Shown piece by piece: positions 1 to 64,000 of a DNA stretch of 64,000 bases (the stretch's first letter is position 1; every line of letters starts with the position of its first letter). The stretch is from an uncultured Roseobacter sp. (GTDB lineage Bacteria; Pseudomonadota; Alphaproteobacteria; Rhodobacterales; Rhodobacteraceae): positions 620,001 through 684,000 of the forward strand of contig NZ_CANMNK010000002.1 of NCBI RefSeq assembly GCF_947499265.1, given 5' to 3'. The notes under the pieces were generated by a model that was not told where the DNA came from, did not search any database, and saw nothing but the letters and a program-made list of their open reading frames with translations. The position numbers and the translations under genes are program-made.

Positions 1-231
1 CTGCAGATAGAGATCATCGATGACGGCCCGGGCCTGCCCGAAAGCATCAAGGGTGATGTGTTCGATCCGTTTGTATCGGGGCGTGAAAACGGAACGGGGC
101 TCGGCCTCGCATTGGTGAGCAAGATCGTGTCGGACCACAGTGGCTGGATTTCAGTCACCTCTGTGCCCGGTAGAACAGTATTTCGGATTTCCCTGCCCCG
201 CGCACCCAAAGGTGCGGCGCAAGACTTGTGA
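1..231 (+). CDS. ntrB: Nitrogen sensor histidine kinase NtrB, C-terminal end (partial)
   Basis: This is the last 76 codons of a gene that begins before the window. It encodes the end of a GHKL ATPase domain: the G1 box (DDGPGLP), the F box (DPFVSG) and the G2 box (NGTGLGLAL) are all readable, followed by a short tail. Its position directly before ntrC identifies it as NtrB, the cytoplasmic kinase that phosphorylates NtrC when nitrogen is short. The stop at 229-231 overlaps the Shine-Dalgarno sequence (aaggag) of ntrC, so the two genes are co-transcribed. The HisKA and PAS parts are outside the window, so the identification rests on the ATPase fragment plus context. Confidence 0.88.
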
Positions 232-244
232 AGGAGAGCTAACG

Positions 245-1609
245 ATGGACGGTACGGTATTGGTTGCAGATGACGACAGAACGATCAGGACCGTTCTGAC
301 ACAGGCCCTGACGCGCGCCGGGTGCAAGGTACATGCGACCTCCAGCCTGACCACGCTGATGCGATGGGTGGGCGAGGGTAAAGGCGATGTCGTGATCTCT
401 GACGTGATGATGCCTGATGGGAACGGTCTGGAGATGCTGCCCAAGATCGCGGATGACCGGCCCGGTCTGCCGGTGATCGTGATTTCAGCACAGAACACCA
501 TCATGACCGCCATTCAGGCAGCAGAGGCGGAGGCCTATGACTACCTGCCCAAACCCTTCGACCTGCCGGACCTGATGAAGCGAACAGCGCGCGCGCTGGA
601 AACACGACCGCAAAACCGACGGCTGCCCGAGGACGCCAATACCCGCCCTGACGAATTGCCTCTGGTAGGCCGTACGGCGGTGATGCAGGCGCTTTACCGG
701 GTGGTGGCGCGGGTGATGAACACGGATCTGCCGGTGCTGATCTGGGGCGAATCCGGGACCGGGAAGTCCCTGATCGCGCGCGCCATCCACGATTTCTCGG
801 ACCGGCGCAGTCTGCCCTTCATCACCGCCTCGATCGAAGAGCTGCAGGATCTTGAGGGGCCTGCGCGGCTGTTGGCGCGGGTGAAGGGGGGCACGCTTCT
901 GGTCGAAGAGATCGCCGATCTCCCCGCTGAGTTGCAAGCGCGGCTGGTCCATATGATGGACACGCCCGGCGAATATTCCCCGCGGTTCCTCGCCACCAGC
1001 CAGTCGGATCTGAACGCCGCGATGGAGGCGGGGCAGATGCGCAAGGACCTCTATTACCGGCTGAGTGGTGCCACCCTAACCGTGCCGGCGCTGCGGGAGC
1101 GTGTCGATGACATTCCCATCCTTGCGGATCACTTTCTGGCCAAGGCGGAGGCGTCGGGGGCGGCGCCACGTGAATTGTCGCGGGAAGCTGCCGAGATTTT
1201 CCGCAACTACAGTTGGCCCGGCAACGTGCGCCAGCTGGAAAACGCGGTCCGTCGCCTGGGTCTGACCAGCCGCGCCGCCGAAATCTCCGCCAGTGAGGTG
1301 GAGCAGGTCCTGGGCGCGCAGCCGGATCTTGAACCGATGCGCGCCTCGGGAAACACCGAAAAGCTGGGCGCGTCAGTGGAGCGTCATTTGCGGCGCTACT
1401 TCGACCTGCACGGGAATATGCTGCCCCCAGCCGGGCTCTACGCGCGGATTTTGCGCGAAGTTGAGGGGCCACTGATCGAAATTGCGCTCGAAGCAACCGG
1501 CGGAAATCAGGCGAAATGCGCTGATTTGCTTGGAATAAATCGAAATACCCTGCGAAAAAAGATTACCGACCTCGATATTGAGGTGACACGGCGCCGAAAA
1601 TTGATGTAA
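245..1609 (+). CDS. ntrC: Nitrogen regulation response regulator NtrC, GAFTGA-less
   Basis: A 454-residue response regulator partnered with NtrB. The start at 245 follows an aaggag site 8 nt upstream; an in-frame upstream start would run through ntrB. The receiver domain (1-118) has acidic residues near the N-terminus (DDD), phosphoacceptor Asp53 and Lys103. The AAA+ domain has Walker A GESGTGKS at 168-175 and Walker B-like [10 protein letters not shown] at 217-226. The C-terminus carries a Fis-type helix-turn-helix ([19 protein letters not shown]). The stretch between Walker A and Walker B is much shorter than in enteric NtrC and lacks GAFTGA, the sigma-54 contact loop. This matches the Rhodobacter capsulatus type, which is known to activate sigma-70 polymerase. 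Role: transcription of nitrogen-assimilation genes. Confidence 0.95.
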
Positions 1610-1710
1610 AACTGCCACACAAAGCGTGGCCGATTGGGGACACCCCTGCTCAGGACCACAAAATAGAGCGGTACGGTGCCTTGGCGCCACATCATAAGTG
1701 AGGGCATCGG

Positions 1711-3969
1711 GTGAACCCCCGTGTAGAAAGGTCACTATGGCTGCGGCTGGGGCGTTTGCGCCGGATGCGCCGCATGCGGAACTTCACAACCCTGGGCCTT
1801 GTCGTTCTGGGGCCGCTTTTGGCGCTTTCGACCTATCTCGTGCTCGGTCCGGTGGGGCAAGCGGGCAATACGCTCGGGCTGCGCCTGATCCTGCTTGCCG
1901 ATTTGGTCTATATCCTCGTTGTCGCCGCTCTTGTGCTGGCCCAGGTCGGGCGATTGATCGCGGCGCGGCGGGCAAAATCAGCCGGGTCCCGGCTGCACCT
2001 GCGCCTGACCGGGGTCTTTGCCTTGATGGCCCTGATCCCCACGGTGACCGTGGCGATTTTTGCCGGTCTCACGATCAGCGTGGGGCTTGAGGGGTGGTTT
2101 TCGGACCGGGTGCGCGAGGTGGTCGGCAGCTCGCTTGCCGCCGCACAGGCCTATGAGGCTGAACAGCAGATCGATCTTGCCGAGGATGCGCTGGCCCTGG
2201 CACGCAGCCTGAATGAGGCGCGCCGCACCGGTATCAATGTGTCCGACAGTGAATTGCTGGGCGAGGGGCAGCGGCAAATCCAGCGCGGATTGCGCGAGGC
2301 CTATCTGATTGACGGCACCGGCGACATTCGGGCGCGGGGCGACCGATCTTATCTTTTCGATTTTGAGAAACCGACACAACAGCAACTGCTTGATGCAGAT
2401 GAGCAAGAAGTGCTGGTCATCGAAGATTGGGCCAACAGCGAATTCCGCGCCATCGTGCGCCTCTCCGCCTTTGTCGACCGGTTCCTTTACATCAGCCGCG
2501 ATGTCGATGGCGAAATCCTGTCGCTGCTGGATGAAACGCAGGAAACCGTGCGGCTCTACCAGCAACTCGAAAGCGAACGTGGGCGGCTGCTTTTTGATTT
2601 TGTGCTGCTTTATCTGGCCTTTGCGGTGATCCTGATCCTGGCGGCGATCTGGCTGGGCCTGTGGTTCGCGGAACGTCTGTCCGTGCCCGTGGGGCGTCTG
2701 ACCGGAGCCGCGCAGCAGGTCGGTGCGGGCGATCTCGATGTGCAGGTCCGCGAAGAGGAGGGCGATGATGAGATCGCCATGCTGGGGCGGTATTTCAACC
2801 AGATGACCAAGCAGTTGAAGGCGCAGCGCGAAACGCTGGTGGAAAACACCGAACAGATTGAACGCCGGCGGCGCCTCTTTGATTCCGTGCTGAGTTCCGT
2901 GACCTCCGGGGTCGTTGGGCTCGATCCGCAGGGACGGGTCACCTTCGTGAATAAATCCGCTGAACGATTGCTGGATTGGCAGGCGGGGCAGGAATCGCTC
3001 TCGCTCAAGGTGGCGGTGCCGGAGTTCGGGCCGATTTTTGAGACAATCACCCAGCCACATTACGAAGTGGCGCAGGGCGAGGTCAAAGTCACCCGGCAGA
3101 GGCGCTCGGAAAACCTGCTGGTGCGCATGGCCAAGCGGCGCTCGCAGGACGGTGCGCTGGAAGGCTATGTGGTCTCCTTTGACGATGTCACCGATCTGGT
3201 CAGCGCGCAGCGGATGGCGGCCTGGGGCGACGTCGCCCGGCGGATTGCGCATGAGATCAAGAACCCGCTGACCCCGATCCAATTGTCCGCTGAGCGGATC
3301 AAGCGCAAGTTTTCCCCGAAAGTGGGGGAGGACAGCGAGACGCTGGAACAGATGACCGATGTGATCGTGCGGCAAACCGGCGATCTGCGCCGCATCGTTG
3401 ATGAGTTTTCCAAATTTGCCCGGATGCCGGAACCGGACCGCAAGGCGTCGAACCTGACGGATCTGGTGCGCGATGCGGTTCTGCTTCAGCAGACCGGACA
3501 GCCCGATGTAAAGATCGACGCCGCCCTGCCGGATCGTGCGGTGACCGCTGATCTTGATGCGACGATGATCAGCCAAGCCTTGACAAACTTGATCAAGAAC
3601 GCCGGGGAAGCCATTGAAACCCTGAGTAAAAATGGCGTGCCAGATGGACATGTTCCGACCATTCAGATCCGGTTGAGCGTCGAGGACGATCGCGCCCGGA
3701 TCACGATTGCGGATAATGGGATCGGCCTGCCCGAAGACCGAGCGCGGCTTTTTGAACCCTATGTGACAACCCGAAGCGAGGGCACCGGTCTTGGCCTGCC
3801 CATCGTGAAAAAGATTATCGAAGAGCACGGCGGCAGCCTGTCGCTCGAAGATGCACCGGCCTTTGACGGCCAGACCCACGCGGGCGCCATGGCAGTGATC
3901 ACGCTGCCCTGTACAAGCGGCGCCGCAGAAACCGAACTCTCCCCAGTGCTGGAAGGAAATGACCCATGA
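1711..3969 (+). CDS. ntrY: Nitrogen regulation sensor histidine kinase NtrY
   Basis: A 752-residue membrane histidine kinase. The N-terminal third has several hydrophobic segments flanking a periplasmic sensor region. It is followed by a HAMP linker, a PAS domain (SVTSGVVGLD onward), a HisKA phosphoacceptor region (AHEIKNPLTPIQLSAERI) and a GHKL ATPase (NLIKNAGEA, DNGIGLPE, GTGLGLPIV). NtrY phosphorylates NtrX and is linked in alphaproteobacteria to nitrogen, redox and envelope control. The start is GTG at 1711 with only a weak upstream ribosome site, so the exact start is less certain. The stop overlaps the ntrX start as ATGA, indicating translational coupling. Confidence 0.94.
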   Translation: MNPRVERSLWLRLGRLRRMRRMRNFTTLGLVVLGPLLALSTYLVLGPVGQAGNTLGLRLILLADLVYILVVAALVLAQVGRLIAARRAKSAGSRLHLRLTGVFALMALIPTVTVAIFAGLTISVGLEGWFSDRVREVVGSSLAAAQAYEAEQQIDLAEDALALARSLNEARRTGINVSDSELLGEGQRQIQRGLREAYLIDGTGDIRARGDRSYLFDFEKPTQQQLLDADEQEVLVIEDWANSEFRAIVRLSAFVDRFLYISRDVDGEILSLLDETQETVRLYQQLESERGRLLFDFVLLYLAFAVILILAAIWLGLWFAERLSVPVGRLTGAAQQVGAGDLDVQVREEEGDDEIAMLGRYFNQMTKQLKAQRETLVENTEQIERRRRLFDSVLSSVTSGVVGLDPQGRVTFVNKSAERLLDWQAGQESLSLKVAVPEFGPIFETITQPHYEVAQGEVKVTRQRRSENLLVRMAKRRSQDGALEGYVVSFDDVTDLVSAQRMAAWGDVARRIAHEIKNPLTPIQLSAERIKRKFSPKVGEDSETLEQMTDVIVRQTGDLRRIVDEFSKFARMPEPDRKASNLTDLVRDAVLLQQTGQPDVKIDAALPDRAVTADLDATMISQALTNLIKNAGEAIETLSKNGVPDGHVPTIQIRLSVEDDRARITIADNGIGLPEDRARLFEPYVTTRSEGTGLGLPIVKKIIEEHGGSLSLEDAPAFDGQTHAGAMAVITLPCTSGAAETELSPVLEGNDP

Positions 3970-5378
3970 GCGATATTCTCATTGTAGACGACGAGCGTGA
4001 CATCCGGGAACTGATCTCGGACATCCTGATTGACGAGGGGTTTGCCACACGATTGGCCGGGAATTCGGATGATGCGATGGCGGCGATCAACGCCGAAGCG
4101 CCCGCGCTGATCATCCTGGACATCTGGCTGAAAGACAGCCGCATGGATGGCATCGATATCCTCAAGACGGTCAAACGCGACAATCCGGATGTGCCGGTGG
4201 TGATCATTTCCGGGCATGGCAATATCGAGATCGCGGTGGCGGCGATCAAACAGGGGGCCTACGATTTTATCGAAAAGCCCTTCAACATTGATCAGCTGCT
4301 GGTGGTGATCCGGCGGGCGATGGAAACTTCACGCCTGCGCCGCGAGAACCAGAGCCTGCGGCGGCGCGATGTCACCAGATCGGAGATGATCGGCACCTCG
4401 GCGGCCTTCCGGGCGCTGGTCAGTCAATTGGACAAGGTGACCAAATCCAACGGTCGGGTGATGCTGACGGGCCCCGCGGGTTGCGGTAAAGAGGTGGCCG
4501 CGCGCTACATTCACGCCAACTCCAACCGCGCCTCGGCGCCCTTTGTCACGGTCAATTGCGCCGGGGTGGCACCGGAGCGGATGGAAGAGGTGCTCTTTGG
4601 CCGCGAGACCGCAGAGCGCGGCGTGGAACCGGGGCTGCTCGAAGAGGCGCACGGTGGTGTGATCTACTTTGACGAAGTTGCCGATATGCCGGTGGGCACC
4701 CAGTCAAAAATTCTGCGCGTCCTGGTCGATCAGCAGTTTCAGCGCGTGGGCGGTAATGACAAGGTGCGTGTGGATCTGCGGGTGATCTCCTCGACCAACC
4801 GCGATCTGGAGCAGGCGATTGTGGCCGGGACCTTCCGCGAGGAGCTCTACCACCGTCTCAACGTCGTGCCGATTGCTGTGCCGTCACTGGAAGAGCGGCG
4901 CGAGGACATTCCGGCGCTGGCGGCGCATTTCATTGCGGAAATGAACGCGGTGCAGGGTCTGCCGATCCGCGAGATCAGCGAAGATGCAGAAGCGCTGATG
5001 CAGACCATGATCTGGCCTGGCAATGTGCGTCAGTTGAAAAACCTGGTGGAGCGGGTGCTGATCCTGGGCGATGAGAACGGCGCCATCGAGGCGCGCGAAC
5101 TGCCCGGCGTTGAAGAGGGCAGCGATGACGAGAACCGCGTGGTCTTGTCCGGGGCCTTGGCGACGCTGGCGTTGCGGGAGGCGCGTGAGGCGTTTGAGCG
5201 TGAATACCTGCTGACCCAGATCAACCGCTTTGGCGGTAACATTTCCCGCACGGCGAATTTCGTCGGCATGGAACGCTCAGCCCTGCACCGGAAGCTGAAG
5301 TCTCTGGGCGTGGTGACCTCGGCAAAATCCGGCACCCGGGTCGCGCATGTGGATGAGGAGGCGGACGCCGCCGAGTAA
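3966..5378 (+). CDS. ntrX: Nitrogen regulation response regulator NtrX
   Basis: A 470-residue response regulator, partner of NtrY. The receiver domain has Asp52 (IILDIWL) as phosphoacceptor and Lys104 (EKPF). The AAA+ domain has a Walker A-like GPAGCGKE at 169-176 and Walker B-like IYFDEVAD near 233-240. A Fis-type helix-turn-helix ends the protein (GNISRTANFVGMERSALHRKL). The GAFTGA loop that would touch sigma-54 is replaced by RETAERGVEPG after residue 212, as in other alphaproteobacterial NtrX proteins, so sigma-54 activation is not expected. The ATGA overlap with ntrY and the convergent gene two bases downstream mark the end of the ntr operon. Confidence 0.94.
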   Translation: MSDILIVDDERDIRELISDILIDEGFATRLAGNSDDAMAAINAEAPALIILDIWLKDSRMDGIDILKTVKRDNPDVPVVIISGHGNIEIAVAAIKQGAYDFIEKPFNIDQLLVVIRRAMETSRLRRENQSLRRRDVTRSEMIGTSAAFRALVSQLDKVTKSNGRVMLTGPAGCGKEVAARYIHANSNRASAPFVTVNCAGVAPERMEEVLFGRETAERGVEPGLLEEAHGGVIYFDEVADMPVGTQSKILRVLVDQQFQRVGGNDKVRVDLRVISSTNRDLEQAIVAGTFREELYHRLNVVPIAVPSLEERREDIPALAAHFIAEMNAVQGLPIREISEDAEALMQTMIWPGNVRQLKNLVERVLILGDENGAIEARELPGVEEGSDDENRVVLSGALATLALREAREAFEREYLLTQINRFGGNISRTANFVGMERSALHRKLKSLGVVTSAKSGTRVAHVDEEADAAE

Positions 5379-5379
5379 A

Positions 5380-6405
5380 TCAGCCCGTCAACTCGCCCAG
5401 AACATCGACCCCCTGCATGTTCAGGAAATGCAGCATGTCGATGAAAATCCAGTTTTCCGCGAGTTTGTCACCATCCCGCCGGTAGACGTCGACCACCCGC
5501 ATATCGGCGCGGGCCTCATTGACGGGCACCCCCATGAACCCGCCGGTGTTGCTCAGCGTCAGGTTGGGCCAGCCGAAAAAGCCGCCATAGGTGCCTTCCG
5601 CCATGCGGCAGAGATGCCCGTTGAACTCCCGTCCGGCGAGGCCGGTGCGAAACGGCTGCTGATGCTGGGCGATGTATCTGTCGATGGTGTAGGTGGCGCC
5701 GATGCCCGCCGGCCCCCACCAGATCATGTCATCATTCCAGTCCTGCGTCAGTTCTTCCTGCGGTATCAGTGGCTCATTAGCGGCATTCGCGTGATCTATG
5801 GAGCCAATCATGTGATTGATGCGTGCCAGGGTACGGGTGCCCTCGGTGGGGTCCTGCGGCTGGTGCAGCAGCCCGTCATGGGTCATCGGGCCGGGCTGGA
5901 CAAGGTGCACCCCGGTTTGCGGCGCCCGCAGCGGGTTGAGGCCCGCCTGCAGCATCAGGTGCAGCAGATCCACAAAGAGCGCGCTTTGCGTAATCTGGCC
6001 GCCGTCGACCTTGTTGAACTCCGCATAGCGCAGAAAACCCATCTTGCCGGTGGCCGGAATGTTCAGAAACGGCGCATCGAAAAGACCCATGAGATGGCCC
6101 ATCGAACAGGTCCATTGACCTGTGAAACCGTCCATTTCATTCAATCCTGCAAAGAAGATGTCTTCGCGGCGCTGCACCCTGGAGAAAGCGCTCAGAAACG
6201 GGACCCAGAAGGTTTCGGCAATCGCTTCAGGCCCTGTCTGCTCATGAAAGGGGTGCATGCCGTACCAGTGGCATTCCGGGTGCAGGCTTTGCCGCAGGAT
6301 ACCACCGACCGTGTCCGGCGTCGCCGCGGCCAGCGCCTTGTAGTGGCGTTGCACCAGAGATTTGGCGTTTTGCAGATCGGGCACGGGGAGATTCGTCATG
6401 TTCAT
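5380..6405 (-). CDS. SnoaL-like (NTF2-fold) protein with two domains
   Basis: A protein of about 341 residues with two SnoaL/NTF2-like halves: roughly residues 15-150 (LVQRHYKALAAATP... HPECHWYG) and 190-340 (second half ending VYRRDGDKLAENWIFIDMLHFL, a typical last strand of this fold). SnoaL-like domains form cone-shaped pockets used by polyketide cyclases, ester cyclases and dehydratases, but no substrate can be read here. No signal peptide is visible, so it should be cytoplasmic. A TTG at 6423 could add six residues; I chose the ATG at 6405 because no ribosome site supports the TTG. It is convergent with ntrX. Confidence 0.75.
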   Translation of the reverse strand: MNMTNLPVPDLQNAKSLVQRHYKALAAATPDTVGGILRQSLHPECHWYGMHPFHEQTGPEAIAETFWVPFLSAFSRVQRREDIFFAGLNEMDGFTGQWTCSMGHLMGLFDAPFLNIPATGKMGFLRYAEFNKVDGGQITQSALFVDLLHLMLQAGLNPLRAPQTGVHLVQPGPMTHDGLLHQPQDPTEGTRTLARINHMIGSIDHANAANEPLIPQEELTQDWNDDMIWWGPAGIGATYTIDRYIAQHQQPFRTGLAGREFNGHLCRMAEGTYGGFFGWPNLTLSNTGGFMGVPVNEARADMRVVDVYRRDGDKLAENWIFIDMLHFLNMQGVDVLGELTG

Positions 6406-6459
6406 GAGGCGCAGCTTTGACAAGGGCGTCGGCAGACTTCCAGCCCAAATGCGACGTGA

Positions 6460-6942
6460 TCAGCCCGGTTGGTTCACAATTTGCCAGGTGCCGTCCTGGT
6501 ATTTGATGGCGCAGCTTTGCGGGGTCAGGCGGGGCAGCACCCGGGTCGAGGCCTTTGGCGCTGCGCGGAAGACGGTGTTGGGGCAATTCGGAACGGTGGT
6601 CGGGGCATAGCCCTTGTCGAGCATGCACTGCTGCTCAGCGCGCGCGCGCAGGTTCGCGTTCACATCCACGGTATAGATGTCGCCTCGTTCAAAGCGCCCG
6701 TGTCGAATGTAGCAGTTTCCGGCGCCATCACAGTAGCGGCGCGCGGGAATGAAGATGGGTGGCTCCTGCCGGATCTGGTTGTTGACCGGCACATCCGACA
6801 GCGCGGAGATTTCGCATTGAAGCTCATCGGTCTGCAGGCGCGAGACCTCAGCACCTTCCTTGTAATAAATCGACAAGGGTGCGCAGGAGGCCAATGCCAT
6901 CACCCCGACAAAAACCGCAAAAGAGAGTCGCTGAGATACCAT
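6460..6942 (-). CDS. Small Cys-rich lipoprotein, unknown function
   Basis: About 160 residues. The start MVSQRLSF leads into a hydrophobic stretch and the lipobox LASC, so the protein should be a lipoprotein anchored through the Cys near residue 19. The mature part contains several further cysteines (LQCEI, RRYCDGAGNCYIR, QQCMLDKGY, NCPN, QSCAIKY), which suggests disulfides in the periplasm. I do not recognise a named family. The start at 6942 is chosen because it places the signal sequence at the N-terminus; longer in-frame starts do not. It is transcribed divergently from trkA. Confidence 0.7.
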   Translation of the reverse strand: MVSQRLSFAVFVGVMALASCAPLSIYYKEGAEVSRLQTDELQCEISALSDVPVNNQIRQEPPIFIPARRYCDGAGNCYIRHGRFERGDIYTVDVNANLRARAEQQCMLDKGYAPTTVPNCPNTVFRAAPKASTRVLPRLTPQSCAIKYQDGTWQIVNQPG

Positions 6943-7046
6943 GGTGATATTGTGGCGTGGATTGCGGCCAAGGACAATTGAATTGACCCCCCTTGGGCCA
7001 TCTGCCATTCAGAGTGTCGCGAAACGGCTCGAAGGACCTCATACGC

Positions 7047-8423
7047 ATGAAGGTGATTATCTGTGGCGCAGGGCAGGTGGGATGGCAGATTGCGCGCCAC
7101 CTTTCCGGCGAACGCAATGATGTCACGGTGGTCGACAACAACCCCGATCTGGTGCGGCGCGCGACCGATACGCTGGATGTGCAGGGGATCGCTGGGTTTG
7201 CGAGCTATCCGGATGTGCTGGACCGTGCCGGGGCCCGCGATGCCGAGATGGTCATCGCCGCGACTTATTCCGATGAGGTCAATATGGTCACCTGTCAGGT
7301 GGCGCATTCGGTGTTTGGCGTCAACCGCAAGATCGCCCGGCTGCGCAGCCGCTCTTACCTCGATGCCATCTATTCCGACCTCTACCGGCGCGATCATATG
7401 CCGATCGACGTGGTGATCAGCCCGGAAAAGGAGGTTGCCGCCGCCGCCTTGCAACGGCTGTCGGCCCCTGCCGCCTTTGACACAGAGATTTTCATGAACG
7501 GGCAGGCGCATCTGATGGGCATCACCATCGAAGAGGAATGCCCGGTGGTGAACACGCCCTTGCGGCAGCTCACGGATCTTTTTTCCACGCTGCGGGCCAC
7601 GGTGGTTGCGGTACGGCGCGAAGGCTCGCTCTTTGCGCCTGAAGCCAAGGACCAGCTTTTTGTCGGCGACGATTGCTATGTCTTCACCCATGTCGATGAC
7701 ATTCCGCGCACGCTGGAAATCTTTGGCAAAAGGGTCGCCAAGCAGGAACGTGTCGTGCTGGTGGGCGGCGGCAATGTGGGGCTGGCCGTGGCACAGACCC
7801 TGGAGGCCCGCGCCAAGCGCGTGCGCGCCAAGGTGATCGAGAAAAACCGCATTTGTGCTGAAAAGGCCGCGGAAGCGCTGGAGCGCACCATTGTGCTCAA
7901 TGGCGACGGGCTGGATGCGGCTCTTTTGGCTGAGGCGGGGATTTCACGGGCGGATGGCATGCTCGCCATCACCGATGATGATAAGACCAACATGCTGGCC
8001 TGTGTGCGCGCGAAGGCCGAGGGTTGCCCCTATACGATTGCGCTGATCAATGATCCGACGCTGGTGCCGTTGATGACACCCTTGGGCATCGACGCCTATA
8101 TCAATCCGCGCGCCACCACCGTCAGCTCGATCCTGCGCCATATCCGCCATGGTCGGGTGCGCGCCGTCTATTCCATCGGCGACGCCGAGGCCGAAGTGAT
8201 CGAGGCGGAGGTTCTGTCAACCTCGCCGCTCGCGGGCAAGCGCATATCGGATGTTGATTTCCCCGAGGGCGTTCTGGTGGGGGCCATCAAGAAGGGCGAC
8301 GAGGTGATCCGCCCGCTTGGCAGCACCCGGATCGACGAAGGCGATGTCGTCGCCATTTTCGCGCTGGCAGGTGATGTGCCGGAAGTGGAGCGGCTGTTGC
8401 AGGTCTCCATCGACTTTTTCTAA
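7047..8423 (+). CDS. trkA: Trk potassium system peripheral NAD-binding protein TrkA
   Basis: A 458-residue cytoplasmic regulator of the Trk potassium transporter. It has two RCK/Rossmann halves: the first starts MKVIICGAGQVGWQIA, the second starts near VVLVGGGNVGLAVAQ, and each is followed by a TrkA-C region. These bind NAD(H) or nucleotides and gate TrkH. The start at 7047 follows a gaagga site. The next gene, trkH, starts three bases after the stop, so both subunits are made from one message. Length and domain order match full-length TrkA rather than single-RCK KtrA. Confidence 0.95.
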   Translation: MKVIICGAGQVGWQIARHLSGERNDVTVVDNNPDLVRRATDTLDVQGIAGFASYPDVLDRAGARDAEMVIAATYSDEVNMVTCQVAHSVFGVNRKIARLRSRSYLDAIYSDLYRRDHMPIDVVISPEKEVAAAALQRLSAPAAFDTEIFMNGQAHLMGITIEEECPVVNTPLRQLTDLFSTLRATVVAVRREGSLFAPEAKDQLFVGDDCYVFTHVDDIPRTLEIFGKRVAKQERVVLVGGGNVGLAVAQTLEARAKRVRAKVIEKNRICAEKAAEALERTIVLNGDGLDAALLAEAGISRADGMLAITDDDKTNMLACVRAKAEGCPYTIALINDPTLVPLMTPLGIDAYINPRATTVSSILRHIRHGRVRAVYSIGDAEAEVIEAEVLSTSPLAGKRISDVDFPEGVLVGAIKKGDEVIRPLGSTRIDEGDVVAIFALAGDVPEVERLLQVSIDFF

Positions 8424-8426
8424 GCC

Positions 8427-9980
8427 ATGTCGCAGGCGCCACATACCAAGCAACGCAGCGGCGCATTTGTCCAACTGATGGACCTGCCGCTGTTTTTGCT
8501 AATTTTTGGCGTCGCCTCTGTTTCCATGCTCGTGCCTGCTTTGCATGGTGGCGTGGCGCGCAATCTCGATACCGCGCGGATGTTCTTTTACTGCGCCATT
8601 CTGGGGCTGACGATCTTTACCCTGATTGCGATTGCCCATGCCGGTCGTCGGCAACGCAATGGCGCGCTGGGGTCTTTGATGTCGCTTTTTGCGACTTTCG
8701 TGTTCCTGCCTGCGTTTCTGGCCATTCCCTTTTTCGAAGGCTTGGGAACGACCACATTTCTGAACGCCTATGTGGAGATGGTCAGCGCCATCACCACCAC
8801 CGGGGCCACGCTGTTTGAACAGCCCGAGCGCCTGAACAGTACGCTGCACCTTTGGCGAGCCCAGGTCGGCTGGATGGGCGGGGCGGTGATGTGGATTGCC
8901 GCCTCTGCGATCCTGGCACCGCTCAATCTGGGCGGTTTCGAGGTGACGGCGCAGGCGGAACCCGGGCAACGCGAGGCCCGCTCCAGCCTTATCGACCGGG
9001 CAGACCCGCGCGAGCGGCTGTTGCGCGTCACCGGGGCACTGCTGCCGATCTATATCGGGCTGACGGTGCTCTTGTGGGTCCTGTTGATGATCAGCGGTGA
9101 CACGTCTCTTGTGGCGCTGAGCCATGCGATGTCGGTCATGGCCACCTCGGGCATTTCGCCGGTGGGCGGGGCCGAATTTGCCAGATCGGGCGCGACGGGC
9201 GAGGCGCTGATGCTGCTCTTTATGTTTTTCGCCCTGTCGCGTCTGACGTTTTCGTCGGACACGATCACCGCGACGCAGGGCGGGCTGCGCACGGATCCTG
9301 AATTCCGCCTGGGCATCGTCCTGATTGTCGGCGTGCCGCTGATCCTGTTTCTGCGCCACTGGCTGGGGGCCCTGGATGTGGCGGCCGAAGATGATCTGGA
9401 GCAGGCCTGGCGCGCGCTTTGGGGCTCTGTATTCACCGTGATGTCGTTTCTGACGACCACGGGGTTTGCCAGCGCGGATTGGGCACAGACCCAGGCTTGG
9501 TCGGGGCTGGAGACACCTGGGTTGATCCTCATGGGGCTGGCGTTGATCGGGGGTGGGGTTGCCACCACTGCCGGGGGGGTAAAATTGCTGCGGGTCTTTG
9601 CGCTCTATCTCAATGGTCTGCGCGAGATGGAACGGCTGGTGCATCCTTCCTCGGTCAGCGGCGCTGGCTCGGACACCAGGCGGCTGCAACGCAACGGGGC
9701 GTTTATCGCCTGGATATTCTTCATGCTTTTTGCGCTGACGCTGGCGGTTCTGACCGTGTTGCTGGCGCTTTTGGGGGTGTCTTTCGAGGATGCATTGGTG
9801 CTGAGCATCGCCGGGTTGTCCACCACCGGGCCGCTGACAACTTTCGCGGCGGATACGCCGATTTCGCTGGTGCAACTGAGCCCCTACGCGAAGGCGGTTT
9901 TTTGCGCAGCGATGGTCCTGGGGCGGTTGGAAACACTGGCGATTATTGCGCTTTTGACCCCGGATTTATGGCGGGACTAG
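8427..9980 (+). CDS. trkH: Trk-type potassium uptake membrane subunit TrkH
   Basis: A 517-residue integral membrane protein. It contains the four pore-loop filter segments of the Trk/Ktr/HKT family, each with the selectivity Gly: TTTGATL, ATSGISP, TTTGFAS and STTGPLT. Several long hydrophobic helices surround them. It forms the potassium-conducting subunit and works with TrkA encoded immediately upstream (three-base gap). A hairpin plus T-run at 9998-10018 lies just after the stop and probably ends the transcript. Confidence 0.95.
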   Translation: MSQAPHTKQRSGAFVQLMDLPLFLLIFGVASVSMLVPALHGGVARNLDTARMFFYCAILGLTIFTLIAIAHAGRRQRNGALGSLMSLFATFVFLPAFLAIPFFEGLGTTTFLNAYVEMVSAITTTGATLFEQPERLNSTLHLWRAQVGWMGGAVMWIAASAILAPLNLGGFEVTAQAEPGQREARSSLIDRADPRERLLRVTGALLPIYIGLTVLLWVLLMISGDTSLVALSHAMSVMATSGISPVGGAEFARSGATGEALMLLFMFFALSRLTFSSDTITATQGGLRTDPEFRLGIVLIVGVPLILFLRHWLGALDVAAEDDLEQAWRALWGSVFTVMSFLTTTGFASADWAQTQAWSGLETPGLILMGLALIGGGVATTAGGVKLLRVFALYLNGLREMERLVHPSSVSGAGSDTRRLQRNGAFIAWIFFMLFALTLAVLTVLLALLGVSFEDALVLSIAGLSTTGPLTTFAADTPISLVQLSPYAKAVFCAAMVLGRLETLAIIALLTPDLWRD

Positions 9981-9996
9981 GGGAGTTTCGCCGATA

Positions 9997-10018
9997 GGTC
10001 CGTAACGGACTGTTTTTT
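9997..10018 (+). terminator. Probable intrinsic terminator after trkH
   Basis: A GTCCG-TAA-CGGAC stem (extended by one G-T pair) is followed by TGTTTTTT. It lies 17 bases after the trkH stop and about 90 bases before hfq. The stem is short, so termination may be partial and allow read-through into hfq. Confidence 0.55.
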
Positions 10019-10109
10019 GGGGTGGAATCTCCGCGTTTAGCGCTTCATAATTGGCGCGAGGGGCGGGCTCGATCTGCGGGCTCCGGCAAGAAAAAAGGCG
10101 AGTGCTAAA

Positions 10110-10349
10110 ATGGCGTCGGACAGACAGAACCTTCAGGATGCGTTCCTGAACCATGTACGCAAGACTAAAGTTCCTGTGACAATCTTCCTGATCAATGGGG
10201 TGAAGCTGCAAGGTGTGATCACCTGGTTCGATAATTTCTGCGTGCTGTTGCGGCGCGACGGACAGTCTCAGCTCGTCTACAAACATGCCATTTCGACCAT
10301 CATGCCCAGCCAACCGATCAGCCTGTATGAGGGCGAAGACGCTTCTTGA
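10110..10349 (+). CDS. hfq: RNA chaperone Hfq
   Basis: A 79-residue Sm-fold protein. Sm1 ([27 protein letters not shown]) and Sm2 ([11 protein letters not shown]) motifs are clear, including the Lys-His pair of the proximal uridine-binding pocket. It forms a hexameric ring that pairs small RNAs with mRNAs. The C-terminal tail is very short, as usual in alphaproteobacteria. The stop TGA overlaps the TTG start of hflX (TTGA), the classic hfq-hflX coupling. Confidence 0.97.
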
Positions 10350-11644
10350 GCAAAGCGCCATTTCAAATTGAGAATGACGAGGCAGCGCGGGTCACGCGCG
10401 CCTGGGTCCTGCATCCTGACATCAAATCCGACCCCGAACGTCGCCTGGCCGATCATGCACTGGCCGAGGCCATGTCGCTGGCACGCGCCCTGCCGGAGCT
10501 GGAGGTCGTGGGCGGCGAGATCGTGCCGCTCAAGACCGTGCGCGCGGGCATGCTCTTTGGCTCCGGCAAAATCGCCGAGATCAAACAGATGTTGGAAGCG
10601 CAGGAGATTGAGCTGGTTCTGGTCGATGGCCCGGTCAGCCCGGTACAGCAGCGCAACCTTGAAAAAGCATGGGGTGTGAAACTGCTCGACCGCACCGGGT
10701 TGATCCTGGAGATCTTCAGCGACCGTGCGGCGACCCGGGAAGGCGTGCTGCAGGTGGAGATGGCTGCGCTCAGCTATCAGCGCACGCGGCTGGTGCGCGC
10801 CTGGACCCACCTGGAACGGCAACGCGGTGGTCTGGGGTTTGTCGGCGGTCCCGGCGAGACACAGATTGAGGCGGACAGGCGCGCGATCGATGACCAGCTG
10901 ACCCGCTTGCGACGTCAGTTGGAAAAGGTGGTGAAAACCCGCGCGTTGCACCGGGCCGCCCGCGCCAAGGTGCCCTATCCGATTGTTGCCCTTGTGGGCT
11001 ATACCAACGCCGGGAAATCCACGCTCTTCAACCGGCTGACCGGGGCGGAGGTGATGGCCAAGGACATGCTCTTTGCCACGCTTGATCCGACCATGCGGCG
11101 GTTGCATCTGCCGGATGGGCCTGAGGTCATCCTCTCCGATACGGTTGGGTTTATCTCCGATCTGCCCACGGAACTCGTGGCCTCCTTCCGGGCGACGCTC
11201 GAAGAGGTGCTGGCGGCGGATGTGATCTGCCACGTGCGCGATATTTCGCACCCCGAAACCGAAGAGCAGGCGCAGGATGTGCGCGAGATCATGGCGTCTT
11301 TGGGCGTGGAAGAGGCGCGACCCAGCTTTGAGGTCTGGAACAAGCTGGACCTGATGACACCTGAGGCTGCCGAGGCCATGCAGGCCCGTGCCGCGCGCGA
11401 TGATCATGTCTTTGCCATCTCGGCGCTCACGGGCGCGGGGATCGATGAACTGCTCTCTGCGGTCACCGACCAGGTACAGGGGGCAAAACGCGAGGCTGAT
11501 TTATCGCTGGGTTTTGCCGAGGGCAGGAAGCGTGCCTGGCTCTTTGCGCAGGAGCTTGTCGAAGATGAGCGTCAGACCGATGAAGGTTTTGAGATCACCG
11601 TGCGCTGGACCGCGCAGCAGGAAGCGCAATACGCCAAGCTCTGA
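10346..11644 (+). CDS. hflX: Ribosome-associated GTPase HflX
   Basis: A 432-residue GTPase of the Obg-HflX superfamily. The N-terminal HflX domain includes the glycine-rich segment [13 protein letters not shown]. The G domain has G1 [10 protein letters not shown]3 DTVGF and G4 NKLD. HflX binds and splits stalled or inactive ribosomes, notably under heat stress. The start is TTG at 10346 overlapping the hfq stop; no ATG nearby keeps the full domain. It converges with rluE, with the two stops about 10 bases apart. Confidence 0.95.
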
Positions 11645-11653
11645 CGGCGCGCC

Positions 11654-12217
11654 TCAGGGGCCGTTGTCGGTGCCAAAACGCCATGCCCCGGGCGCCAGCT
11701 GGTTCAGCCGCCACTGCCCGATCTGAACCCGGATCAGACGTAGGCACGGCAGACCGACATGCGCGGTCATGCGCCGGACCTGACGGTTCTTGCCCTCGCG
11801 GAGGGTGATCTGCAGCCAGGCATCGGGTACGGTTTTGCGGAATCGTACCGGGGGATCGCGCGGCCACAAGGGATCAGGCGGGTCAATCTGACTAGCTTCG
11901 GCGGGTTTTGTCATGCCGTCCTTTAGGGGTACACCGCGCCTGAGCGCATCCAGTGCCTGTGCGTCGGGCGTGCCCTCGACCTGCACCAAATAGGTTTTCG
12001 CCATCTTATGCCTGGGGTTGGCAATGCGCGCCTGCAGCTTACCATCATCGGTGAGCACCATCAGCCCTTCGCTGTCCTTGTCCAGCCGCCCGGCAGGGTA
12101 AAATCCCGGCACGTCGATAAAGGCGGATAAGGTTGGGCGCGGCGTGCCTTCGGTCCCCTTGTCAGTGAACTGCGACAGCACGCCAAAAGGTTTGTGGAGC
12201 AGGATGACGCGGGACAT
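11654..12217 (-). CDS. rluE: 23S rRNA pseudouridine synthase RluE-like
   Basis: A 187-residue RsuA/RluE-family pseudouridine synthase. The catalytic Asp lies in GRLDKDSEGLMVLT and the conserved GKNRQVRRM motif is near the C-terminus. It has no N-terminal S4 domain: the protein starts directly with VILLHKPFGVLSQF. This compact form matches RluE, which modifies U2457 of 23S rRNA, better than RsuA or RluB. It starts four bases after the stop of the penicillin-acylase-family gene, so the two may share a transcript. Confidence 0.85.
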   Translation of the reverse strand: MSRVILLHKPFGVLSQFTDKGTEGTPRPTLSAFIDVPGFYPAGRLDKDSEGLMVLTDDGKLQARIANPRHKMAKTYLVQVEGTPDAQALDALRRGVPLKDGMTKPAEASQIDPPDPLWPRDPPVRFRKTVPDAWLQITLREGKNRQVRRMTAHVGLPCLRLIRVQIGQWRLNQLAPGAWRFGTDNGP

Positions 12218-12221
12218 CGGG

Positions 12222-14687
12222 CTATTGCTGCGGTCTCAGCACAGTGACACCCACGGCGGCTGCCCGCGCGAGACCTTCATCCAGCGACATCGGAATATAT
12301 TCGCCGCGCCGCCAAAGCTGCGCCATGTCATCATAGTGCCGCGACAGGAAGTGACCCGACTGGCCGGTTGAGGTGATGAAGACGGAGCTGTCCGGGTCGG
12401 CAAAATCATAGACCCCGCGATAGGCCGCGCCATGCACGTTGTGGAAGGGGTTTTCGCCCCGCCCGCTGGTCAACCCGCGCTGCAGCGTGTTGTCGCCGCC
12501 GTTGGTTGATTGCCGGATGTTCACGAAAAACCGCAGGATCGGAATACTACCCAGGGCCGCGTGATCATGCGTGGCCTGATGCGCGTCGCCCCAGCGCAGG
12601 GATTCTAGCTGTGGCCCCCAGGTCTCCTCAATCCAGATAAGTGCATCATCCAAGGCCAGCCGCGCCATGTCGGCGCAGGTTTCCACCGGCGCGGATTGGA
12701 TCACGTCACACCACACCGAGGCCCCGTCGATGTCGCGAAAGGCCCGTTCGATGAACAGTGGCTCCACATGGGTCAGCTCGCTGGCCAGCGGTCCCAGCTC
12801 ATCCCGCACCATGCGGTCCTGCAGGCTGCGCAGCCATGCCGCATAGATCAGCGGCTCGGGCATGTGTTCGTTCATCTCACCTGACCACCCTGCGAGCAGG
12901 GTCAGGGCCCGCTGGCGTTGCCGCAGGGGCGTGCCGTCAGGGGCGGCCTCGCCGGTAAACCACAGCTCGGCACCGATCAGCGGCAAAAGCGAGCGTGCGG
13001 TGAAGCTCACCGTGTCCAGTTGCGCCTCGATGAAACTGTCGCGGGTATGGACTTCACGGGCCTGCATCAGGCGTTGCCACCGCTGCACCCGTTGCGTGTC
13101 CTCCCAGTCAAAGGAGACGTGGTTGGGAAAGGGGCGGTCTACAAGCTTGTTGTTGGTATTGCCCAATATCCCGCCGTTGGGGGCAATGAATTCCGGGTTG
13201 GCGGCGTAGGGCAAGCGCCCCTGCCAGCGGTTGGACTCGATCCAGCCGGGGCTGGGCAGGCGGCCCTGGCTCTGGTGGCGCGCATCCCGACGGGGCATCG
13301 CGCCAATCATTTTCATGCCGATCTCATTGCGGTCCGCCAGCATCAGGTTCTGCGCCGGTGCGATGTATTCTTCGGCTGCAGCAACCCCTTCGCGCACGGA
13401 TTTCGCCCCCATCAGCTTCATCGCCGCGGTCATCGACGTGTCGTTCGGGCTCAGCACGGTCCAGGTGAGGGAGGCGACATGCCCGGGTGGTGTAATGCTG
13501 GCCAGATTGTAATGGGTGCCCGGCAACACCGGGCCATTGTCGGTCCAGCGCAGGGTGATGGTGATCGGGGTGGAATCCTTGATGTTGATGATGGACCCGC
13601 GTTTTTCAAAGGTCTTGTAGCCATCCGGCGTGCGGTATTCTTCGGGGTTGTCCGGGTTCAGCGCTTCGACATAAACGTCCTGGTCGTCCATGCCGGCGGC
13701 GGTCAGGCCCCACCCCAGCGCCTCGCTGCGCCCGCTGAGCACGATGGGCATGCCGGGGATGGTCGCGCCGATGATGCTGCCCGATTGCAGCTGCATGCGT
13801 GCCAGATACCAGATGGAGGGGGCGGAGAAACCCAGGTGCGGGTCATTTGCCAGCAGCGTCCCGCCGGAGGCGGAGCGCGAGGGGGCAGCGGCCCAGGCAT
13901 TTGATGCGCCTGCAAAAGCATGCCTTTGGAAGGGCGACAAGGGGTGCGGGTCGAGCGGTATGCTCTGCGCAAACCGGGACACCCCCGGCACAAGCTGCGA
14001 ATACTCGGGCAGGGCGGCCAGCCCGCTACCGGGGGCATCGGGCAGAATATCAGCCAGCCGCTCCGCATCTGGCAAGGCCAGCGACATCCGCGCCCGCAGC
14101 ACCTCCTTATCGAGATGCCCAGAGAGCCGCAGCCCCATCAATTTGATGATCGCAATCGAATCCGATGGCCGCCAGGCCGAGACCGGCGCGTTGAACAGGA
14201 ACATTTCCGGCGCGCCCCGCCCCAGGGCGCTGGCATTGATCTCGTCGAGCCGGGCATTCACACCGGTGGCATAGGCGCGCAGCATCAGGTTGGTGCGTTC
14301 GTCCTGCGCATCCACCGAGGCACCGGCCAGCGCATAAAGATCCAGCCGCCGCATCAGCTTGTCGATATTCACCGTTGCGGCGCCAAAGACTTCGGACAAT
14401 CGCCCCTGTGCCGTGCGGCGCAGCATCGTCATCTGCCACAACCGGTCCTGCGCATGAGCATAGCCAAGCGCGTAGAAGACATCGGTATCGGCCTCACCGA
14501 AGATATGCGGCACATTGGCATTGTCGCGCACGATTTCGACCGGGGCGGTGAGATAGGGCAGTTCGAGGACCTTGTCATAGTCCGGCAGCGACCGTGACGC
14601 GAGGTAGTAGACCAGGACCACGCCCAACACGACAATCACCACCAGAGTGGCCGCCAGCCGCACCAACCATCTAAAGATCAGATTCAT
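12222..14687 (-). CDS. Penicillin acylase family hydrolase
   Basis: An 821-residue Ntn-hydrolase precursor. An N-terminal hydrophobic segment (about residues 8-30) anchors or exports it. The alpha chain (EIVRDNANVPHIFGEADTDVFYALGYAHAQDR) leads to the autoprocessing site near Gly260-Ala-Ser-Asn, where Ser262 would be the nucleophile of the beta chain; the ANDPHL motif follows. Family members cleave amide bonds in beta-lactams, acyl-homoserine lactones or other N-acyl compounds. In a marine bacterium a lactone-acylase or general N-acyl role is possible, but the substrate cannot be read from sequence. Confidence 0.88.
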   Translation of the reverse strand: MNLIFRWLVRLAATLVVIVVLGVVLVYYLASRSLPDYDKVLELPYLTAPVEIVRDNANVPHIFGEADTDVFYALGYAHAQDRLWQMTMLRRTAQGRLSEVFGAATVNIDKLMRRLDLYALAGASVDAQDERTNLMLRAYATGVNARLDEINASALGRGAPEMFLFNAPVSAWRPSDSIAIIKLMGLRLSGHLDKEVLRARMSLALPDAERLADILPDAPGSGLAALPEYSQLVPGVSRFAQSIPLDPHPLSPFQRHAFAGASNAWAAAPSRSASGGTLLANDPHLGFSAPSIWYLARMQLQSGSIIGATIPGMPIVLSGRSEALGWGLTAAGMDDQDVYVEALNPDNPEEYRTPDGYKTFEKRGSIINIKDSTPITITLRWTDNGPVLPGTHYNLASITPPGHVASLTWTVLSPNDTSMTAAMKLMGAKSVREGVAAAEEYIAPAQNLMLADRNEIGMKMIGAMPRRDARHQSQGRLPSPGWIESNRWQGRLPYAANPEFIAPNGGILGNTNNKLVDRPFPNHVSFDWEDTQRVQRWQRLMQAREVHTRDSFIEAQLDTVSFTARSLLPLIGAELWFTGEAAPDGTPLRQRQRALTLLAGWSGEMNEHMPEPLIYAAWLRSLQDRMVRDELGPLASELTHVEPLFIERAFRDIDGASVWCDVIQSAPVETCADMARLALDDALIWIEETWGPQLESLRWGDAHQATHDHAALGSIPILRFFVNIRQSTNGGDNTLQRGLTSGRGENPFHNVHGAAYRGVYDFADPDSSVFITSTGQSGHFLSRHYDDMAQLWRRGEYIPMSLDEGLARAAAVGVTVLRPQQ

Positions 14688-14790
14688 TCATGCCCCGTGT
14701 GAAAAGTCCGACGTTTTGTTGACCCTTGGGTTCTGACTGTTAGGTAGGAGAACAGCGTAACGCAACACGGAAAAAGAGAAGGGCAAACAT

Positions 14791-15663
14791 ATGGCCAAGC
14801 TGGCATTTTTAGGACTGGGCGTCATGGGAGGCCCAATGGCGGGCCATTTGCAAAAAGCGGGCCACGATGTGACGGTCTACAACCGCACCGCGTCCAAGGC
14901 CGAAGACTGGGTGGCGGCCCATGGGGGCGCGATGGCGAAAACGCCTCGCGAAGCGGCCGAGGGCGCTGATTTTGTCATGGCTTGCGTGGGTAATGACGAT
15001 GATCTGCGATCGGTCTGTCTGGGGCCGGACGGGGCTTTTGCCGGCATGGCGTCGGGAGCGGTCTTTGTTGACCACACAACCGTTTCTGCCGCAGTGACGC
15101 GTGAGCTTTATGCCGCCGCCAATGACAGTCAGGTCAGCTTTGTCGATGCGCCGATCTCCGGCGGGCAGGCCGGTGCTGAAAACGCTGCGCTTTCGATCAT
15201 GTGTGGCGGGGATGCGGGCGCTTATGAACGCGCGCTGCCGATCATGGAGGTTTACTCTAAGATCTGCCGCCGCATCGGCGACAGTGGCGCGGGTCAGATG
15301 ACCAAGATGTGCAACCAGATCGCCATCGCCGGTCTGGTGCAGGGGCTGAGCGAAGCGCTGCATTTTGCCGATAAGGCGGGGCTCGATGGCCGTGCGGTGG
15401 TGGAAGTGATCAGCCAGGGCGCCGCCGGCAGCTGGCAGATGAACAACCGCTATGAAACCATGCTGGACGATCATTTCGACCACGGGTTTGCCACCGACTG
15501 GATGCGCAAGGATCTTGGGATTTGCCTGTCCACCGCAGATGAGACCGGCGCAAGCCTGCCGGTGACCGCGTTGGTGGATCAGTTCTACAAGGACGTCCAG
15601 AAAATGGGCGGCGGGCGTTGGGATACATCCAGCCTCTTCAAACGCTTGCAGGCGTCGGGCTGA
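14791..15663 (+). CDS. Beta-hydroxyacid dehydrogenase (HIBADH/GLYR family)
   Basis: A 290-residue NAD(P)-dependent oxidoreductase. The Rossmann motif FLGLGVMGGPMAGHL is at the N-terminus. The substrate-binding segment FVDAPISGGQAGAENA and the GAGQMTKMCNQ segment with the catalytic Lys are present. This family includes 3-hydroxyisobutyrate dehydrogenase, tartronate semialdehyde reductase and glyoxylate/succinic semialdehyde reductases. The neighbours do not indicate which substrate is used. A strong inverted repeat follows the gene and separates it from the convergent SYLF lipoprotein gene. Confidence 0.87.
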   Translation: MAKLAFLGLGVMGGPMAGHLQKAGHDVTVYNRTASKAEDWVAAHGGAMAKTPREAAEGADFVMACVGNDDDLRSVCLGPDGAFAGMASGAVFVDHTTVSAAVTRELYAAANDSQVSFVDAPISGGQAGAENAALSIMCGGDAGAYERALPIMEVYSKICRRIGDSGAGQMTKMCNQIAIAGLVQGLSEALHFADKAGLDGRAVVEVISQGAAGSWQMNNRYETMLDDHFDHGFATDWMRKDLGICLSTADETGASLPVTALVDQFYKDVQKMGGGRWDTSSLFKRLQASG

Positions 15664-15669
15664 CGCAAC

Positions 15670-15706
15670 GCCAAAAGCGCCCCTTGATCGCAGGGGGCGC
15701 TTTGGC
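15670..15706. terminator. Bidirectional intrinsic terminator
   Basis: A long inverted repeat (AAAGCGCCCC pairing with GGGGCGCTTT, extended by GCC/GGC around one bulged A) lies between two convergent genes. It has an A-run on the left arm and a T-run on the right arm, so it can end transcripts from both sides. Confidence 0.65.
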
Positions 15707-15715
15707 ATTCACGGC

Positions 15716-16282
15716 TCAGGGAATGATCCGCGAGTATTTGGTGCCTTGCAGCGTGGCACCAACCAGCAGGCCCGCGCGGCCAAAGACAGCGGCCAGGACC
15801 GGCGCAAAGGTGGTGGTCGAATCCGCCTTGAACCCGTCCCCCTGATCCGAGATCACATATCTGACGTCGCCCCCCACGGCCCAGCCCGGCGAGCGCCGGA
15901 AATTGGTCAGCGCTTCCTCGGTCATGAAGAAGAGCACGTGGGAGTATTGCTGCCCGCCAATCTGCAAGCCGCCGGACAGCTGGGTGGTGGAATAGTAATC
16001 GACCGTCACGTCGCCCACGCGCAGCGCGCCGCGCCCGTATGCGCCACCGAACCCGAAGCCGGCCTCTGTCACCAGGGGCATCACCAACATGCCGTTGGCC
16101 TTCTCCGCCAGATTACGTGTGTTTGGGAAGCTGCGGTACATTTCCTGCAGCGTGGAGTCGACGCGGGCGTCGATGGTTGCCGCCCCGCGCGACCCGATGC
16201 CATTGCCGCAGGCCGCCGTCACCGATACGCCCGCAAGCGCGCCAAGGGTGAAGACCCTGCGTGAGAGTTTTGGATTTTCCAT
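15716..16282 (-). CDS. SYLF (Ysc84/DUF500) domain lipoprotein with Tat-type signal
   Basis: A 188-residue protein. The N-terminus has an SRRVFT twin-arginine motif, a short hydrophobic region and a lipobox ending in Cys25 (VTAAC), so it may be a Tat-exported lipoprotein. The rest matches the SYLF/Ysc84 fold (KANGMLVMPLVTEAGFGFGG, YYSTTQLSGGLQIGGQ), known to bind lipids in eukaryotic members. The bacterial role is unknown. It converges with the upstream dehydrogenase gene across a shared terminator. Confidence 0.82.
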   Translation of the reverse strand: MENPKLSRRVFTLGALAGVSVTAACGNGIGSRGAATIDARVDSTLQEMYRSFPNTRNLAEKANGMLVMPLVTEAGFGFGGAYGRGALRVGDVTVDYYSTTQLSGGLQIGGQQYSHVLFFMTEEALTNFRRSPGWAVGGDVRYVISDQGDGFKADSTTTFAPVLAAVFGRAGLLVGATLQGTKYSRIIP

Positions 16283-16388
16283 GTTATCCGCCTGTAAAAT
16301 GTTGCTCGTGTGTCGGTTGATCCGACTTGTGCGCGAACATACGCCGATTGCGTGGCGCTGTCACTGAAAAGGTCACAGGCTGCGCGGC

Positions 16389-17393
16389 TTACCGCTTTGA
16401 GTTCAGCAATCGGGCGGCGGCAGGGGCGAAATAGGTCAGAATGCCATCGCAGCCCGCGCGTTTGAACGCCATCAGGCTTTCCATCATGGCCTTTTCGCCA
16501 TCAATCCAGCCATGTTCGGCGGCGGCCTGGATCATGCTGAATTCACCGGACACCTGATAGGCATAGGTCGGCGCGCCAAAGGTGTCTTTCACCCGGCGGC
16601 AGATGTCGAGATAGGGCAGGCCGGGTTTGACCATCACCATGTCCGCCCCTTCGCGCAGATCCCGTTCGATCAGCCGCAGCGCCTCGTCTGAATTGCCCGG
16701 ATCCATCTGGTAGGTCTTCTTGTCGCCGGTCAGCGCGCCCGAGGCCCCCACCGCATCGCGGAACGGGCCATAGAAAGCCGAGGCATATTTGGCCGCATAG
16801 CTCAGGATCATCACGTTCTGATGGCCATGCGTCTCCAGCGCACTGCGCATGGCGCCAATGCGCCCGTCCATCATGTCGGAGGGGCCAATAATATCGGCAC
16901 CCGCCTCCGCCTGGGCCAGCGTCATCTTGACCAGGGCCTCGATCGTGCGGTCGTTGACGATTTCGCCGTTCTCCACAAACCCGTCGTGCCCGTTGATGTT
17001 GTAGGTATCGAGCGCCACATCCGTCATCACCGCGATCTCAGGCACCGCCTGTTTGATCGCGCGAATGGCGCGGTTGGCGTGGTTTTCCGGATCCCAGGCG
17101 CCCGCGCAATCCTCGGTGCGTTCTTCGATCCCGGTGTAGGGAAAGATGCAAATCGCCGGAATGCCCAGATCTGCGGCCTCGCGCGCCGCCTTGACGATCT
17201 TGTCGACGGACCGGCGATAGACACCGGGCATCGAGGGGATCGGCTCCTCGATCCCGTCCCCCGCGCGCACAAAAACCGGCCAGATAAAATCATCCACGCT
17301 GAGGCTGTTTTCACGGGTCAGGGCGCGCGTGGCCGGGCTTTGTCTGGTGCGGCGCAGGCGGGTCATCGGAAAGGGGGCTTGAGTGGGGCGCAT
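16389..17393 (-). CDS. hemB: Delta-aminolevulinic acid dehydratase (porphobilinogen synthase)
   Basis: A 334-residue enzyme condensing two 5-aminolevulinate molecules to porphobilinogen in heme and bacteriochlorophyll synthesis. Signature segments are present: SDMMDGRIGAMR, SYAAKYASAFYGPFRDA with one active-site Lys, and MVKPGLPYLD with the Schiff-base Lys. The start at 17393 (MRPTQAPFPMTRLRR) fits family N-termini; a longer in-frame start would add 34 residues unlike the family. It is divergent from the membrane protein gene to the right. Confidence 0.95.
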   Translation of the reverse strand: MRPTQAPFPMTRLRRTRQSPATRALTRENSLSVDDFIWPVFVRAGDGIEEPIPSMPGVYRRSVDKIVKAAREAADLGIPAICIFPYTGIEERTEDCAGAWDPENHANRAIRAIKQAVPEIAVMTDVALDTYNINGHDGFVENGEIVNDRTIEALVKMTLAQAEAGADIIGPSDMMDGRIGAMRSALETHGHQNVMILSYAAKYASAFYGPFRDAVGASGALTGDKKTYQMDPGNSDEALRLIERDLREGADMVMVKPGLPYLDICRRVKDTFGAPTYAYQVSGEFSMIQAAAEHGWIDGEKAMMESLMAFKRAGCDGILTYFAPAAARLLNSKR

Positions 17394-17514
17394 GGGCGAT
17401 GTGTCCAGTTTGTGTGACACTTCATGCTTGCCACGGATTTTTCCGCAAGCCAAGGGTAGGAATTGCCGAAATCCAAGGCTAAGAGGGGGCGTCAAAACAG
17501 GTAAAGCGTTTCCC

Positions 17515-18042
17515 TTGAGTTTCTATCAAAGTGTCTTCGAACTAATTGACATGCGGTCCTTCTCGAACCTGTGGTTCTGGATCGCTTTGGCCGTGCTCTG
17601 GTCGACGGCCAGCCATTGGGTTCTGGGCGTTCCCTACGACATGGTGCTGCGCGCGCGCAGAAATGGCGGGCAGGCCGAGCAGGACCTCGAAGACCTCGTG
17701 AGGATCAACACCAACCGGCTGCTTTTCATCGCCAGCGTATCGGGCCTGTGGCTGCTGGGCTTTGGCTGCTTTTTACTGACCGGGCTCTGCGTGCTGGGGT
17801 TTTTCTATGGCGTCGAGATCGCCCAGGCGTTGTTTTTACTGGGGTTTCCAATGTCGATTGTCGGTCTGATTTCGCTGTCGACGTCGCGCCTGATCCAGCA
17901 TGAAGCTGCGAGTGGCGAGCAGTTGCGGCGCAGGCTGACGCGCCACCGTCTCTATGTTCAGATCACGGGTATGATTTCGATTTTTGTAACGGCCCTTTGG
18001 GGGATGTATCAAAACCTCGCCGTGGGTCCATTGGGCGGTTGA
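17515..18042 (+). CDS. Membrane protein, Rhodobacteraceae 'SufBCD-component'-type, unknown function
   Basis: About 175 residues with hydrophobic segments around FWIALAVLWSTASHWVLGV, LFIASVSGLWLLGFGCFLL, a segment ending GFPMSIVGLISL, and a C-terminal one (ITGMISIFVTALWGM). The order YQSVFELIDMRSFSNLW at the N-terminus recurs in roseobacter proteins that databases label 'component of SufBCD complex'. I know of no experimental basis for that label and treat the function as unknown. The start is taken as TTG 17515 to keep that conserved N-terminus; ATG 17551 is the alternative. It is followed closely by mfd. Confidence 0.68.
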   Translation: MSFYQSVFELIDMRSFSNLWFWIALAVLWSTASHWVLGVPYDMVLRARRNGGQAEQDLEDLVRINTNRLLFIASVSGLWLLGFGCFLLTGLCVLGFFYGVEIAQALFLLGFPMSIVGLISLSTSRLIQHEAASGEQLRRRLTRHRLYVQITGMISIFVTALWGMYQNLAVGPLGG

Positions 18043-18075
18043 CACCGGCGCCCCGAACGCCAATTGAAGCAGCCC

Positions 18076-21000
18076 ATGGCTGAGCAAACGCATATCACCG
18101 TCTCCGGCGTGCCCGAAGGGTTTGACGCGCAGTTTCTGCTGTCGGAACTGGCACGTCAGGACGGGCCGATCCTGCATGTGGCGCGCGATGACAAGCGGCT
18201 TGCGGCGCTGCAGGCGGCATTGCGCTTTTTTGCCCCCGATATGCCGGTGGTGGTGTTTCCCGGCTGGGACTGCTTGCCCTACGACCGGGTGTCGCCAAAT
18301 GCGGATATTTCCGCGCAGCGCATGGCGACGCTGGCGGGTCTGGTGCACGGCATGCCGGACCGCTTCATCCTGCTGACCACGCTCAACGCCGCCACGCAGC
18401 GGGTCCCGGCGCGCGCAACGCTCAAGGATGCGGCGTTTTCGGCCCGTGTCGGCGACCGGGTGGACGAAGGCGCTCTGCGGACCTTCCTTGTGCGCATGGG
18501 GTTTGTGCAAAGCCCGACAGTCACGGAACCCGGCGACTATGCCATTCGCGGCGGGATCATCGACATCTTCCCGCCGGGTGATCTGGGGCCTGTGCGGCTT
18601 GATCTCTTTGGCGATGTGCTGGACGGCGCGCGCCGCTTTGATGCCGCCACACAGCTGACCACCGAAAAGCTCGATGTTGTTGAATTGGCGCCCGTGTCCG
18701 AAGTGATCCTGGACGAGGCCGCGATCACGCGGTTCCGGCAGAATTACCGGATCGAATTTGGCGCCGCGGGGACGGATGATCCGCTCTATGAAGCAATCAG
18801 CGCCGGGCGCAAACATCAGGGTGCGGAACACTGGTTGCCGTTTTTCCACGAGGCGTTGGAGACGCTTTTCGACTACGTCCCGCAGGCGGTGATCACGCTC
18901 GATGATCAGGTCACACCGATCCGTTTGGCGCGGTGGGACAGCATCGCGGATCAGTATGAGACCCGGCGCCTGGCGATGGCGCACCGCTCCAAGATGGACA
19001 GCGTCTACAAGCCCAGCCCGCCGGACGGGCTCTATCTGGATGATGCGGCGTGGGAGGCGCTTACAGCCAAGCGTCGGGTCTTGCAGATCGCGGCATTGCC
19101 CCAGCCCACGGGCCTTGGCGTCACCGATGCCGGCGCGCGGATTGGCCGTAACTTTGCGCCGGAACGTCAGCAGGAATCTTTAAGCCTTTTCGGTGCATTG
19201 GCGGCACATATTAAAGTCAAATTAGACGACGGTCCGGTGCTGATCGCCAGCTATTCCGAGGGCGCGCGCGAACGTCTGACCGGGCTGATCGAGGACGAAG
19301 GACTGGCCGAGGCGATCCCAGTGCCAAATGCCACCCGCATTGGCAAACGCGGGCTGCATCTGGCGGTATGGGCGCTGGAACACGGGTTCGAAGCGCCCGG
19401 TCTTACCGTGATCTCGGAGCAGGACGTGCTGGGCGACCGGCTGATCCGGGGGGCAAAGAAAAAGCGCCGCGCGGAGAATTTCTTGACGGAGACACAATCG
19501 CTCAGCCCCGGCGATCTGATCGTGCATGTGGATCACGGGATTGGCCGCTACAAAGGGCTGGAGGTTGTCACCGCAGCCGGGGCCGCACATGAATGTATCC
19601 TTTTGGAATATGCCGAAGGGTCAAAACTTTACCTGCCGGTGGAGAACATCGAGCTGCTCTCGAAATACGGCCATGAAGAGGGGCTGCTTGACCGGCTGGG
19701 CGGCGGCGCGTGGCAGGCCAAGAAAGCGCGGCTCAAGGAGCGCATCCGCGAGATTGCCGACAAGCTGATCCGGGTCGCTGCCGAACGCGCGCTGCGCAAG
19801 GCGCCGGTGCTGGAGCCGCCCGCCGGTATGTGGGACGCGTTTTCCGCGCGTTTCCCTTATCAGGAAACCGATGATCAGCTGCGCGCCATTGGCGATGTCA
19901 TCGACGATCTGACCTCCGGCAATCCGATGGACCGGCTGGTCTGTGGCGACGTGGGCTTTGGCAAGACCGAGGTGGCGATGCGCGCGGCCTTCGTTGCGGC
20001 CATGTCGGGCGTGCAGGTGGCGGTGATCGCGCCGACGACCTTGCTGGCACGGCAGCATTACAAGAGCTTTGCCGAGCGGTTCCGGGGCTTTCCGATCAAC
20101 GTGCGCCAGCTGAGCCGTTTCGTTTCGGCCAAGGAGGCCAATGCCACGCGTGACGGCATGGCGCGCGGCACTGTGGACATCGTGATCGGCACCCACGCGC
20201 TGCTGGCCAAGGGGATCCGCTTCCAGAACCTCGGGTTGCTGGTGATCGACGAAGAACAGCATTTTGGCGTGACGCACAAGGAACGCCTGAAACAGCTGCG
20301 CACCGACATCCACGTGCTGACGCTCACCGCCACACCGATCCCGCGGACGCTGCAGCTGAGCCTCACCGGCGTGCGGGACCTCAGCATCATCGGCACGCCA
20401 CCCGTAGATAGGTTGGCTATCCGCACCTATGTCAGCGAATTCGATACGGTGACTCTGCGCGAGGCGCTCTTGCGTGAACATTATCGCGGCGGGCAATCGT
20501 TTTACGTGGTGCCGCGCATTTCCGATCTGCCGGAGATCGAGGAGTTTCTGAAGGAACAACTCCCTGAACTGACCTATGTTGTGGCCCATGGCCAGATGGC
20601 CGCAGGCGAACTGGATGACCGCATGAACGCCTTTTACGATGGCAAATTCGACATTCTGCTTGCCACGACCATCGTCGAATCCGGTCTTGATATCCCGACG
20701 GCCAACACGATGGTGGTGCACCGGGCGGATATGTTTGGGTTGGCGCAGCTTTATCAGATCCGGGGCCGCGTCGGGCGCTCCAAGACGCGCGCCTATGCCT
20801 ATCTGACCACGAAACCGCGCGCCAAGCTGACGGCCACGGCGGAGAAACGGCTGCGGGTGCTCTCAAGCCTCGACACGCTGGGGGCGGGGTTCACGCTGGC
20901 GAGCCAGGACCTCGACATTCGCGGGGCGGGCAACCTGCTGGGCGAAGAGCAATCGGGGCAGATGCGGGATGTGGGCTTTGAGCTTTATCAGTCGATGCTG

Positions 21001-21543
21001 GAAGAGGCGATTGCCAAGATCCGCGCGGGCGAAATGGAAGGGCTCTCAGAGGCCGACGACCAATGGGCGCCACAGATCAATCTCGGCGTGCCGGTCCTGA
21101 TCCCCGAAGATTATGTGCCCGATCTGGACGTGCGCCTGGGACTTTACCGGCGCCTATCGAGCCTGAGCACGAAAGTCGAACTGGAAGGGTTCGCTGCAGA
21201 ACTCATCGACCGCTTTGGCAAGCTGCCGCGTGAGGTCAACACGCTGATGCTGGTGGTACGGATCAAGGCCATGTGCAAGCGTGCTGGCATCGCCAAGCTG
21301 GATGGCGGCCCCAAGGGCGCGACCATCCAGTTTCACAACGATAAATTCGCCTCCCCCAAAGGTCTGGTGGAATTCATTCAGGACCAGCGCGGCATGGCAA
21401 AGGTCAAGGACAACAAGATCGTGGTGCGCCGCGACTGGAAAGCGGATGTCGACAAGATCAAGGGGGCCTTTGCCATCGCCCGCGATCTGGCGGAGAAGGT
21501 CATGGCAGAGAAAAAGGCCCGGAAGAAGGCGAAAGCCAGCTGA
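18076..21543 (+). CDS. mfd: Transcription-repair coupling factor Mfd
   Basis: A protein of about 1155 residues. The N-terminal UvrB-like module is followed by the RNA polymerase-interacting domain (HVDHGIGRYKGL). The SF2 helicase core has Walker A DVGFGKTEVAMRAA and the DEEQHFGV box, then the TRG motif region and a C-terminal domain. Mfd removes RNA polymerase stalled at lesions and recruits UvrA. A TTG four codons upstream (18064) is possible; ATG 18076 is preferred. The stop lies directly against the convergent MFS gene, with no spacer. Confidence 0.96.
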   Translation: MAEQTHITVSGVPEGFDAQFLLSELARQDGPILHVARDDKRLAALQAALRFFAPDMPVVVFPGWDCLPYDRVSPNADISAQRMATLAGLVHGMPDRFILLTTLNAATQRVPARATLKDAAFSARVGDRVDEGALRTFLVRMGFVQSPTVTEPGDYAIRGGIIDIFPPGDLGPVRLDLFGDVLDGARRFDAATQLTTEKLDVVELAPVSEVILDEAAITRFRQNYRIEFGAAGTDDPLYEAISAGRKHQGAEHWLPFFHEALETLFDYVPQAVITLDDQVTPIRLARWDSIADQYETRRLAMAHRSKMDSVYKPSPPDGLYLDDAAWEALTAKRRVLQIAALPQPTGLGVTDAGARIGRNFAPERQQESLSLFGALAAHIKVKLDDGPVLIASYSEGARERLTGLIEDEGLAEAIPVPNATRIGKRGLHLAVWALEHGFEAPGLTVISEQDVLGDRLIRGAKKKRRAENFLTETQSLSPGDLIVHVDHGIGRYKGLEVVTAAGAAHECILLEYAEGSKLYLPVENIELLSKYGHEEGLLDRLGGGAWQAKKARLKERIREIADKLIRVAAERALRKAPVLEPPAGMWDAFSARFPYQETDDQLRAIGDVIDDLTSGNPMDRLVCGDVGFGKTEVAMRAAFVAAMSGVQVAVIAPTTLLARQHYKSFAERFRGFPINVRQLSRFVSAKEANATRDGMARGTVDIVIGTHALLAKGIRFQNLGLLVIDEEQHFGVTHKERLKQLRTDIHVLTLTATPIPRTLQLSLTGVRDLSIIGTPPVDRLAIRTYVSEFDTVTLREALLREHYRGGQSFYVVPRISDLPEIEEFLKEQLPELTYVVAHGQMAAGELDDRMNAFYDGKFDILLATTIVESGLDIPTANTMVVHRADMFGLAQLYQIRGRVGRSKTRAYAYLTTKPRAKLTATAEKRLRVLSSLDTLGAGFTLASQDLDIRGAGNLLGEEQSGQMRDVGFELYQSMLEEAIAKIRAGEMEGLSEADDQWAPQINLGVPVLIPEDYVPDLDVRLGLYRRLSSLSTKVELEGFAAELIDRFGKLPREVNTLMLVVRIKAMCKRAGIAKLDGGPKGATIQFHNDKFASPKGLVEFIQDQRGMAKVKDNKIVVRRDWKADVDKIKGAFAIARDLAEKVMAEKKARKKAKAS

Positions 21544-22764
21544 TCATTCAGCGGGCAGGCGCGCCTCGATCCGTCCCATGTAGCGCATCAGCACAAATGC
21601 CATTGTCGCCATGAGCAGAATGGCCCCGACCAGCGGGCGGATCGTCCCGTCGAAAAGCAGCCCGATGGGCGATGCGATCGCGGCGGCCAACACGGTTGAG
21701 ACGGCACCGATCACACTCGCGGCCATGCCCGCGATATGTCCCATCGGTTCCATGGCAATGGCGTTGAGATTACCGATGGTCAGCCCCGCCTGAAAGAACA
21801 GATAGGCCTGCCAGAAAGCAAAAACGGCAAAGCTGCTGGTGCCGAAGGTTTCGTTCTGGACCAGCACGGTGGCAGAGAGCAGGATCTGGATCGACAGGGC
21901 GATGGTGATCAGGCGGCGCATGCCCAGACGCACCACCAGCATCGCGTTGAGAAAACTCGCCCCCGCAGACACCAGCGCGATGCCACCGAACCAGAAGTGG
22001 AAGGTATCCTGCTTGTCGTAGACATGTTCGTAAATCGGTTGGATCAGCATCAGGACCGAGAACAGCATCGACATGCACAGGGTCTGCACAAGGATCGACA
22101 GCCGCACGATGGGATGTGTGAACATGTCGCGCACCGCGTCGAGCAGCAGGCGCATTCTGAGCGGGCGACGGTTTTCCCGCGGCAGGGTTTCCGGTAATCG
22201 AAGGATAAGCCAAGCCGCTGAAATCACGGAGAAACCGATGAACGCCATGAAAATGCCGCGCCAGCCGCTTGTGGTGATGATCACATAGCCCAGGGTGGGG
22301 GCAAACCCGGGCACCAGCGTGAAGATCATCATCACGATGGAGACGATCTTGGCCATTTCGCGCCCGGAAAAGAGATCCCGAATGACGGCGATGGACACGA
22401 CGCGCGGACCGGCGGCGCCAAGCCCCTGCAGGATGCGGGCGGCAATGACCACCTCGAAACTGGCGCTGGCCCAGGCGATGGCAGAGGCGAGGATATAGAC
22501 CGCAGCACCACATACCATCACCGTCTTGCGCCCGAAGGCATCGGACAGCGGGCCGGTGAAAAACGTCCCGATGCCCATGCCAAGCACAAATGCGGTCATG
22601 ATCAGCGGTGCGCGGGTCGGATCGTCGGGCGTTAGCTCCTGCGCGATGTTCGGCAGGGCTGGCAGCATCGCGTCGATTGAAAACGCGATGGTGGCAAACA
22701 TCATCGCCATCAGGGCAATAAACTCAACCCGCCCAATTGCGGGCTGTGATACTGGTTCCGACAC
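21544..22764 (-). CDS. MFS drug efflux transporter, Bcr/CflA family
   Basis: A 406-residue membrane protein with about twelve hydrophobic segments. The motif-A-like segment GPLSDAFGRKTVMVCGA between the second and third helices and ARILQGLGAAGPRVVSIAVIRD mark the Bcr/CflA drug:proton antiporters. Substrates in this family include bicyclomycin, sulfonamides and chloramphenicol, but specificity here is unknown. The 125 bases upstream contain an AT-rich stretch that probably holds its promoter. Confidence 0.9.
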   Translation of the reverse strand: MSEPVSQPAIGRVEFIALMAMMFATIAFSIDAMLPALPNIAQELTPDDPTRAPLIMTAFVLGMGIGTFFTGPLSDAFGRKTVMVCGAAVYILASAIAWASASFEVVIAARILQGLGAAGPRVVSIAVIRDLFSGREMAKIVSIVMMIFTLVPGFAPTLGYVIITTSGWRGIFMAFIGFSVISAAWLILRLPETLPRENRRPLRMRLLLDAVRDMFTHPIVRLSILVQTLCMSMLFSVLMLIQPIYEHVYDKQDTFHFWFGGIALVSAGASFLNAMLVVRLGMRRLITIALSIQILLSATVLVQNETFGTSSFAVFAFWQAYLFFQAGLTIGNLNAIAMEPMGHIAGMAASVIGAVSTVLAAAIASPIGLLFDGTIRPLVGAILLMATMAFVLMRYMGRIEARLPAE

Positions 22765-22890
22765 GATAAAACTCCTAGCCGAAAGCGAAATAGAGCCTCG
22801 GTTGATCGGGTGTAACTCAGAGTTGTATTACAAACAATGTCACAATTTTACACAATGCGGCCTGCGCTTCTGTGGGGATGAAAATTTCCG

Positions 22891-23532
22891 TCAGGCGGCG
22901 GCAGAAAGCTCGCTGATCACCTTCGCCCATAGCTCAGGCGGTTGTGCGCCCGGCACCGCGTGTTTGCCCGCAACAATGAAGGTCGGGACGGAATTGACGC
23001 CCATGGATCGGCTGTGCGCGTCACGCTTGCGGATGTCGTCCTCGTCCGCATCAGAAGCCAAGAGTTTGCGGACCACGGCGGCATCCATCTCGATGCCATC
23101 GGCAATATCCGCCAGTACATCGTGATCGCCGATATCGCGAGCATCGACGAAATAGGCTTGAAATAATGCGGAAACGGCGGCTGTTTGCCGCCCCTCAATG
23201 CCTGCCCAGTGGATCAGGCGGTGCGCATCCAGCGTGTTGGGGGTGCGTTTCATCCCCTCGAAATCGATCTTCAGCCCGGCCGCTTCGGCGTGTTGCACCA
23301 CGGGCGCATAGGCGCGCACGGCGCCTTCTTTGCCGCCAAACTTGCCCTCCAGATAGGCGCGGCGGTCCATCCCGTCGCGGGGCATGTCGGGGTTCAGTTG
23401 AAACGGGTGCCACTCAATGACAAAGGGATGATCCGGCGTGTCGGCCAGCGCCTTGTCGAGATGGGTCTTGCCGATATAGCACCAGGGGCAAATCGGGTCG
23501 GACATGATGTCGAGCTTGATGGTGTTGGTCAT
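22891..23532 (-). CDS. DsbA-family oxidoreductase, FrnE-like
   Basis: A 213-residue thioredoxin-fold protein. The N-terminal DIMSDPICPWCYIGK contains a CPWC redox pair, followed by the DsbA helical insert; GVNSVPTFIV supplies the cis-Pro loop. There is no signal peptide, so it acts in the cytoplasm, as FrnE/2-hydroxychromene-2-carboxylate-isomerase relatives do. Its start overlaps the stop of the CoA-ligase gene upstream (ATGA), so it is co-translated with that gene. A disulfide or glutathione-dependent isomerase role is inferred from family only. Confidence 0.88.
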   Translation of the reverse strand: MTNTIKLDIMSDPICPWCYIGKTHLDKALADTPDHPFVIEWHPFQLNPDMPRDGMDRRAYLEGKFGGKEGAVRAYAPVVQHAEAAGLKIDFEGMKRTPNTLDAHRLIHWAGIEGRQTAAVSALFQAYFVDARDIGDHDVLADIADGIEMDAAVVRKLLASDADEDDIRKRDAHSRSMGVNSVPTFIVAGKHAVPGAQPPELWAKVISELSAAA

Positions 23533-25043
23533 TTTGACGCCTCGAAACCGGCCCGCAGGGCGCGCCGCAGAATTTTGCCATTGGCCCCCATGGGCAGCTC
23601 CGGCAGGTGAACATATAGGCGCGGTTGTTTATATCGTGCCAACTTATCAGACACATAGGTGTGCAACTCGTGATCGTCCAGTGCCGCGGGGCCGGTGTAG
23701 AAAGCCGCAATCACTCGCGCGTCGGTTTTGATCTCGACATCCGTGACCGCGACGGCGGTGATATCGGCGCGCGCGGTCAGCACGGATTCGACCTCGATGG
23801 GAGAGACCCGGTAGCCGCCCGCGTTCATCATATCGTCGTTGCGACCCAGATAGGTGATCTGCCCATCCTCGGACATCACCCCCTGATCGCCGGTCAGGAA
23901 CCACTCTCCCTGCCATTTGGCTGCGGTTTCTTCCGGGGCGTTAAGGTATCCCAGCATCAGGCCGGGATCGTCGCGATGTACCGCGATGGTGCCTTCGGTG
24001 CCCAGCGGTACCGGCCCGTCCTCGCCCATCAGCGCCACGCGCCGCCCGGGTTGGGGTCGCCCCAGCGTGTCGGCGGAGGTCGGCAGACCCGGTGCGCTGG
24101 AAATGAAGGTCGAGCATTCGGACATGCCATAGGCTTCGAAAACCTGCGTCCTGGTAAGGGCGGTCCAGGCCCTGGCGATGCGGGACGGCAGTTTTTCCCC
24201 AGCGCTGAGGCCGTGGCGCAATGCACGGCTTTCGAAAGGCGCGTTTTTCTTGAGAAGTTGGCGGTAAACCCCTGGTGCAGCTGCGAATATCGTGGCGCGA
24301 TACTCTGCGAGTAAGTCGGGTAAGGCTTGGGCTCCGGTGCCTGCGGCAGGGATCAAGGCGGTGGCACCGACCGTCCACGGGTCCATCAGACCGGTGCCCA
24401 AGGTGTAGGTCCAATTGAATGCGCCGGCGTGCAGCACCCGGTCATGTGCCGTCAGCCCGTACCAGCCGTCAAACATCATGCGCCGCGCCCAGATGGCACG
24501 GTGCGCGTGCAGCACGCCGCGCGGCACACCCGAAGTGCCCGAAGTATAGATGATATAGCCCAATCGATCAGGATCCCCCATGTGGAAGTCTGCTGGCGGC
24601 AACGCCCTGAACGTGCGCAATTGGTCCAGGCCGCAGAGCGCCGGGTCCTCCGGGCAGGCCACGGCAGGATCGCGCAAGATCGCCGAAGGCGTGATTTCCG
24701 TGATGATTTTAGCGGTTTCAGGTTCGGTCAGTGCGGAGGAGGTCGGAATGGGCACCAGACCAGCAGTCAACGCGCCCAGATATGCGATGGGAAAATCGAC
24801 GGTATTGCCCAGCCGCATCAGCACCTTGTCGCCAGGCTTCAGACCAAGACCCAGAAAACCGGTGGCAGTGCCGCGCACCGCAGCTTCGAGCGCTGCAAAC
24901 GTCCATGTTTCAACGTCATCCTGACCGAGGACCAACAGCGCGTCTTTCTGTGGGTTTTGGTGCGCGGCGGCCAGAACGTAGGCTGCCATGTTGAAGGGCC
25001 GGGGGCAGGGCGCGGGGGGCCCTTCGTCGAAAACTGAAAGCAT
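23529..25043 (-). CDS. AMP-forming acyl/aryl-CoA ligase (benzoate-CoA-ligase-like)
   Basis: A 504-residue adenylate-forming ligase. The P-loop-like motif YTSGTSGVPRGVLHAHRA, the A5 region EAYGMSECS, the hinge YLGRNDDMMNAGGYRVSP and a C-terminal GKILRRALR Lys motif are all present, so the enzyme should be active. It couples a carboxylic acid to CoA through an acyl-AMP. The overall pattern is closest to benzoate-CoA ligases, but aliphatic substrates are possible. It overlaps the FrnE-like gene and is divergent from an XRE-cupin regulator 64 bases away, its likely controller. Confidence 0.85.
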   Translation of the reverse strand: MLSVFDEGPPAPCPRPFNMAAYVLAAAHQNPQKDALLVLGQDDVETWTFAALEAAVRGTATGFLGLGLKPGDKVLMRLGNTVDFPIAYLGALTAGLVPIPTSSALTEPETAKIITEITPSAILRDPAVACPEDPALCGLDQLRTFRALPPADFHMGDPDRLGYIIYTSGTSGVPRGVLHAHRAIWARRMMFDGWYGLTAHDRVLHAGAFNWTYTLGTGLMDPWTVGATALIPAAGTGAQALPDLLAEYRATIFAAAPGVYRQLLKKNAPFESRALRHGLSAGEKLPSRIARAWTALTRTQVFEAYGMSECSTFISSAPGLPTSADTLGRPQPGRRVALMGEDGPVPLGTEGTIAVHRDDPGLMLGYLNAPEETAAKWQGEWFLTGDQGVMSEDGQITYLGRNDDMMNAGGYRVSPIEVESVLTARADITAVAVTDVEIKTDARVIAAFYTGPAALDDHELHTYVSDKLARYKQPRLYVHLPELPMGANGKILRRALRAGFEASK

Positions 25044-25107
25044 GATGGCGTGCTAGCGCGACGCTCCCTGCGTTGCAAGCCTGCCTGCTTGGCCTTATAG
25101 CTTTAGG

Positions 25108-25731
25108 ATGACAAACGCAGACCCAAAAACCCTGATCCAGATTGCACGCCAGACCGGTACGGAGGAACACGGCGCGCCCGTGGACCTTGGCCAGCGCGTG
25201 CGTGAGTTGCGCAAGGCACGGAACTGGACACTGGAACATGCCGCCAGTCAGGCCGGGCTGGCACGCTCAACGCTGAGCAAGATCGAAAACGGCCAGATGT
25301 CCCCCACCTATGACGCGCTGAAAAAGCTGGCTGTGGGTTTGGAAATCTCGATCCCGCAGCTTTTCACGCCGCCGCAGGCGGGCCAGATCAACGGGCGTAT
25401 GGCGGTCACGAAATCCGGACAGGGCGCAGGCCAGGCAACGGTGACCTATGAGCATGAGTTGCTCGCTGAAACCTTGACCAAGAAGCAGATGCTGCCCTAC
25501 CGCGCACGGGTACGGGCGCGGAAAATGGAAGAATTCGAAGGTTGGGTGCGCCACGACGGCGAAGAATTTCTATACGTGCTGACTGGCGTGATCCGGCTCT
25601 ACACCGAATTCTATGAGCCGGTCGAAATGCGCCGGGGCGACAGTGCCTATTACGACGCGACCATGGGCCACAACGTGGTGTCGGTCAGCGAGGAGGACGC
25701 CAATATCCTCTGGGTCACGTCGCTGACCTGA
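25108..25731 (+). CDS. XRE-family regulator with C-terminal cupin domain
   Basis: A 207-residue transcription factor. An N-terminal helix-turn-helix of the Cro/C1 type (LGQRVRELRKARNWTLEHAASQAGLARSTLSKIENGQMSP, about residues 27-66) is joined to a cupin sensor domain (about 125-205: EEFLYVLTGVIRLYTEFYEPVEMRRGDSAYYDATMGH). Such proteins usually bind a small ligand in the cupin and control a nearby operon. It is divergent from the CoA-ligase/FrnE-like pair, which it probably regulates along with itself. Confidence 0.88.
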   Translation: MTNADPKTLIQIARQTGTEEHGAPVDLGQRVRELRKARNWTLEHAASQAGLARSTLSKIENGQMSPTYDALKKLAVGLEISIPQLFTPPQAGQINGRMAVTKSGQGAGQATVTYEHELLAETLTKKQMLPYRARVRARKMEEFEGWVRHDGEEFLYVLTGVIRLYTEFYEPVEMRRGDSAYYDATMGHNVVSVSEEDANILWVTSLT

Positions 25732-25741
25732 GGCCAGGGGA

Positions 25742-27559
25742 TCAGCTCGGATCGTACCACCATGTTTCCGGCATGAAATTCGGCCCATCGCCATAGATGG
25801 GCAGGACATCGGGGTATTTCATTTCCTTGATGTGCGCGATCTGACCGGCGGTGAATTGCCAGAACGGGACGACATAGCGCCCGGCGGTGAGCACACGGTC
25901 CAGCGCCCGCACGGCGGCGACAAATTCCTGCTTCTCCTTGGCGGCCAGCATGGCATCGATCATCCCGTCCACGGCGGGTGACGCGACCCCCATCAGATTG
26001 CGCGATCCCGGTTGGTCCGCGGCCTCTGACCCCCAGTAAAACCGCTGTTCGTTGCCGGGCGACAGCGACAGCGCGCGTCGGTAGTAGGTCATGTCGAAAT
26101 CAAATTCATTTGTGCGTGCCGTGTATTGCGCGCTGTCGGTTGTTTCGATGGCGACATCGACACCAAGCCGCTTCAGGCCGGAGACATAGAGGTCGGCGAT
26201 GGCGATGTTCTCGCTGCTGTCTTGTGCCAGCAGGATGGTGAACCTCAGTGGCTGACCCGATGCATTGCGCATCTGACCATCTTGCGGGGCCCAGCCCGCC
26301 TCGGCCAGCAAGGCCATGGCCGCCCGGATGCCCTGGCGGTTGCGGGCGGAGCCGTCGGATTGTGGCAGCGCGTAGCCCTCCAGGGTGCCGGGCAAAAGCT
26401 GGGCGGCAAAGGGCGTGAGCAATTCAGACACCGCGCCCCCTGCGGGCCCATCCTGCATCGCCAGGCCGGAGTTGGAGAAATAGGAGGTGATCCGCGGCTG
26501 CGCGCCGCCGGTCAGCGTGTCGTTGATGTATTCGAAGTTGAAGGCCTGAATCATCGCCTCGCGCACGCGCCAGTCATCAAAGGGGGGCCTGCGCGTGTTC
26601 ATCACAAAACCGGTCATGCCGGAGGGTTTCTGATGCGGTATTTCCGACTTGATGACGTCACCACGGTCGATGCTGGGGAAATTATACTGTGTCGCCCATT
26701 TTTCGGCGTTGAACTCGCGCAGCGCCGAGATGTCACCGCCCTTGAAAGCCTCGAAAAGGACGGTGGCATCGCCGTAGAAATCCAGCTTGATGCTGTCGAT
26801 GTTATGGGTGCCGCGCCGGAAGGGCACCTCCGCACCCCAATAATCCGGATTGCGGGTCAATTGCACAAAACGTCCCGCTTCGTAATTGGACACGACGTAA
26901 GGCCCGGTCCCGATGGGCACGTCGGCCAGCTGTGCATTGGCAAAATCGCGTCCTTCCCATTGGGCACGGCTGAGGATCGGACGCATGCCAGCCAGCAGCG
27001 CCAGCTCACGATTGTCGGTGTTGAACTTGATGCGCAGGGATCTTGGGCCGGTCTGGGTAATGCTCTCGATCTGGTCACCCAGCCCGTGGTAGCGCGGGTG
27101 CCCGTCGGTGCCGAGCAGTTCGTAGGAGAAAATCACATCATCCACGGTTACGGGCGTGCCGTCGGAAAACCGCGCCTCTTCGCGCAGGGTGAAAGCGACC
27201 CAGGAGCGGTCCTCAGGCACCTCAACCGATTCGGCCAAAAGACCGTAAAGGGTGAAGGGTTCGTCCCAGGAACGGCCCATCAGCGCTTCATGGGTGAAAA
27301 AGCTCAACTGCCAGGGAACGGTGCCCTTGCGCACAAAGGGATTGAGGCTGTCAAACCCGCCGGTGTTGCCCAGCGTGATGCTGCCCCCCTTGGGCGCGTC
27401 GGGGCGCGCGTAGGGCAGAGACACAAAATCAGGTGGCAATGCCGGGGACCCATACATAGATATCCCGTGTTGCGGTTCAGCAACCGCGGCATTGACCCAG
27501 AGAATCGCTGCCCACGCGACCAAAATCCGCAAAAGAGCGCGGAAAAAAACAGTACCCAT
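25742..27559 (-). CDS. Periplasmic oligopeptide-binding protein (ABC, SBP family 5, YejA-like)
   Basis: A 605-residue extracellular solute-binding protein. The N-terminus carries a Sec signal peptide (VAWAAILWVNAAVAEPQ). The SBP_bac_5 pattern is clear (PDAPKGGSITLGNTGGFDSLNPF, FTLREEARFSDGTPVTVDDVIFSYE). Length and the starting HGISMYGSPALP fit YejA-type binding proteins that deliver peptides or microcin C-like compounds to an ABC importer. No permease or ATPase genes adjoin, so the partner transporter must be elsewhere. It converges with the XRE-cupin gene. Confidence 0.88.
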   Translation of the reverse strand: MGTVFFRALLRILVAWAAILWVNAAVAEPQHGISMYGSPALPPDFVSLPYARPDAPKGGSITLGNTGGFDSLNPFVRKGTVPWQLSFFTHEALMGRSWDEPFTLYGLLAESVEVPEDRSWVAFTLREEARFSDGTPVTVDDVIFSYELLGTDGHPRYHGLGDQIESITQTGPRSLRIKFNTDNRELALLAGMRPILSRAQWEGRDFANAQLADVPIGTGPYVVSNYEAGRFVQLTRNPDYWGAEVPFRRGTHNIDSIKLDFYGDATVLFEAFKGGDISALREFNAEKWATQYNFPSIDRGDVIKSEIPHQKPSGMTGFVMNTRRPPFDDWRVREAMIQAFNFEYINDTLTGGAQPRITSYFSNSGLAMQDGPAGGAVSELLTPFAAQLLPGTLEGYALPQSDGSARNRQGIRAAMALLAEAGWAPQDGQMRNASGQPLRFTILLAQDSSENIAIADLYVSGLKRLGVDVAIETTDSAQYTARTNEFDFDMTYYRRALSLSPGNEQRFYWGSEAADQPGSRNLMGVASPAVDGMIDAMLAAKEKQEFVAAVRALDRVLTAGRYVVPFWQFTAGQIAHIKEMKYPDVLPIYGDGPNFMPETWWYDPS

Positions 27560-27638
27560 TTTGGAGACAATCTCCTGCTGCCCTTGTTTTCTTGGGTCTC
27601 AGACTACCGAGGTATTTACGTCTTATCAAACTTTTAGC

Positions 27639-27667
27639 TTGGACTGCGGCGTGAGATTGCTTATAAA
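27639..27667 (+). promoter_or_regulatory. Sigma-70-type promoter of candidate sRNA
   Basis: TTGGAC (-35) and TATAAA (-10) are separated by 17 bases. No protein gene follows within the transcript defined by the terminator at 27722-27749. Confidence 0.5.
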
Positions 27668-27673
27668 GAGGTC

Positions 27674-27749
27674 ACTGCTCGATAGGTTTCTTGCCTGTAT
27701 GAAACCTGCCTCAATAACTTAACGCCTGCCTTGTGCAGGCGTTTTTTTT
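27674..27749 (+). ncRNA. Candidate small RNA, about 75 nt, two hairpins
   Basis: The transcript predicted from the promoter at 27639-27667 would begin near 27674 and end at the intrinsic terminator. It holds one hairpin with a 7-bp stem (AGGTTTC/GAAACCT, 27684-27707) and a 10-nt loop (TTGCCTGTAT). A single-stranded AU-rich linker (TCAATAACTTA) follows, then the terminator stem and a U-run. No ORF of meaningful size fits. This architecture resembles Hfq-binding alphaproteobacterial sRNAs. It lies alone between the divergent yejA-like and bdhA genes. It could instead be a 5' leader attenuator of bdhA, but bdhA starts 163 bases after the terminator. Confidence 0.5.
27722..27749 (+). terminator. 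Strong intrinsic terminator
   Basis: A perfect 8-bp stem ACGCCTGC/GCAGGCGT with a five-base loop is followed by eight T residues. No protein gene lies upstream on this strand, which points to a non-coding transcript. Confidence 0.85.
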
Positions 27750-27912
27750 GGCCCCCGCAAACTTGCCCATCTTCTGGTCAGGGTTGCAGCCCGCCCCTGG
27801 GCGCACAACCACCGGATCGGTCAGACCTGCGAAAAGAGCGTTTCCTTTGCAGTCGCAGCAATGCATGATGTGTGCAACGCAGCATTTGCTCAGACAGGAA
27901 GGATCAAGTTTC

Positions 27913-28698
27913 ATGGCATATGAAATTTCATTGGCAGGGAAGACCGCCGTCATCACCGGATCAAATTCCGGCATCGGGCTGGGGATCGCCTGGGAACTGG
28001 CCCGCGCGGGCGCGCATGTGGTGTTGAATTCCTTTACCGATGCCGAGGAAGATCACGCGTTGGCGCAGCAGGTCGCAGATGAGGCGGGTGTGACCGCGCG
28101 CTACATTCAGGCGGATATGTCGAAGGGCGACCAATGCCGCCGTCTGATCGAAGAGGCCGGGCGCTGCGATATTCTGGTCAACAACGCCGGGATCCAGCAT
28201 GTGGCCGCCATCCCGGAGTTCCCGGTGGAAAAGTGGGATGCGATCATTGCCATCAACATGTCGTCGGCTTTCCACACCACGGCCATCGCCTTGCCGATGA
28301 TGCGGTCGGCTGGTTGGGGTCGGGTGATCAACATCGCCTCCGCGCATGGGCTCACGGCGTCCCCCTACAAGGCCGCCTATATTGCGGCCAAACACGGGGT
28401 GGTCGGGCTGACCAAGACGACCGCTCTGGAAACCGCGAAGGAGCCGATCACCGCCAATGCGATCTGCCCCGGTTATGTGCTGACACCCATCGTTGAAAAG
28501 CAGATCCCGGACACGATGAAAGAATACGACATGAGCCGCGAAGAGGTGATCGAGAATGTGATGCTCACGCGTCAGCCGTCGAAGGAATTTGCGACGGTGG
28601 AGCAAATGGGCGGCACCGCCACCTTCCTGTGTTCAGATGCAGCTGCACAAATCACCGGGACAACCATCAGTGTCGATGGCGGGTGGACGGCGCTGTAA
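27913..28698 (+). CDS. bdhA: 3-hydroxybutyrate dehydrogenase
   Basis: A 261-residue short-chain dehydrogenase. The TGSNSGIGLGIA cofactor loop, NNAGIQH, and the catalytic Ser...Tyr-x3-Lys set (ASAHGLTASPYKAAYIAAKHG) are present. The C-terminal half (PGYVLTPIVEKQIPD) fits D-3-hydroxybutyrate dehydrogenase, which converts 3-hydroxybutyrate to acetoacetate during polyhydroxybutyrate use. The start at 27913 follows a gaagga site; a longer frame upstream has no support. The upstream 27848-27895 is rich in TGC/GCA steps, a style seen in PhaR sites. The next gene is a patatin. Confidence 0.92.
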   Translation: MAYEISLAGKTAVITGSNSGIGLGIAWELARAGAHVVLNSFTDAEEDHALAQQVADEAGVTARYIQADMSKGDQCRRLIEEAGRCDILVNNAGIQHVAAIPEFPVEKWDAIIAINMSSAFHTTAIALPMMRSAGWGRVINIASAHGLTASPYKAAYIAAKHGVVGLTKTTALETAKEPITANAICPGYVLTPIVEKQIPDTMKEYDMSREEVIENVMLTRQPSKEFATVEQMGGTATFLCSDAAAQITGTTISVDGGWTAL

Positions 28699-28702
28699 GA
28701 GG

Positions 28703-28741
28703 TTTAATGCCTCCGGCGGGGATATTTCCAGCCAGAAGAAA
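28703..28741 (+). repeat. 39-bp dispersed intergenic repeat, copy 1
   Basis: Sequence beginning TTTAATGCCTCCGGCGGGGA, between bdhA and the patatin gene. A second copy at 35100-35138 matches at 32 of 39 positions without gaps, in the same orientation. Both lie just upstream of a gene. Confidence 0.75.
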
Positions 28742-28762
28742 CCAATGGGTGAAGGAGCGGAG

Positions 28763-29800
28763 ATGGCGGTCAAGAAAATCAACCTGGCCCTGCAGGGCGG
28801 TGGTGCGCATGGCGCCTTTACCTGGGGGGTGCTGGATCGGTTGCTTTGCGAAGAGGGTATTCATATCGCGGCCATTTCCGGGACATCGGCGGGCGCGCTC
28901 AATGGCGCGGCGCTCAAGGCCGGTATGATCGAGGGCGGGCGGCAGGGCGCGCGGGATCGGCTGGATTGGCTCTGGCGCGAGGTTGGTGCCCGTCCGGATT
29001 TGCAACTGCCGGCCTGGATGCTGCCGTTTTCGCTGGGTGATTTCAGTCAGGCGCTGGAGTATTCTTGGCCGGTGATGGCGGCAGATGCCTGGTCGCGCGC
29101 GGTGTCACCTTATGCGTACGGGCCGTTTTACAACAACCCCCTGCGATCGATTGTCGAGCAGTTCGATTTCGATGCGGTGCATGAGGAAGGCGGAAAGGGG
29201 CCGTGCCTCTTCATCTGTGCCACACGTGTGCGCAACGGCAAGGTGCGGGTGTTCAAGGACAGTGAAATCGGCACCGATGCCATTCTGGCTTCTGCCTGTC
29301 TGCCGACGGTGTTTCAGGCGGTTGAGGTGGAGGATGCGGAGACCGGCATGCGCGAGGCCTTCTGGGACGGGGGCTATACCGGTAATCCGGCGCTGTTCCC
29401 GCTGTTTAATCCGTCGCTGCCCGATGACATTTTGATTATCAACATCAATCCGCTGGAGCGGACGGAATTGCCGCGCACGGCGCAGGCGATCCAGAACCGG
29501 ATCAATGAGATCAGTTTCAATTCCTCCTTGCTGCGGGAGTTGCGCGCCATCGAGTTTGTGCAGCGTCTGCTGGAGCGTGGTGCCCTTACGACCGAACAAA
29601 AGAGCCGCGTGCTGATCCATATGGTGGCCGATGATGCGTTGATGAACGAGTTATCAGTGGCGACCAAGCTGGTGCCGACACCCTTTACCCTGTCACGTCT
29701 GAAATCCGCCGGTCAGAAGGCGGCGGATGCCTTCCTAACACATCACAAAAACGACCTGGGCAAGTGTAGCTCGGTCGATCTGGTGGATATGTTCCAGTAG
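28763..29800 (+). CDS. Patatin-like phospholipase family protein
   Basis: A 345-residue patatin-fold hydrolase. It has the oxyanion-hole glycines (LQGGGAHGAF), the nucleophile elbow GTSAGA (Gly-x-Ser-x-Gly) and the catalytic Asp in WDGGYTGN. No signal peptide is seen, so it acts inside the cell. The start at 28763 has an aaggag site five bases upstream; an ATG at 28745 would place that site inside the gene. It follows bdhA across a dispersed repeat, so a role in lipid or polyhydroxybutyrate breakdown is plausible but inferred. It converges with the DUF502 gene. Confidence 0.88.
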   Translation: MAVKKINLALQGGGAHGAFTWGVLDRLLCEEGIHIAAISGTSAGALNGAALKAGMIEGGRQGARDRLDWLWREVGARPDLQLPAWMLPFSLGDFSQALEYSWPVMAADAWSRAVSPYAYGPFYNNPLRSIVEQFDFDAVHEEGGKGPCLFICATRVRNGKVRVFKDSEIGTDAILASACLPTVFQAVEVEDAETGMREAFWDGGYTGNPALFPLFNPSLPDDILIININPLERTELPRTAQAIQNRINEISFNSSLLRELRAIEFVQRLLERGALTTEQKSRVLIHMVADDALMNELSVATKLVPTPFTLSRLKSAGQKAADAFLTHHKNDLGKCSSVDLVDMFQ

Positions 29801-29801
29801 G

Positions 29802-30521
29802 TTACGCGCCGTTTCCGGGAGGCTCGGTGGGGTCTTTGCCGTTGGGATAGACGAGGCCTGCGGAGATCACCAGTTTGGCGGCGTCTTCGACGGTCATGTC
29901 CAGCTCGATGATGTCCTTCGATGGGAAAAACAGCAAAAAACCGGATGTCGGGTTGGGCGTTGTCGGGACGAAAATGCTGACCATGGGTTCGGCATTATTC
30001 GCCCGCGCGGCGATTTCGCCCTTGGTGCCGGTTGAAATGAACCCGATGGCCCAGATGCCGCGGCGCGGATATTCGATCAGGCAGGCTTTTTCAAAGCTCC
30101 GTTCGGATTGGGCAAAAACGGTTTCCGAGATCTGCTTGATGCCGGAATAGATCGACCGCACCACGGGGGTGCGCTCCACCAGGCTTTCGGCAAAGCGGAT
30201 GAAGGACCGGCCGATGAAGCCTTTGGCCATCCAGCCGACAATCACCGTGAAGATCAAAAAGATCACAACGCCGATACCGCGGATGTTGATCTGGATTTCC
30301 GGATCGAGGCCGAGCCAGTCCTGCAACACGCGGTCAGGCTGGTAGGATCCGGGCACGAGCGGCAGCACAAAGCCGTCGATCCAGCCCACAACCGACCAGA
30401 TCAACCAGATGGTCAGCCCCACGGGGGCGATGACAACAAGACCGGTCAGAAAGGATGCGCGCAAAGCGCTGAACAAGCTGCGTCTTGGGGTGGCGGGCTC
30501 TGGATCAAACGGAGTATTCAT
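29802..30521 (-). CDS. DUF502 family inner-membrane protein
   Basis: A 239-residue protein with two hydrophobic segments (FLTGLVVIAPVGLTIWLIWSVVGW and GVVIFLIFTVIVGWMA). The family pattern VERTPVVRSIYSGIKQISETV and FVPTTPNPTSGFLLFFP is unmistakable for DUF502. The family has no established function in proteobacteria. The C-terminal part after the second helix is soluble. It stands alone between the patatin gene (convergent) and psuG (same strand, 75 bases upstream). Confidence 0.88.
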   Translation of the reverse strand: MNTPFDPEPATPRRSLFSALRASFLTGLVVIAPVGLTIWLIWSVVGWIDGFVLPLVPGSYQPDRVLQDWLGLDPEIQINIRGIGVVIFLIFTVIVGWMAKGFIGRSFIRFAESLVERTPVVRSIYSGIKQISETVFAQSERSFEKACLIEYPRRGIWAIGFISTGTKGEIAARANNAEPMVSIFVPTTPNPTSGFLLFFPSKDIIELDMTVEDAAKLVISAGLVYPNGKDPTEPPGNGA

Positions 30522-30596
30522 AACGCATCTCTACTGACGTGCCTCGTAGGTAGGCGCAATCCCACTGCTTCACAATGGCTTTGGCGGGTCACGTGT

Positions 30597-31529
30597 TCAA
30601 TTTCCCGTATCGCGGGAGAGGGCCATCAGTTCCGCTGCAATTTTAGCCGCAAGCCGGGCATTGTTGCGCACCAGCGCAATGTTGGCGGTGAGCGAGCGGC
30701 CCTCGGTCAGCTCAAAAATACGCTGCAACAAATAGGGTGTCACGGCCTTGCCCCGGATGCCATGGGAATCGGCGTCTTTCTGAGCTTGTGCGATGATGGG
30801 GGCAAGGGTCGGTGCGGGGATCTCATCGTCCAAGGGGATTGGGTTCGCGACCAATTGGCCGCCCGGCAGCCCCAACTGACCCCGCATATGATGCGCCCGG
30901 GCAATTTCTGCGGGCGTATCCATGCGCAGCGGCGCCTTGAAAGGGGATGTGGCGCTCCAGAAGGCGGGGAATGCGTCTTGCTCAACAGCGATCACCGGCA
31001 CGCCCTGAGTTTCCAGCACTTCCAGCGTCTTGTCGACGTCCAGAATGGCCTTGGCGCCCGCGGCAACCACGGTCACCGGGGTCTGCGCAAGCTCCATCAG
31101 GTCTGCGGAGATGTCGAAGCTGTTTTCCGCACCGCGGTGCACACCGCCAATCCCGCCCGTGCCGAAAACCTGGATACCGGCCAGATGGGCCGCGATCATC
31201 GTTGCGGCCACGGTTGTGGCGCCGGTGCCGCCGGTCGCCATACAGGCGGCCAGATCCGCGCGGGAGAGTTTGGCCACCCCCTTGGCCTGGGCGAGCAGCT
31301 GCAGTTGCGCATCGTCCAGACCAATGTGCAGCGTGCCATCGATGACGGCGATGGTTGCGGGCGTGACATCCGCGGCGCGAATGTCATTTTCCACCTGCCG
31401 CGCCACTTCCAGGTTTTGTGGATAGGGCATGCCGTGGGTAATGATGGTGCTTTCCAGCGCAACGATGGGTTTGCCGGCGGCCTTGGCAGCGGCCACTTCG
31501 GTTGAATGGATCATCGGCAGGGCAGTCAT
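30597..31529 (-). CDS. psuG: Pseudouridine-5'-phosphate glycosidase PsuG
   Basis: A 310-residue enzyme of the PsuG/indigoidine-synthase-A-like family. It cleaves the C-C glycosidic bond of pseudouridine 5'-phosphate to uracil and ribose 5-phosphate. The family segments VALESTIITHGMPYPQN, GTGGIGGVHRGAENSFDISADL and AGAKAILDVDKTLEVLE, with the catalytic Lys, are intact. The start at 31529 overlaps the stop of psuK by four bases, giving the usual kinase-glycosidase pair. A longer in-frame start would only run into psuK. Confidence 0.94.
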   Translation of the reverse strand: MTALPMIHSTEVAAAKAAGKPIVALESTIITHGMPYPQNLEVARQVENDIRAADVTPATIAVIDGTLHIGLDDAQLQLLAQAKGVAKLSRADLAACMATGGTGATTVAATMIAAHLAGIQVFGTGGIGGVHRGAENSFDISADLMELAQTPVTVVAAGAKAILDVDKTLEVLETQGVPVIAVEQDAFPAFWSATSPFKAPLRMDTPAEIARAHHMRGQLGLPGGQLVANPIPLDDEIPAPTLAPIIAQAQKDADSHGIRGKAVTPYLLQRIFELTEGRSLTANIALVRNNARLAAKIAAELMALSRDTGN

Positions 31530-32419
31530 AGGGCGGTCTCTCCAGATACATAGGTGGCGGCGGCCTGCAGGGCGCGGCGCAGGGCGTCTTCGGCATTGGC
31601 ACCGGTGGCGTCGGCGGCGATATGGGCGGCCATGAAGGTGTCCCCTGCGCCTGTCACGCGGGTCACCAGGACGTGCGGTGGGGTTTGGGTCAGCAGGCCG
31701 TCTTGTCGTCCTTCGGTTGCGTCCGCCCCCCCATCGGTCACCAGCACCCGCGCAGCGCCGCGTGCAAGCAGGCCTTCTGCCGCACTGCGCGAGGTGTCGA
31801 AACTGCGCTGGCAAAGCAGGCTGGCCTCTTCGAGGTTCACATATAGCGTGCCGCGCCCTGATTGCACAAAGGGCGCGAGGCGTTCTGCCTTGCCGGGCGA
31901 AGCGGGGGCGACACGCAGATCCGCCTGCGCCAGCAACGGACTGCGGGCGATGTCGCTGAGCAGATTGAGGGTCAGGTTGCCATCCAGTGCGACCAATCCG
32001 GTGTAGGGGGCGTCCACTGTGGCCAGCCGCCCATCCGACAACGGTGAGAGGATTTTGGCCCCTGCGGCTTCCAACGAATGGGCATCCGCAATGGCCGCGA
32101 TCAACCCATTAGCGCCCTCGACAGCCATATAGACATCGGTGGGCAGATCGTCGGAGCGGTACACCGTCTCGGTAATCATCCCGCGCGCCGCACAGGCAGA
32201 GATCAATTCATCCCCTTCCTCATCCCGGCCAATGGCCGTCAGCAGCGCCGGGGTCAGCCCGAACCGCGCCAGCGTCATCGCGATATTCATGGCCACGCCA
32301 CCCGGCAGGCGGGTGATGCGCCCCGGCACATCCGACCCCTGACGCATCGCGCTGGCCGATCGGCCAATGACGTCCCAGAGCACGGAGCCGATGCAGAGAA
32401 TATCAGGTGTCATTGTCAT
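31526..32419 (-). CDS. psuK: Pseudouridine kinase, PfkB family
   Basis: A 297-residue PfkB-type sugar kinase. The N-terminal IGSVLWDVIG and LPGGVAMNIAMTLARFG segments bind the sugar; TRVTGAGDTFMAAHIA supplies the anion hole and catalytic Asp (GAGD). Coupling with psuG by a four-base overlap indicates pseudouridine as substrate, phosphorylating it to the substrate of PsuG. The pair salvages pseudouridine from RNA turnover. No pseudouridine transporter gene lies beside it. Confidence 0.9.
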   Translation of the reverse strand: MTMTPDILCIGSVLWDVIGRSASAMRQGSDVPGRITRLPGGVAMNIAMTLARFGLTPALLTAIGRDEEGDELISACAARGMITETVYRSDDLPTDVYMAVEGANGLIAAIADAHSLEAAGAKILSPLSDGRLATVDAPYTGLVALDGNLTLNLLSDIARSPLLAQADLRVAPASPGKAERLAPFVQSGRGTLYVNLEEASLLCQRSFDTSRSAAEGLLARGAARVLVTDGGADATEGRQDGLLTQTPPHVLVTRVTGAGDTFMAAHIAADATGANAEDALRRALQAAATYVSGETAL

Positions 32420-32461
32420 GAATGTCTTGTGACCGGGAAACCCAGCGGGTTCAAGGGCGTG

Positions 32462-33268
32462 TCAGCCCGGTACCGCGAATGTCAGCGCCGCCCAAAGGGT
32501 TTCCCAGACCGGCGCACGCTCGGAGCTGCCAGCGGCATCGCTGGGGCGCAGGACAACGGCGTCAAAGAGGTAGCTGTGACCGGGGGTGACCGGGATGGTG
32601 GCCTCGCCCCTGTCGTCCGTGCGGGTGAGGGTAACGGTGACCTGATTGTCGGGTGAGAGGTCAAAGACTTCGATCTGCGCGTCAGGGCGTGGCGCCCCCT
32701 GGTAGTCAACGCGCACCTGCATCTGACCGTCAAAGCCCGGATCATAGGGGTTGGTCAGCGCGACAAATTCTGTGGCCAGCCCATAAGCGCGGTCCGCCCC
32801 CAGACCGTCACCGACGGCCATCAGGGATTTGGCATGGCGCGTGTAGCTTTCCCGGAAATCCTGCTGGGGCCAACCGGCGGCCGCGTGATCCGCTGCCGCA
32901 TTCGGGAAATCCTTGTGTTTTGCAAAGGTCAGGAATTTTTCCCACGTCTTATAGGTCAGCGAAGAGGGGGCCGTTTCATGCAGAATGACCAGCAACCCCT
33001 CATCTGGCGCGGTCGTGGCCAAGGCGGGCGTGTCGCCAATGCGGCCTTCGACCGGGAGCAGTGCATTACCTTGGGCCATTTCAAATCGGGTAAAGCGATT
33101 TTCGAACCACGCCAGCGCAATACCTTTGAAATTTTCACCATTGCGCAGGTTGGCCACCAGCGCCGCGCCCGGTTCAACTTGATATTTTTTTGGCTCAATC
33201 CAAAACTCATGGCTAACCGCTGACGTACCAGTTAGCAGTAGCATAATTATTAAAAGTCGAGAGAGCAT
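32462..33268 (-). CDS. DUF4198 periplasmic protein
   Basis: A 268-residue secreted protein. A Sec signal (MLSRLLIIMLLLTGTSAVS) is followed by HEFWIEPKKYQVEPG, the hallmark start of DUF4198 proteins. The C-terminal half (GAPRPDAQIEVFDLSPDNQV... DRGEATIPVTPGHSYLFDAVVLR) is an Ig-like strand domain typical of the family. DUF4198 proteins often sit beside nickel or cobalt transporters and may bind metal at the N-terminal His. Its start codon (33266-33268) overlaps the start codon of the divergent HupE-like gene, so the two genes share no intergenic space. Confidence 0.82.
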   Translation of the reverse strand: MLSRLLIIMLLLTGTSAVSHEFWIEPKKYQVEPGAALVANLRNGENFKGIALAWFENRFTRFEMAQGNALLPVEGRIGDTPALATTAPDEGLLVILHETAPSSLTYKTWEKFLTFAKHKDFPNAAADHAAAGWPQQDFRESYTRHAKSLMAVGDGLGADRAYGLATEFVALTNPYDPGFDGQMQVRVDYQGAPRPDAQIEVFDLSPDNQVTVTLTRTDDRGEATIPVTPGHSYLFDAVVLRPSDAAGSSERAPVWETLWAALTFAVPG

Positions 33269-34415
33269 GATGACTTCATCCTTCAGAACCCTTGTGACAA
33301 AGCTGTTGCTTTTGCTGGCGTTGTCAACCGCTGGTGCCTGGGCATCCCTAACGCGCGCGATGGCGCATGAACTGGTACCGACCATTGCCGATCTGACAGT
33401 TGTGGATGGGCAAAGCGTGGTGCTGGATTTCCGGATTAATCTTGAGGCCTTCCTTGCCGGGGTCGATCTGGATGTCGCGGAGAACACCGATGACGATGCC
33501 GCCGGTGAGACCTACACGACCCTGCGGGGCCTCTCAGGTGCCGATCTGGCAGCACGGGTGCCGCAGTTGGTTGAATTCTGGAACACGGTGCCCCTGGCCG
33601 AGAGCAGTGCGCCGCTCGCATTCGGAATAACGAGCGTGGAGGTGCCGGACGACCTGAGCGCAGAGCTTCCGCGCATATCATTGCTGCGGTTGACGGCGCA
33701 AATGCCTGATACGGCCAGCGCGATCACCGTGAATTGGCCCAAGGGATCCGGTGCGCTGGTGTTGCGGCAGCAAGGGGTCGAGGAGCCCTTTACCGGCTAT
33801 CTTGCCGGGGGTGAAAGCAGCCCGGCGATTGCCTTTGGCGGTGGTGGTGCGCAGAGCCTGATGGGGGCGTTTCTGGCCTATATCCCTGTGGGCTTCGATC
33901 ACATTCTGCCCAAAGGCCTCGACCATATCCTGTTTGTGCTGGGGCTGTTCTTTCTCAGCACCAAATTGCGCCCGCTGGTCTGGCAGGTCAGCGCCTTCAC
34001 GTTGGCACATACCGTGACGCTGGCCCTTGGGGCTCTGGGGCTCGTGAAGATTAATCCGGGGCTTGTGGAGCCGTTGATCGCGGCGTCGATTGTGTTTGTG
34101 GCGGTTGAGAACATCTTTACCTCTGGCCTCAACCCGTGGCGACCGGTGGTGATTTTCGCTTTTGGGCTGTTGCACGGGTTGGGCTTTGCCTCCGTGCTAG
34201 GCGAGTTCGGTCTGCCGGATGGTCAGTTTGTGCCAGCATTGATCGGCTTCAACATCGGGGTCGAAATCGGCCAGCTGACCGTGATCGCGATCGCCTTTGC
34301 TGCGGTCGGATGGTTTGCGCGCAAGGAATGGTATCGATCTCGGATTGCCGTCCCGGCGTCCTGTGTGATTGCCGCTGTCGGCGCTTATTGGTTTGTGGAG
34401 CGCGTGTTCCTGTAA
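33267..34415 (+). CDS. HupE/UreJ-2-like membrane protein with N-terminal periplasmic domain
   Basis: A 382-residue protein. The N-terminal signal (TLVTKLLLLLALSTAGAWAS) precedes a periplasmic domain of about 150 residues starting HELVPTIADLTVVDGQ. The C-terminal half has about six or seven membrane helices with conserved histidines (GFDHILPKGLDHILFVLG, FTLAHTVTLALGAL, GLLHGLGFASVL). HupE/UreJ members move nickel or cobalt; some HupE2 proteins may take up cobalamin. Together with DUF4198 it suggests a metal-uptake pair, which is inferred. The ATG at 33267 follows gagag; ATG 33270 is equally possible. Confidence 0.85.
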   Translation: MMTSSFRTLVTKLLLLLALSTAGAWASLTRAMAHELVPTIADLTVVDGQSVVLDFRINLEAFLAGVDLDVAENTDDDAAGETYTTLRGLSGADLAARVPQLVEFWNTVPLAESSAPLAFGITSVEVPDDLSAELPRISLLRLTAQMPDTASAITVNWPKGSGALVLRQQGVEEPFTGYLAGGESSPAIAFGGGGAQSLMGAFLAYIPVGFDHILPKGLDHILFVLGLFFLSTKLRPLVWQVSAFTLAHTVTLALGALGLVKINPGLVEPLIAASIVFVAVENIFTSGLNPWRPVVIFAFGLLHGLGFASVLGEFGLPDGQFVPALIGFNIGVEIGQLTVIAIAFAAVGWFARKEWYRSRIAVPASCVIAAVGAYWFVERVFL

Positions 34416-34419
34416 CGGC

Positions 34420-35040
34420 TCAGCCCATGGCCGCGATCAAAGTGCCAAGGGCCTGGCTCGGGTTCTCCGCGTGCCAGATCTCGTCACCGAGGCCAAAGAA
34501 GTCGGTGAAGGGGGCGAGGGTGCGCATCATGTTTTCGTCGAGCGCCCCTTCGGCCACCACGGGCACTTCGATGACCTCGGACCACCACTGGAAGAGGTCG
34601 ATTTCGGCAAAACTGCCATCGCCGAGGCTGGAGGCCTGCACCGGGCCGAAGCTCACATAGTCGGCGCCTGCTTCCCCCGCGGTCATGCCATCGTGGCGTG
34701 AGGTGGCGCAGAAACAGCCGACGATGGCCTCGTCGCCAAGCGCTTTGCGGGTGTCACGGACGGATCGGGCGGCATCCGTCAGGTGCACGCCATCGAGGCC
34801 CAGACGGTCAGAGAGCAAGGTGTGATCGCTCAGGACCAGCGCGATGTCGCGGGCATGGGTGATCTCGCGCAAAGCGTCCGCCGCGCGAGACAGGCGATCT
34901 TCATCCCGGGTGGCCATGGAAAGGCGCACACAGGCAACAGGATGTGCATCCAGCACCGCAGCCAGCACGTCGGGAAAGCTGCTTAACTCAAACTCGGCGG
35001 GGGTGATCAGGTAAAGCTGCGGCTGTTCGGGCGTGTCCAT
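34420..35040 (-). CDS. ThiE/TenI-like protein with altered active site
   Basis: A 206-residue TIM-barrel protein of the thiamine phosphate synthase superfamily. The segments LDGVHLTD, GADYVSFGPVQAS and VVAEGALD correspond to ThiE motifs. However the substrate-binding QLREK-type motif reads VRLSMATRDE and the pyrophosphate-binding FPTSTK-type loop reads QASSLGDGS. It may therefore be a TenI-type paralogue without synthase activity. No thi gene adjoins it. Confidence 0.72.
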   Translation of the reverse strand: MDTPEQPQLYLITPAEFELSSFPDVLAAVLDAHPVACVRLSMATRDEDRLSRAADALREITHARDIALVLSDHTLLSDRLGLDGVHLTDAARSVRDTRKALGDEAIVGCFCATSRHDGMTAGEAGADYVSFGPVQASSLGDGSFAEIDLFQWWSEVIEVPVVAEGALDENMMRTLAPFTDFFGLGDEIWHAENPSQALGTLIAAMG

Positions 35041-35099
35041 GGGCGGGGTCCTTCGGAAGTCTGCGCAGAGCAGTAGCGCAAGCGTTGGGAAATGAAAAC

Positions 35100-35138
35100 T
35101 TTAATGCCTTCGGCGAGGATATTTTTGGCCAAGAGAAA
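35100..35138 (+). repeat. 39-bp dispersed intergenic repeat, copy 2
   Basis: Sequence beginning TTTAATGCCTTCGGCGAGGA, 46 bases before trmJ. It matches copy 1 at 28703-28741 in 32 of 39 positions. Confidence 0.75.
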
Positions 35139-35183
35139 GCGCGCGCGGTTGCGAGCAGGCGGGGGGCGACGTATGAGGCCTTT

Positions 35184-35939
35184 ATGAGCGAGCCTGTTGA
35201 ACAACCGCAGATCCCGGCCTTTGTGCTGGTGCGCCCGCAGATGGGCGAAAACATCGGTGCTGCTGCGCGCGCGATGTGGAATTTTGGCCTCGACAGGATG
35301 CGCATTGTTGCCCCCCGCGATGGCTGGCCCAACCAGAATGCCGTGGCCATGGCCAGCGGTGCCGGGCGGTTGCTGGACGAGGCCCGGGTGAGTGAGGATC
35401 TGGCCACATCTATTGGTGACTGTGCGTTTGTTTTTGCAACGACGGCGCGGGCGCGGGATCTGACCAAACCGATCTTCAGCCCGGAAGAAGCGATGCGCCT
35501 TGCGTCGGAGAAAGTCGCACAAGGTCAACGGGTTGCCGTACTTTTCGGGCCGGAGCGTGCCGGGCTGGAGAACGAGGATATCGCGCGAGCGAATGCCATC
35601 ATCTCCGTACCGGTCAATCCGCAGTTTGCCTCTCTGAACCTCGCGCAATGTGTGCTGCTGGTAGGGTACGAATGGATGCGTGCCGTCGGCGATGTAACGC
35701 ATCAGACCACGGAAATGGCGGGGACGGAGTGGGCCGAGGCCATCGAGGTTGAGCATCTTGCCAATCATTATCAGGATCGGCTGGAAGAGGCCGGGTTCTT
35801 CTTTCCTGATCACAAGGCCCAGTCGATGCGGACGAACCTGCGCAACATGTGGAGCCGGATGCCTTTGACCCGTGCGGATGTGCAAATGATGCACGGCATG
35901 ATGCGGCAATTGATCCGCTGGAAAACGCGCGACGACTAG
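35184..35939 (+). CDS. trmJ: SpoU-family RNA methyltransferase, TrmJ-like
   Basis: A 251-residue SPOUT methyltransferase. Motif 1 (PQMGENIGAAARAMWNFG), motif 2 (VAVLFGPERAGLENEDI) and motif 3 (ISVPVNPQFASLNLAQCV) are all present, forming the knotted S-adenosylmethionine site. The C-terminal extension fits TrmJ, which 2'-O-methylates position 32 of tRNAs. The start at 35184 (MSEPVEQPQIPAFVLVRPQ) is chosen because the homologous region begins there; the longer frame would include the dispersed repeat. Confidence 0.86.
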   Translation: MSEPVEQPQIPAFVLVRPQMGENIGAAARAMWNFGLDRMRIVAPRDGWPNQNAVAMASGAGRLLDEARVSEDLATSIGDCAFVFATTARARDLTKPIFSPEEAMRLASEKVAQGQRVAVLFGPERAGLENEDIARANAIISVPVNPQFASLNLAQCVLLVGYEWMRAVGDVTHQTTEMAGTEWAEAIEVEHLANHYQDRLEEAGFFFPDHKAQSMRTNLRNMWSRMPLTRADVQMMHGMMRQLIRWKTRDD

Positions 35940-36004
35940 ACGCGCTGGACCTGCCCGGCCACAGGTTCTAGGTATGCAGCGCGAAGGATGACAAGGACGC
36001 AGAC

Positions 36005-37159
36005 ATGAGCAGCAAGCGCAAGCTCTTTGAAGAGGTAGACAGTGCCGATGCGGCCCGGCCGGTCACGCGGCCGGGACTGATCGATCAGGGCCATGGCGGT
36101 GCGCGCGGGGCTATTCGCGTCTGGCTGATGATGCTCTTTGCGCTGGTGTTTATCATGATTGCCGTGGGCGGGTTGACCCGGTTGACCGACAGCGGGCTCA
36201 GCATCACCGAATGGCGCCCGATCACCGGGGCGCTGCCGCCGATGTCGGTCGCGGAATGGGAGGCTGAGTTCGCCAAATATCAAGCCATCGACGAATTCCG
36301 CATCCAGAACCAATGGATGCAACTGGATGATTTCAAAGTCATTTACTGGTGGGAATGGGGGCATCGTCAGCTTGGGCGCGTGATCGGTGTGGTTTGGGCT
36401 TTGGGCTTCGGCTGGTTCGCGATCCGGCGTCAGATCCCCACGGGCTGGACCCCGAAACTGCTCTGGCTGGGCGCGCTTGGCGGCGCGCAGGGGGCCATTG
36501 GCTGGTGGATGGTGTCATCGGGCGTGACACAAGGTGAAGGCACCACGGATGTGGCCAGCTACCGTCTGGCGACGCACCTTGGCCTGGCCTTCGTGATCCT
36601 GGGGTTCATTGCCTGGTATGTGATGGAATTGGGGCGCAGCGCCCGGGACCTCATGCAAGCGCGGCGCGCGAAAGAAGCAAAGCAGTGGGGCCTGTCCACG
36701 GGGCTCTTGCACTTCGCCTTTCTGCAAATTCTCATCGGTGCGCTGGTCGCGGGCATCGATGCCGGGCGCAGCTACACCGACTGGCCGTTGATGGGCGGGC
36801 AGATCCTACCTGCAAGCGCCTTCACCCTTGAGCCTCTTTGGCGCAACTTCTTTGAAAGTCCGGGGCTGGTGCAATTCATTCACCGGGTCACCGGGTATCT
36901 GTTGGCGGCTTTTGCCGTGGTGGTCTGGCTGCGGGGGCGCAAGTCGTCACATGCAAACACGCGGTTTGCCTTTAACGCTGTGCTTGCGGCGATGGCCCTG
37001 CAAATCGTCATCGGCATCGCGACCGTCCTTTATGGCGCACCGGCGCACATCGCCTTGGTCCACCAGCTGATGGCCGTCATCCTGTGGGTCCTGATCCTGC
37101 GGGCGCGCTTCCTGAGCGGCTATCCCATTGCCACATCCCTGAGAGGACCTTCCATATGA
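36005..37159 (+). CDS. ctaA: Heme A synthase (COX15/CtaA)
   Basis: A 384-residue membrane protein of the COX15 type with about eight hydrophobic segments. Conserved heme-ligand histidine regions are visible (WGHRQLGRVIG, RLATHLGLAFV, QFIHRVTGYL, ALVHQLMAV). It oxidises heme O to heme A for aa3-type cytochrome oxidase. The other cox genes are not in this window. Its stop overlaps the next gene's start as ATGA. Confidence 0.94.
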   Translation: MSSKRKLFEEVDSADAARPVTRPGLIDQGHGGARGAIRVWLMMLFALVFIMIAVGGLTRLTDSGLSITEWRPITGALPPMSVAEWEAEFAKYQAIDEFRIQNQWMQLDDFKVIYWWEWGHRQLGRVIGVVWALGFGWFAIRRQIPTGWTPKLLWLGALGGAQGAIGWWMVSSGVTQGEGTTDVASYRLATHLGLAFVILGFIAWYVMELGRSARDLMQARRAKEAKQWGLSTGLLHFAFLQILIGALVAGIDAGRSYTDWPLMGGQILPASAFTLEPLWRNFFESPGLVQFIHRVTGYLLAAFAVVVWLRGRKSSHANTRFAFNAVLAAMALQIVIGIATVLYGAPAHIALVHQLMAVILWVLILRARFLSGYPIATSLRGPSI

Positions 37160-38631
37160 CTGCCTACGAAAATCTGATGGCCTTTGCCCGCGAAACCCAG
37201 GCGCTGTCGCTGATCGCCGGGCGTCTGGAATGGGATCAGGAAACGATGATGCCGCGCGGTGCGGCCCCGCAGCGGGGGGAAGAATGCGCGGCGATCGCCA
37301 GCGTCCTGCACGCGCGCCGGATCGACCCCAAGGTTGCGGATTGGCTGAACGCGCTGGAAACCGAAGAGCTGGACGGCGTGGCCAAAGCGCAATTGCGTCA
37401 CATCAGGCGCAGTCATGACCGCGCCAGCAAAGTGCCGGCAGCTTTGGCCGCGACAATCGCCCGCGTCACATCACAAGCGCAAGGCACTTGGGCGGAGGCG
37501 CGCGCGGCGGATGATTTTGCGGCCTTCGCGCCAACGCTTGAGGAGGTGATCAAGCTTAAACGCGAAGAGGGGCAGGCGCTGGCCAATGGCGGTGACATCT
37601 ATGATGCCATGCTGGCCGATTATGAGCCCGGGACCACGGGCGCGCAGTTGGAGGCGATGTTCGGCGCGTTGCGCCCGGAGCTTTCTGTACTGCGGGCGGC
37701 GGTTCTGGCGGCGGAGGCCCCGGCGCAACTGACCGGCACCTTCGATGAAGCGGCGCAGATGAAACTGACACGCAAGCTGGCCAAGGCTTTCGGCTACGAC
37801 ATGACACATGGGCGCGTCGACAAGGCCGTGCATCCGTTCAGTTCGGGGTCTGGCCTTGATGTGCGCATCACCACCCGGACCAACCCCGAAGATCCGTTCA
37901 ACTGTTTTTACTCGACAATTCATGAGGTTGGCCATGCCGCCTATGAGCAGAACATTCATCGCGATTATCTGCTGACGCCGCTGGGCGAGGGGGTGTCAAT
38001 GGGCGTGCACGAAAGCCAAAGCCGCATCTACGAAAACCAGATCGGGCGCAGCCGCGCCTTTACCGGGTGGCTTTATGGGGAGATGCGTGATGCCTTTGGC
38101 GATTTCGGCATCGCCGATGAAGACGCGTTTTATGCCAGCGTAAACCGTGTGTCGGATGGCTATATCCGCACCGAAGCGGATGAGCTGCAGTACAACCTGC
38201 ATGTTCTGCTGCGTTTTGATCTGGAGCGTGCGTTGATGTCGGGGGACTTGCAGGTCAGTGATCTTGAAGCCGCCTGGAACGACCGCTTTGCGGCGGACTT
38301 CGGATTTGCTGTCGACAAGCCCTCAAACGGTGTGCTGCAGGATGTGCATTGGTCTGTTGGTCTCTTTGGCTATTTCCCGACATATAGTCTTGGCAATGTC
38401 TACGCCGGTTGCCTGCATGAAGCGATGCGCGCGGCGCTGCCAAATCTGGATGGGCAGCTGGCGCAGGGCGATACGTCTGGAGCCACGACCTGGCTGCGGG
38501 AAAACGTGCAGACCCACGGAGGGCTCTATGAGCCCCGGGAAGTCATTGCCAATGCGCGCGGGGCTGAGCCTTCCGAGGCACCACTGCTGGCCTATCTGAA
38601 GGAAAAATTCACCGGCATTTACGGTCTTTGA
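37156..38631 (+). CDS. Carboxypeptidase M32 (Taq-type)
   Basis: A 491-residue zinc carboxypeptidase. The HEVGH zinc motif is in the middle (TIHEVGHAAYEQN) and the third ligand region follows in HESQSRIYENQIGRS; the DVRITTR segment before it fits family M32. It removes C-terminal residues from peptides in the cytoplasm. The start at 37156 overlaps the ctaA stop as ATGA; the longer frame merely overlaps ctaA. No functional link with heme A synthesis is known. Confidence 0.92.
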   Translation: MTAYENLMAFARETQALSLIAGRLEWDQETMMPRGAAPQRGEECAAIASVLHARRIDPKVADWLNALETEELDGVAKAQLRHIRRSHDRASKVPAALAATIARVTSQAQGTWAEARAADDFAAFAPTLEEVIKLKREEGQALANGGDIYDAMLADYEPGTTGAQLEAMFGALRPELSVLRAAVLAAEAPAQLTGTFDEAAQMKLTRKLAKAFGYDMTHGRVDKAVHPFSSGSGLDVRITTRTNPEDPFNCFYSTIHEVGHAAYEQNIHRDYLLTPLGEGVSMGVHESQSRIYENQIGRSRAFTGWLYGEMRDAFGDFGIADEDAFYASVNRVSDGYIRTEADELQYNLHVLLRFDLERALMSGDLQVSDLEAAWNDRFAADFGFAVDKPSNGVLQDVHWSVGLFGYFPTYSLGNVYAGCLHEAMRAALPNLDGQLAQGDTSGATTWLRENVQTHGGLYEPREVIANARGAEPSEAPLLAYLKEKFTGIYGL

Positions 38632-38634
38632 ACG

Positions 38635-38985
38635 TCAGAGAAGCGCCATGCGCTCCGCCCGCTCCATATCCGGGTAGGGGCGGTAGAGCGCGAACTCAGC
38701 TGTCGCGATCAGATCGTTCACAGCGCGATGCTTTTCCGCGACATCGTCGTCATGCGCACCGGTCAACCGGAAGGCGTCATCCAGTTGCGCCAGACCATCC
38801 ACTTCGATCTCCAGCATGAAATCACGATAGCAGTCTGCGGCCAGGTTAAGTTTGCGCCGCATCAGGCGCCACTCACCGATCACCCCGGCGGTGCTCAGAT
38901 GCCCCAGCCACTCATCCAGCGCCTTGGCAAAGAGCAGGGCCTTTGCATCGTCTTTCAACGTGATCATGCAGCAATAGATATTCAT
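38635..38985 (-). CDS. DUF6614-like small protein
   Basis: About 116 residues starting MNIYCCMITLKDDAKAL. The central EWRLMRRKLNLAADCYRDFMLEIEVDGLAQLD looks like a ferredoxin-like alpha/beta barrel half, as in DUF6614 proteins of roseobacters. No catalytic residues can be named. An alternative in-frame start five codons upstream (39000) is possible. It lies on the same strand just downstream of gyrA, 56 bases away, and may share its transcript. Confidence 0.68.
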   Translation of the reverse strand: MNIYCCMITLKDDAKALLFAKALDEWLGHLSTAGVIGEWRLMRRKLNLAADCYRDFMLEIEVDGLAQLDDAFRLTGAHDDDVAEKHRAVNDLIATAEFALYRPYPDMERAERMALL

Positions 38986-39041
38986 CCGGTCACCTCGCAC
39001 AGCTTTATGCGCAATGGTGCCGTCAAACTGTTGAAAAGCGG

Positions 39042-41798
<2,757 letters not shown>

Positions 41799-41842
41799 GT
41801 ATGCTGCCCATCTTTGCCGCAGGGTCTATATCTTGTGGATTA

Positions 41843-41868
41843 ACCTTATCAGAGGGGACATATAAGGT
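41843..41868. promoter_or_regulatory. Inverted repeat in the gyrA-usg intergenic region
   Basis: Perfect 7-bp arms ACCTTAT and ATAAGGT flank 12 bases, 45 bases before the gyrA start. Reading toward gyrA, a TTGCAC hexamer overlaps the right-hand edge, so the repeat would cover the promoter. It may be an operator or a leader hairpin. Confidence 0.35.
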
Positions 41869-41989
41869 GCAATCCCTCAGTTTGCGCGCAGTTGGCAGCC
41901 GCAAGCATAAAGTGCTAGTACATTGTTTTCATTGAAAAGTAATTTGTTCGTGGCATTCTGGTGAAATGTAGCAGTCAAGAGGACGAGAA

Positions 41990-42259
41990 ATGCCCCTATC
42001 TGAGACCGAACTGATGTTGAAAGGGTACGGCCTGACCACGGCGGAATTCTTCTATCATATGCCCGATTATACGCATGTGCTGAATACCTTTGTCTGGCAG
42101 GAATATGACATCGCACCGGACCATCCCAAACTGTTTAAATTCGTCGAATTCTGGCAGTCAGAGATCGAAGGGCCGTTGCATTCAGTGCGCTTTACCCACC
42201 GCAAGATGATCGGTGCGGGTGAGTGGCGCAATGTCACCGGCGAGTTTACCCTGCACTAA
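41990..42259 (+). CDS. usg: Usg protein
   Basis: An 89-residue protein matching the Usg family (LKGYGLTTAEFFYHMPDYTHVLNTFVWQEYDIAPDHPKL... FWQSEIEGPLHSVRFTH). The name comes from its place upstream of trp genes in other bacteria; no biochemical role is known. Here it stands alone, divergent from gyrA and convergent with a radical SAM gene, so the trp context is missing. A gagga site lies before the ATG. Confidence 0.9.
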   Translation: MPLSETELMLKGYGLTTAEFFYHMPDYTHVLNTFVWQEYDIAPDHPKLFKFVEFWQSEIEGPLHSVRFTHRKMIGAGEWRNVTGEFTLH

Positions 42260-42264
42260 ACCGT

Positions 42265-43212
42265 TCAGGCGGAGCAGCTTGCACCGCCCAGCACGCAGAA
42301 CTTTGCGCAATGCGGATGGTTCAGCGCCACATCCCCTTCGGCCGCTTCCAGGGTTGCGCCCAGCTCGAATTCTGGCGAATAGGGCAACAAGGTACAGGCC
42401 AGCACAACAGGCCGCGCATCGCCTTTGCGTTTGACCACCATGCGGGACGACGCGCACATCAGCGCATCGGGGGATTTGTTCAGGATGCTCCAGCAGGAAG
42501 TTGTGATCTCCGGCACCTCGACCGTTTCGTCCATTTCCGGGAACAGCACGGTCATGGCAGGATCCTGCGCGTCGATGTCAAAGCCGTGACGGGCATAAAA
42601 AGCGGCGTAGCCTGCGCGGCTTTCCGCCTCGCCGTGGGCCATGATGGAGCGCCCGGCCACGGCCATCCGGAAACCATTGTCCCGCAGCCACTTCATGCCG
42701 GTCAACGTTTTATCAAACGCGCCCATGCCACGCTCTGCGTCATGCAGGCCGGCGTCGTAGTGATCCACTGAGATCCGGAGGGTCAATTTGCCGGGAAACG
42801 CCTTGTTCAGCGCCACCAGACCGTCCTGCATGGCGCGCCGCATCATCGGACGCATGGCATTGGTCAGGATCAGGACGTCATAGCCACGCTCCAGCGAAAC
42901 CCGCGTGATTTCAATCATTTCGGGGTTCATGAACGGCTCACCGCCGGTAAAGGCAATTTCCGTGACGGGCCAATTGCGGTCCTCGATCTGGTTCAGATAG
43001 TCGGTGACCTCCGCCGCAGAGATATAGACCAGCTTGTCGTTGGTGGGGCTGCTCTCGATATAGCAGTTGACGCAGGCGATGTTGCACAATGTGCCGGTGT
43101 TGAACCAAAGTGTCTTGGGCGCGGAGAGGCTGACGGTCGCGCGTTTTTCGCCCTTTGCAGTCCATTCAGGGTCGATGAACTTGCCTGCGTTGGCCGGTGC
43201 CAGATCTTTCAT
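42265..43212 (-). CDS. Radical SAM protein with extra C-terminal cysteines
   Basis: A 315-residue radical SAM enzyme. Cys43, Cys47 and Cys50 form the CxxxCxxC site (LCNIACVNCY) for the SAM-bound [4Fe-4S] cluster, and TGGEPFMNPE is the GGE motif. The C-terminal part has further cysteines (SCWS, MCASS, LACTL, HCAKFC, SCSA), as in SPASM or twitch domains that hold auxiliary clusters. Such proteins often modify peptides, but no precursor peptide gene is visible beside it. The start at 43212 is chosen because the family-like sequence begins there. Confidence 0.82.
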   Translation of the reverse strand: MKDLAPANAGKFIDPEWTAKGEKRATVSLSAPKTLWFNTGTLCNIACVNCYIESSPTNDKLVYISAAEVTDYLNQIEDRNWPVTEIAFTGGEPFMNPEMIEITRVSLERGYDVLILTNAMRPMMRRAMQDGLVALNKAFPGKLTLRISVDHYDAGLHDAERGMGAFDKTLTGMKWLRDNGFRMAVAGRSIMAHGEAESRAGYAAFYARHGFDIDAQDPAMTVLFPEMDETVEVPEITTSCWSILNKSPDALMCASSRMVVKRKGDARPVVLACTLLPYSPEFELGATLEAAEGDVALNHPHCAKFCVLGGASCSA

Positions 43213-43329
43213 GAAGTACGTCGCCCTTCGTCTCTTATTGCCGTGAATGTGTGCTAGGGGATACATAAAGGCAAGAAAACCGCTTTTCGCTGGTGAGCAC
43301 GCTCTTGTGATCGGGTGTAAATCAGGGCA

Positions 43330-43343
43330 TGTTTGCGCTAACA
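43330..43343. promoter_or_regulatory. LacI-type near-palindrome upstream of zwf
   Basis: TGTTTGCGCTAACA is symmetric at six of seven paired positions around a central GCGC step, 43 bases before the zwf start. LacI-family sugar regulators commonly use such sites. Confidence 0.4.
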
Positions 43344-43385
43344 AAAACTGCGGCCGAGGGACGCCGCACAGCAGGATGATTTCAC

Positions 43386-44852
43386 ATGGTATCGCGCGTA
43401 ATTCCGGTCGATCCTTTCGACCTTGTGATTTTTGGCGGCACGGGAGATCTGGCGCGACGGAAAATTTTGCCCGGTCTGTTTCGGCGGTTTTGCGCGGGTC
43501 AGATGCCGCAAGAGGCGCGGGTGATTGGAGCTGCCCGGGCGGAGATGGATGACGCAGGCTACCGCGATCTGATCGCTGAGGCGATCGGCGAATTCAGCGA
43601 TGGGCATAAGGTGGACGCCAAAAATCTGTCTGCGTTTCTGGAAAAGCTCTCATATGTGGCCATCGACGCGCGCGGGGAAAACGGCTGGCGCGATCTGGCA
43701 GCGCAGATGCGGCATAAGGTCGTGCGCGCGTTCTACTTTTCCGTCGGCCCCAGCCTTTTTGGCGATCTGGCGGAGCGGCTCAACAATCATGGGCTGACAG
43801 ATCACGACAGCCGTATTGTGGTTGAAAAGCCCTTTGGCCGCGATCTGACCACGGCACGGCAACTCAACAGCGACTTGGCAGCGTTTTTCGACGAGGGGCA
43901 GATTTACCGGATCGATCACTACCTGGGCAAGGAAACGGTGCAGAACCTGATGGCGGTGCGCTTCGGCAACATGTTGTTTGAACCCCTCTGGAACAGCCAG
44001 TTTGTTGATCACATCCAGATTACGGTTGCTGAAACCGTGGGCGTCGGTGGGCGTGGCGAGTATTACGACAAATCGGGCGCGATGCGGGATATGGTGCAAA
44101 ACCACCTGATGCAGCTTTTGTGCCTGATCGCGATGGAACCGCCGGCGCGATTCGACCCCGATGCGGTCCGCGACGAGAAGCTGAAAGTGATCCGGGCCCT
44201 GGAACCTGTGGAGCCGCATCACATCGTGCGCGGTCAGTATGGGGCGGATCCGGAGGACCCCGAGGAGCATCCGGACTACCGCACGGCGGTGGAAAATCCA
44301 AAGTCAAAGACCGAAAGCTTCATCGCGATGAAGTGTCATATCGCCAACTGGCGGTGGGCGGGCACACCATTTTATCTGCGCACGGGCAAACGCCTTTGCG
44401 CGCGCTCCTCCGAGATTTCGATTGTTTTCAAGGACACGCCGCACTCGATCTTTGGCGAGGAGGCGGGGCGGCACCGCAATGTGCTCTCCATCCGGTTACA
44501 GCCGAACGAGGGGATCAAGCTGGGCGTGACCATCAAGGAACCGGGGCCCGGTGGCATGCGCCTGATGGATGTCCCGCTGGACATGACCTTTGCCGATGCG
44601 CTGGGACCCGATGGGGCCGAAAACGTCGACGCCTATGAACGCCTTATCATGGATGTGATCCGGGGCAATCAGACCCTCTTCATGCGCGGTGATGAGGTCG
44701 AAGCCGCCTGGGCCTGGACCGATCCGATCATTGATGGATGGACAAACCGCAACGATGTGCCCAAACCTTACGATAGTCACAGTGCAGGCCCGGATGCATC
44801 ACTACAGCTGATGCGTCGGGATGATCGGGAATGGCGGGAGGTAACCCCATGA
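43386..44852 (+). CDS. zwf: Glucose-6-phosphate 1-dehydrogenase
   Basis: A 488-residue enzyme oxidising glucose 6-phosphate to 6-phosphogluconolactone with NAD(P). The N-terminal IFGGTGDLARRK motif binds the coenzyme and RIDHYLGKETVQN holds the catalytic His and substrate Lys. It feeds the Entner-Doudoroff and pentose phosphate routes. It is the first gene of a zwf-pgl-pgi run; its stop overlaps the pgl start (ATGA). The near-palindrome at 43330-43343 lies just upstream. Confidence 0.96.
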   Translation: MVSRVIPVDPFDLVIFGGTGDLARRKILPGLFRRFCAGQMPQEARVIGAARAEMDDAGYRDLIAEAIGEFSDGHKVDAKNLSAFLEKLSYVAIDARGENGWRDLAAQMRHKVVRAFYFSVGPSLFGDLAERLNNHGLTDHDSRIVVEKPFGRDLTTARQLNSDLAAFFDEGQIYRIDHYLGKETVQNLMAVRFGNMLFEPLWNSQFVDHIQITVAETVGVGGRGEYYDKSGAMRDMVQNHLMQLLCLIAMEPPARFDPDAVRDEKLKVIRALEPVEPHHIVRGQYGADPEDPEEHPDYRTAVENPKSKTESFIAMKCHIANWRWAGTPFYLRTGKRLCARSSEISIVFKDTPHSIFGEEAGRHRNVLSIRLQPNEGIKLGVTIKEPGPGGMRLMDVPLDMTFADALGPDGAENVDAYERLIMDVIRGNQTLFMRGDEVEAAWAWTDPIIDGWTNRNDVPKPYDSHSAGPDASLQLMRRDDREWREVTP

Positions 44853-45520
44853 ATTTCATAGAGAATGCAGACCGTGATATGGCGGTGATGAACGTGGCAC
44901 ACGCGCTGACCAGCGATTTGCGCAAATGCCTTTTGCAGCATGAATTTGCCAGTTTTGCCGTGCCGGGCGGCACCACGCCGGGCCCGATTTTCGACGCGAT
45001 GAGCTCGGTGGAGATCGATTGGGACCGGGTGCATGTGATGCTGACGGATGAGCGCTGGGTGCCAGAGGCGCATGCCAGATCGAACGCAGCACTGGTGAAA
45101 TCACGCCTGCTCACCGGGCACGCGGCACAGGCAAAGTTCATTTCCTATTACCGCGATGGCATGAGTGCCGCGGAGGCTGCGCCTGAGATCTCCGCGGCAC
45201 TTGCTGACCAGGTGCCGATTTCCCTGCTGCTGCTTGGCATGGGCGAAGACATGCACACCGCCTCGCTCTTTCCCAACGCGCCGGGCCTTGAGGCGGCGAT
45301 GGCGCGCAATGCGCCTCTCATCTGCGCGCTGGCGCCTGACAGCCAGCCCGAGGCGCGGGTGACGCTGAGCGCGCAGGCGCTGGATGGGGCGATGGACAAG
45401 CATCTGGTGATTTTCGGCGATGAAAAGCGTGCCGCCTTTGAGCGGGCGATGACCCTGCCAGCGTTGGACGCACCCATTGGCGCGGTGATCAAGGGGGGGA
45501 CGGTGCATTGGGCCGCTTGA
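44849..45520 (+). CDS. pgl: 6-phosphogluconolactonase
   Basis: A 223-residue sugar-phosphate isomerase-fold hydrolase. [16 protein letters not shown] forms the phosphate loop, [16 protein letters not shown] and [15 protein letters not shown] are the classic Pgl motifs. It hydrolyses the lactone made by Zwf. The start at 44849 overlaps the zwf stop by four bases; an ATG six codons upstream lies inside zwf. Its stop lies inside the first codons of pgi. Confidence 0.94.
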
Positions 45521-47109
45521 CCGATCACTGGGCCGCGTTGAATGCGCGTTATGACGCCACCAAGACGCGGCCGATCCTGTCGCTCTTCGAGGTGCCGGAC
45601 CGGGCGGCTGATTTCAGTGCGCAGACCGGCGACATGCTCTTTGACTATTCGAAAACCAACATTGACACCGACATCCGCGATGCCCTGATGGCTCTGGTGG
45701 ACGCGGCGGGCGTGGCAGCAAAGCGCGACGCGATGTTCTCTGGTGAGGCGATCAATGATACCGAAGGGCGCGCTGTCCTGCACACCGCCCTGCGCAATCT
45801 GGACGGCGGGCCGGTGCTGGTGGACGGGCAGGACGTGATGCCCGGGGTGCACGCAACCCTGGAGCGCATGCGGGGCTTTGCTGATCAGATCCGGAGCAGT
45901 GGCGTCACGGATGTCGTCAACATCGGCATCGGCGGGTCGGACCTGGGCCCGGCCATGGCGGTACAGGCGCTGTCGCCCTACCATGACGGGCCGCGCTGTC
46001 ATTTTGTCTCCAATGTCGATGGTGCGCATATCGCCGATACGCTGCGCGAGCTGGACGCCAAAACCACGCTGGTCATCGTGGCCTCGAAAACCTTCACCAC
46101 GATTGAGACCATGACCAACGCGCGGACCGCCAAAGCCTGGATGGCGGAGCACGGCGGCAATCCGGCGGCGCAGTTCGCAGCGCTCAGCACCGCGGAAGAG
46201 AAGACGCGGGATTTCGGCATCCCTGCGGATCGTGTCTTTGGTTTTGAGGATTGGGTCGGGGGGCGGTATTCCATGTGGGGGCCCATTGGCTTGTCGCTGA
46301 TGATCGCGATTGGGCCCAAGGGGTTTGATGCCTTTCTGCGCGGCGGGCAGGCGATGGACCGGCACTTTCGGGCCGCGGCATGGTCGGAAAACCTGCCGGT
46401 GCTGCTGGCGCTGGTGGGTATCTGGCACGCCCAGGTCTGTGGTTATGCGAGCCGCGCGGTTCTGCCTTATGATCAACGCCTGACGCGTCTGCCCGATTAT
46501 TTTCAGCAGCTCGAAATGGAATCCAATGGCAAGGGCGTGCAGATGGACGGCTCGGATGTCGAGGTGTCCAGCGGCCCGATTGTCTGGGGTGCGGCGGGCA
46601 CCAATGGCCAGCATGCATTCTACCAGTTGATCCATCAGGGTACGCGTGTGGTGCCCTGTGAATTCATGATCGCGGCGGAGGGGCATGAGGCCGATCTGGC
46701 GCATCACCATCAATTGCTGATCGCGAACTGCCTGGCGCAATCGGAAGCCTTGATGCGCGGGCGCAGCCTGGAAGAGGCGCGCGCGAAAATGGCGGCCACC
46801 GGGTTAACCGGCGATGAACTGGAAAGACAGGCGCGGCATCGGGTCTTCACCGGCAATCGCCCCTCCGTGACGCTGGCGTATCCCTTGCTGGACCCATTTG
46901 TTCTGGGGCAGATCGTGGCGCTCTATGAGCATCGCGTGTTTGTAGAAGGGGTCATTCTCGGCATCAATTCCTACGATCAATGGGGGGTTGAACTGGGTAA
47001 GGAACTGGCAACCTCGCTGCAGCCGGTCATCGACGGGCAGGCGGGTACAGAGGGCAAGGATGGCTCCACTGCTGCGTTGGTGGATTTCATTCATCGGCAT
47101 CAGGCGTAA
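45508..47109 (+). CDS. pgi: Glucose-6-phosphate isomerase
   Basis: A 533-residue isomerase of glucose and fructose 6-phosphates. [12 protein letters not shown] and [13 protein letters not shown] bind the sugar phosphate; the C-terminal segments [11 protein letters not shown] and [13 protein letters not shown] are conserved. The start is TTG at 45508, preceded by an aagggggg site; another TTG at 45517 overlaps the pgl stop. In this family of bacteria it lets fructose-derived or gluconeogenic carbon enter the Entner-Doudoroff pathway. Confidence 0.95.
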
Positions 47110-47138
47110 GATTTGGAACAGACGGTCTGCCCCCGCTT

Positions 47139-47621
47139 TCAAACGTCGCGGGTGGCGCCGTCCACAGCCTCGAACCGCTTGCGTACCGACGCGGGGATCT
47201 CGTAGCGCCCGGTACCATCCGGGTTCAGCAGCACCAGCACACAGTCGAATGTCGCCCGCAGCGTGCCACCCGACCACAGCATTTGCGCCAGCGAAAAGGA
47301 TGTGGTCCGAAACCCCGTGCAGCCGCAGGTGACGACATAATCCTCGTCCATCCGCATTTCCTGCCGGTAATGGATCTGGCCGGAGCGGATCACGATCCGC
47401 GGGTCGGTGCCCGCGCCCATATAGCGCGACAGCCCCCAATCCTGCGTGTATTTGATGCGCAGCCGCTCAAACCAATGCATGTAAACGGCGTTGTTGACGT
47501 GGTTGAGCACATCGAGTTCGGAAAAACGCACCTTATCCGCCATGGCCAGCGGCGCCGGGGGCGTGATGCCAAGCTTGGATTGGTCTTCGGGTGAGAGCGG
47601 CGTGTGGTAGAGCAGGGTCAT
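47139..47621 (-). CDS. Hotdog-fold acyl-CoA thioesterase
   Basis: A 160-residue single hotdog-domain protein of the 4-hydroxybenzoyl-CoA thioesterase/YbgC type. The helix-start motif VNNAVYMHWFERLRIKYTQDWGL is typical: the Asp of the classic motif is replaced by Asn here (HVNNAVY), as in many acyl-CoA thioesterases of this clan. It is divergent from the DmdB-like CoA ligase 130 bases away, suggesting a shared acyl-CoA theme. It converges with pgi. Confidence 0.82.
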   Translation of the reverse strand: MTLLYHTPLSPEDQSKLGITPPAPLAMADKVRFSELDVLNHVNNAVYMHWFERLRIKYTQDWGLSRYMGAGTDPRIVIRSGQIHYRQEMRMDEDYVVTCGCTGFRTTSFSLAQMLWSGGTLRATFDCVLVLLNPDGTGRYEIPASVRKRFEAVDGATRDV

Positions 47622-47751
47622 ACAGTGCCCCTAAGCCCTGTCGCGATGTTTGCCAAGACTTGTCAGCGCAGGGTTGCGGGTGCACGATGCCCTCAAGGGT
47701 CGCAAAACGCCGATGGCGCAAAAGACGACCCGGACCTAACGGGAGACGACC

Positions 47752-49371
47752 ATGCTTGGCCAGATGATGACCGCGCCGCTACTGATTTCTTCACTCATTG
47801 ATCATGCGGCGCGCTACCATCGCGACACCGATGTGATTTCCGTCAATACCGGTGGTGGTGAAGAGCATACGACCTGGGGGCAGGTGGGGCGTAATTCCAG
47901 GCAGTTGGCGTCAGCGCTGACCCATCTGGGGCTGGCCCCGCAAACCCGCTGCGCCACCATCGCGTGGAACAACCGCCGCCATCTGGAGATCTATTTCGGC
48001 GTGTCGGGGGGTGGCTTTGTCTGCCATACGATCAACCCGCGGCTGTTCCCGGAGCAACTCGTCTACATCATCAACCACGCCGAGGATGAAGTACTGTTTA
48101 TCGACAGCACCTTTGTGCCGCTGGTCGCCGCGATCCGCGATAAGCTGAGCAGCTTGAAACACATCGTGTTGCTCGAAGCCGAGGTCGGTGAGGCCGCGCG
48201 CATCTTGCCCGGGATCATCGCCTATGATGATCTGCTGACGCAGGGCGATGCGGGCTACCTCTGGCCGCAGTTCGATGAGTTTACCGCCTCAAGTCTCTGC
48301 TATACCTCCGGCACCACGGGCAACCCCAAGGGGGTGCTGTTTTCACATCGCTCGACCGTGCTGCACAGTTTCGCCTGCAATCTGGCTGACAGCATCGGGT
48401 TTTCGGCCATGGATGTCGTGCTGCCCGTGGTGCCGATGTTCCACGTCAATGCCTGGGGCTCGCCCTATGCCTGTGCCATGGTCGGCGCACGGGTGGTCTT
48501 GCCCGGACCGGGCTTGGACGGGCCGTCGCTTGTGGGCCTGATCGATCACCATAAAATCAACGTGGCCCTGGGGGTGCCGACCATCTGGCTGGGGCTGCTG
48601 GGCGAGGCGGAAAAGGCAGGTAGCACGCTGGAAAGCCTGCAGAAAACCGTTGTGGGGGGCTCTGCCTGCCCGCCCTCCATGATCGCGGCCTTCCGCGAGC
48701 GTTACGGCGTGGAAACGATCCATGCCTGGGGGATGACAGAGATGTCGCCCATCGGGTCGGTCAATCAGCCACTGGCCAAACACATGGACCTTGAGCTGGA
48801 CGCTCTGCACCGTCTGCGCGAAAATCAGGGCCGTCCGCCCTGGGGCGTGGAGCTGGCGATTGTCGATGATGCGGGCAATCCGCTGCCGCATGACGGTGAG
48901 ACCCAAGGTGAGTTGGTGGTGCGCGGCCAGTTTATTCTGGACGCCTATTTCCGCTCCACACGCGAAGAAACCCTGCAGGAGGGGTGGTTCAACACCGGCG
49001 ATGTCGCGACCCTTGATCCCGATGGCTATTTGTCGATCCGTGACCGGTCCAAGGACATCATTAAATCGGGAGGCGAATGGATCAGTTCGGTCGAGTTGGA
49101 AAACATCGCCATCGCCCATCCGCAACTGGCGGATGCGGCTGTGATCGGGGCGCGGCACGAAAAATGGGATGAGCGCCCGGTGCTGGTCGCGGTCAAATCC
49201 GAGGGTCAGGAGCCTGAGGTCGCGGAGATACTTTCAATCTACGAGGGCAAGATCGCCAAGTGGCAGATCCCGGATACGGTTGTCTTTACCGATGTTCTGC
49301 CCCGCAATGCCACGGGCAAGGTTTTGAAGCGTGACCTGCGGGACACGTTTGGAAACGTATTGATGCAGTAA
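47752..49371 (+). CDS. AMP-forming acyl-CoA ligase, DmdB-like
   Basis: A 539-residue fatty-acyl-CoA synthetase. Motifs are complete: [19 protein letters not shown], the AWGMTEMSP region, [25 protein letters not shown] with SGGEWISS, and [12 protein letters not shown] with the catalytic Lys. The N-terminus [23 protein letters not shown] resembles medium-chain/3-methylmercaptopropionate-CoA ligases (DmdB) of roseobacters, which act in DMSP demethylation. Substrate remains uncertain, as roseobacters carry several paralogues. A gggag site precedes the ATG. Confidence 0.85.
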
Positions 49372-49487
49372 GTCAGATTTAACCCCTGTCTGGCAAAATT
49401 GGCGTAGAAGTATCTCAACCACAGATTTAATCGCCAACCAGAGTGCGCCTTTTACGTGTTGCGCTTGATCCGACCGGGAGACATTCC

Positions 49488-49931
49488 ATGAAACTGACAG
49501 CCCTCATTCTTGCGGCAGCATTGCCGACCACTGCACTGGCAGGGCCGGATCGGCTGTCCATTCTGCTGGGATCAGAGCATTTCAATGCGTCGGAGGATTT
49601 CCGGGAGTTCAACCCCGGCGTTTTCCTGACGTGGGAGCAGGAGACCTTCGATTACAGCGTTGGCCTGTTTCAGAACAGCTATTCCAATGTCTCCGCGCTG
49701 GTCTCGATCGGGTATGACGTGGAACTGGCAGATGAATTCGAAGTGGGTATTTTTGGTGCTCTGGCGCTCTACCCCGGCGAAGGGGACCGTTTCAGCCACG
49801 CCATTGGCGATGTGGTGCCGCTGCTGGGTCTGCAGGCGCGGTATCGCAACTTCTTCACCCAATTGATCCCAGCGGACGGCGATTCCGCAGATGGTGTGCT
49901 GACCTTTGGTGTGACCTTCGCACTCAACTGA
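49488..49931 (+). CDS. Small secreted protein, probable outer-membrane beta-barrel
   Basis: A 147-residue protein. The Sec signal MKLTALILAAALPTTALAG is clear. The mature part alternates polar and hydrophobic residues in short strands (FNPGVFLTWEQETFDYSVGLFQNSYSN, YDVELADEFEVGIFGALALYPG) and ends in a phenylalanine-containing strand (VLTFGVTFALN), as small outer-membrane barrels do. I do not recognise a named family. The start at 49488 follows cgggag; the longer frame has no signal sequence at its start. Confidence 0.68.
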   Translation: MKLTALILAAALPTTALAGPDRLSILLGSEHFNASEDFREFNPGVFLTWEQETFDYSVGLFQNSYSNVSALVSIGYDVELADEFEVGIFGALALYPGEGDRFSHAIGDVVPLLGLQARYRNFFTQLIPADGDSADGVLTFGVTFALN

Positions 49932-49942
49932 TCGGAATGGGC

Positions 49943-50016
49943 TGGAGCGGGTAACGAGAATCGAACTCGTAACTTAAGCTTGGGAAGCTCGCGTGATACC
50001 TTTTCACCATACCCGC
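49943..50016 (-). tRNA. tRNA-Gly (CCC anticodon)
   Basis: Reading the minus strand gives a 74-nt cloverleaf with acceptor GCGGGTA/TACCCGC, an anticodon loop TTCCCAA (anticodon CCC), the T-arm ACGAG-TTCGATT-CTCGT, and an encoded CCA end. It decodes GGG glycine codons. Confidence 0.95.
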
Positions 50017-50066
50017 GCTCTGACGGCTCAGATATTGCTTTCGATCTGGAGCGTCAAGGGGCGTGC

Positions 50067-50918
50067 TCAGGCTGCTGGACGGCGGGCCTGAAAGTAGTTG
50101 ATTTCGGCCGGGACCCGCAGGCCCTCCGCCGTTTCATAGGCTGCAAAAGCAGCTTGAACATGATCGGCAATCGCGGCGCTGTCGGCGGCATTCCCCTGAA
50201 AATAGTCAACTGTTCGCGCAGCGGGACCAACACTTGTCGCCATGCGCGCCACTTCTGCAGGGGTGCCGGGTGGCGTCAGGTGGAGACTGGCGACCTCCGC
50301 CTTGATCTCATTAAAACCCGCCTCTGACAGAATCTGTGTGACACGGTCCACGTCCCGAAAGGCAAAGGGGCCCGGCGCATCAGGGTCTACCGCGGGTGGG
50401 GCGCCGAGCCGCGCCTTCGCCGCCTGCGCTGCGGTGGTGAACCAGGGATTGTTTGGAATCTGGCCCCAGGAGGCAAACGTCACAGGCGCCCCCGGTTTCA
50501 GCCCCTTGATCAGATTGGAAAAAGCCAACACCGGATCGGCAAAGAACATCACGCCAAAACGCGAAATCAAATGGTCAAAAGACGCAGGCTGAAAATCATG
50601 CTCTGCGGCGTCTGCGACCTCAAAGACCACATTTGATACGCCCGCGGCACGTTTCTCTGCGTGGGCCAGCATCGTGGGCGAAATATCCGCGCCGAACAAA
50701 GATCCGGTGTCGCCGATCATTTCGGCGGCTTGCAGCGTGCTGGCGCCGGTGCCACAGCCAATGTCTAGGATGCGGGCGCCGGGCCGCAGGTCTGCCCGCG
50801 CAAAGACGCCGTCCAGAACCGGTTGCATGAACGTATCCAGCATTTCCTGTTGCTCGACCCATTTTTGCCCCGCTGAATGGGTCCAGAATTCCGCCTGATC
50901 GGCGTTCGCAGAGGTCAC
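50067..50918 (-). CDS. Class I SAM-dependent methyltransferase
   Basis: A 283-residue methyltransferase of the Methyltransf_11/25 type. Motif I ILDIGCGTGASTLQ binds S-adenosylmethionine; motif II-III segments FGADISPTMLAHAEKRA and FEVADAAEHDF follow. The C-terminal half is similar in style to UbiE-like small-molecule methyltransferases. Its start overlaps the stop of the ASKHA/corrinoid-activator gene upstream (ATGA), so both are made together. The substrate is unknown. Confidence 0.83.
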   Translation of the reverse strand: MTSANADQAEFWTHSAGQKWVEQQEMLDTFMQPVLDGVFARADLRPGARILDIGCGTGASTLQAAEMIGDTGSLFGADISPTMLAHAEKRAAGVSNVVFEVADAAEHDFQPASFDHLISRFGVMFFADPVLAFSNLIKGLKPGAPVTFASWGQIPNNPWFTTAAQAAKARLGAPPAVDPDAPGPFAFRDVDRVTQILSEAGFNEIKAEVASLHLTPPGTPAEVARMATSVGPAARTVDYFQGNAADSAAIADHVQAAFAAYETAEGLRVPAEINYFQARRPAA

Positions 50919-52966
50919 GCGCGCCGCCTTCTGCGCCGTCCGCCGCCCGCACCATCATCCGCGCCACCGCCGCCGGTGTTGAAGGTAGCCTCCGGCAGGG
51001 TCACGATGGAATTGAGAATGGGGAAGGGCTCCACCGCATTGGGAATGGCCGAAGCATTCACGAAATGCTCCTGAAACCGGGGCTCGATGGCGGTTTCGAC
51101 CTTGTGGATGGCGCCGACGGTGGCTTCGATCTCGGCGCGCGCGCCGGTATTGAGCAGGGCGATCCGTGCACCGGTGCCCGCGGCGTTGCCTGCCGAGGTG
51201 ACCTTGTCCAGCGGTGCGTCCGGGATCATGCCCAGCACCATCGCATGTTTGGTCGAGATATGCGCCCCAAAGGCCCCGGCGAGCACCACCCGGTCCACCT
51301 TGTCGACGCCGAATTTATCCATCAGCAGCCGTGCGCCTGAATAGAGCGCCGCCTTGGCCATCTGTATCTCGCGGATGTCGCGGTTGGTGATGGTGATCAA
51401 CGGACCACCCGACGCCGTGCCGTCATAGACCCGGTAGGAATAGGTGCGCCCGTCCAGAAATACGCGGTCCGACCCGGTCTGTTCCGGTGAGCCGATCAAT
51501 CCCGGTGCATCCACGATGCCATGGATACGCATCTCGGCCACCATCTCGATGATGCCGGATCCGCAGATGCCGGTCACACCGGTGGTCGCGATCATCTCGT
51601 CAAAGCCGTCTTCATCCGACCACAGATCCGAGCCGATGACCTTGAAACGCGGGGCCTTGGTGGCGGGGTCAATCTCCACGCGTTCGATGGCCCCCGGCGC
51701 GGCGCGCTGGCCGGAGCTGATCTGCGCGCCCTCAAAGGCGGGGCCGGTGGGTGAGGAGCAGGCCAATACCTTGTCCTTGTTGCCCAGCAGAATCTCCGCG
51801 TTGGTGCCCACATCCACGACCAGCACCAGATCATCGGATTTGTCCGGGGCTTCGGAGAGGGCCACGGCGGCAGCATCGGCACCCACATGGCCAGCAATAC
51901 AGGGCAGTAGGTAGATACGCGCGGAAGGGTGGATGTTCAGTTCCAGATCATCCGCCCGCAGGCGCAGCGCGTTGTTGGTGGCCAGCGCAAAGGGGGCCTG
52001 GCCCAGCTCGAAGGGATCAATGCCCAAAAGCAGATGATGCATCACCGGGTTGCAGACAAAAACCGCATCGACGATCAGTTCCTTGTCGATCGCTGCTTCG
52101 GTGGCGATCTGGGTGAAAAGCCCGCACATGCCTTCGCGCACCGCATGGGTCATTTCTTCGGCCCCCTTGGCGTTCATCATCGAATAGGAGACGCGGCTCA
52201 TCAGGTCTTCGCCAAAGCGGATCTGCGGGTTCATCACGCCCGAGGAGGCCAGCACCTCGCCGGTTTGCAGATCGCAGAGATGTGCGGCGATGGTGGTGGA
52301 GCCCAGATCGACCGCCAGCCCGTAAACCGTGCCATCGTAGTAGCCGGGCCAGATGTTCATGATGCGCGGGCGGTTTTCGCGGTCGCCCAGATGCACCGCC
52401 ACGGTGACCTTCCAGTCGCCTTTGCGCAGAATGGGTTGCATTGATTGCAGGATATGCAGATCGGCGGTGACGTGCTCCAGCTCCCATTGGCTTTCAAGCG
52501 CATCGCGCAGCCGTTCGAGATCGCCTGAGGGGTCGTGCATGTCGGGCTCTGCGACCTCGACGTAATAGAGCTTGGTGGAGGGGTCGAGCACGATCTCGCG
52601 CGCCTCTGCGCGTTTGCGCACCACCTGTTTATGCACCTGGCTTTCGGGGGGCACGTCGATCACCACATCGCCCTGTACCGTGGCCTGGCAGCCCAAGCGG
52701 CGGCCTGCTTTCAGACCGCGTTTGTCCTGGTAGCGCTGTTCCACCTTGTTCCATTCCGACAGCGCCGTGTCGTGCACGGTGACGCCATGTTTGGAAAATT
52801 CGCCATAGCTTGGGGTGATCTGGCACTTGGAACAGATGCCGCGCCCGCCGCAGACGGAATCAAGATCGACGCCCAGCTGGCGCGCCGCCGTCAGGATCGG
52901 GGTTCCCGCCGGGAAACGGCCGCGTTTGCCCGAGGGGGTAAAGACGACGAGGGGGTCGTTGCTCAT
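50915..52966 (-). CDS. ASKHA-domain [2Fe-2S] corrinoid activation protein (RACo/DUF4445)
   Basis: A 683-residue protein. The N-terminal plant-type ferredoxin domain has Cys39, Cys45, Cys48 and Cys93 (VCGGRGICSKCQ, RLGCQA). After a linker comes the ASKHA ATPase module (AVDLGSTTIAAHL, VDVGTNAEILLG, VLAGAFGAHI). Proteins of this type reduce inactive cob(II)alamin on corrinoid methyltransferase proteins, using ATP. No corrinoid protein or methyltransferase partner lies in this window. The C-terminus is unusual: a Gly-rich linker and six Arg residues. Co-translated with the downstream methyltransferase gene. Confidence 0.88.
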   Translation of the reverse strand: MSNDPLVVFTPSGKRGRFPAGTPILTAARQLGVDLDSVCGGRGICSKCQITPSYGEFSKHGVTVHDTALSEWNKVEQRYQDKRGLKAGRRLGCQATVQGDVVIDVPPESQVHKQVVRKRAEAREIVLDPSTKLYYVEVAEPDMHDPSGDLERLRDALESQWELEHVTADLHILQSMQPILRKGDWKVTVAVHLGDRENRPRIMNIWPGYYDGTVYGLAVDLGSTTIAAHLCDLQTGEVLASSGVMNPQIRFGEDLMSRVSYSMMNAKGAEEMTHAVREGMCGLFTQIATEAAIDKELIVDAVFVCNPVMHHLLLGIDPFELGQAPFALATNNALRLRADDLELNIHPSARIYLLPCIAGHVGADAAAVALSEAPDKSDDLVLVVDVGTNAEILLGNKDKVLACSSPTGPAFEGAQISSGQRAAPGAIERVEIDPATKAPRFKVIGSDLWSDEDGFDEMIATTGVTGICGSGIIEMVAEMRIHGIVDAPGLIGSPEQTGSDRVFLDGRTYSYRVYDGTASGGPLITITNRDIREIQMAKAALYSGARLLMDKFGVDKVDRVVLAGAFGAHISTKHAMVLGMIPDAPLDKVTSAGNAAGTGARIALLNTGARAEIEATVGAIHKVETAIEPRFQEHFVNASAIPNAVEPFPILNSIVTLPEATFNTGGGGADDGAGGGRRRRRRA

Positions 52967-54742
<1,776 letters not shown>

Positions 54743-54778
54743 CGGGATGTTTCTGGTGGCTGACCCGCGTCCGTTCCG

Positions 54779-54997
54779 ATGACCCCTGGTGCGCGGGTCG
54801 CAGCGGCGATCGAGATCCTTGATGTGATCGCCGCAGGGGCCGCCGCCGAGCAGGCCCTGACCCGCTGGGCCGGATCGAAAGACCGCGCACCCTCGCGCGA
54901 TAATCCTACGCATCTCGATGTTCCGGTGAACCTTCAGGATGCCGCAGTGTTAGCGATCATCGCGCAATTCCCCGACACAAAGCGTCGCTTTGAGTAG
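54779..54997 (+). pseudogene. rsmB: rsmB remnant, N-terminal stub
   Basis: A 72-codon open frame starting 36 bases after guaB. Its first 35 to 40 residues (MTPGARVAAAIEILDVIAAG, then ALTRW and GSKDRA) match the NusB-like N-terminus of RsmB, the 16S rRNA m5C967 methyltransferase; the intact copy at 56553 has VTPAARISAAINLVDRILDG and ALAGW...AGSKDRA at the same places. Six residues between Trp and AGSKDRA are missing, and homology is lost after about 54926. Everything needed for catalysis is absent. It is best read as the front end of the original rsmB gene. Confidence 0.75.
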
Positions 54998-55220
54998 CGC
55001 GCTGGTTACTTAGGCCCTCAATTTTCAACGCTGACAGCTGTCTCCGCATTCCAAACGCCCTGCCGGTCATGGCTCTTTGAGCGTGCCGACAAAGACCGTC
55101 GATACTACTCATACATGTGCCGTTTGGCAGGCCAATAATTCATGATGGCTAAGGCTGACTTTCATCGTCGCGCACTACTTTCAGGTCCACAGTCAGATGC
55201 GCGGACAAGGTTGTCGGCGG
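54998..55220. other. Non-coding stretch after rsmB stub
   Basis: About 220 bases with no convincing gene. A short open frame beginning at 55142 runs on into the transglutaminase gene's opposite strand and does not look coding. Confidence 0.45.
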
Positions 55221-56075
55221 TCAGCTGCGCCAATGCGGGGTTTGAAGGCTGGCGATTAAGCCATCAAGAGCGTCGAGGTCAAAGGTCTCGGCGGTATCCA
55301 ACAGCTTTCCTGCAGCGGCGAGTTCGTCGCATTGAGCGATCGCCTCTCTGACAGCTTTTTTGTCTGCATCAGTCTGGTCACGCCAGCTATCCCAATCAGA
55401 AACCTCTTGCTTTGTCAGAGCCAAAAAGTCCCTTGCCAAGTTTATACGGACGAACCAAAGGCCCTTGGCGTCACCTTGCCCAAAATCCTCCAGGCGTGGG
55501 AAATCGTGGCCGAACTGCTCCCACACGTGCCAGGGGTACAAGAATTGCTCCTTCGGTAGGTCGTTCACATCAAAGGTGATCGACAGATGCTTTCGATGTT
55601 CTTCATCCAATTGGGCGTCGGCCATCTTCCACTCTTTGGTCGCAGCATCCTGATACTCACAGATCCAATGATCTTCGTAGGTTGGTGGGTGGAAATAGCG
55701 CGCGAAACCGCAACGAACACGGGCTGCAATGCCATGATGACGAAGCAGGGAGCAGGTCAACAGGGCATAGTCTCGACATGTTCCAATGGTCCGAAAAGAC
55801 GTATGCCGCGCTTGCGTGAGGGGTTTCTCTCCGAAGGCATGAACACTCGTCAGTCTTTCGGAGACCGGCAAGGTCGCACGCGATGCTCGAGTAATCTCCC
55901 CTGGCGGCTCAGCATATAGATGCGCGCCAAAGTAATCGTGCAAGAGGATGCCCTGCACCGTGGAGGTGACCGCCGATACGCCGCCAGGGACGACGTCAAA
56001 CGATCTGACGCATTCTTTCGGATCGCTCCATTCTCCGTGTCGAAGATAGAATTGAGACGCGTTTTGCTGGTGCAT
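55221..56075 (-). CDS. Transglutaminase-like (protease-fold) protein
   Basis: A 284-residue protein with a transglutaminase-core catalytic triad: Cys100 (TIGTCRDYALLTCSLLRHHGI), His136 (YEDHWICEY) and Asp153 (WKMADAQLD). No signal peptide is present. Bacterial proteins of this core are mostly peptidases or amidases, not crosslinking enzymes. The start at 56075 has an AGGA site five bases before; a GTG at 56096 is an alternative. It lies opposite to guaB and to the rsmB copies, inside the interrupted rsmB locus, so it likely arrived with the foreign segment. Confidence 0.8.
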   Translation of the reverse strand: MHQQNASQFYLRHGEWSDPKECVRSFDVVPGGVSAVTSTVQGILLHDYFGAHLYAEPPGEITRASRATLPVSERLTSVHAFGEKPLTQARHTSFRTIGTCRDYALLTCSLLRHHGIAARVRCGFARYFHPPTYEDHWICEYQDAATKEWKMADAQLDEEHRKHLSITFDVNDLPKEQFLYPWHVWEQFGHDFPRLEDFGQGDAKGLWFVRINLARDFLALTKQEVSDWDSWRDQTDADKKAVREAIAQCDELAAAGKLLDTAETFDLDALDGLIASLQTPHWRS

Positions 56076-56552
56076 GGGGATCCTAATACGCTGCACGGCA
56101 TGCTATCGCCCAGATCCCGCACTGAAAAGGAGCGTTTATATAAAGCTTGTGTCTTCACGCGCCATCAGATTGGGGGCAACACTACCTATTTTGGCGTTGG
56201 GTTGACGGTTGAGGTTCGCTCAGATCGGACGTCTAGTGCCCCTCGTGGCCCAGTAGAGAAGGCATTTGGTGCGGGCGCAAATCGCGGCGCGTTGACCTCG
56301 AACAATACGGGGCAGGATGTGCTTATCTTACGTCAGCGCAGCCCTGCGGTTGTCCATAGAGTGCTTCGGCGCGGGATCCTGTTCCGTTGGCATTTTACCA
56401 ATGCATAGCGGCCGATGCATGCCGCTTGGCCGATAGAATTTCTGGCGCATTTTCAAATTGGCGGGTGATCTACCGTTTCCACGCTGGTCCCGCCCATTGC
56501 TCCTGTATATGGAGTTTGCGATTGGAATTTAGCTGAGTTGGATGAGAGTTTC
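56076..56552. other. Uncertain stretch between transglutaminase and rsmB
   Basis: About 480 bases. A plus-strand open frame ends at 56408 (its last 80 codons read like GVGLTVEVRSDRTSS... and end FRWHFTNA) but matches no family I know and has no clear start. Promoters for the two divergent genes probably lie here. No insertion-sequence ends or repeats were seen. Confidence 0.4.
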
Positions 56553-57722
56553 GTGACACCTGCAGCACGTATAAGCGCGGCGATCAACTTGGTAGATCGT
56601 ATTTTGGACGGTGAACTGGCAGATCGTGCTCTGGCCGGGTGGGGGCGCAAGAACCGGTATGCTGGTTCGAAGGACCGCGCTGCGATCGCAGATCTGGTAT
56701 ATGATGTTCTCCGGCGCAAGCGAAGCCTGGCAGCGCTCGGTGGCGGTGAGACGGGAAGGGCTTTGTTGCTCGGATATGTGAGGGAGGTGGGGTCAGCGCC
56801 TGACTCCCTCTTTGGTGCAGGTCCATATGCCCCTTTCGAGTTAACAGATGCAGAACGGTCCAATGGGCGTTTGCCCGAAGCAAACAGCAGCGAAAGCGCG
56901 GATTTTCCAGAGTGGCTCTGGCCCGACATTCAGACCTCTCTGGGCGAGCGCGCACAACAGGTTGCCGAGCAGATGCGAAGGCGGGCTCCGGTTCATCTTA
57001 GGGTCAATCTGGCGCGATTGGATAGAGATAGCGCAATTGAGAAACTGTCTTCGGAAGGGATAGCTGCCCGTTCACATGCTCTTTCTCCCTCGGCTGTCGA
57101 GGTCATCGAGGGTGCAAGGAAGATCAAAAATGCGCGCTCGTATCTCGACGGGAGGATCGAGCTGCAAGATGCTTCATCTCAAGCGGTTGCGGACATGGTG
57201 CCGATAGAGACCGGTGAAAAACTGTTGGATTTTTGTGCCGGAGGCGGAGGGAAGACCTTGGCGATTGCAGGCCGGGTCGAGGGTACTTTTTTTGCCTATG
57301 ATGTGGATCAAAGAAGGATGAAAGATCTACCTTCACGTGCCGCCCGGGCCGAGGTGACAGTAAACTTGCTATCGGGGCCTGAGGTGAAGCAGAAATCTCC
57401 CTATGATACCATTCTCATAGATGCACCATGCTCAGGTAGCGGCTCCTGGCGCCGTGACCCTCAGGGCAAATGGTTGCTGACACGCGAGAAGTTAAGTCGA
57501 ATTTTGGAAATTCAGCAAGAAATCTTGGATCAATCAGCCCCAATGGTCAGATCACAAGGCCATTTGGTTTATGCGACATGTTCCTTGCTGGAGTGCGAAA
57601 ATGATCGCCAGGTTGATGCGTTCCTGTCGCGCCACCGTGAATACTCTCTCAAAACCCAAAAACGGTTCACACCGCTGGATGGTGGAGACGGTTTTTATTG
57701 CGCCGTTCTACGTCGAGATTGA
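56553..57722 (+). CDS. rsmB: 16S rRNA m5C967 methyltransferase RsmB, divergent (xenologous) copy
   Basis: A 389-residue enzyme with an N-terminal NusB-like domain (about 1-130) and a C-terminal methyltransferase domain. The SAM site DFCAGGGGKT is at 226-235; motif IV has DAPCSGSGSWRR with Cys293, and motif VI YATCSLLECEN has the catalytic Cys343. It should methylate C967 of 16S rRNA. Codon use is visibly more A/T-rich at third positions than in guaB or recA, and the protein differs from the flanking remnants. The start is taken as GTG 56553, preceded by gagag; TTG 56538 is an alternative. Confidence 0.88.
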   Translation: MTPAARISAAINLVDRILDGELADRALAGWGRKNRYAGSKDRAAIADLVYDVLRRKRSLAALGGGETGRALLLGYVREVGSAPDSLFGAGPYAPFELTDAERSNGRLPEANSSESADFPEWLWPDIQTSLGERAQQVAEQMRRRAPVHLRVNLARLDRDSAIEKLSSEGIAARSHALSPSAVEVIEGARKIKNARSYLDGRIELQDASSQAVADMVPIETGEKLLDFCAGGGGKTLAIAGRVEGTFFAYDVDQRRMKDLPSRAARAEVTVNLLSGPEVKQKSPYDTILIDAPCSGSGSWRRDPQGKWLLTREKLSRILEIQQEILDQSAPMVRSQGHLVYATCSLLECENDRQVDAFLSRHREYSLKTQKRFTPLDGGDGFYCAVLRRD

Positions 57723-58043
57723 TATGACCGCATATCCGTCTGAACCGGAGGTGGTTTGGCGCTTTACCTGATTTAGAAACATGTTTTATCGCGCGGGTTA
57801 TGACGGACTGGCTCACTCGACAAAGCGCTTCTATTGCCACTTCACCGGCGCATACATTTGCACGCAACCTATATGCCCCTTGTTCCCGAGGGTAATGCCA
57901 GTGGCGGCGGTACCGGGGCGCAATGTCACCACAGATGAAATCGTTTCCGCCCGCATGGCCAATCTGCCTATGCGCGCATCGGGAGGATGCCCCAATCGAG
58001 CGGGTGGCAACCGAAACGGTTCGCAAGCATGCCCCGTCGATCT
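57723..58043. other. Decayed stretch between the rsmB copies
   Basis: About 320 bases without a recognised gene. The minus strand at 57831-57956 holds a 41-codon frame with protein-like composition (TLRPGTAATGITLGNKGHIG...), possibly the end of a broken gene or a small protein. Nothing else is supported. Confidence 0.4.
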
Positions 58044-58273
58044 GGTGCGCGGCGGCGCGTCTTCGGAATGACATTTTAGACGCAGCGAGAGAGCTTGTTC
58101 ATTCCTCCGGCTGGTTGGTTTATGCGACCTCATCGGTCCTGCGGTGTGAAAACGAGGATCGGATCGCGGTCTTCCTGCATCGAAATATCCAATGGAAATG
58201 CACTTTTGAACGCCGGTTTGGCGTAACGGACACAGGTGATGGTTTTTTTACAGCACACTTGACGCGCGTGTGA
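58044..58273 (+). pseudogene. rsmB: rsmB remnant, C-terminal end
   Basis: About 76 codons match the last part of RsmB: NDILDAARELV, then WLVYATSSVLRCENEDRI, then FERRFGVTDTGDGFFTAHLTRV and a stop at 58271-58273. The intact copy has EILDQSAPMV, HLVYATCSLLECENDRQV and FTPLDGGDGFYCAVLRRD at the same places. In the remnant the catalytic TCS Cys reads SS (Ser), so it could not work even if expressed. The start is lost. It is most simply the back end of the native gene whose front end lies at 54779. Confidence 0.75.
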
Positions 58274-58313
58274 TGCTGTTCATACTCAACCAAAACGAGC
58301 ATTGCCGTACGTG

Positions 58314-58330
58314 GTTAAGCCGAGCTTAAC
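58314..58330. promoter_or_regulatory. CtrA-binding site (TTAA-N7-TTAA) upstream of cckA
   Basis: TTAA-GCCGAGC-TTAA at 58315-58329 is an exact match to the CtrA consensus and sits in a perfect palindrome GTTAAGC-CGA-GCTTAAC, about 50 bases before the cckA start. Confidence 0.6.
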
Positions 58331-58379
58331 AAATAGGGCGTGTAAATGCTGAAGCGATTCGAACCATGGGGACACGATT

Positions 58380-60677
58380 TTGCCGCGCAGCGCACTTACA
58401 CCATCCAGACTAGCTCGCGTTGCCCTAAGGGCGCAAAAGCGCTTGGGCACCCTCGTTCTGGTGGCCGTCTTGTTGGGAATTTTGGCCTTGGCTTCGCCAG
58501 ATCTCTTGCTGCGCCGGGCCTTGTTTGCGGGATGTCTGACGCTGCTTGGGATGAGCTGCGTGTTGATGTGGATGGCCAAGAGCTTTGAGCGCCGCAGTGC
58601 CGCCACTGTCGCGGTCTTATCTGAATTCATCAGCAAAGACGCCTCGCCCAGTTTTCTCGCAACCAAGGACGGCGAAATTCTCTCGGCGAACCTCGCGGCA
58701 CGCAAACGCTTCGAAGCGGATATTGAGGAAACCGTCGGCGGCACCTTGAAAAACACATTGGCCAATCCTGGCGGCATCCTGTTCCGGCTGCAAACACGCT
58801 CAGATACTGAAGGATCCGCGCGTGAGGATTTGGTCACGCGCCGCGGGCATCTGCGGCTGTCCGTGCATCATGCCGGATCGGAGGCCTATCTTTGGCGCCT
58901 TGAAGATGTGGCAAGCGCGCAGCAAAGCGCCGAAGGGCCCACGCTGCCGATGATCCTTGTCGGGCGTACCAATGCGGTATTGTACATGAACGAGCAGGCC
59001 CGCAAGCTTGCGGGTGGGCGCATCAAGACACTGGATCGGCTGTTCAAGCAATTGCCGGTTGTGCCGGGAACCGTCTGCGACATCACGGGCGTCGAGGGAC
59101 CAACACGCGCGTTGGTCAGTGAGGTCGACGCCGGCGCCGGACGCCGGGCGCTCTATTTGCTGCCGCCCGGTGCGGAGACCATGTCCAAGGACGGCTGGAA
59201 CGTATTTCAGGATCTGCCCGTCCCCTTGCTCAAGGTCAGCCCCGATGGCGACGTGCAGGCCTATAACCGGCTGGCCGCGAGCTTGATTGGCGTCTCGCTC
59301 AAGGATCAGGTGCATTTGTCGGATCTGATGGAAGGTCTGGGACGGTCGATCACCGGATGGCTGTCGGAAACGCTCGCTGGACGCGCGGCACAGCAATCGG
59401 AGTTCCTGCGTCTCAAGCGCACAGATAAGGAAGTCTACGTGCAGGTCACGCTGAACCGCGTCACTGAGGAGGGCAAGCCCGCATTGATCGCGGTTCTGAA
59501 CGATGCGACCGAGCTGAAATCACTGGAGGCACAATTCGTCCAAAGCCAGAAAATGCAAGCGATCGGGCAATTGGCCGGCGGTGTGGCGCATGACTTCAAC
59601 AATCTGCTGACGGCGATTTCCGGCCACTGCGACCTGCTGCTGTTGCGCCACGATCAGGGTGACCCGGACTTCAGCGACCTGGTTCAGATTAATCAGAACG
59701 CGAACCGGGCCGCAGCCCTTGTGGGTCAGTTGCTGGCTTTCTCGCGCAAACAAACCCTGCGGCCTGAAACCCTCGACATGCGGGATACGCTGTCAGATCT
59801 GACGCATCTGCTGAACCGCCTGGTGGGCGAAAAGATCACGCTGACGCTCAGCCATGATCCGGTGCTTGCCCCCATTCGTGCGGACAAGCGGCAGCTGGAA
59901 CAGGTGCTGATGAACCTTGTGGTCAATGCGCGTGATGCGATGCCGCAAGGGGGGCAGATCCGGATTGTGACCGAATGCACGGATCTCAATGAGGCGCTGG
60001 AGCGTGACCGCGTCACCGTACCCGTGGGGCGCTATGTCACGGTACAGGTCTCCGACGACGGTGTGGGTATTCCTTCAGACAAGTTGCAAAAGGTGTTCGA
60101 GCCGTTTTTCACCACGAAACGCACAGGCGAGGGGACGGGCCTTGGTCTGTCGACGGCCTACGGCATTATCAAGCAGACCGGCGGCTATATTTTTGTCGAC
60201 AGTGTGGTGGGGACGGGGACGAAATTTACCCTCTACTTCCCCGTGCTGGAAGCCTCCGAAGTGCCGACACCGGTCGAAAAGCAGATAGAAGCCAAACCTG
60301 CTGCGAAACATGGGGATGGTGTCATCCTGCTTGTTGAGGATGAGGCGCCCGTGCGCGCCTTTGCCAGCCGGGCGCTGCGGCTGCGTGGCTACACGGTGCT
60401 GGAAGCGGATTCCGCAGAGGCGGCTTTGAAGACGTTGGAGGATGCCTCGCTAAACGTCGACGTCTTTGTCACCGATGTGGTCATGCCCGGCATGGATGGC
60501 CCAAGTTGGGTGCGGGAGGCCTTGAAGGAGCGTCCCGGCGTGCGGGTGGTGTTTGTGTCAGGCTATGCCGAGGACAGTTTTGGCGAGACCCAGATCAAAA
60601 TCCCGAATTCGGTGTTTCTGCCGAAGCCCTTCTCCCTGAATGATCTTACCGACACGGTGCATCAACAGCTGCACTGA
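58380..60677 (+). CDS. cckA: Cell-cycle hybrid histidine kinase CckA
   Basis: A 765-residue hybrid kinase. Two membrane segments lie near the N-terminus (about 22-40 and 45-65), followed by two PAS-like regions, a HisKA H-box with His404 (GGVAHDFNNLLTAI), a GHKL ATPase (NLVVNARDA, DDGVGIP, GTGLGLST) and a C-terminal receiver with phosphoacceptor Asp699 (VTDVVMPG). This matches CckA of the CckA-ChpT-CtrA relay. Position before recA is typical. The start is TTG 58380, with gggga upstream; no in-frame ATG is near. Confidence 0.92.
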   Translation: MPRSALTPSRLARVALRAQKRLGTLVLVAVLLGILALASPDLLLRRALFAGCLTLLGMSCVLMWMAKSFERRSAATVAVLSEFISKDASPSFLATKDGEILSANLAARKRFEADIEETVGGTLKNTLANPGGILFRLQTRSDTEGSAREDLVTRRGHLRLSVHHAGSEAYLWRLEDVASAQQSAEGPTLPMILVGRTNAVLYMNEQARKLAGGRIKTLDRLFKQLPVVPGTVCDITGVEGPTRALVSEVDAGAGRRALYLLPPGAETMSKDGWNVFQDLPVPLLKVSPDGDVQAYNRLAASLIGVSLKDQVHLSDLMEGLGRSITGWLSETLAGRAAQQSEFLRLKRTDKEVYVQVTLNRVTEEGKPALIAVLNDATELKSLEAQFVQSQKMQAIGQLAGGVAHDFNNLLTAISGHCDLLLLRHDQGDPDFSDLVQINQNANRAAALVGQLLAFSRKQTLRPETLDMRDTLSDLTHLLNRLVGEKITLTLSHDPVLAPIRADKRQLEQVLMNLVVNARDAMPQGGQIRIVTECTDLNEALERDRVTVPVGRYVTVQVSDDGVGIPSDKLQKVFEPFFTTKRTGEGTGLGLSTAYGIIKQTGGYIFVDSVVGTGTKFTLYFPVLEASEVPTPVEKQIEAKPAAKHGDGVILLVEDEAPVRAFASRALRLRGYTVLEADSAEAALKTLEDASLNVDVFVTDVVMPGMDGPSWVREALKERPGVRVVFVSGYAEDSFGETQIKIPNSVFLPKPFSLNDLTDTVHQQLH

Positions 60678-60975
60678 CCGCGACTTCCAAATCCAGTCGG
60701 ATTGTCTGCGGCATGCGGGATTTCCAAGCAAGCGCGCCGTTATGATCTGGCGACAGGTGATTGCTGCTTGTGGCCTTGGCTCCGCTGCGCCCGATGTTGA
60801 ATGCAGAAAAATCATCGATAATTCAGATTTCTAGACGGTAAAGTTAAAGCGCCTTCACGCATTATAAGTCTTGCGTTCGACGAATTGGACAACCTTAAAC
60901 CACTCCTTAACCAGATTCGGAAAAGGATGGTTTAGTGAAATTTTGATTGAAATGTTCTCTTTTTGATCTCATAAG
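60678..60975. other. cckA-recA intergenic region
   Basis: The 380 bases between cckA and recA hold no convincing gene. A TTAA-N8-TTAA pair lies at 60895-60910 and a GTTC-N7-GATC partial SOS motif at 60954-60968, before the clear SOS box at 60976-60990. Confidence 0.5.
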
Positions 60976-60990
60976 GAACGGAATGAGAAC
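60976..60990. promoter_or_regulatory. SOS box (LexA site) upstream of recA
   Basis: GAAC-GGAATGA-GAAC is an exact alphaproteobacterial LexA site (GAAC-N7-GAAC), 67 bases before the recA start. Confidence 0.8.
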
Positions 60991-61057
60991 ATCCCGGCTT
61001 CGTCGTCTCGGTATCATTGCCGCGTATCGCGAAGTATGACACTAAGAGGAAACGCAA

Positions 61058-62137
61058 ATGGCAACGGCAGATTTATTGAGCATGGATAGCAAGAAGACAG
61101 CAGATAAACAAAAGGCGCTTGATTCCGCGCTGGCACAGATCGAGCGCCAGTTCGGTAAGGGCTCCATCATGAAACTGGGTCAGGAAGGCGCTGTTCAGGA
61201 TATCAAGGCCAGCTCCACCGGGTCGCTTGGTCTGGACATCGCGCTGGGGATCGGCGGTCTGCCGATGGGCCGGATTGTCGAGATTTACGGGCCGGAAAGC
61301 TCCGGTAAAACCACCCTCACGCTGCACTGCGTGGCGGAGCAGCAAAAAGCGGGTGGTGTCTGTGCCTTTGTCGATGCCGAGCATGCGCTTGATCCGACCT
61401 ATGCCAAGAAGCTGGGCGTTGATCTGGATGAGCTGCTGATCAGCCAGCCCGACACCGGCGAGCAGGCGCTGGAGATCACCGACACGCTGGTCCGCTCCGG
61501 TGCGGTGAACATGGTCATCGTGGACTCTGTGGCAGCCCTCACACCCAAATCCGAGCTGGAAGGGGACATGGGCGACAGTTCCGTCGGCGTCCAGGCCCGC
61601 CTGATGAGCCAGGCCATGCGCAAACTCACCGGTTCGATCAGCCGCAGCAACTGCATGGTGATCTTCATCAACCAGATCCGCATGAAGATCGGCGTGATGT
61701 TCGGCTCGCCGGAGACGACGACGGGCGGCAACGCGCTCAAGTTCTACTCCTCGGTACGCCTCGACATTCGCCGCATTGGCGCGCTGAAGGACCGTGATGA
61801 GGTCGTGGGCAACCACACCCGCGTGAAAGTTGTGAAAAACAAGGTCGCAGCCCCCTTCAAGCAGGTGGAATTCGACATCATGTATGGCGAAGGCATCTCC
61901 AAGATGGGCGAATTGCTTGATTTGGGCGTGGCCGCCGGTGTCGTGGACAAATCCGGCTCCTGGTTCAGCTACGGCGATGAACGTATCGGGCAGGGCCGGG
62001 AGAACGCCAAGGGCTTCCTGCGTGAAAACGTGCAGATGGCTCTGGAGATCGAAGATAAAATTCGCGCCGCGCACGGGCTGGATTTTGACATGCCCGAACA
62101 TGAGCGCAAAGAAGACGACGATATCCTCGAAGCATAG
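61058..62137 (+). CDS. recA: Recombinase RecA
   Basis: A 359-residue recombinase. Walker [10 protein letters not shown] is at 78-86, Walker B-like VIVDSVAAL follows, and the loop-2 region [24 protein letters not shown] is exact. The C-terminus is acidic. RecA drives homologous recombination and triggers LexA cleavage, and is itself controlled by the SOS box upstream. The ATG at 61058 follows aagagga. Confidence 0.98.
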
Positions 62138-62162
62138 CAGACTTTCCACCGGCACATGAGCG

Positions 62163-62190
62163 GGGCGCACCGAAAGGCTGCGCCCTCTTT
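62163..62190 (+). terminator. Probable terminator after recA
   Basis: A GGGCGCA/TGCGCCC stem with a nine-base loop is followed by TCTTT, 25 bases after the recA stop. Confidence 0.55.
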
Positions 62191-62279
62191 ACGTTTTAAG
62201 CCGTTTGAGACGTGGACAGCCGCGCGCGGCGGGGCTATTTGGTCAAGACCAGTTATTTCACGCTCAAAGGCCCCGGTTC

Positions 62280-64000
62280 ATGCAAACCCTGAACGATATC
62301 CGCTCCACCTTCCTGTCCTATTTTGACAAGCAGGACCACGCGGTGGTGCCCTCGAGCCCGCTGGTGCCGCGCAACGACCCGACGCTGATGTTCACGGCCG
62401 CTGGCATGGTGCAGTTCAAGAACCTCTTTACCGGATTGGAAACGCGGGATTACAAACGCGCGGTGACCGCACAGAAATGCGTGCGCGCCGGTGGTAAGCA
62501 CAACGATCTGGACAACGTCGGCTATACCGCGCGCCACCACACGTTTTTTGAAATGCTGGGCAATTTCAGCTTTGGCGATTACTTCAAGGAAGATGCGATC
62601 CCCTTTGCCTGGGATCTGTTGACCAAGGATTTTGGCATCGACGCAAATCGCCTGCTTGTCACGGTCTATCACACCGATGACGAAGCGGTGGAAATCTGGA
62701 AAAAACATGCCGGTCTGTCGGATGACCGGATCATCCGCATCGCCACGGATGACAATTTCTGGTCGGCAGGCCCGACAGGCCCCTGCGGACCCTGCACCGA
62801 GATCTTTTACGATCACGGCGATCACATCTGGGGCGGCCCTCCCGGCAGCCCCGAAGAAGATGGTGACCGGTTTGTCGAAATCTGGAACCTCGTCTTCATG
62901 CAATATGAGCAGTTCGAGGATGGCACCCGTCGCGACCTTGCCGCGCAATCCATCGACACTGGCATGGGGATCGAACGCGTCGCGGCGCTCTTGCAGGGGA
63001 CCAACGACAATTACGCCACCGACCTCATGCGCAATCTGATCGAAGCCTCTGCGGATGCGACCAGCACGGACCCCGATGGTGCGGGCAAAACGCATCACCG
63101 GGTGATTGCGGATCATTTGCGGTCGACGTCCTTTCTGATGGCCGATGGGGTGATGCCGTCCAACGATGGGCGCGGCTATGTGCTGCGGCGGATCATGCGA
63201 CGTGCCATGCGGCATGCGCATTTGCTGGGCGCGAAAGATCCGTTGATGCATCAGCTGGTACCCGCGCTTGTCCAGCAGATGGGGGCTGCCTATCCGGAAT
63301 TGGGCCAGGCGCAGGCAATGATCCAACAGACCCTGTTGCACGAAGAAACCCGGTTCCGGCAAACGCTTGATCGCGGTCTGCGATTGCTCGACGACGAGTT
63401 GTCACGCCTGCCAGAAGACGCGAACCTCCCCGGGGAGGCTGCCTTCAAGCTCTATGATACCTACGGTTTCCCACTGGACCTGACGCAGGATGCTTTGCGC
63501 GAAAAAGGGCGCGCCGTCGATATCGAAGGCTTCGACGCAGCGATGGCAGAGCAAAAAACCAAAGCGCGGGCGGCGTGGTCCGGTTCCGGCGAAGCGGCGG
63601 ATGCCGCGATCTGGTTCGATCTGGCGGATAAGCACGGTGCAACCGATTTCCTCGGCTATGACACGGAGATTGCCGAAGGTGTTGTCTTGGCGATCATCGA
63701 GGATGGCGCCGAAATCGATGCGCTGGAGACTGCAGGCGGCGGTGCCTGGGTCATTTTCAACCAGACACCTTTTTATGCTGAATCCGGCGGGCAGGTTGCG
63801 GACCACGGATATGTGCGCATCCTCGAAGGCACGCATGAGGCCTATGAAACCCGTTTTTCGGGGCACGTCAGTGATGTGCAAAAGCGCGGCGAAGGATTGT
63901 TCGCGCACCATCTGACCGTGGATAAAGGCGCCCTGAAAGTGGGCGACGCCGTGCAGCTGGAAGTCACTCATACCCGCCGAACCGCCATCCGCGCGAACCA
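62280..64000 (+). CDS. alaS: Alanine-tRNA ligase (partial, runs off the window)
   Basis: The first 573 codons of AlaS; the gene continues past the end. The start [15 protein letters not shown] is typical. Class II motifs are present: motif 1 region and [13 protein letters not shown], motif 2 [36 protein letters not shown], motif 3 MGIERV, and the beginning of the editing domain (RRTAIRAN). It charges tRNA-Ala and clears mischarged Ser or Gly. Gene order recA-alaS is common in alphaproteobacteria. Confidence 0.97.

Follow-up and report, generated by a model that had tools for sequence, protein, structure and literature searches.

The original account of in situ xenologous displacement is reportedly that of Omelchenko et al. 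in 2003. In xenologous displacement, including the in situ form, an acquired homologue supplants the native orthologue (PMC1274311). The rsmB locus described here shares this feature, with the exchange at the same chromosomal place, but differs from it in two respects: the foreign gene lies inside the displaced gene, flanked on either side by native relics, and displacement at this locus appears on four branches of one genus. For type VI effector modules of Vibrio cholerae, homology-facilitated illegitimate recombination has been proposed (PMC5361080). There, too, an incoming module ousts old sequence and remnants stay, but the genes exchanged serve competition and differ in function, whereas here a single-copy housekeeping enzyme is exchanged for its own version. 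The rsmB case is of a known kind, in situ xenologous displacement, and is unusually well preserved. Displacement of rsmB in Roseobacter was not described among the literature matches listed (titles and beginnings of abstracts on the gene or on displacement with relics).

The window, the whole 64 kb stretch of DNA analysed, comes from a Roseobacter genome (G000), which was compared with 18 congeners (19 genomes of the genus). The order guaB–rsmB–cckA with a native rsmB is found in 13 of the 18. Among the 14 native-type congeners, guaB lies immediately 5' of native rsmB in 13; in G010 it is on a separate contig. In G000, native rsmB is present as broken pieces only, which flank an intact, AT-richer rsmB of a second type (D-type). 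The three rsmB stretches recognised in the initial annotation, their order and their approximate coordinates were borne out by open reading frames and nhmmer profile matches (Table 1). The segment between the native pieces is AT-rich, with 54.3% GC versus 60.6% for the window, and an equally low value occurs in one of 245 windows of the same length.

Table 1. Features of the guaB–cckA region of G000 (positions within the window).
Feature	Position	Strand	Evidence or remark
guaB (IMP dehydrogenase), left flank	53210..54742	+	PF00478 E 2e-154
Native rsmB relic a: codons 1–48, 18-nt deletion	54779..54904	+	tblastn ≤75% identity to native congeners; nhmmer E 3.3e-25
Native rsmB relic b: native nt 587–681, weak match	54912..55006	+	nhmmer E 1.8e-5
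Inserted segment, ~2.9 kb, 54.3% GC	55007..57895		right end uncertain by ~10 nt
Transglutaminase-like ORF, insert cargo	55221..56096	-	PF01841 E 1.5e-6
Foreign D-type rsmB, intact, 389 aa	56553..57722	+	PF01189 E 8e-33, PF22458
Native rsmB relic c: native nt ~699–861, frame differs from relic d	57896..58059	+	nhmmer E 1.4e-11
Native rsmB relic d: codons 315–386 and stop	58055..58273	+	nhmmer E 6.1e-42
Promoter-like block at and just past native rsmB 3' end, predicted for cckA	58256..58290	+	conserved 19/19
CtrA-type full site TTAA-N7-TTAA, 3' of promoter-like block	58315..58329	+	present in 19/19 genomes
cckA, right flank	58380..60677	+	HisKA, HATPase and response-regulator domains

That the intact copy is foreign and both scars are native, as initially proposed, was supported by phylogenetic analysis. 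In an RsmB tree of 62 rows, the intact copy grouped with G435, G436 and G437 (100/99), the D clade having a support of 100/99, and the native pseudogene row grouped with the natives G016 and G004 (100/96). When stub, intact copy and remnant were kept apart, as the initial annotation had suggested, the two scars fell with native Roseobacter RsmB and the intact copy had its place outside that group. The single-piece trees are short, with only 42 columns for the stub and 72 for the remnant; in the remnant tree relic d again joined G016 and G004 (100/96). AU tests rejected a position of the intact copy inside the native Roseobacter clade (p 1.4e-4) and as sister of the pseudogene (p 5.5e-5). The D-type RsmB of G000 is 79–80% identical to those of G435 and G436, two Roseovarius MAGs, while CckA of the same genomes is 60% and RecA 86% identical. 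A close relative has a D-type RsmB with 94% identity. ‘Foreign’ means another lineage within the Rhodobacteraceae, not a source outside the family. Plasmids and phages were rejected as sources, the best plasmid match reaching 48.8% and the phage records listed (10 of 35) showing 24–34%. Flanking DNA shared along with D-type rsmB was likewise discarded: in a comparison of pairs scoring above 45, with the near-identical relatives G002–G015 and G435–G436 set aside, what G007, G014 and G437 have in common upstream lies in guaB itself. G002 and G015 also resemble G007 weakly over −128 to −45, scoring 51 and 46 where the null maxima were 24 and 23. In D carriers of other genera, the search for native scars gave no significant family-profile match, the extra hits having E-values of 0.025–0.073. 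In the 62-row tree the natives G008 and G005 grouped together (93/85), contrary to the species tree, and native rsmB may therefore also recombine.

Relics b and c are additional pieces, absent from the initial annotation. The stub ORF (54779–54997) matches nt 1–141 of native Roseobacter rsmB (nhmmer, E 3.3e-25). Between relics a and b, which are joined, some 435 nt net of internal sequence have been deleted; the nhmmer alignment of relic b places native nt 581–680 at 54906–55005, with an in-frame stop at 54995. Beyond the segment, native nt 701–853 align at 57899–58048 (relic c) and native nt 952–1157 at 58064–58269 (relic d), followed by the stop at 58271–58273. Scored against six native references singly, relic c gave 61, 59, 49, 47, 46 and 32, exceeding the shuffle maximum of 40 with five of the six. 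Relic b gave 74, 42, 30, 30, 26 and 26, exceeding its maximum of 33 with two references, the other four (26–30) falling below it. Both nulls consist of 200 shuffles with native G004 only, the reference that is also the source of the scores 74 and 61.

Since native middle pieces lie on both sides of the segment, the insertion point is placed at about native nt 681–699, the gaps being separate internal deletions. By these alignments, the segment sits within native rsmB near SAM-binding motif I. A weakness of this explanation is relic b, with its E-value of 1.8e-5 and four of the six natives inside the shuffle range. The claim of the initial annotation that the middle of the native gene had been replaced was not supported. 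Such a replacement would result from homologous recombination in rsmB in which a foreign centre, together with cargo, took the place of the native one, and a foreign gene flanked by both native ends agrees with it. However, such an exchange should leave a chimera, yet the foreign gene is whole from its start codon to its stop codon, and relics b and c retain parts of the native middle on either side, so that we consider this course improbable.

Instead, the locus very probably represents an in situ xenologous displacement that has gone part-way, with a segment carrying D-type rsmB inside the native gene: the copy seen is foreign to the host clade, it lies at the native locus, and the native orthologue is in pieces. 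About 2.9 kb of DNA with the transglutaminase-like gene and D-type rsmB would have landed within native rsmB near the SAM-binding motif. The insertion would have broken the native gene and brought its replacement in a single step, and internal deletions would then have eroded both native halves. The route of DNA entry, and any selective reason for the displacement, we can only infer; transformation or a gene transfer agent would be the most likely route, the ends being joined illegitimately or with the help of homology. No direct or inverted 8-mers common to both ends were found within about 100–120 nt around the junctions. Target-site repeats were not found at the junction either, and this idea was dropped. 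An integrase or transposase domain was absent from the three insert ORFs scanned.

The transglutaminase-like gene was unmatched in all 18 congeners (E ≤ 1e-5) and in the other 393 sampled genomes of the family (E ≤ 1e-20). A protein search returned 98% identity in an uncultured Roseobacter and at most 69% elsewhere (62% in Tateyamaria armeniaca). As it was not found next to rsmB at the other loci searched, it may have arrived independently of D-type rsmB.

The catalytic domain of RsmB/F proteins has cysteines in motifs IV and VI. D-type RsmB, starting with GTG at 56553 (the ORF list begins at TTG 56538), has both motif IV (DAPCSGSG) and motif VI (YATCS). In the native relics, motif IV is gone by deletion and motif VI of relic d reads YATSS in translation. 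The predicted model of D-type RsmB (pLDDT 96.6) has its best fold match in E. coli Fmu/RsmB (PDB 1sqf/1sqg; best match 1sqf), with a TM score of 0.81 by query length and 26% identity over 441 columns including gaps. The N-terminal helical domain lies within this overall fold match, and no NusB match was listed by Pfam. D-type RsmB differs from Fmu in length (389 versus 429 residues in the PDB chain) and scores below the NCBIfam RsmB equivalog cut-offs (202.7 bits versus 375 for NF008149, 182.1 versus 269 for TIGR00563), as does the native protein of G005 (186.6 and 145.9, respectively). We predict it to be a 16S rRNA m5C967 methyltransferase with its catalytic motifs kept. It is the sole full-length RsmB found in G000, one further place giving a 28% match over residues 182–369. 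Against G435, pairwise dN is 0.128 and dS 1.09, values which span the whole lineage and not the time since transfer. The conserved motifs and the low pairwise dN/dS agree with the D-type copy taking over the native function.

D-type rsmB occupies the same locus in four of the 18 congeners, and in every one of them a 3' remnant of the native gene precedes cckA (nhmmer E 7.1e-19 in G002, 1.6e-16 in G015, 5.6e-16 in G007 and 3.2e-12 in G014). A cultured species with D-type rsmB is R. cerasinus. Significant 5' relics were found in none of G007, G014 and G015, and G002 has a weak one (E 0.0023); the geometry of an insertion inside the native gene is therefore shown for G000 alone. In a tree of rpoB and carB (ORFs picked by similarity; G001 without a carB row), the five D carriers lie on four branches, with four changes, three of them forced by starred branches; clade A, which includes G000 and G007, has no star (90/99). 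The five carriers as one clade were rejected (p 2e-69). Displacement of rsmB at the guaB–cckA locus has probably been repeated within the genus.

Both versions at one locus within one genus could also stem from an ancient tandem duplication, with a Roseobacter ancestor carrying the two side by side and lineages losing either. Two full-length copies, the finding that the initial annotation had named as contradicting its own reading, were seen in none of the 19 genus genomes and in none of the 371 family genomes, of 394 sampled, with a match at E ≤ 1e-60, each of which has a single RsmB (the family sample takes roughly one genome from each genus, with up to four candidates scored in each). Moreover, the intact D copy of G000 lies within a native relic. 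The D copies of G007 and G002 (79.7% identical) are more alike than the natives across the same two clades (mean 63.3%, range 61.2–67.7). The G000 copy has its sisters in other lineages, the AU test rejecting the five congeneric D copies as a single clade (p 0.005). Such a duplication is hardly credible on these data. The G000 copy differs in origin from those of the other four carriers. The other D pairs are about as distant as natives (G000–G002 65.8, G000–G014 62.7, G000–G007 66.8, G014–G002 69.9), so that a late spread is evident only between G007 and G002 or G015 and, to a lesser degree, G014 (73.8).

For these four carriers, one acquisition followed by interspecies spread through recombination via the conserved guaB and cckA flanks, separate from G000, is conceivable but rather unlikely. 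In its favour, the 62-row tree unites their D copies (99/84), identity among those of G002, G015 and G007 is about 80%, and the flanks are conserved. Against this, each native remnant scores highest with a native from that half of the species tree to which its carrier belongs, although the margins in clade B are small (G002 78 versus 72, G015 77 versus 72, G014 76, 76 and 75). The remnants are also mutually unlike, except in the sisters G002 and G015, and G014 grouped with a Cognatiyoonia copy in a quick tree of 181 rows (SH-aLRT 96). Decay of native rsmB before a D-type copy entered the same place would account for the several relic deletions and the Cys-to-Ser change in motif VI. As one full-length RsmB is kept in each of the 19 genus genomes, a long enzyme-free gap seems unlikely, and we give this order of events little credence.

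Within the promoter-like block, TTGACG (58259–58264) and CATACT (58281–58286) are 16 nt apart. The arrangement CACTTGACG-18-TACTCAAC/TATTCAAC has a fixed spacing in all 19 Roseobacter genomes, the five D carriers included. As a bare consensus match the block is not above chance (three sites versus 2.1 expected). The CtrA-type full site, whose consensus is taken from PMC6180460, is the only one in the window, mononucleotide shuffles giving a mean of 0.135 and a maximum of 2. A TTAA-N7-TTAA sequence near a −35/−10 pair in 19/19 genomes constitutes, as a sequence pattern, a predicted CtrA-controlled cckA promoter. Retention of the 3' scar may be due to this block at its end: the last native rsmB codons would carry the −35 part of the cckA promoter, and the deletions would stop there. 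Native pairs conserve the block just as well (13/13), and upstream of it G000, G002, G015 and G007 are 66–73% identical to the chosen native, four native pairs being 69–76% identical; G014 alone is clearly lower (56%). Special retention of the block in the scars is therefore suggestive only.

One may ask whether D-type rsmB represents a housekeeping gene on the move, one that has repeatedly entered roseobacters and taken over from the resident rsmB at its own locus, either because the insertion kills and replaces in one stroke or because an advantage, such as altered ribosome modification, comes with the D version; we regard this as a tentative and somewhat doubtful proposal. When a foreign homologue has displaced a gene, the event is usually read from trees, the old gene having disappeared. 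Here a single locus displays both the old and the new copy, the point of insertion is readable, and in related genomes the locus is seen at other stages, which makes the swap of an informational housekeeping gene testable: whether it occurred in one step, and whether a cckA promoter embedded in the end of the pseudogene keeps that end.

The native rsmB, the usual Roseobacter version between guaB and cckA, is in pieces in the host genome G000 (5.23 Mb, completeness 100). ORF reading and a search with a profile of 14 native rsmB genes placed a native stub, an intact copy and a native remnant where the initial annotation had put them. Over 72 columns the stub shares 62.5–70.8% identity with native genes versus 47.2% with the intact copy; for the remnant the figures are 40.9–55.5% versus 36.4% (110 columns, non-relic sequence included). 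The profile matched four collinear native pieces in the window, and the intact gene, of a divergent (D) type, sits between the second and third.

Features of the disrupted rsmB locus and matches to the native-rsmB profile in the window
Feature	Window position	Strand	Native nt	E
Native rsmB stub (N-terminal)	54779-54997			
Transglutaminase-like gene	55221-56096	-		
Intact D-type rsmB	56553-57722	+		
Native rsmB remnant (C-terminal)	58044-58273			
Predicted cckA promoter region	58256-58329			
Native piece 1			1-141	3.3e-25
Native piece 2			581-680	1.8e-5
Native piece 3			701-853	1.4e-11
Native piece 4			952-1157	6.1e-42

A foreign segment was initially thought to have replaced the middle of the native gene. 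The middle pieces that persist on both sides of the intact gene do not support this. In pairwise alignments the left piece ends at 55006 (native nt 681) against congener G004, at 55005 against G012 and at 54964–54988 against the other four of six natives aligned singly; the right piece starts at 57891–57906 (native nt 688–705) against the six. Because native pieces with these ends flank the intact gene, we infer that about 2.9 kb was inserted into native rsmB near motif I, not exchanged, the left piece being a weak match. Two of six native scores for the left piece and five of six for the right exceeded the best of 200 shuffles, which were run with G004 only. No shared 8-mers were found around the two insert junctions. 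The native losses would be internal deletions: one of 18 nt, one with a net length of about 435 nt, and a third of about 90 nt that took out motif IV. The right-hand pieces are in differing reading frames, and motif VI, whose cysteine is catalytic in RsmB, reads YATSS in the remnant versus YATCS.

The initial annotation had also proposed a foreign origin for the intact copy, and a tree with separate sequences agrees: stub alone and remnant alone fall with natives, the intact copy elsewhere. In a 62-row RsmB tree the D clade (support 100/99) holds the intact copy together with two Roseovarius MAGs (G435, G436) and an uncultured Rhodobacteraceae genome (G437; 100/99), and the row for the native pseudogene groups with G016 and G004, both native (100/96). 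AU tests rejected the intact copy inside the native clade (p 1.4e-4) and as sister of the pseudogene (p 5.5e-5). Intact RsmB is 79–80% identical to those of G435 and G436, though CckA is 60% and RecA 86%; a closer protein, P0001 (94%), is named uncultured Roseobacter. The sample of 394 family genomes gave three clear D-type cases outside Roseobacter (70, 64 and 58%; next 54%). Named rows in the 77-row D set of a 181-row tree include Cognatishimia, Cognatiyoonia, Yoonia, Puniceibacterium, Pseudorhodobacter, Litoreibacter and Sedimentitalea. By these sequence comparisons the intact rsmB is foreign, yet its source lies within Rhodobacteraceae. D-type rsmB and cckA are about 9 kb apart in G437, with other genes in between; in the D-type genome G335 the two are on separate contigs, and no rsmB turned up next to cckA in the part that was read.

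The D-type protein is predicted to be functional RsmB: it retains motifs I, IV and VI, and pairwise dN and dS against G435 are 0.128 and 1.09. Its model (pLDDT 96.6, pTM 0.92, from a 42-row alignment) best matches E. coli Fmu/RsmB (1sqf, TM 0.81). It falls below the NCBIfam RsmB cut-offs, as does native G005. Two full-length RsmB were found in none of 19 Roseobacter genomes and in none of six other D-type genomes searched. A relative with two complete genes, which the initial annotation had set against its own reading, was likewise absent from the 371 of 394 family genomes with a match (E<=1e-60; one in each listed, with up to four candidates from any one genome scored). The transglutaminase-like gene had no match in 18 congeners (E<=1e-5) or among 393 further genomes sampled from the family (E<=1e-20); a homologue in an uncultured Roseobacter is 98% identical, others 69% and lower.

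Native-type rsmB precedes cckA in 14 of 18 congeners, 13 of them directly after guaB; the other four (G002, G007, G014, G015) have the D-type. In G010, guaB and rsmB-cckA are on separate contigs, so that the guaB link is not universal. Native copies (n=14) share 62.0% mean identity (55.3–88.7), D copies (n=5) 63–96%, and native versus D-type 47.5%. All four other carriers keep native 3' remnants before cckA (E 7.1e-19, 1.6e-16, 5.6e-16 and 3.2e-12); a 5' relic was found only in G002, weakly (E 0.0023). The D gene of G002 and G015 has the opposite orientation (inverted) and adjoins three catabolic-looking ORFs between guaB and rsmB, named by eye deacetylase-like, M24-peptidase-like and class III aminotransferase-like; none of these is seen at the G007 and G014 loci.

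On an rpoB+carB tree, four changes are needed to account for the carriers (G000; G007; G002+G015; G014), three forced by starred branches; clade A, which includes G000 and G007, is without a star. A single clade of five carriers was rejected (p 2e-69), as was one of four (p 3e-87). Each remnant scores highest against natives from its own species-tree half: G000 with G016 (150), G007 with G005 (66, next 37), G002 with G008 (78, next 72), G015 with G012 (77, then G008, 72) and G014 with G012/G006 (76; G008, 75). D copies of G007 and G002 are 79.7% identical versus a mean of 63.3% (61.2–67.7) for natives across the same clades; therefore at least these copies are younger than the clade split. A post-split origin is suggested less clearly by the remaining D pairs (62.7–69.9%; G007-G014, 73.8%). 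The AU test rejected the five congeneric D copies as a single clade (p 0.005), which points to at least two D-type sources in the genus. One entry followed by spread among G002, G015, G007 and G014 gains some weight because the 62-row tree places their copies in one group (99/84) and the margins between best native scores are small; we still regard it as unlikely, and the G014 copy groups with Cognatiyoonia in the 181-row quick tree (SH-aLRT 96). Displacement at the rsmB locus has probably been repeated in Roseobacter.

Where native rsmB, or what remains of it, ends, all 19 genomes have CACTTGACG, 18 nt, then TACTCAAC or TATTCAAC, with TTGACG starting 118–124 nt upstream of the cckA start used. 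In the window the 3' end of rsmB and this predicted cckA promoter overlap, and a CtrA-type site lies downstream. By consensus alone, 3 promoter-like sites occur in the region versus 2.1 expected. In carriers, 12–13 of the 13 block positions match the chosen native, but four native pairs match at all 13 as well; over the 160 nt upstream, identity is 56–73% in carriers versus 69–76% in native pairs. A clear contrast is seen in G014 alone, so that a role of the promoter in preserving the 3' scar is something we infer. One TTAA-N7-TTAA, the full CtrA site according to PMC6180460, follows the block in 19/19 genomes, and CtrA may thus feed back on its own kinase gene, cckA, through the predicted site. 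CtrA-like sites, with a spacer of 6 or 7, occur in 13 of 15 other-genus loci, and the strict promoter pattern in two of the 15. The site lies 34–78 nt after rsmB in ten native-type loci (absent in two) and 193–290 nt after it in three D-type loci, perhaps a hint of older scars.

Gene transfer agents are common in Rhodobacteraceae. On the best reading, one insertion would both kill native rsmB and supply its replacement, possibly by homology-facilitated illegitimate recombination (PMC3240628, PMC5361080). Landing in rsmB by chance is improbable, absent homology guidance or selection keeping only such events. In situ xenologous displacement of rsmB by the inserted D-type segment is, in our judgement, very probably the best explanation, held slightly less firmly because the left native piece is weak. 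The kind of event is already known; its preservation here is unusual, and its recurrence probable.
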